This document shows, one piece after another, positions 1-64,000 of a stretch of DNA of 64,000 nucleotides (position 1 is the first letter of the stretch; every line of letters starts with the position of its first letter). The stretch is from Siniperca chuatsi (taxonomy: Eukaryota; Chordata; Actinopteri; Centrarchiformes; Sinipercidae), in NCBI RefSeq assembly GCF_020085105.1, contig NC_058044.1, positions 22,987,206 to 23,051,205 on the forward strand, read 5' to 3'. The position numbers and the translations under genes are program-made. Below the pieces are notes generated by a model. That model searched no databases and was not told the DNA's origin. It saw nothing but the letters and a program-made list of their open reading frames with translations.

Positions 1-657
<657 letters not shown>

Positions 658-659
<2 letters not shown>

Positions 660-1352
660 ACCAATGGCTAGAGCGGGCTGGATTGAAGGACAGCACAGAG
701 GCACTCATCATGGCTGCACAGGAGCAGGCCCTGAGCACCAGAGCAATAGAGGCCCAGATCTACCACACCAGACAAGACCCAAGGTGTAGGCTGTGCAAGG
801 AGGCCCCTGAGACAATCCAGCAAATAACTGCAGGGTGTAAGATGCTGGCAGGAAAAGCATACATGGAGCGCCATAACCAAGTAGCTGGCATAGTGTACAG
901 GAACATCTGCACTGAGTATGGACTGGAAACCCAGAGGTCAAAGTGGGAAACACCTCCAAAGGTGGTAGAGAATGACCGAGCCAAGATCCTGTGGGACTTC
1001 CAGATACAGACTGACAGAATGGTAATGGCGAACCAGCCTGACATCGTGGTGGTTGACAAACAGCAGAGGAAAGCCGTTGTGGTTGACGTGGCGATACCAA
1101 GTGATGGCAACATCAGGAAAAAGGAACATGAGAAATTAGAGAAGTACCAAGGGCTCAGAGAAGAGCTGGAGAACAACAGTGGTGCCCGTGGTCATCGGAG
1201 CACTCGGGGCAGTGACCCCCAAACTGGAGGAGTGGCTACAGCAGATCCCTGGAAGAACACCAGACGTCTCGGTCCAGAAGAGTGCAGTACTGGGAACAGC
1301 AAAGATACTGCGCAGAACCCTCAAGCTCCCAGGCCTCTGGTAGAGGACCCGA
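658..1352 (+). pseudogene. Retrotransposon ORF remnant (endonuclease domain, frameshifted)
   Basis: This is the coding remnant of the LINE above. It is intact for roughly 175 codons covering the zinc motif and endonuclease core, then frameshifted at about 1180 relative to the family's C-terminus. The upstream part of the open frame is translated AT repeat and not protein. No start codon of its own is expected, because the copy is 5'-truncated. Family assignment is from recognition of conserved motifs, not from a search. Confidence 0.8.
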
Positions 1353-1402
1353 GCTCGAAGGATGAGATCACCCGCTGAGGGTGAAGGACAAAGTTTTTAT
1401 AT
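658..1402 (+). mobile_element. 5'-truncated Rex6/Dong (R4-clade) LINE, 3' end with restriction-like endonuclease
   Basis: The open frame from about 658 resembles the C-terminal part of fish Rex6/Dong-type non-LTR retrotransposons. A zinc-knuckle-like Cys-x2-Cys...Cys...His stretch ([18 protein letters not shown]) is followed by a PD-(D/E)xK-type restriction-like endonuclease core ([13 protein letters not shown] and [11 protein letters not shown]). The reverse transcriptase and all 5' sequence are missing. Near 1180 the frame breaks: the expected tail (beginning [12 protein letters not shown] and ending LPGLW before TAG at 1350-1352) continues in another frame, with some residues lost, so the copy is dead. 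The 3' end is a very short untranslated tail running into TTTTT(AT)n, as is typical for these elements. It lies in an intron of srl, antisense to that gene. Confidence 0.85.
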
Positions 1403-1407
1403 ATATA

Positions 1408-1467
<60 letters not shown>

Positions 1468-1490
1468 ATATATATATACATATAATATCC
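1397..1490. repeat. (TA)n microsatellite at LINE 3' tail
   Basis: About 70 bases of TA repeat follow the LINE's poly-T-like end, with a few ATCC/ACAT interruptions at its right margin. It could be the tail of the retrotransposon or the pre-existing target repeat. Confidence 0.9.
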
Positions 1491-1705
1491 AGGGTTTTGC
1501 TGCTACAGCCTTGTCTGGTGTGACCAGTAGCTTATGGTGGCTAACATTAGCTAATGTTAGAAAACTTTAGTTAGATATTGCTGTGTAACTAACATTCACA
1601 TCTTCAGCACCACTCTGGTGATTTACACTTGTTATCGATAATAGCTGTTTTTTTCTGTGCTCTCACTGACAAGCTGTGTCACAATTTAACAATCAGGTTT
1701 TATCA

Positions 1706-16289
<14,584 letters not shown>

Positions 16290-16325
16290 TTTGGCTGCCA
16301 GGGGCCTTCCCCTCATCTCCCCCGG

Positions 16326-16422
16326 CTATATATACTGCTCTGGCTAAAGGTCAGAGGGCATGCCGGTGGAGGTGGCGCCCAGCAACTGCATGGTATCAGC
16401 CATTGTGTGTCAGAACAGCTGC
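16326..16422 (-). promoter_or_regulatory. srl: srl promoter: TATA box with upstream E-boxes
   Basis: On the minus strand a TATATATA motif occupies 16334-16327, about 40 bases before the start codon at 16289, so transcription would begin near 16300. Upstream on that strand lie the E-boxes CAACTG-type (16383-16388) and AACAGCTGCC (16415-16423). The latter is a preferred MyoD/myogenin site, which fits a striated-muscle gene. Position and motifs are seen directly. Function is inferred. Confidence 0.65.
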
Positions 16423-16855
16423 CTGGTCCAATCAGGAATGTGTAGAGCAGAAAGAAGCAGGACAAAACTGGCTGGCCATGCTGTAGTCTTGTGGTTTTAT
16501 CACTGTGTTAAAGTCATTGATTTTAAGAGTAGATTTTAATGAGCTCATCTATTCAACTTTTAAATTCTAATTATCAGTACCATCCAGTAGTGTACTCGTG
16601 GCTTTCTACACCAACGTTCAGATGATAAAAAGGTATTTTTTTCTGTAAAAACATGCACATTTTGCAAAGCTAGAATGAGGCCTGTGTGCCACCTGTTTAT
16701 CAGAAATGTGAACTCCAGGCTGCAGAGCAACTTCTCTCTGCTGCTGCCAAATGAGGAGTCACTCAATGTCACCGCCTGGTGGACAAAAATGTTCATTTTG
16801 TGCACAGTTTTAAGTAAACTAGGAAGCAGAGGGGTGTAATAAAAAAAGTACAAAT

Positions 16856-16865
16856 TTTATTTATT
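16856..16865 (-). terminator. tfap4: tfap4 polyadenylation signal (candidate)
   Basis: TTTATTTATT on the plus strand gives two overlapping AATAAA hexamers for the minus strand, about 2.65 kb after the tfap4 stop codon. The stretch 16866-19520 has no coding signal, so it is best read as a long tfap4 3' UTR. No other clear hexamer pair sits nearer the srl promoter. Confidence 0.5.
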
Positions 16866-19520
16866 TTTTTTCATCTTTACAAAGGCCTGTTTACCCAAGT
16901 TTTTATAAACAAAATATAACAGCTTCTCATCGACCTGGACTGATGGGAAAAACAAAACAAAAATATAAGTCACAAAAATATAAAAAAATGCTTGTCACCA
17001 AAAATGGAAAACAGGACAAGAAAGACAGATGAAAAGACAGAAAAGCAGAACACAATAAACAGCTGTTGAGTCGTGTCACAGCAAAGAGTTTACAAAAAAA
17101 ATAAAATGGCAAAATAATATCTTCCTCATCATTGATTCAGGCAGTACAGAACAGCAAGTGCTTCATATCAAATATCTCAAATCCCACCAAAAGACAGCTG
17201 ACCAATAACAAACCTCAGCCTAAATCCAGGCTGTGGATTAACATTTGTCAGCAAAACACCAGTTTCACAAACAAAATATGAGAATTTCCCTCCATGTTTG
17301 GCATGAGAAACACTAGTCTAACCAGATATAAAATTGATGTCAGTGAGTGAATAGTGTCCACACATCTCACACAAGACAGTTTCACACTGAACGCATCAGT
17401 CATGTGTTAATGAAAAGAGAGGAAACCCGCAAAAAAAATAAAAATTAAAATAAACCAAATGTCCCGCTTTAGAAAAGAGAAAACAGCAATTAGTAACATG
17501 CATTCAATTGGCAACAGAGTTCAAAAGATACAAATCCAAATAAAAGGAATGTTTACAGCATCAAGTCAGCACATCAAATGGAGTATGACAGGAGGGAGGC
17601 TCCAAGCAGGGATTTCCAGTCAAATTCCCAAGAGAAATATGAGCAACAAAACATGAGGTGGACAGACTTGGTGCATTTTAGAGTGAGATGGGGATTTGGG
17701 GAGAGATCTGCAATTCAGTTCAGTGCTTTTCATTAGAGTTTTGCACTTTTTTTGGCATTTGATGCAGTGAAAACGTACATCGATCTATCAATTCGTGCTT
17801 AGTTTTCCAACTAAAGCTGCCGATCCTCTTGAGTTCCAAAATGCTGCTTTTTGGGTTGGAATTCAGGTGCGACCAGCATATGTTTTGAAGGGTTTTTCCC
17901 CCCCTTCTATTTATGTGAGCAAATCTCACAATGAAACAACACAAAATGTGCTGCCATTTGTAATCAGACACAACTCCTCCCTGCTCCCCTGCTCTCTAAG
18001 CAAGATGTGGAAATGACATCATTTCGCAAAAAATTCAGATAACCGTGATCAAGTGTGAAATGACATGTAGGGTTTGGGCCTCAGCTCACTGCTGGTCAGC
18101 AGAGCACCAGGTTGACAAAGAGCACCTTGCAAGTAGAGACTACATTCTTTGATACAAGCATGTCAAGTTTCATACATATACTGTAGGTGTAATGTACACA
18201 CCTATCAACGGTGCATAGACAACTTCACCTCATGTATAAGTGACACCAACAAATGTACTGAAGATGGAATTGCATAAACACCAAAAAACTCTAGTGCATA
18301 GTCACTGAAATCAACAAAACAAGACCAGAAGATAGACTGGAAGTCTTTAGAGGAAAACCGGAAGCCTTCATGCAAACTGAGCGTGTGAATCATGTTAATC
18401 TGTTTCAATAAATTCATATGCAAGGTCTAAGTTTGATTCGGTCAAACTGTCTAAGATTTTAAGTTAACACCACCCACTAAAATGCTGTTTCTGTTCTGAC
18501 AATTAACCAACATTTGGTTCTTTTTTTAAAATCCTGGGTTTTTTTTTGGTTAGGGGTGCAACAACAACCAGTCGCCAGTAGATAACAAATTAAATTGAAA
18601 TCCATACTTTTGCAAAATTCACCTCTAGGCTTCCGGTTCCCTGTGAAAACCTGACAAACCTCCAATTTTAAGTTGTTAATCTCAATATAACAAAATGTTC
18701 AACTTCAACATTCAGTAACCCTGACAGAAAGAAAAAAAAAAGTCAACAAAAACATGAAAAACATTCAAAACAAAAGATGATCAATGTAAATTGTTCAACA
18801 GCTTATTCTGTAAGGGCTTATTTAGATATCAAAAACACAACCTTTTTTTTCAAGTAAATCAGACATAATTTCATTCAACATCTATCCTCAAATTAGCTTT
18901 GTGACTGAATTTGAATTTTTCCCAAACTTTGTAATTTAGAAATGCCTTCTGTTGTAGTTTAAGTTGGGTTTCGTGGCCACTGGCACTAGAATATCACCTA
19001 AGTTAAGACTGGGGGAAGAAATAAATGCAACTCCATGTCCCTTTTCAGAATCAAGAGCTCCTTGCTTATTGTGTCATTACATTCAACTCTCCATTGTACC
19101 GACTCCATCAATTTGCAGCACAAATAATACTGTCAGCGTGCCAGTGACGACAGGTAACTGTGATACTGCGACTGTATGTAGCACACATAAACACAAGGAC
19201 GGACTGATGCTGATAGCTTTTTACACGAGGAGACCCTCAAGTTTTCAAGTAGCCACAGACCGGCTCTGACATTGAAAAACACCCTTCAGAAACCCCACAG
19301 GGCCTCCTCTGCACGCTGACCATCCTGACCATGTTTTCAATCTTCAGAGATTTTACAGTACAAGACTGACACAGAGCTTAACCACTGGATGTAAGAGTTT
19401 GGATAATGCCAAAGAAAGATTTTTTTTTTTTGAAGTAGTCAAGCTCCTGGAGGGAATCTTACAGTGAGTAGGTATTTTTTAAGTGTTTGTTTGTGTGTGT
19501 GTGCCAGTTCATGGGGCGGA

Positions 19521-22500
19521 TCAGTTCATTGAGCAGTCCTCTCCCTCTGTGTCGGTGTCTGTGTCCGAGCAGGCGGTGTCCATGGCGACGTGGGCGGGGC
19601 TAACGATGACCGCTCGCCTCTGCTCCTCCTCTGCGCTCGCTCTCCTCTCCTGAGTGCGTTCGATGTGCTGGATGGCCTGAAAGCAGAGGAGGAAAAACAC
19701 TGAAGGCTGCAGCAAATATTCAGTCCACTGAGACAATTCTTAAAAAAAAAAAAAATACACTATGAAATGATATGAACAAACTCCTACCTGCACAATAGTG
19801 TCCAGGTTCTGTCTGGACGTGGACACAGTGCTGGTGTGGACAGACGGGCTCATGGTCACCACAGTGACGTGATGGTGGGGGTGCTGGGTTAGTGTTGGGG
19901 CTGGGACGATGACCGTGGGGTGGTGGGTTGGGGCAGGGGGAGTGGGAGGAGCCAGCACCTGGAGGACACACAAAATATGAACAAAATAAAAATGTGTTTT
20001 TTTTTTAAATTACATCTGTGTGTATTTACATATAACTGTTACTGCTGAGCTCTGCATCATTTATAGGCCAGTGATTTAAAAGACTCACTGCAGAAGCCAT
20101 TTGAGCAAACTGCAGTGTCTTAAGGTTTGGCGCGCGCGCGTGTTTCTGACCTGTGGACTGTGTGTTTGTCTGTCGGCGGAGTGGATCTGCTGCAGCCGTA
20201 ACAGCGTCTGGCTCTGGAGGAGCGCCTGCTCCTCCTCTACCTGCTGGGTGATCACCTTCAGACGCTCTGGGTGCAGCTGGGTGTCCAGAGATCGCAACTG
20301 CACACAAACACAGGTATGTGTTTATTACATTAAGAACCATTTAAGCACCAATTTAAGGGCAGCTCAAAACATATCCATGGCCTCTGAATTATTTCATAAA
20401 TAAATATATAATAATATATAATTCAAACAAAGTTAACATTACAATATCAATGAATGCTAATGTGTACAATTTGCATTGAACAATAAAACTATTAGATGGA
20501 TACAATTGAAGATTTGTTAATAATACATTAATGCATGGTAACAACAGTAGTATTTAATTCTGAGAGAAATTGTATGCTGCATTTGCTTTTTATTGTGACT
20601 TCAGACAAAACACCTGTGCATCATGTAGTATTGTTCTATTAAAATGTATTATTAAACAAAAACACTGAATTAGTGCCCAGCTCAATTTGGACTCTTTCTA
20701 TGTCAACACTGCATCTCCTCTACTGTTTACTTTCCTCTTTCACTACTTGTTTAAGTTCCTGTTTGTCTTCACCAGCTGTTCAATCCCCTTTGTCTTAACC
20801 TGCTGTTCAGGTAGATCCAGGATGTGAGCTTATCAGCAACTGGCTGGTGTACTGGTAAATCTTTCAACGCCACCCGCTACCACCTTGTTAAGGTGACTGA
20901 TAATCACGTAGAGGACCCATATACTGAAATGGCTGGTAAGACTGAAAAAAATAAAAATAAATAGCCTGGGTATTTTGGTAGTTTATGTCCACTGTGACCA
21001 CATGACCATTTCATAGCCTGGTGATGTGGATAACTTCTCTTATCCACATTGTCCTTGCAAATTGCAATTATAGTGATGATACATCACATTGGCATTTAGT
21101 TTGAGTTGGCACAGACACAGAATCGCAAATCAATCAAAATGTCATAAGCACAGACTAGAGTGAGAGAGAAGTTTAATGTCTGAGAATCAAAAAGTTACTG
21201 TTATTGTTAAGTCTAATTACTCCTTCGCTACTGAAGTAAAGAACAGGGAAAAGGACCTGAGTAATAAAGAACCTCGGCTCCTCCTTTTGTCTCACCTGCT
21301 CCTCCATCTGCATACGAGCAGAGCGCTCCTTGTCCAGTTGCTGTCGCAGCTCTAACATCTCCCTCCTCAGCTCCTCGATTTTCTCCTCCTCCAGCGTGTC
21401 TGGAGACCCGATCCCTTCATCCTTCTCCTCTGCTCGCCTCCTTTTCGGTGATGAGCCGCTAAAGTCCTGTAGTGACAGAGAGGCCACACATGGTTAAATG
21501 TAAAACAGACAACACGCATATTTACATATTAAAACTTAGCATGTGGGTGGGAGTGCTGCAAAACACAACTATCATAGCACACAATCTGAGGAGTTTCCAC
21601 TCTATTTAAAAACAGCACATGCTGTGTGTGCGGAGTTGAACAAATGACCGGTGTGAAAATAAAATAAAATGCCAGGTGAACCAACAGAGTGGTAAACAAA
21701 TGAGACTGGTAAACACACATTTTTCACATGGCTGCATACAGACTGAGAAAGTACTGTAATGTCTTTGCCAACACTTGCAAGCTGTGCAAATATGAAATTA
21801 AAATTTGGCTGCAATGATACTTGCATAGGTAATCACTAAGATATTTAATAAACAGCACTACCTGATATGCTGTGTGATCATCAGCTGATAGATGATGCAA
21901 CATCACACCCCCCACCTGCACCACATTTAAACCGTACCCTACATAACAGGGCCCACACTGGCACGGCCCAGCGAAGCACAGCCTACAGAAGAGTGACTTT
22001 TTCCCGAGGCAGACTTGAGCCAGACAGGGAAATGTTTTCTCATGAGACACTGTATCTCTCTATATCTCTATAAAATGGGCTAGACACAATTGTGATGAAA
22101 ATGGCACATGCTGTTACCTGGATGAAGCGTTTGAGCTGGTTGTTCTGTGCCAGGAGCTGTGTCTTTTCCTGCTCCAAGGCAAAGATGTAGTCCGCTGTCT
22201 GCTGCAAGATGGCCGCCTGGCAGGGACGGACCAAAAAAAGTGAATGTGAGAACAGCGCATGGACAAATAACTTTGACATTCTCACAAAACAAGCTTTGTC
22301 GTAATGTGTCGTGATCAACGCTGTCACAAGGGAGATCTTTTCTATGCGTCAGTTTTCTGCACCTTGCTGAGCTTCTCTCCGTCTGTGTGGGGCAGGAGTG
22401 TTTTGAGGGACTGGAAGCCTGCGTTGATACTCTGCATGCGCCGGCGTTCGTTGCTGTTGGCAATCTCTCGGCGGATTCGTCTCTCCTGGTCCTGGGCTGT

Positions 22501-23776
22501 CTCTGGACTAAGGGGGATGTTGGCCAGGCTGAGGGAGGAGAAGGAGAGAGACGATCATTATTCTGTCCATGAAGGCTTTGGGTCCAATGAGAACGTATAA
22601 GCTCCTCTCTGACGCACATTTGATCCTTCTTCTTGCTCAGGTTTTTGGGAAAAGGAAGAAAGATTCTCCTTACAAATAATTTTAACAAGCTGTTAACGTC
22701 ACAGGTAATGCAGCTAAATTAAAAGGTGACATAATGTGAAAGTGGAAAAAATTTAATTTGCACAATCAGCACACACCTCTGAAACAAATTTGCTATTCTT
22801 AGCCAAATGAATAAACAAACAGCAACATTAAAAATTGCAATGAGCTGATCTCTGACATGGACTCCTTAAACCTGGAACTTTATTAGGCTGTAGTCCCGAC
22901 CTATATAAATTCCTCAGTCAAGCTGCCTGGAGGTCTTCGAGTTTGGCCGAACTCAGTGCCCCCTCACACACCTCCACCCCATGAGGTTGGATGTTATGGT
23001 GGCAAAACCTCCTCTGTCTTATTTACTCAGGGAGAGAAATACGCGAACCATTAAGCCTTACAAGTACCACGGTGACAAGAAGACAACAAACCTCGAGAAC
23101 CAGATCTGGGATGTTATCGAAATGAAAAAGGTCAGAGGACACAGCTCACCTGGCTCTAAATAGTTATTTTCTACAAAAGATGAGTGTGTGGGTGTGCAGT
23201 CATACTCTAAAGTTCAGTGCTAAATTCAGTAATCTGATTTGATTACAAACGGTGTGTCTACAAGCCAGTTACGTCAGCTTAACTAAAAGCTAAAAAACAG
23301 AGCAAACATCCTAAAAATAACATAAAAACACCATTATGATGTATGCACACTCCTTCTAAAATAAGCTATGGGTCCTTAAATTGCTTTATTTCATGCCTCA
23401 ATTTTATCTAACTTTGAAAGCTTTGGGAGCGGTTCTCTTAAATGTATCTTAATCTACTGGTTACACCCTTTATAATGAATGTACGCAGACTGAGGAGCAT
23501 AAGCAACATTTAAGGCTTAATTTGGCCATTTCATCCCTCAAAAGTTATTTATTGTGCACATGCTCACTTAATGTGAGATGTTCAAGGGGGCTTTAAGAAA
23601 TATAATGAAGGAGTTTTGTCCCATAGTGGTTTCAAATGTACAGTGTGGCGAAACAATTAACTACAGAATAAAAGATGATCAATTTAAGTTTTGTAAATGT
23701 CAATCAAAGATCGATATCCGTCCATCATCACTAAGGCATAAATATTAAAAGGTGTGCCTTTTACATATTACATATA

Positions 23777-23810
<34 letters not shown>

Positions 23811-23814
23811 GTGA

Positions 23815-23867
<53 letters not shown>

Positions 23868-25041
23868 AATAAAGTATATCCATGCCACACATAAATTGTG
23901 TACATATAGCTTCCTATGCACAAATGTTTACTTCGGGATGAGTAAAATACATCTTATACTATTGCTTGTTGACACAAATCATCTATCCCACACCGGTGAA
24001 ACGTGTCGGAGTTTTTTTAAAGTTCAGAGCTGAAATCAGCTGTTGTCAGCCGTCGTTGCCAGGAGCTGCGGACCTTCAACATGGCCGCCGGAGGGCGCGT
24101 CTGGAAGTCTGGACGGCAGCAGCAGCAATGAAATGTGACTCCGCCAGCAGCGGCAGCAGCAGCAGGCCCCCTGGCATCATGGAGAACAATGCTTTCTACC
24201 CTACCGTTAGCACTAAGCTAGCAAATACACATTGACCTGCTACTAACGGATGTAGATTTGTGTCCGTCGTTACATTTTGACGACGTGTTTCAGTTGAACA
24301 AGCTGGTACATATGGGTAAAAATAAGTCAATACATACACAATACGGTTAGAATCGAGTGCGTTGTTATAGCTAACGAGTTAGCCAAGCTAAGCTAATTGT
24401 AGCACACGACACAGCCATGGCTGCTGCGCGGAGCATTATTTAACTACGCATATAGCATAGCCCGAACCCCATTTTAGGCACCTGTATTTAATTTACATAG
24501 AAATACATTACACATACAAGTTATTCGGTGGAAACAGCGAGGAGTATCGTGACAAACATGTGATTTGGTGTATAGCAGCAAAGCGGCGGGCAACACGTTA
24601 TCTACCACGTGGTTGGTGTTCAACTGGACGCGAATGTATCGATTTCATCTCGCTGATTTACATATTTCCGAGCTGAATGGCTGCAAATATGCCCTGTGGG
24701 TTAGTACATATATGTCGGCCAGCAAATGTAATAACATGAGTTAAATTACCCCGTGTCCTCGCCGCCAACAGCAGCAGCTGGCCAACAAGCTGCTAATTTC
24801 TACAACCATGCTCCTGCTTCCAATATATCGCAGCGAAGCTAACGCCTAGCATGCTAACTAAAGTCAGACTGCATCACACACACACTACAGCCACATGAGG
24901 GATGAATTGTGCGTGCAGTTTCGTATCAACAAAAAAATAGCTAGCCACACACCTGCAGAGACCTCCAATAACATCCTTCTCCGTCTTCTTGAAGTGTTGT
25001 AAGGACGGTATCTTCTCTGTCGGCATCATGAAATATTCCAT
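19521..25041 (-). CDS. tfap4: Transcription factor AP-4 (bHLH-leucine zipper), complete
   Basis: A nuclear E-box (CAGCTG) binding factor of 332 codons (human is 338 residues). Exons, minus strand: 25041-24953, 22528-22363, 22216-22118, 21466-21296, 20297-20151, 19958-19788, 19676-19521. All are GT-AG with matching phases. The start MEYFMMPTEKIPSL matches the vertebrate N-terminus; the open frame extends upstream without an ATG. The basic region (ERRIRREIANSNERRRMQ, about 45-62) and helix-loop-helix (SINAGFQSLKTLLPH...DYIFALEQEK) are followed by the first zipper, the KRRRAEEKDEGIGSPD nuclear-signal region, a second zipper (EELRREMLELRQQLDKE), a Gln/Leu stretch, the APTHHPTVIVPAP Pro/His segment and an acidic tail (CSDTDTDTEGEDCSMN). 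It is tandem with srl. Confidence 0.96.
23761..23870. repeat. (AT)n/(CA)n compound microsatellite
   Basis: An AT run at about 23789-23810 and a CA run at about 23829-23856 with flanking TATA units, inside tfap4 intron 1. There is no coding signal. Confidence 0.93.
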
Positions 25042-27384
25042 GCTGTCGAAGCCACCTTCTGTAGTCCGTGTTTTCTGTTTTTTTTTTCCTTCCTCCACTG
25101 CTGTCCTTGTTAAAATATAATGATGTACGTTTTTAGCGCAGAGCTCTCGCTGTACTCCTCAATGGCGCATATCTTAAAATATAGCTTCAAAATCTGGCAA
25201 TCTGAAGACTAGAGTTAGAAAAATAAAAGTAAGTTCAAGCTGTGTTGCTTCCCACAGCTGATGGGGTTCCCTCCAATGTGTGTGTGTGTGTGTGGCTGTT
25301 TGCCTCCGCCTACTACGTGTCTCTGTCTGTCTGTGTGTTTGTGTGTGTGTCTGCTGCTGCCTCCGCCTACTACGTGTGTGTGTGCGTGCGCGCAGCTGGT
25401 CTGTGTGAGGCGGGAAACAGCTGGTTGGAATCAGAGACGGTTTTCCGGAGAGCAGAACAAACAGACCTGCAGGAGCGTCACTGTGTGACTGCAGTGCTGC
25501 AAATCAAACCCTCATACAGAAAATGAAAGCTAGCAGCTAGCACAAAAGCGCTAATGACTGTGTAATAGCACATCTATCAGCAAGCAGGAACAAACTAGAG
25601 CTAACAAACATTAGTGGATGAAATAACTGTTGGATAATGTGTCATGTTATGCGACAACTATTTCTGAAAAACCGCTATAGTTTACTGTAGCCACAGTTAG
25701 GCATCTGCATAGTTCACTTAAATTACGGATGTTCACATAATCATTTTTCTTATCAAGGCTAGATTACCAGCTGGGCAAAGTGGTAAACCCAGGTTCACCA
25801 TGTCACTATTAGTTTAATTAATTTAATTGCACATTTGTTTGTTAATAGTGTATGCATCACTAAATCGCATTAAAAACCGAAATGATAGTGTACACCTGCA
25901 TTATTACCTAATGTGGAGGCCCCATCAATAGGGGCCCACAGCTCATTTTTGCCCCAGGGCCCCCCCCCAGTGGATTCTGGCTATTATTTACCAGATTACC
26001 ATTTGAAATGACCCCTTCTGTCATTTTTCATTTCGAGGTCAAGGTCATGTTCAAGTTTAGGTTTATTTGTCAATTCAACTGTAGGAAATATAGTTAGAAA
26101 AGAAACAAAACTGTTTCTTTTTGACCAGAACATCAAACTGACGATATGTCAGACAAAAACATCAAGACAATCACATAAAACATCTTTCTCTAAATATATA
26201 ATACTATAATATAATGTAATACTAAGCACCACCAAAAGTTGTGTTAAATTACACACACAAGTTGGAGTTTGATAACTTATGATATATTTGTCATTTAAAA
26301 AAAAATACTAAGCAAATAATCAATTAATAATAAAATAATAATGAAAATAATCTTTAGTTACAGGCTTAAATATACAGTATTTTGTGCAGTTGCAATTTTC
26401 CATGCCCATTTTCCTCTTTCATCACAAAGTGAAAAATAAATAATTTACAAAAAATATGAAAGATTTCACCTGAAAGGTTGCATAAGTTTACTATGTCGGG
26501 AGGCAATGATGTAAAAGGCAATGTATACATAACATATCCAGCATAAACAGTCCAGCATGGTACAGCAGGTGGCAGTAATGCACCACAAAAGCAAAAGCAG
26601 GATGCTGCATTTACATGAAAAATATTACTGGCAAAAAAAGAGCTGTCAACGTGTAGAACTGGGAGTAAAGTTGTCGTGCACAGATGCATAATAACCTGAG
26701 GGTGGAATAAAATGCTACATTTTGGATATAAAGGAATTGATGGATCCTGAATCATTTCAGTTGGTAACCCTGAATTGACAAAACATAAATGGCAAATCCT
26801 ATTCAAACCTGTTTTTGTGAATGAAGAGACTCGACCAGTAATGCCAAGTAAGTTTAGATAAAAAGATTTGAGTGTTAAATCTACAAGACAAGATCTATGA
26901 GTGTGCAAAGATAGAGAGTGTCACTACATTGGCAACAATACTTCTTTTGACTGCTCTCTTCATACTGGGAAGCTCTCAGCTTTGGCAGTTTGTACCTCTT
27001 GCATGATCCTAAATATGATATTGTGGTTAACTCCAGTGTGGTAATGTGTGTACAGTAACTGATGCAAGGCACTGCTAAGAAACTGCAAACATGCTCAGAC
27101 AACTTCATCTAAATAAATAAGTCAAGTCCATATGGTCTACCATTTGAACTGCTCAGGTTAGGCCCCTGCAATGAAAATATCTCTAAGACCACAAATACTG
27201 TACAGTTCCCCCTGTTTTTGCCTTCTGCATGTTACTGTGTTGAACACAATTTACATTCTCGAGCTGTATTTCAAAGGGATTTTCTGATGGTCTTCACTTC
27301 TCAAATGTGCCAAAACGCAGAGTAGTTTGTTCTGTAAGGCAGCACTGTATGCAAAACACACCTCAAGTAGTGTTTTTTTAGGTT
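25042..27384. other. Intergenic region between mvb12a and tfap4
   Basis: This holds the tfap4 5' UTR and promoter side (25042 to about 25450), where an imperfect 19-base direct duplication around GCCTCCGCCTACTACGTGT occurs twice (about 25302 and 25359) among TG repeats. From about 25550 to 27384 the DNA is AT-rich without coding signals. The minus-strand open frame at 26366-26908 has no splice context or recognisable domain and looks like chance. Confidence 0.7.
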
Positions 27385-27390
27385 TTTATT
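27385..27390 (-). terminator. mvb12a: mvb12a polyadenylation signal (candidate)
   Basis: TTTATT on the plus strand gives AATAAA on the minus strand, about 1 kb after the mvb12a stop codon. The interval 27391-28419 is AT-rich, has no coding signal and is consistent with a 3' UTR. Confidence 0.45.
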
Positions 27391-28419
27391 TTTTCCATGC
27401 AATAAAAGTTTCCTATACAGACCTTAAAAACAATAACACATAACTTTATGTATTGTACAATGAAAAAGATAAATATTTGGCCCTAATTCTGCCAGAAAGT
27501 AAAAAAAAAAAAAGAAAAGAAAAAAGATTCTCTTCCCTTACCCCCCACACATCTTGTTTAAGTATGACTAACACACAGAGAAAAATATACAACCTTCCTC
27601 CATTCACCTTAAAATAGGATATATTCTTCTTTGGAATAATACAAACCTGATAGGATGCTACTCTTCATACAAGAAATATCCTATATCCAACATTTAGTGT
27701 TTCTAGCGTGTTCAGTTAAACATTTGCAGCAAAGTTCATCCACCAATATTATAGCTTTGCTTTATACATTCTTAAACAATTAAAGATGTGTAGCACTCAA
27801 GGACATCAAGTAAAATACAACACAGCCATCTTCAATAGCAAGTGCATCTTTATGATATAATAAAGCATTTTTTAGCAAACAATTAGTCTGAATTTGACAG
27901 TGGGCTTAATGCTGCCGATGAGTAGCCCCAAACAGCAGATACTCTACTCTACATCTCTAACCTTGTAAAGCCTTTAAAGACTGTATTCCTACACACAGTC
28001 TAAAGACATGTTAAGACAATATAATTACAAGCATGCTTCCTTTCAAACAGGCCTTTCCTTTGGCAAATAGAAACTTGGAATGCTTGAAAATGGTAATGGA
28101 GTATAGACTTAACATGATAGACAAATAAAAAGGAATGCAAGGGATAAGTGTGGCATGTCAACCAAACAGCCAAACCATCTAAACGGCTTTCAAGTATGAT
28201 TGTCAGTCCCATGTAGAAGGCTAGTACCCATAGATGACCTTTTAATTGACCCTGTTATGATAAATCCTTTCCACTTGAAGCTCAACATTGTAAGCCTACA
28301 GTGTACATGTAGGCAAGATCATCCTTCATCTGTACCATAATGTGAGATGTCATGCTAAATGCCTTTGGACAGAGCAAAACGCAGAAGTCTGATACTGTTG
28401 CTTTGTCAAAGTTCAAAGA

Positions 28420-31027
28420 TCACTGAGCTGACGGGGCGCCTCCTGTTGGCACTGATGGTCTGGTCCTTCTGGCAGCAGACTCCTCCACTACAAAAGAGTA
28501 GTTATACTGAAAAAACAAAATAAGGTGAGTATATTCTTTGTTAGGAAAAGTGTATGTTCTTAATTTAAGAATCACAGAACTGAAATTGAGAGTCAGATGC
28601 GACCCTACCTCATTTTCAATGTCTTGGAGAGACTTTATGCAAATGTTGTTTAACTGAGAGTTCAGTTGAGTCTGAGAGGGAGGTAAAGCAAAGAGAAATA
28701 AATGTGAATACATGTTTAGAGGCATTAGAGGCTTGGGGTGAAAAAGGACAAGACAAGAGATAAAGTGAGGCAAAAAACAGCCACATTTTGCAATGGAATC
28801 CATCACTTTAGTATTGTTGAAAATGTCAAACGTACCGTGCCGTTTGCATGGATATCAAACTTTGGGTGAAGGCTAAAGGGAACGCCATCTAGAGCTGCAG
28901 AGAGGGAAGGTAGGTAATACTTGAGTGGATTGCCTGCAGTGAGAAATAGTAATATGTTTCCTGTGTACGAGGGGAGTACCTGTGATTCCCTGGATACTGT
29001 TGTCAGCAGGTTTGTCCAAGTTGTCCTTGGTGTGGAGGCTGTGGCGTCTCTGGCTCAGTTTATTATTTGGCAGTGGAGGAAGAGGGTTGCTGCGGAGACA
29101 AATAGATAAATATTAACGCCAAGAGTTAAAACATCTTCAGGATACAAACTGTGCTATACTGTAGGGTTTTAAAACCGCATTCTCTCTTATTTCGACCTTT
29201 ATTAAGGAAAACTTAAAATTATGATGTTTTTCTTTATGTTATTGGTTACCAATGTAAAATTTTGTCCTCCAGTCCAATCAAGTTATTGTCATTTGAATTG
29301 GCTGTATTTAAATGCCTCTGTACCAGAAGAGTCATAACGTGTCCCCCAATAAATGATGACAAGTACTAATTTTGTGAATTATTAAAATGCACTGTAGGAC
29401 TTCTCTATGTTATACCTTAAATAGGTACTGTACCTGGGTCTGAGGGGCAGCGGAGCAGACGGCTGCTCCAATGAGAGTCTGCGGAGGTCCAGACTGACAC
29501 TGCGGGGCTTGGCTTGGGGCATGGGGCTAGAAAAATAGCCCTTTCTGCACCACAACACGTAGCCATGGACGTCTCTGGGGAGAAGGCACATTTAATGATA
29601 CATTTAGAGCTGTATATTTGCCAATTAAGTACTGAATGCACAGTTGAAAGCAAGGGGTATTTAAATAACTCATTTCTGAATACACACCACTGTGTTTTAG
29701 GTTATGGGATTTAAGAAATGCCTTGACAAAACAGGCGTAAGTCAAATGTTTGTATATGCGGATGTTACCAACCCCACATATGTGTAGTGCTGCAACATCA
29801 TTTTGCTTTTGGCTGTCAGTTTGATTTCCAACACAGCTGTGTCCACACTGCCCACTGGGACGACGCGTACACACACCCGTTTCTTCTTTGAAACAGAGGT
29901 TTCTGGACACACAAACAGAGATACAGATAACGTCCATCAGACTGCAATTTAAATTAGCAGTGAGTAAATAAGACATCAAATATCAGGAATGTGTTAACAA
30001 CTGTATGTGTGTGCGTGTGAGAGAGTATAAAAAATGTGTGTGTATATGTACTCACTTGGTTCAAGGTGCTCTGCTATATAGCAATAACCATGAGGAATAG
30101 AGTCCTTATCTGAAATAAGCTGAATGTCTGACACTACCATACCACCTGCCAAGTCCTATTGAGAGAGAGAGAGAGAGAGATACGGTCCGTTTATGGAAGA
30201 CAGGAGGGACAAGTGCAGACAAACAAACTGTCAAAAGTAATAGTTATTAAAAGTATGGAAGAGTCTCTCTGATCTCATATCTGTCAGTTACCTTGCTGTA
30301 ACAGAGGTAATATCCAGACTTCATCGCAAAGCTGCGTGTAAAGTTCGCTGCTGCGCCGTCTTCTGTGATGCTGATCTGCAGAAGGGCAGAGAGATTAAGA
30401 AGAAAAGGGGTATGGTTAGATATACCACATGTGACATCACAAACATGTCGAAGTAATATGGCAAGTTGAGGTGTAGAGAGAGTGGTTGATGTTAGTGGTG
30501 GTATACTGTCTGTATATAACTAGACAGACTGAAATAATATGGCTGGTCAAATCTGGGCCCCACCCATACATGACAGTGGACATGTTTCCACTTTTCTTTC
30601 CACTGTGAGGCTGTATCATGGCTACAAGTTAATTTGTCAAGGCAAAAAATAGCAACTTCCCTTCATTTTGTCAGACCTTTTGTCTGTTTGCAAAATACTG
30701 TACAAACCTTTGTTACAAGCACACAAGACTACCACAATATTTTTCCCCTTAGCCTTCAGAAAGAATCAAAGTGTTCTTTCTTTTCAAGACTTTACGCAAA
30801 CTGTTTGTGGTCACTGTTGAGTGAAATGTTGAAATACCTGGTTCCTATTTATTGGGTAGGTTTCTAAATTAAAACATTGTTACTCTGGTGACAACAATGT
30901 GTATGTATTGTATAAACCTCTATTTCTCTGTTCGTACCAGGTTGAAATCTCTGGGGCAGGTGCTGGTGTTGGAGGTCCATGCCACTGCCGTAATTGGCCG
31001 GACTCCCCCACGCTCCATCAAAGACAT
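28420..31027 (-). CDS. mvb12a: Multivesicular body subunit 12A (ESCRT-I), complete
   Basis: An ESCRT-I accessory subunit that acts on endosomes in sorting ubiquitinated cargo. It has 287 codons (human about 273). Coding exons, minus strand: 31027-30938 ([17 protein letters not shown]), 30375-30292, 30155-30056, 29902-29773, 29574-29434, 29089-28980, 28894-28836, 28671-28609, 28506-28420. Phases agree throughout. The MABP domain (about 10-150) includes [44 protein letters not shown] and [12 protein letters not shown] basic Ser/Pro linker follows. The C-terminal UMA domain has [23 protein letters not shown] and [14 protein letters not shown]. The exon 29902-29773 donor (GTTGGT) is weak but required by phase. 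The first coding exon begins exactly at its ATG after the acceptor, so a further exon lies upstream. Confidence 0.94.
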
Positions 31028-31149
31028 CTGAGGAAGAGAAAAAGAAAAAAGTACAGTAAATGAGGAAGTTACAGGGCGTCTGGAAGGGAGGGCAACAATA
31101 TAAATGTGTGTTTTAATGGCCAGAAGAGGTTTTTATACAATCTACACTA

Positions 31150-31370
31150 CTGTGGTAGTGGAGATCACAATCAGCTTTATTGGCCAAGTACTGTATACAT
31201 ACGAAGAATTTGATTCCTATTTTTTTCATTGCTTTCAATGTACTTACACAGAAATCGACCTAACAGCTAAGAACAAGGACAAAAAAGCTCAACAAATAAA
31301 GGTAAACAATAGACAGGACTATATACAAGTATGTGGGAATAAAAGGTGTATAAATCTATAAAAAAGTAGA
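31150..31370. repeat. Interspersed repeat in mvb12a intron 1
   Basis: The stretch from ATCACAATCAGCTTTATTGG through CTCAACAAATAAAGG resembles a repeat common in percomorph genomes (SINE or LINE 3' end). I recognise the landmark sequence but cannot assign the family. The short open frame over it is not a gene. Confidence 0.5.
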
Positions 31371-32667
31371 GATTCTCATTGTCTGTCATTTCTTGTGCGT
31401 GTGTGTGTGTGTAAGAATGTGCTATCTCTGGGACTTATTGACACTGTGAGAACCAACTTGCTGTGTCCCTGTGACAAAATGTGAGGACTCACAAAGGTAA
31501 ATAGGCTCCCATTCAGTCATGAATTCATGTTATCCCTAAGCTACACTGTCTAGGACAGAAAGATCCTATTCAGTCTAAATAGTCATGTCATCGCTGTACA
31601 TTCAAGGGCAGATAAAACTATTCAGTGCAAGAATCCATTCCTAAATACAGCAGTTCCTCTTAGGGAGTTCTGCATTTCCCTTTTTATGAGATGTTTTTAT
31701 ATTAAAAAGTTATTTTGCCAAGCACCCCTATTCTGGTAGAAAGTATGGTGGGTTGATATGGATAAAATCCTCTATCAAGGTAAATTACATACCTGAAAAA
31801 TCAAAGCACTACATTAAATTGATATGAAAATCATATAAAAATCTTGGTATGACAAAATCTCTGATGGTAGACAAATGTATAGTCTCATGTTATATATTAT
31901 TATATTGCATATCCCTAGTAGAAACCATCACCACAGCAGTGGCCCTGACCCCTTTTTAGTTTGTAACTCCTATAAAAAATAAAGTGATTTCTACTGGTGA
32001 CCCCTGTTAAAAGGTTTCATGCTGCACATAGAACAGTTTCAAAAATGAAAAATATTTCCCCTTTTCAAATGTTTGAAATGAGATTAATTATAAAATGCGT
32101 AGAGACTGACAACCGTTTTCAGTTTTCACCAGACAAAGCAGCCACAACCGTTAATACACAGAGAGGAAGATGAGTGATTAATTTTGAATGAATAAAAGCC
32201 AGAATGTATTAAACCTGCTAAGTGTGAAAAGTGAAGTGGGGGTGGATTTGTTTATTTACTTACTTACGTAATACCTACTGTTATTGTCTGAACTCTATTT
32301 TGGTATCAGGTTGGGAAATCAATACCAGGCAGATGCAGGTAACTTAGCATAAATAAATCCTGGCTAAGCTTTGACAGTTGAATTGCTTTACCAGCAACTT
32401 TGATATCAACATTATCACACTTCTGTCTTTCCTAACAAATTCACGCGTACTGTAATAGTGTTATTCATAAGAATAACCGGAGTAAATCATTTATAAAGAC
32501 TGGTTTGGAGTCATTTTGGAGTCATGTACTTATATGATGAGCCGAGCTTACTTTACGAGCCGTAGCGACCTTTACATTGACAAAACTTTGCTGCTTCTTG
32601 TTCAAAATTTGCTTAATTCCTTTTCTTTTATGAGTCGACTAATAAAATCATAGGAATTCATACTTAC

Positions 32668-32805
32668 TCTGTCTCTGTATTCACTGCTGTCTCTTCGAGG
32701 TGAAACGGTTTGGCAGGCGAACAACTTTTTAGTTAACAGCCGAAATGTGTTGGTCTTCCTTGTCAAAGCAGGAAGTACTGAATCCATTCTGACTCCAACT
32801 CCCAT
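32668..32805 (-). other. mvb12a: mvb12a first exon (5' UTR, possibly coding)
   Basis: A GTAAGTATG donor follows 32668. Upstream the sequence is an open frame in phase with the next exon: ATG at 32787 (context AGAATGG, strong) or 32805, then 40 codons (MDSVLPALTRKTNTFRLL...SSEYRDR) running directly into MSLMERGG. Either transcription starts inside this exon and it is untranslated, or the protein has an alternative N-terminus. mvb12a proteins I know begin near MSLMERG, so untranslated is the default reading. Confidence 0.6.
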
Positions 32806-32856
32806 CAGACCACGGGGCAAGACGTCAGAATTAAACGCCAGCTCAAGTCTGAACGC

Positions 32857-32867
32857 AAGATGGCGGC
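32857..32867 (+). promoter_or_regulatory. mvb12a: YY1-type motif at mvb12a promoter
   Basis: AAGATGGCGGC matches the canonical YY1 site. Such sites occur just around or downstream of transcription starts of housekeeping genes. It lies 70 bases upstream of the in-frame ATG at 32787. Confidence 0.55.
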
Positions 32868-32869
32868 AT

Positions 32870-35800
32870 TACAACGGTCAGAAAAACAGTCAGCTTGTGT
32901 GTACGCGATCTGTTATATTTGAACAATTTGGATTTTTTTCCTTGTTTGTGTTGTTAATGTAGGCCTACTCAAATAAAAAAGGAAGAAATAAACATTACAT
33001 TTAGCCTCTTTTAGCTCGTTCACAAACTGGTCAGGCTATTGGTGTGTACAGAGGGGTGCTGAGAGAAGGATCGATTCTCATTTACATGACAATGAGTGTG
33101 AGCAGGGCAGGCTGAGGTGGGAGAAAGGAGAGAGTGAGAGGAGGATAATGGAAAGGGGTGACAAAAGGTGGGCAAGATGGGGAGATAAAGGGGGGCAAAT
33201 GGAGAGAACAGGGAATGAGAGATAAAGAAGGGATGAATTGTAGGGAACATAAAAGGACAAAGAGAAGATGTGAGACAAGACTGTCAATGAAAACTGCGCA
33301 CATAGGCTACACACACTTCTGGTTTAAAGGATAAGGCTACTGATATTATATATTTTTCTTACAAACAACAAATCCCATGAAAAAAACAAAACCAACAATT
33401 AACTGAGCCTACTAACAAGCAGGCCTATAGTAGCCTACTGCATGTGTAACCAAAGCCTAATGTGGTTTAGCTTATTCCTCTGTGCCATAGTCCTCCATTG
33501 TTGTTTAATTAATGGAGCGGGTGGACTGTTCCATCTCGGTGAAAATGGAAATCAGCTTTATTCAGAGCATTTAGCTTTATTGGCTGATTGACCAATTAAT
33601 GAGAATGAGCCAGCTGTAATCTGCTGAGACTAAAACAAAGGGGAGAAGAGGCAAGTGAGTGCCAGTGAGTGCGTCTGTGTGTGTCTGGATGCCTCCACAT
33701 CTGTGTGTCTGCTTGTTGGGGGAGCATGCAGCTGCCTGTGTGTGAGCGGTAGTAAATACGAGCGTGATAGACTGAGAGAGAGAGCAGGTTCAAACGCTCT
33801 GGTGCTTCCTATATGCTGGGGGATTCATTCATCTTTTCCATCGCGTCAGTCTCCTGTCTAGAGTGACAGCAGTATAGACACAAATGCATTAAGCTCATAC
33901 ACACAAACACACACTTCTCAAGAACATGAAGTCTCAATCACAGCGAATTGAGTTGAAAAAAATACAATAATTCATGGCCACCACCACACACACAGGGCTT
34001 CCCCACAACCTGTAGATATGTGTACTGAGGTATTGAGAAGGAGGTGGTAAGTGTATGAGAGAGAATGACTGCGGGCAAGCAAATGTTCCACCCAAGCAAT
34101 GAAATTAACACTTTTAAATTACATTTATTTGAAAGAAATCTTGCAGAACTAGCAAGTTGGGAGAGGAAAATGGACAGTGAAAATCTTCAGAAATAATAAA
34201 CACAATCATTTGGTGTTAAATATGTTACCGCAGTATCTGCATTATCATCAGAAACCACCACACACAAGTCACAAAGGGATCATAGTGATGAAGTTACTGA
34301 CATTTCAGCAGCCACCCAATAAAGTTCTAGCCTCCAATATCTCAGCAAAAGATCCTTTATTTAATCTTTACATCAAGAAATCAAAAATTGATCAGCTCCA
34401 GAGTGAAGTCAACCCAGTAATTGTATAAAAATGATTACTGCCACCTGTACTAAAAGCAAAGACAGTTTGTATGATGACCTGCTGATTGGCATAAAGCAGA
34501 TAAAACTGAACTTGATGAAACATGTAAAAATATAATTTCATTATAGACTATATATATAGGATGAGGTCACCATAAACTCAATAGTGTGCATCAGAGATGC
34601 AGTCTCAGGGCACCTTTAGGTAGGCTATTCTAGGACGTCCTAACACACACACACACACACACACAATTAGTATTAGTATTGGTAGCATCATCATCATCAT
34701 CATCAACAACATTGTGTCCATGGTGAAATTTCAACTGCAGCATTTCCCGGAGCCCGCCGACATACTGATGGAGAGCTGCGTCAAAGCAGCCAGAAACATC
34801 AGGAACAAGACCGGAATTCAATCGAGGTTGCTTTCAAAGTAAAAGCACTATAACATAGCCATTCTTAAACAACTGTTTCATGTTTGTGCAGGACTGGACT
34901 GGGAATGAAAAATTCCCCCTGGACTTTTTGACTCAGACCGGCACACCGATTAAACAAGATTACTGAACAATATTAAAATAAAATGATAATTTAATACTAT
35001 AATGTTAGTATAGTATGAATGCATTAGTTATATAATGTTAGTTTATTCATATATATATAGACAATACAGCAGTTTAATTTTTGTAGATTTTGTTCATTAA
35101 ATCCTTGTTCAAGAAAAATGGTCTAGTCTCTAATTTGGTAATGTTAAGTACTAACTTGTCAATAATCATAACGATCATGCCTAACAATGAGTTCAACATT
35201 TGAAAGTTAACTGTAGCACGTCAACCTTTTTTAATGTCCTGCCCCATCCAGGCTATGATTGGTCGGTTAGTAAAAAGGCACAATGACGAGCGCATCGACT
35301 TTATGAAAAAAGTGTTTCAACAAAAGGCACCAGATATAGCTGAATAGCCAGCTTGCCAAACCCAATCTTATCCCTACTGTCTTCTGTCTTACCGCTTCAG
35401 CTGCAGAACCTTGACTAACAGTTGAACTGGGCTCACTGGGCTGCTCTCTCTCCTCTCCGCTGCCTCCGACTCACTAGGCTGACATGACTGACTGGTAACA
35501 TCGCCAATGGAACAATTTGTTATTTTAAAACATCAGCCTTAAAGGACTTCAACCTCTTCTCTCTCAGCTTTTCAGCACCACCTTTATGTTTTCTTCTCTT
35601 TTTATTTGTCCACCCTGCTCCACTCCTAGTTATCCATGCGATGTCACCCTATTACAGAGACGGGAAAGGGGCGGGCCCAGGTAAAGTTAGAATGAACTGG
35701 ACCAAAAGTAATTGGCTGGTAGAGAGAGGCTGACAGATGCAATACCCAACCGCAGTGGGCCGGGAGCCGACTCGCCCTGAGCCAGTCAGACTCACAGTGG

Positions 35801-37576
35801 CGCATAATCAAAGCGGGCCGACGACGCATCTCTCTCGCTCTTGTTTTTGTATACTTTTGGCAAGAAGACACTGAGCCCAAAGGCCGGGGGTTTAAATATA
35901 TCATTGGGCCAGCCCAGTGTCAAGAAAAAACAGCAACACAATTAACTACTAAACTCTAAATTACGTGTCATAGGTTTGAGTTTTTATGAATGTTCAATTT
36001 CAGTGGTCATATTATTCTGTGTAGCTTGGCAGGACGAGTCTGTGGAGCACTCCACACACCTCCTGTCTTCTAGAGGCTCTGCCCTATCATCCTTATAACA
36101 TTTTCACAATAGAGATGAGCAGGCTGGTGAATTATATGCAATAGAAATGTCCCGATTAAAAGGTGATGTGTGTTCAGACAGCCCTGTAGGTCATGGGTGT
36201 CTCGTCCAGGGTGTAGTCCTACCTGCCGTGTGTATGTGTGTTGGGATACCCACAGCGGGCGACTCTGTACAAGATAAGCAGTTTAAATGGATCGATGGAT
36301 GATGTTGATGTAGTAATTCTGCCATTGTCAGGTGCTGACAAGTAGAAAAAAGGCTCCTTCGGAAGGAGAAACTGTGTTATGGAACAATAAAAATATTGTT
36401 TACCTCTGCATTTTCACAATATAGCCTACCACCAAGCTGCCTGTCCTCTGACTGTATTCCAAAACACAGCGTGACATGGCCATTAGTTGGACTCATTGAA
36501 CCATTTGTGTGTTTTGGCTTTTTTTTTTGTACTGTCGTAGACTTATATGCTGCCAAAACAATCTTCTTAATCTCGTCCACTTATTTAGGCCAAGTCATTA
36601 TTAAACAGACGCATTTGTGTTTATGTATTATTTGGTAATGTTGGAGCGGAAGTAGCCTTTTCTCATCCTGTGTAGCTTGACAGTGGGCGGCATTGCTCCG
36701 TGGTGTTTTTCTGGGAGGAGTGTGGCAGGGAAAGAAAACAGCAATAACTAATGGTAGGCTACAAACCTGGCAGTGTGAGACGTGGACGGAACCAGATAGA
36801 TGAAGTTCCTCAGGAATACCTTTCCTAGACCGTCTTTTAGATGACCCTGTCGGTTCACACTTTTAATGACCGAGCAGGTAAACGGGACTCGTGAATAAAA
36901 AGAGAGCAGGCGGAGACGGCGACATCAAAGGGACTAGATGCAGCTATAGCACCGTTCAGACCATTATTTAACACACACGAGCAGCCTCTCAAAGCACGGA
37001 GTGAGTTAGCTTTGTAGCAAGCCACTTCTGGTAATTGTTTGCGTTTTTTTGTTGCTCATATTAGGCTAAGCCCACACTCCATAGCTGCTGCTTGCATGTA
37101 TGGCCGCTCTGATAGTCTACGAATACGTTTAATTTTCCTTTTAAGCTTTTCTCCCCTTCGGAGCCTCCTGGTTTTGTCTTTTCAGGGGAAGAAAAGACGT
37201 GCGCACGCGCGTCGCGTACCGCTACTCATAAAAACAACAGTATCTTACCATAGGCTAATATTTTGTGAACCGTACCCTCCCATGCCGAAGAAGAATCACA
37301 GTTTGTAGACTCGTTGCTGAGTAGCGTTTTCCCGTTTTCTTCGGATAAGTAAACAGTACGGCTGCTGCACTTCGAGTTTTTTCCCTTTGTTATTCAGACC
37401 GAGACAAGCAGATAGCTCCAGCTGAAGCAACACGGCTCTCATTTTTGAGACCTGTATGTTTTTTGGAAAACTTTTCAGCCTCTCGGTATTCTCAGTGCTG
37501 AAAGTTGGAGAAGGAGCCCCCTTTGTAGTCACTCTCCTCACATCTCTCCCTCCACAATAAGTGGCACATTGGAGGT
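32870..37576. other. Intergenic region between divergent mvb12a and pbx4
   Basis: No coding signal. It contains a GA-rich strand (about 33060-33290), a CA run at about 34643-34665 followed by (ATC)n at 34687-34704, and a GC-richer block at about 35640-35930. From about 36880 it holds the putative pbx4 promoter and 5' UTR. The short open frames here are unsupported. Confidence 0.65.
34890..35925. mobile_element. Possible decayed DNA transposon
   Basis: The left side begins CAGGACTGGACTGGGAATG. The right side ends GGGCCAGCCCAGTGTC, roughly its inverse. The interior contains GC-rich pieces (for example GTGGGCCGGGAGCCGACTCG) unlike the flanks. There is no intact reading frame, and no target duplication could be confirmed. 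Confidence 0.35.
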
Positions 37577-49151
<11,575 letters not shown>

Positions 49152-50061
49152 TGAGGACCTGCCTGGAGAACTCTCTTCCCTCCTCACGGTCTCCATGTGA
49201 GTAGCTATGGTTACACACTGTTGTTATAGTTACACACTCTCCAACTGAATAGTGAGGGTAACCGCCTTTCTCTGTGTTAGCATGTGGTGTGGTGTGACAT
49301 GTTTTGTAGACCCTACTGATGATTACATACTGTGCACTGCACCACATCAACAACTGAACCTGAACACTAGATTGTTGTTGAGCATCAAAGGAAACATTCA
49401 CAATGAAATTGAATTCTGCTAAAAGGGAAAAAGGTATCGACTGTGTACCTTCCTTTCTAGTTGTAGGTTGGTACGTTTTTAGTTATTGTGGAGAGGTAGC
49501 CAAAATTAGAAAATCATCGCAAAGCCTATTTAAAACATTTCAAGGGCAGCTAGTTAGGAGTTTAATAGCATAATGTGTAACTATCTAGAACTCTAGCACT
49601 AAAGACAGGATCAAGAACCAAAGTGTTCAGTAATAGACTTAAAATACAGACCAAACCACAGATACAAAGACAGTGAATAGTGGACTTGCATTTAGCAACA
49701 CCATGTCCATGTTTTCTGTTTTTAGTGAATGTGTTAGTAGGTAATAGCTAAGGAAACATAAATGCACTGAAAGTGGATCTAACAAAATAACTTAAAAAAA
49801 TAATGCACTGAACTTTGCAAATAGATATACTAACACGGCCAGTGAATCTGAGGGTGTCTTATTTCTTTTACAGCTAAAATCCCGTCCCACTCTGAATGTC
49901 TGTTTCTGTAGGTTGATGATGGCCGGCAGGACAGTGGTGATCCCTCCCCCCACTCAGAGCACCAGGCAGCAAGCACTACATCACCTGCAGCTGATGCTTC
50001 ACCTTCCCTTCCCACTCCCCATCCTGCTCCTCAAACTAATACAACCCAGACTGTAGGCTGA
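49152..50061 (+). other. pbx4: pbx4 3' exons: remnant of long-isoform C-terminus / 3' UTR
   Basis: Exon 49111-49196 ends at a strong GTGAGT donor, 45 bases after the TAA at 49149-49151. The last exon (from 49912, acceptor CTGTAG) has an open frame VDDGRQDSGDPSPHS...QTNTTQTVG ending at TGA 50059-50061. This aligns by position with the WQDATTPSSVTSPTEGP tail of long PBX isoforms. In the main transcript these bases are 3' UTR, because the stop in exon 7 comes first. Confidence 0.6.
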
Positions 50062-50273
50062 CCTCCAGCCGAGCCACAAACAGACTCTTCAGCATTTCCA
50101 AAACTCTGCGACTTTTACCTTTTGTTTTGCTTTGTGATGCTGGTCCTTTCCCCACATCTCTCCCACAAGTTTTTTTTAACCCCTCTACTTTATGAATGTG
50201 TTGACACCTCTATATTTTTGTTTCTTTTTACAATTACCCACCACATTTTTCTTCTATTTAAAAAAAAAACATA

Positions 50274-50279
50274 AATAAA
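50274..50279 (+). terminator. pbx4: pbx4 polyadenylation signal (candidate)
   Basis: AATAAA lies 213 bases after the last open frame. AT-rich sequence continues to about 51540, where an ATTAAA could serve a longer form. No gene was seen in 50280-52400. Confidence 0.45.
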
Positions 50280-52400
50280 TGATGAAAAGATCTTTTTTTT
50301 TTATGTACTGCATCACGTGTGATGGTTTAGGGCCTGAATGTGGCCTTGAACCAGATGTGGATTTATCATTTTATTTAAAAATATAATAATTATAATTATT
50401 CTTAATTATAAGAATTAAAAGAAGAAAAAATTAGATTAGAAAAAAAATGAGAAAAAAAGGACAAAAAGAAAGCATGTAGTTATTTTTTAGATGTTAAACT
50501 ACGATTTTATTATTTCTTTTTTCTTTTAAGTTTTTTAAGAAAAAGGTTGTCACTGCGAAAATGCATTGAAAGAGTACAACAAAAACATCTAAATGGCAAA
50601 AATGATTAAACACATTGTCACTTATTACATTTTTGTATCCTGTGGTGTTGCTTCGGACAAGAACTGGGTTTAAGTTTGTTTGTATTTATATGATTGTAAA
50701 TACAATATTGCTTTAACAAGTAATTATGTTTCTTAAAAGCAACCAAACCAAAGAAGCTTTAACCCAGGAGATCAGGTTCTGTGTGTTGTGTCCATGAGCA
50801 CACTTGAGCTATTTAATCAGGTCAAATAGTTATGTTCAGTTTCAGATCATACAGTAATGTATGACAGACCATGTGTGTTTTTACTCTTCTGTACCCTCTA
50901 GTGTTGAGCAGTGCCACTGCATCTAATTAGCTTCTGGATATTTTGAAACAACTGTTTTTCCTGCCAAACCACGCTAAACCAGGAATGTTTTCTCCAAAAA
51001 CTCTTGTTTTTGCTGCCTTTCTTTGTTTTCTTTTTCTAGTTAATATTAAATGGCGAATGTCAACAAACCCTGAGACCTGATTAACAGAGAACAGGCTTTA
51101 TATCTAACTCTATTAGTCATTTATCTGCTGGAGGAGCTGCTGAGGTGGACAATTGTCCTGGAGTATTTGATAATGTAGTGAATGCCACACGATGTAATAG
51201 CTTGTTAGTATGATAAAATGCCCCTCAATTGGTCAAAAATGTAAAAAACAACAACATTGCTGCAAATGTAAATTGTTGCAATAAATTGTGATTATGACTT
51301 GACAGGATACAATGTACCAATAGGATGATGATGTAATAATAATTACATAATATCCTGAGTCTTAGAAGGCTATTATTTAATTAGTTAAAACTACACTCCT
51401 TAAAAAGTTATAATAATTGCTCTGTGTAAATCTGTAATGTTACGTTATCCAGAATGTGTTGTATTAACAGATTTCATTACTCGTGCAACCCGTTAAGATG
51501 AACCTTTTTATTGCATTTTGTTATTCTGCAAACATTAAAGTCAACTGCTACATATCCTTTTAAATGTCCTTGTCCGTCCCTTAAAATAATTATAATTCTG
51601 TGAGGACTGAGGACTATACAGAAGGTCTAATAGCCAGTGTTTTGCATGAGATTATTGATCATAACTAATCTAAGATGAGAAATCATAGTGATCATACTCT
51701 CTTCAGTGATTTCTGATGGTTCTTTGATGTTTTAATCGAGTTCTCTACATATTCTTTTCATGTCTTAAAGCATTATTTCTGAATATTCTCCAGCTTTACT
51801 TCAGGTGACTCACTAACAAATTCAGTGACAAAAAACAGGACAAAAACAAGGACAATTGTCCGTTGAGAGTCCTTTGAATTCTGTTTAATCAGCCACTTAT
51901 CGCTGTCGGCTCACTGGTCAATACAGTACAGAGACACATAGAGTGTCTGACTGAGTGAGATCATTTTCTTGGAAAGGAAGAAAATTCTCTGAAGACTAAA
52001 GTGATGAAATCAATGTCCCTATGTACTGTAGTTTGACACAAATTATTGCAATAACAAAGTCCAGCTTTTGTACTTTTCACCAGTATAGGTCCTACAACTT
52101 CTGTCCATGTAATATCAGTGACATGAGTTACTTGTTAGCATTTACTCAGTTAACAGCATGTCAACTGATGTCACTGGACATCATCCAGGCACCAGATGAT
52201 TTCGTAATCAAACAATTATTAGCTCAAAAGCAATATGGCAGTGAGACACTTCATACGTGACTAGCACTTGTGGACAATGTTTGATTAGGGGAAGGGGTAA
52301 GTTACGGGTTAAAGGTTGAAAGTGTAAAAAAAAAGAGAGACAGACACAGTGAAAGACAGATTGTACACAGGGGAGAAAGTGGGACTGTTCTCTGTTCATC

Positions 52401-55400
52401 ATGGATTTCTCACCTGGGCTTCTGATCCTGTGTTCTCTATTATGTTCAGGTAACGAATCTGATTTACTTTGAATAGAGTAGCATCTGATTTAACGGATGT
52501 GTCTGTCATTTTGACAGATTTTCTGTTAATTTGCTTGACGTCTGTAGAGATGTATATTATTTTTGTACTTTAGAGGGTCACAAAAACTTGATAAAAAATT
52601 AATAAAAGAATATATGTAAGCACTTCAACAGCAGTGTGTCTTTTTAGAAGCAGTGTCCCCATTACTCTGGACAATCCACAACCCTCACTGTCAACTGTTT
52701 TTATTGGAACTACTTTTTACTTAAGAAATAGTCCCCATGAAAGCTGTTGAAGGCATGCTCTGTGTATTATCCAGAGTAATGGGTACATTTCAGTGCTGTG
52801 AGCACTACAAAAGAAGGTAGAAAACTCAAAATGTTCGATCTGCATGGCTGCCATTTTTTTTGTAATTTTGGTAAACCAAACGCTTCAACATAGTAATATA
52901 AAAGTTTTTAGTAAAGTGAAAATGTTTTAATACTCCTCTCTGACACAATGTCTTTGAGAGAATGTTATTCATCTTTTGCTTTGTCATCAAAAGCACTTCT
53001 GTTCAGTCTGTGTATTTGCTCAGGTTGTTTGCTTTGTGGTTGGTGTTTGTTTACACAAAGGTTCACAGAGTTGCATTGTAGCCTACATGCGTGTGTTCTC
53101 GCATGTGTGTGTGGTGTTGCCAGTTCTGTCTTTCTGTGCAGTGCCTGGTCAGGCTCTGGTCGTCTCAGTGGAGCCCCAGACTGCTACTGTGCGCCAAGGG
53201 GAGTCTGTCAGCTTTAGGTGCCAAGTGAGGAGCGGTGCACAGCCAATCCAGCTGGAGTGGAAGAGAGCCAATAACCAAGCATTACCAGGTCAGGAGTAAT
53301 AACATGTAAGCATAAGCATTGTTCATACAATGTCACCATCTGTGAAGTCACTTAATTCTACTTTTTCCTTCTAGACAATGTTAAGATTGGTCCTGATGGC
53401 TCTGTGCTGACGGTTGCTAACGCCCGACCTGGAAACCAGGGCCAGTTCCGCTGCGTGGCAACCAACTCTGCAGGCCGCAGCACTGCCACAGCTGTGCTGA
53501 ACGTTAAATGTGAGTTTGTCTTTGCAATTCAGTTAGAAACTGTGGGCCTCCTGAAAGAATATTTTATCTGGACTCCATTTTATTAAATATAAAATAATCG
53601 TACCAGAATTTGTGTGGACCCCCACAAACCCCACCACCGTCTGTGGGCCCCTGATGTTTGCACCACTTTTAACCCACTAGCGAATGTGTATGTGTGCACT
53701 TCGTTTTCAGTGAAAAGGCTCTAAAAACCTATTGTACACTACCTGCTCAGCACTTAACAGCAGACAGACACAGTTAGAGATTAGCAAGTGGAGCATTTAG
53801 CAGCTAAAGAGCCAGGTATTTCCCTCAGAAGTTGGTAGAGACCAAAAACAAAGCTAAAAGAGAGTGAATATTGGACTTAGATTTGCCAGGTGGACAGAAA
53901 CACGACTCCAAGTGGGGCTGTTTGCCTTCTGGAGAAGTTTGCCTTCTGGCAGAAAGGCTTTCTGCCTTTCATTTTTATTAAACCTAACCAAGTAGTTTTG
54001 GTGCCTAAACCTAACCAAGCATTAAGGCTTTCTGGCAGAAATCGCTGAGGGCAAATGTCTCTCATGTGCATAATGTTGCTGCGTAACTGCTGGATGTGAA
54101 AATAAGCATCTGTTTCGCCATATCAACTTAAAAGGTGACGGTATGTCAGTATTGTGTTCACAACTTGTTCTGCTGTCCCCAAGTGGCCAATAAAATCGGT
54201 TATTTCAGGTGTAATGTGTCAGTCGTTCCTCTGTGTCCTCTCTGTCAGTTGCTCCTAAAGTGCGGCTGACACCAGCAGGGCCCCTGCGGGTCAGGATGGG
54301 TGACCCCGTGTCAGTGGAGTGTCATGCCACAGGCAGGCCACGCCCCAAGCTGACCTGGAAACGCCAAGGCTCCACCCTGCAGCTGGTTACCATGGAGACA
54401 AATGATGGCAACACCATACAGGTGAAATATGAACACATGCACCAGTAATACTTCCATTTACGGCCACATTTTAAGATACAAATAGAACATAGGCCTAATA
54501 ATTGCCATCTCTTTTCTCAGTGGCCTGCAGTGCACCCAGAGGACTCAGGAGTTTACATTTGCCAGGCTGAAAACAATGAGGGGGTGACAGAGGTCAAAGT
54601 TGAGGTCATTGTTGAGGGGGGGCTGGGAGCACCAGTGGCTTCAGTGGGCACTACAGAGATGACAGTGGTGGAGGGACATACAGTCACAATGGAGTGTCAG
54701 GCCAGTGGTAAGATGTTTGTGTGCTTGTGTGTGTAAATATCTCTCAGTTCTGCTCGTACTTTGCATTTTTCACTGTCCTATCCCACTATCCTCTTTTTCT
54801 TTTCTTCCTTCCAGGTTCTCCTCCTCCAGTCATCACCTGGTCCAAGCTTCGAGCACCGTTGCCATGGAAACACACAGTGGTTGGTGGAGTTTTGACACTG
54901 ACCAGCGTGGGGCGCCAAGATTCAGGACAATACATCTGTAATGCAACCAACATACATGGCTACAGTGAGGCGTACACGCAGATGGAGGTGGAGAGTGAGT
55001 CGACAACGCAGATATTAAACACAGATACTGTACATCCAGATTCTTTGTCACTGCTCATGATAAGAGTAATTGTCTTCTCCTTCATGCAGGTCCACCGTAC
55101 GCCACCTGTCTGCCTGACCAGGTGAGGCTCCGGGCCGGAGATGCCCTGCGCCTGCAGTGCCTCGCCCACGGCTCTCATCCCATTCAGTTCGAGTGGAGCC
55201 GGGCGGGCAGGGCGAGCCTGCCTCCAGGAGCAGAGACCACAAAGGATGGAAAGCTGCTCATAGCCCACGTTAAACTGAGTGACAGCGGAACGTACAAGTG
55301 TGTGGCCACCAACCACATTGGCTCCAGTGAGGCACTGGCCAAAGTCATCATAAAAGGTGAGCTGGTGTTTGGCTGGTTGAGGCAATTCAGAGTCTATCAA

Positions 55401-55486
55401 AATAACTGCTCTGACTTTCTCCTTCTTTTTTTTTTTAACTCTCTAATCTTGTTTCTTTCCCTTCTTTTCTTGTTTTTACAGCTTAA
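52401..55486 (+). CDS. Secreted four-Ig protein derived from perlecan domain IV
   Basis: Likely an extracellular, basement-membrane-related protein of 380 residues. Exons: 52401-52449 (signal peptide MDFSPGLLILCSLLCS), 53142-53288, 53375-53509, 54249-54421, 54521-54707, 54815-54994, 55090-55356, 55482-55486. All are GT-AG and phase consistent. Four I-set Ig domains have Cys pairs 43/92, 135/182, 227/272 and 314/361. Each has the core Trp (56, 147, 239, 326), and three have the DSGxY motif. Segments such as WSKLRAPLPWKH, QDSGQYICNAT and ESPPYAT match the last Ig domains of perlecan (HSPG2). The final exon encodes Ala then stop, so the laminin-G/EGF domain V is absent. Cys297 before Ig4 is unpaired. 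The start has a good Kozak context (ATCATGG). Confidence 0.88.
53690..54200. repeat. Dispersed perciform repeat, copy C (inverted relative to A/B)
   Basis: Lies in the intron between Ig exons 3 and 4 of the four-Ig gene. Landmarks are GCAGACAGACACAGTTAGAG, GTGGAGCATTTAGCAGCTAA, GAATATTGGACTTAGATTTG, TTTCGCCATATCAACTTAAA and AAGTGGCCAATAAAATCGG. An extra insertion near 53910-54030 contains a short TTTGCCTTCTGG duplication. Confidence 0.7.
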
Positions 55487-55611
55487 TCCATCATGGTCAT
55501 AGTGTGTCTGATTGACAAACCATCTATGCAGCTCTTACAACTTCTGCAAGCCTGGATTGTAGCGATCAAGATCAAATGGTTAATAGTGACAAAACAGAGA
55601 AAATTATATTT

Positions 55612-55617
55612 AATAAA
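55612..55617 (+). terminator. Polyadenylation signal of the four-Ig gene (candidate)
   Basis: AATAAA lies 126 bases after the stop codon of the four-Ig gene, in a short AT-rich 3' UTR. This supports the gene ending here rather than continuing into further perlecan exons. Confidence 0.6.
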
Positions 55618-58600
55618 TTCATTTATTTTGACGTATTCAAGTGAAAGATATCAATGCTGTTTAAACTTTTGGTTTTATTGTGCATACGTGATTAATTCTG
55701 TACTTCTAGAAAACTGATCCTGTTGCTATCGTTGCTCCTGTCTCATATCTGCCTTTGGAAAGCTTTTCTCCGAAACTACGTGTGGACTGACATACTACAC
55801 TATGTGTGTGGGAGTTTCTTCTGCTGGAATGTCTCTGCACCCTGTCTTCCTCCCTTCCTGTCATCTGCTAAGTATTCACTGTTGCGCTTTAAACATTTAA
55901 AGGGCACAAAAAACAAACAAAAACCTGAATATAAAAGCCTTTATTATGCCAGTAAATATCAAAACAATAAAGACCAAATAACAAAAGTTTCATTAATTAA
56001 AATGAAAAATTATGTTGTCCTGAAAATGTTTTAGTGTATATAAATTAGGGACTGTATGAAAAATTATTAGAAGGGAAGGGGGGTCAGAAAAGTGCGAAGG
56101 TACTGTACTTTTTCTTTTGGCTAAAGGAAGGGTAGTTTTTCATTTTTGAAAGAGCAGGGGAATGGTCTTTTTCTTACCCTAGATTTACAGTATTTTCTAT
56201 TTCAGCCTTCCCTTGCGATGTAGTTAAATCGAAATAATTCTACCAAAAATATAGCTTTCGTGTAGCAGTCTATCAGGGTTTTATTTTTCCCATCATAATC
56301 AGTTTAAAAAAAAAGGATCAAAATCAATGCAGCAGAACCAGAGATATTGTCTTTTCACAGAGCTACAGAGGTCTGGTAAACTCACTTCTTTCTAACTCCA
56401 CACCCAAATCTTCTTCATGTTCAAACTCGTACTCTTCAGCCCCAGCTGATTCTGACTATAGTGACATCGCTTTTTTAGAACATTTTTAGATTTCACACAG
56501 CTCCCTCTGGAGCCACAAAAGGCTTCATACAACAGTTAACACACAGTACACCCCAAGACCTGTAAGCAGAATTTGATGTGGACTTCCACTTTAACCATTA
56601 GGCTACCGGGTTCTGTGAAATACAGAATACACTTGGATCTTTTTAGTTAGTTGTGATTGAACGTATTCTTCCAAACAGCGCGTCATTTTTAATGTGCACA
56701 GTTGTGACTATATTTACATGAAGATATTAAGGTTTGTTGTGCCAATGTAACACTATTACATTATTTTGAGACAATAGAAGGTGAAGGTGTTGCACTTTTT
56801 TCCAAAGTCCAGCGGAGGTTCAGAAGGCCTTTACAAGTGGTGTCAAATCTGAGCATTACTTCACAAAGTCCTTTCTTTAACCACATGGTGGCAATATGTA
56901 GCTTTAAGGCACACACATGTTGCCTTCAGGCCAAAAAGAGCAATTGGAGCCCTCACACCCTTAACAACTGGCGGAACAGATGGAATGCACAGTCGAGTTA
57001 TTGTTTTCCACATGTCTACATGTCATCCTTAAGTTTAAAAAAAGCAAAAACTCTTGGCTGATCACTGCAGCTCTCTGTGTAAATATGGACTGTAAACTCC
57101 TCTTGAACAGGCAAAGTTCAGTTTGATTGGACAAGCGTGTTGCAAAATGACGCACTGATGGTCGCATTGTTAGAGAAAATTTAAAGCAGCTTTGATAAAA
57201 TGAGGTGTTAGCTCGACATTTAGGGTTTGTGGCTGCAGCAGAAGGTTTGGAAAGAGAGCTACCATTTCCAAAGCTGCTGCCAGATCGGAGCCTATGTCTG
57301 CGTGTGATTGTGGCCTCACTCGTAAAACGCCCAACCTCTATGGAGACACTGGCTTTACCCTTTCCACTATTCCTTCCTCCATCTTTACAATCATCTTCAA
57401 AGCTGGGGAGGAAACATCTGCCCACTGTCACCTCACTCCACCCCCTCACTTCACAGACAGACTGAGGGAGGGAGGGAGTGAAGATGAAGGTGACAAAATA
57501 AATTCACTACAGAGGATATCAGAGGAGGGAAATATATATATATATATATATAATTTAGAATGACAAAGAGCCTTTAAACTGGAACAGAGGGAAAAATGTT
57601 TCAGTTTGAGAAAAGAAACAAATTAATTCAATCTTATCCCCCTCTCCCTTTGTGCATGTCTTTGTATACATATTAACTGGACATGGACATATGGCCTCTA
57701 ATGGAGTCTGACATAAACAGTGAGGTTCATAGAGTCCAGATGACATCCCAGAAAAGGGATGTGTGCACACACACTCACACAGACAGTTTGTCACAATTTC
57801 AGAAGCATTACATGAGTTTATATTACAGTAGGAGTACACAACAGTGTTACATTTACTTTGGACCACACGTTGCTTATGTTAGCCTTAAGAGGTGAGGGAA
57901 AAAAAAACAGGCAATCGGTCTTGTAGCTGTTTCAGCACACGAGGAGAGTAAAATACTCCCAAATATTCATTTTCCTCTACGTCATATATTCCAGTAAGAA
58001 TTAAAAACTGTTACTGTTTTAAGATAAAGACCAGAGTGATGTCCCTGCAGTAATAATATGGGAAAAGCAGATCATTCAGGAAGGAACCAATGAGGTGAGA
58101 GCTTCCTCAGGAAGTGATAGGTGGAAGGATGGTGCCTGTCAAGTCTGTTGCTATGGTTTCCACCTGGTGAACTCGGATAAGCTATGGCGGGGCAGTGGCT
58201 TGTAGAAACAACATAGGAAGGCAAGCTGATGGGGCGATATGGGAGCGGAGTTCCTGTATTGTGTTGGCTGCAGAGGCTAGTTTATTACCAGAAGCCAGAT
58301 TGTGTCAATGAAATGTTCTTGTTTCTAACTGGTGCAACAGGAAGTCACAACCTGAAAGCTGATCTCAACGAATCATTTAATGTAAATCAGCTGAAATATT
58401 GTCATGCAGAGAAAAGAGTCAGTAATGCCTCAGTGAAAATAGAGTTTAACTGCTGTCAGGAAGGGCTATGGCCTGGGCTGAACGTGTCTCTGCGGAAGAA
58501 AGTATAGGCAGCATAGTATTCCATTAAATGATTACTTTTCTTGCTTTCTCTCTGATTTGGATGGATAATATAGGAAGCGCTGCTTAAGCACAACCTTGAC

Positions 58601-60084
58601 ATATTACACAGCAATCAGGCGATCAGCGATAATGTTAATATTCTCCTAAGATAGTAGTTCTCATCCTGGGGTTGAGGCCCCTCAGGGGGTCCCAAGATAA
58701 ATGTGGCACCCTGACTTAACACCAGTGACCGCTACAGTTTTCAGCAAAAAAGCTCTAATAAACCTGCTGTCCACTGCTTGCTCAGCAGCAAACAGCAGAC
58801 AGACACAGTTAGCGGCTAGCTGGTGAACATAGTGCAAAATTTAGCAGAGTCAGATAATGCCCTCAGGAGTTTGTAGAGATGAAAAACAGAGCTAAAAGGA
58901 GAGAGAATTTTGGACTTGCATTCATTACACACAACACTTTTCGCCATATCAACTTTATATAACTTTATATGTCATTGTTGTGTTTATAGCTTGTTTTGCT
59001 TACACCTAGTGGTAAAAAAATGAATAGATGCAGGTTTAAAATAAAAAAACCTATAAAAAAGGAAGACCACTCTTTAGTCAACATGATCACTACTCATGTG
59101 CATTAGGCACCTTTCACCTGTGACAAGAGGTCTCGATAAGACAATCCTTTATTTCAAGGGGTCACAAGCCAAAAATGTTGGAAATGTCGTTTTATAAAGC
59201 TAAAAGTTGACAAATATAGACACCCTGATGAAAGCTGATATAAGCAAGTGTTGTCAAACCTTGATTTGATAGTTTGCATCTGACCTTGAGTGTGCACTGA
59301 GAGCATCTACTCTTTGCTACTCCTGCTGTTTCGGTTCTCGTCTGCAACTATGTACATTTTCACACCCTTTTCATCAGAGATGCAAGCTGGCTAGATGCAG
59401 CACTTGCAAGAGCTACTCACCCATGCCTGAGTCGTGTTTTAATAATTTTAACAGTGAAGAGGGCTGTTAAAGCACAGTTTTAACAAGGGTTTGAGGAATC
59501 CCAGGACCATGATGTGATTCCAGGATATTCCTAACAAACTGAAGAATAAATCAATTATTTAATAATTCAGCCATTTACATTTAATACTGTATGGCTGTTT
59601 TGTAATGAAATTCTCACTTTCACTATCCTGGGAAGATCTCTCTGAAAACCTTTTCAGAATCCTTTCAGAATAAAATCTGAATCTCAGAATCGTCTGAGAT
59701 TCAGACTGAAGAGTAAGGTCACTTCCTCTGCCAGACCCACACCACAGACTGACTTTAGAAGATACCACACAATAACACAGAAAACACACGTTTGATGTGT
59801 TTTGTAAATGGATTTTGATTCTTGTAAAAACTGTTTTTTTTTTGATTATATTTGTCTAACAGATTTAATAGTAGGGAGGTTGTAGGTGGGGATAACACAT
59901 AATAACAGCCCTGTTGTCAGTAGCACCCAGCAGTGGTTGACATTAAAACACGGCCAGCTCCATCTGGCTGCAAAGACGCTGCTGCTGCTTGTTGCTGAGC
60001 ACCATAAATACAAACCAGTGGCAGTAAGTCCTGTGATCACGGCCTTGAAACTCCAACCACATAAAAGGCCATCTAAGTCACACA
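55618..60084. other. Intergenic, no gene recognised
   Basis: AT-rich DNA with repeat copy D, a short TA microsatellite (57533-57552) and several open frames of chance length (for example minus 56961-57449). None has domain content, splice context or repeat-independent sequence that I can support as genes. Confidence 0.65.
58710..59040. repeat. Dispersed perciform repeat, copy D
   Basis: Same orientation as copy C: GCAGACAGACACAGTTAGCG, GAATTTTGGACTTGCATTCA, TTTTCGCCATATCAACTTTA and a terminal CACCTAGTGGTAAAAAAATG. There is no coding signal. Confidence 0.7.
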
Positions 60085-60092
60085 TAGTGCAC

Positions 60093-60894
60093 CAAGGACG
60101 TGCACAAGTGCAGGTTAAAATTGCTCGAGCAACAGCCCGTTTGCCCTCTTTGGCTGAGCTGAAATTTTTTCATTTATGCTGTTGTGGCTGCATAAATACG
60201 AGTAGCCCATAATGCTAAAGTTAGCCAGCTAGGGAGCTAATTTTGCAGAGCTGAGTCAGACTACCACCAGGCCAGCAGGTGAAGCATTATGATAGAAATG
60301 TCAAGCGACCATTTCCGACATAATTAAATGTAAAGTAACGTTTGGCCTATTTTCTCAGAAGCATTTTTTAAAAGTTGGAAGTAGGCTAATAAATAACTAA
60401 AAACAAATATTTCAATCAATGATAAATACACAGTATATTATATCTGTGTATAGTATTGTGAGTGAGTTTCATCTTTAACATAATGTTAAAGAGAGTGATT
60501 TTCTGTAGCAGGCTAACCCCAAAAGCTCCAGTTCAGAGCGCATTGGAGAGCCTGGTGATCAAGTAAAATACTATTAATAAGTACAGCATAGTGAAATATG
60601 GTAAGGCCAGAAAATATGTTCATGAAATCCTATATGACATTTTGTAATTGAACTAAAGTGTTCAGTCTTAGTGTATTTTTTGCAATGAGAGATGATTCCC
60701 TTTTTTGGTTTCAAAAATGTTTCCTCAAAGTTTAAATGCTTTAATAGCTTCTAGCTTCTGCTGTCTGTAACAAGTAATTAAATGAAGGGCCATTGTGCCA
60801 TGCTTGAGGGGCTGTTGCTCTAACCTGAAAAAAGGGCAACCCGCTTTTTTCAGGTTAGAGCAACAGCCCCTCAAAAAGTCTGTGCACGTCCCTG
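60093..60894. mobile_element. Non-autonomous hAT element (802 bp)
   Basis: The termini are CAAGGACGTGCACA at left and, inverted, CAGGGACGTGCACA at right. Both sides are flanked by an identical 8-bp duplication TAGTGCAC (60085-60092 and 60895-60902), the hallmark of hAT transposition. Subterminal copies of GAGCAACAGCCC occur near both ends, and the right subterminal region folds into a perfect hairpin (60804-60874). There is no transposase frame; the open frames inside are short and unrelated. Confidence 0.88.
60804..60874. repeat. Perfect 31-bp inverted repeat with 9-base loop
   Basis: The left arm 60804-60834 (begins TTGAGGGGCTGTTGCTC) and right arm 60844-60874 (ends GAGCAACAGCCCCTCAA) are exact complements. 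They are separated by GGCAACCCG. It lies inside the right end of the hAT element. Confidence 0.95.
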
Positions 60895-60902
60895 TAGTGC
60901 AC

Positions 60903-63385
60903 ACACACTTTCACTACCGCTTTTGTTCCTGCATTGCACAAAGTTGTCACTTCTATGTCTTTTGAAGCCGTGACAGATTGAAGGCAAGTTTTCTTTCAAG
61001 ATTTCAACCGCAACTGTGTGTGCTTGTGTGTGAGTGTATACCTTGCCTCCAGTATGTCACTCGCGTCAGAAAGAAACCACTTGAGGTTTGGAAAAAGTAT
61101 GAGTGGTGCACTTCTGGTTAAAAATATGCGGTATAAAAGCACAAGAAAGAGGGAGGCGCACAGTCTGATCGAAAGCTACAGACAGCGAGTTTGGTGCAAC
61201 AACATGTACAGTACATCCCGTGTTTTATTACTTCTATTTGTTAAACCCAACAACATATAGGTTTTTGAGTGGTTAAGATTGAAAGCTGAAATTATATTTT
61301 TATTGTTAAGTGCTTTAAAAAACACATTTTTTTCTGTAACTGTGTTGCTAAAACAAACAGTAGACAAGTACTAAAATGGGAACTGAATAAAATCAGTTAT
61401 TTTCTTTGCAATTATTGCCATTGCTATTATTGGAATATAAATCATTAAACAAATGGTTTTGTAATGACCCACCATTTATTATGACAAATGAAAACAGATT
61501 TATCGTTTGCTCACAATATACCATTTACATTAATTCAAATAGAAAAAAAGAAAATATAAGTGAGTGAATTCTTTTTCATTATGAGCAATAACCTGCACAA
61601 CCTGCTACTCATAACTATAGGCAGTCTACTATTTTTGGTTACACTTGTCCTTACTCTAATTTCATGAAGCTGTATTCCTGGAAGTTAGGAGTTGATAATA
61701 CAAAAGAAAAAGTAAAATAGAGTTGAACATACGAGACCAGCGAGAAGAGAAAATTGAGAAAAAAGACAGAAGATATGTTCTCAAAGGATATGAGCAGGGG
61801 AGGAAAGAGGATGTGGCAACGTAGTGAAGGGTTACAAAGAAAGTCACTCTCTTTAGACATCAACATTTATTATACTTTCAACTGTCCTGCTGGAAAATAA
61901 TATAATATGATCCCAGAGTTGGTGAAAAAGCAGTGAAAAGCTCTTTTCCAAAGCTTGTGTTTGTCTGTCTCTGTGCCCGACTGAGTCTCAGGATGTAAAC
62001 AGCAACTGCAACTGTGTGATTATGATCCATTTACTCTCCGACGTTTCCATATGGAAAGATCCTGTTTGTGAGTGTGTGTGTGTGTGTGTGTGTGCCAGCG
62101 GCTCTGGGCACTGACATTTAGTCATCCATCAGTATTATAAAGTTTTATTCTACATTTATAACATTACACAGAAACTTTCCACCATACTACTGTGATACAA
62201 CACAAAGTACCTTTAAAGTGAGAGTGCCTTCTGTTTTTATTGTAGACGACAGCTTGATGAACGGATAAAGAATCTTTCTTTCAAAATAACGGTGAATTTG
62301 TGGGCAGCTGGGGTATTGCAAGAAATATATTTTACTGAGAAAAGTTGTCTGTAGTTGACAACACCCGATTAATATTTCATTTATTGATGACCCCTTGGGA
62401 ATCCATTCAAACTCTCCCACGACCCATGGCTGGGTTGGGACTCTAACTTTGAAAAACAATCATAGTTCTCTTTGATGGTAAAGCACAAACTTCTCTTTCT
62501 AACCTGTCAGGCTTAGCTGAGGAAACAAAACAGGCTATTCCAGAGCACAGCTTCTAGATTAAACTTAATCAGCAATAATGAATGAAATTATGACATTCAT
62601 TTTGCTTAGGAAGGTATTTGCTTATGAGGGTTTTTATAAAACATGCAGGACTTCTTCTGCTTCTGACTTTGTTTCATTCTTTATCTTGTGACTTTGGTCA
62701 CAAAGCAAAACCACATATGTTGTGAAGAATAAACAAACACCTCTGCTGACACCCACCTACCCACACACACACACACACACACACACAGTCGTGTTTCCAT
62801 CACTTCAGAGGACATTACATTGACTTACATTCATTTCCAGTAGACTTACCCTAACCCTAACCTTAACCACTCTCCTTCACAGTGCCTAAACCCATACCCC
62901 TACCTCCATACCTAATCCTAACCACACCCCCACCCCAATACCTGACCCCAACCTCACTCTGATCCCTATGACTACTCCAACCCCAATTTTCCATCATATG
63001 GGGCCGGTAACTCACAAGCAAGTGTACAAGACGTGAAAAAGCTAAGCAAGGTTGAGCCTGGTCACAACCTGGAGGGGACACCATATGAATAACATACTGT
63101 AGGGATCATTGTTGTATTCCCCACCCCTAAAGCCTAACTGGGATTTTTTTTGTTTTATATGTTGATGTTTTATATTTAGAGGAGTTTTATATTATTTTAC
63201 CTGTGCCCATGCACCACCAACTACACCCTTGGGAGTAGGCAGCCTCTCTTTTAACCTAACCTAAACCTAAACCTAACCTTAAACCAAGTCTTTACTCTAA
63301 AATTTAATGATTTATGTTATGGGGACTTGCATTTGTCCCCAAAAGGAAGGCAAGTCCCCACAATGGGACTGTGTAAACAGATTTA
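60903..63385. other. Intergenic, no gene recognised
   Basis: AT-rich sequence with a TG run at about 62070-62093 and a CA run at 62763-62787. After the CA run comes a CCCTAACCCTAACC-type tract (62848-62990). A fold-back around CCCCACAATGGGA lies at about 63320-63370 (GGGGACTTGC...GCAAGTCCCC). The tract and fold-back look like a common fish interspersed repeat. No coding signal was seen. Confidence 0.6.
62763..62835. repeat. Repeat unit duplicated at 63904-63990
   Basis: A CA microsatellite is followed by GTGTTTCCATCACTTCAGAG and GACATTACATTGACTTAC. The same arrangement, with a longer CA run and GAAGACATTACATTGACTAA, recurs at 63904-63995, in the same orientation. Two copies of one interspersed repeat lie 1.1 kb apart. 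Confidence 0.75.
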
Positions 63386-63865
63386 CAGTGGTGTGAAAAA
63401 GTGTTTGCCTCCTTCCTGATTTCTTTTTTTTTTGCATGTTTGTCACACTTAAATGTTTCAGATCATCAAACAAATTGAAATATTAGTCAAAGATAACACA
63501 AGTAAACACAAAATGCAGTTTTTAAATGAAGATTATTATGATTAAGGGAAAACAAAATCCAAACCTACATGGCCCTGTGTGAAATAGTGATTGCCCCCTA
63601 AACCTTAATAACTGGTTGGGCCACCCTTAGCAGCAACAACTGCAATCAAACATTTGCGATAACTTGCAGTGAGTCTTTTACAGCGCTGTGGAGGAATTTT
63701 GGCCCACTCATCTTTGCAGAATTGTTGTAATTCAGCCACATTGGAGGGTTTTCAAGCATGAACTGCCTTTTTAAGGTCATGCCACAGCATCTCAATAGGA
63801 TTCAGGTCGGGACTTTGACCAAGCCAAAGTCTTCATTTTGTTCTTCTTGCTTTTTCACACCACTG
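63386..63865. mobile_element. Tc1/mariner deletion derivative
   Basis: The termini CAGTGGTGTGAAAAAG and, inverted, CTTTTTCACACCACTG are flanked by TA on both sides (63384-63385, 63866-63867). The interior keeps the left part of a fish Tc1-like element (for example GGTTGGGCCACCCTTAGCAG and CAGCGCTGTGGAGGAATTTT, on the non-coding strand of a transposase). It then jumps to the right terminus, so most of the transposase is deleted. Confidence 0.85.
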
Positions 63866-63898
63866 TATGACCCCACAACATACATGTAGTAATACATG

Positions 63899-63903
<5 letters not shown>

Positions 63904-63953
<50 letters not shown>

Positions 63954-63995
63954 GTGTTTCCATCACTTCAGAAGACATTACATTGACTAACTGAT
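63904..63995. repeat. (CA)n plus second copy of the repeat unit
   Basis: About 47 bases of CA followed by GTTGTGTTTCCATCACTTCA and a match to the 62763 unit. The copy runs out of the window. Confidence 0.8.
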
Positions 63996-64000
63996 TTCCT

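Follow-up and report, generated by a model that had tools for sequence, protein, structure and literature searches.

The closest described systems to the gene considered here are perlecan (HSPG2) and its divided or shortened forms. Human perlecan contains 22 immunoglobulin (Ig) domains in all, of which 21 lie in domain IV (PMC4398486). Domain IV-3, defined as the last seven Igs of perlecan, is reported to make prostate cancer cells cluster, to deactivate FAK and to bind Sema3A (PMC5940808). The very large size of perlecan makes the Igs of domain IV hard to study singly. Placozoan perlecan is reported to be split over two genes (PMC4398486), and shortened perlecan products, namely the short isoforms of C. 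elegans unc-52, human "miniperl" (domain I) and mast-cell fragments, are described in a review (PMC6266596).

The gene reported here was predicted at 52401-55486 (+) of a 64,000-nucleotide stretch of Siniperca chuatsi DNA (the window). Its protein is similar to perlecan Ig16-19 in that the four Igs stand in the same order, each with 38-52% identity to a provisional human text, but there are also differences: the SEA/heparan sulphate, LDLa, laminin-B/EGF, Ig20-22 and laminin-G regions are missing, and the gene has a signal exon and a stop of its own. The split perlecan of the same review likewise places modules in separately transcribed genes; there, however, two adjoining genes jointly hold the whole of perlecan, whereas here there is one small gene with four Igs (PMC6266596). 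The unc-52 isoforms, miniperl and mast-cell fragments are likewise short, but reportedly derive from the full gene (PMC6266596), whereas the four-Ig gene is a separate locus. We consider that the gene probably is a free-standing partial perlecan (hspg2) paralogue whose product is secreted, is not a proteoglycan, and most plausibly acts as a small ligand or competitor, of matrix or semaphorin type.

In the portions of the open-licence literature available to us, no fish perlecan paralogue or "hspg2-like" gene, and no vertebrate gene of this shape, was found described. HSPG2 is among the carp genes listed in one paper (PMC2771047), and another mentions a salmon gene annotated "basement membrane-specific heparan sulfate proteoglycan core protein-like" (PMC6668776); databases may well carry the four-Ig gene under such a perlecan core protein-like label. 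If the reading is true, a natural 38 kDa protein of Ig16-19 would reveal which part of Domain IV-3 works alone, would be a ready tool for semaphorin and FAK effects, and would provide a vertebrate case of perlecan modules in separate genes, to be set beside the placozoan one (PMC4398486).

Gene model and predicted protein

The eight exons (Table 1) are joined by seven introns, all of them GT-AG, and a check of the splice junctions shows that the exon phases match, exons 2 to 8 starting in phases 1, 1, 1, 0, 1, 1 and 1. The joined coding sequence is 1143 nt long and encodes 380 residues followed by TAA; its two alternative frames contain 14 and 19 stops, and its GC content is 0.568 compared with 0.389 in the introns. 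The first-pass annotation had described a complete small gene with an ATG, a signal peptide, seven further exons in matched phases and a stop in a tiny last exon, and both the coordinates and the coding sequence agree with this. The polyadenylation signal that it placed 126 bases past the stop is also present, as AATAAA at 55612, with a second AATAAA at 55966 and ATTAAA at 55996.

Table 1. Exons of the four-Ig gene and its polyadenylation signal, in window positions.
Feature	Position	Strand	Basis
Exon 1: ATG (A at -3, G at +4) and signal peptide MDFSPGLLILCSLLCS; phase-1 end	52401..52449	+	hydropathy
Exon 2: signal cleavage region, then the N-terminal half of Ig1 (perlecan Ig16-like)	53142..53288	+	Pfam, alignment
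Exon 3: second half of Ig1	53375..53509	+	domain alignment
Exon 4: first part of Ig2 (perlecan Ig17-like)	54249..54421	+	domain alignment
Exon 5: end of Ig2 and start of Ig3	54521..54707	+	domain alignment
Exon 6: remainder of Ig3 (perlecan Ig18-like; WSKLRAPLPWKH, QDSGQYICNAT)	54815..54994	+	alignment
Exon 7: Ig4 (perlecan Ig19-like; SPPYAT, LQCLAHG), carries Cys297	55090..55356	+	alignment
Exon 8: five coding bases, which finish the final Ala codon and give TAA	55482..55486	+	joined coding sequence
Polyadenylation signal AATAAA	55612..55617	+	motif, 126 bases past stop

A simple exon scorer, with a provisional codon table, was applied to the entire window on both strands. Exons 3, 4 and 7 are among its 7 rows at the higher cut-off, and exons 2, 3, 4, 5 and 7 among the 24 rows at the lower cut-off; exon 6 is in neither list. 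Overall, all the sequence tests applied speak for a real gene model. Retention of intron 7 (55357-55499, +) would leave the frame open as far as 55499, with a long Phe/Leu-rich run at its end. This run is probably just the coding of the long pyrimidine tract before exon 8 and is not read as a membrane anchor.

Pfam finds four Ig domains in the spliced protein (Ig_3, 5.6e-63 in four stretches) and Ig-type families only, with no match to SEA, LDLa, laminin-B, EGF or laminin-G. The SEA module and heparan sulphate sites of domain I, like domains II, III and V, all of them features of the full proteoglycan, are thus missing from the spliced protein, in which the five Ser-Gly pairs all lie within Igs. 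Hydropathy gives a single strong hydrophobic segment: the top 19-residue windows start at residues 6-8 with a value of 2.06, the maximum past residue 25 is 1.17, and no second strongly hydrophobic segment occurs in the 380 residues. Secretion without an anchor is therefore likely, and the protein has, as judged by hydropathy, the signal peptide and the lack of a membrane anchor expected of a secreted Ig protein.

We infer cleavage of the signal peptide after PGQA. The mature protein, computed from residue 21, is about 38 kDa with a pI of 8.7, and the single N-glycosylation motif is at 273. Eight of the nine cysteines in the mature chain form the normal Ig pairs, and therefore the ninth, Cys297, may be free and would permit disulphide-linked dimers. 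Its codon is at 55107-55109 (+), in Ig4, and human perlecan presumably has a threonine at this site.

Probable perlecan descent and identity of the Igs

For comparison, a provisional text of human perlecan was used, its quartet written out with the window sequence already seen; against this text the four-Ig protein shows 45% identity over 364 residues (318 bits, collinear), compared with 29% and 141 bits for the best out-of-register alignment. In register, the individual Igs are 48, 38, 52 and 46% identical to human Ig16-19 of this text, whereas off-register identities among the four window Igs and the seven perlecan Igs (Ig16-22) are 22-39%. This excess in register argues that the four Igs share their ancestry with perlecan as a block, beyond mere Ig likeness.

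The comparison set consisted of perlecan Ig16-22 and Ig proteins of solved structure. Robo2, DSCAM, contactin and titin have Ig arrays of a similar general type but match more weakly, at 185.7 bits or less in total among the best 60 of 258 distinct sequences, whereas phmmer with the provisional perlecan quartet gives 332.6 bits in a single stretch. The best of these structural relatives, among the same best 60 of 258, is Robo2, whose total is 185.7 bits and whose strongest stretch scores 117.2. Relative to Ig proteins of solved structure, then, the window Igs match perlecan better, and in register. The 358 residues past the signal peptide were also compared with viral contigs and with prokaryote genome contigs; 4 and 7 pattern stretches, respectively, were obtained, with no relative in either set.

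The reliability of the provisional text could be gauged in places. Its LG3 agrees at each of the 195 residues with the chain deposited as structure 3sh4. Sixteen of its perlecan strings were sought in open-licence papers, of which two were found, both in Ig21, and 14 were not found. The peptides TWSKVGGHLRPGIVQSG (PMC5442728) and IAHVELADAGQYR (PMC4148700, in which a table names P98160) are both present in the provisional text at Ig21, the sixth Ig of its seven-Ig run. When the provisional quartet itself was compared with solved structures, no perlecan chain was among the best 60 of 263, and the best match among these was titin, with 228.7 bits in total. We regard both the gene and its perlecan descent as likely.

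The first-pass annotation had named these Igs the final quartet of perlecan, in order. Identities bear out the perlecan ancestry of all four and their order, but by the provisional human text they are not the last four of domain IV. In that text, three further Igs (Ig20-22) lie between the matched quartet and laminin-G1, and, given 22 Igs in all, the quartet is therefore Ig16-19. Since Domain IV-3 spans Ig16-22, the gene holds the first four Igs of this functional piece, and neither Ig20-22 nor domain V. The module numbering excepted, the gene had been well read.

Extent of the gene and alternative readings

An Ig profile built from the window and perlecan Igs was run, unfiltered, over the 2410 six-frame ORFs of at least 18 residues in the window. 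It gives six significant matches, which are exons 2 to 7 of the four-Ig gene, the very domains that had gone into building the profile; the next match, at 38272-38451 (-), has an E value of 0.043. Exons for Ig20-22 were not detected among the 2410 ORFs. LG1, LG2 with EGF, and LG3 of the provisional human text, used as queries and as a profile, gave nothing below E 0.8 in the window, EGF being probed there solely as part of the LG2 query. The suggested absence of the laminin-G/EGF domain V is upheld to this extent: the protein has no Pfam match to it, and the window no significant laminin-G match.

These searches bear on the reading that the exons belong to a full-length hspg2 paralogue which extends past the window or was partly missed, with the signal and stop exons arising by chance. 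The window stops 8.5 kb past the TAA, so exons beyond 64000 would be out of view, and exon 8 has only five coding bases, which many sites with an acceptor and a stop would resemble. However, no significant match to Ig20-22 or laminin-G is seen within the window on either side, a PBX homeobox gene lies upstream on the same strand, and a polyadenylation signal follows at 126 bases. Full perlecan has 21 Igs in domain IV by the human count (PMC4398486), and four are found here.

Exon 1 argues against this reading as well. A scan of both strands (128 kb) for signal exons used cut-offs set at the values of exon 1 itself (purine at -3, with phase-1 donor and hydrophobic core each no weaker than its own) and returned three starts at two places: exon 1, which passes by construction, and 16289/16316 (-). 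A signal-like exon in the right phase stands 692 bases before exon 2, and the 128 kb of strand contain one further site of this kind. On this evidence we regard a full-length paralogue as unlikely.

Partial duplicates of modular genes are common, and the four-Ig gene could be one of them, either young or in decay, that yields nothing useful. Decay, though, sits poorly with eight exons that keep canonical splice sites and contain no stop or frame shift despite only 45% identity to the provisional human text, and with the retention of all eight core Ig cysteines; a recent duplicate would be predicted to be nearly identical to the fish's own hspg2. We hold this reading to be decidedly unlikely. 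An assembly error that set a stray piece of hspg2 beside the PBX gene would fit the presence of just four of the parent's Igs, but is highly improbable, as a stray piece is not expected to have a phase-matched signal exon and a stop exon with a polyadenylation signal, and the window contains zero N.

Possible origin, action and genomic neighbours

Exons 2-7 of the predicted free-standing paralogue form a phase 1-1 block: the signal exon before it ends in phase 1, and the stop exon after it opens in the same phase. Extracellular modules are usually shuffled as exon units of this kind. Either exon shuffling or a duplication with loss presumably parted such a block from the remainder of perlecan, a signal exon being gained or kept. 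The product, of about 38 kDa, would be secreted and unanchored, would lack the heparan sulphate domain, and would most likely be located in or near the basement membrane, retained in the matrix through Ig contacts. The age of the gene cannot be read from its 45% identity to human, since a review puts zebrafish perlecan itself at less than 20% identity to human (PMC6266596).

In the matrix, the protein could bind some partner of Domain IV-3, for example semaphorin 3A, and either compete with perlecan or add a local (border) signal without proteoglycan chains, possibly as a dimer disulphide-linked via Cys297. The Sema3A step is at most a possibility. The activity reported for Domain IV-3 is that of all seven Igs, and the published adhesive peptide is in Ig21, which is absent from the four-Ig gene. 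The fuller proposal, in which a conserved fish gene uses the perlecan Ig16-19 block as an independent secreted ligand, perhaps a Cys297 dimer, that tunes or competes with the action of Domain IV-3 (e.g., on class 3 semaphorins) without proteoglycan chains, is tentative, and we rate it as rather unlikely.

Other features in the window are as follows. The PBX-class homeobox gene upstream of the four-Ig gene lies at 45419-46939 (+), perhaps from 37529; its joined exons contain a PBC domain (7.6e-56) and a homeodomain by Pfam, and its last recognised exon is near 46.7 kb. The exon at 37529-37761 is presumably part of it. Downstream of the four-Ig gene, an open candidate exon at 57239-57489 (+), with a score of 13.3, is the only entry of the exon scorer between 55.7 and 64 kb. 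A bHLH leucine-zipper gene, with an HLH domain by Pfam, is at 19788-22528 (-) and is presumably tfap4. Also on the minus strand, a long Glu-rich acidic exon without a Pfam match occurs at 6107-7167, with a signal-peptide-like first exon upstream at 16289-16316; the two together recall sarcalumenin (srl), which is a guess on our part. At 708-1191, finally, open stretches are found on both strands, and the one on the plus strand, without a Pfam match, may resemble the tail of a retrotransposon reverse transcriptase.
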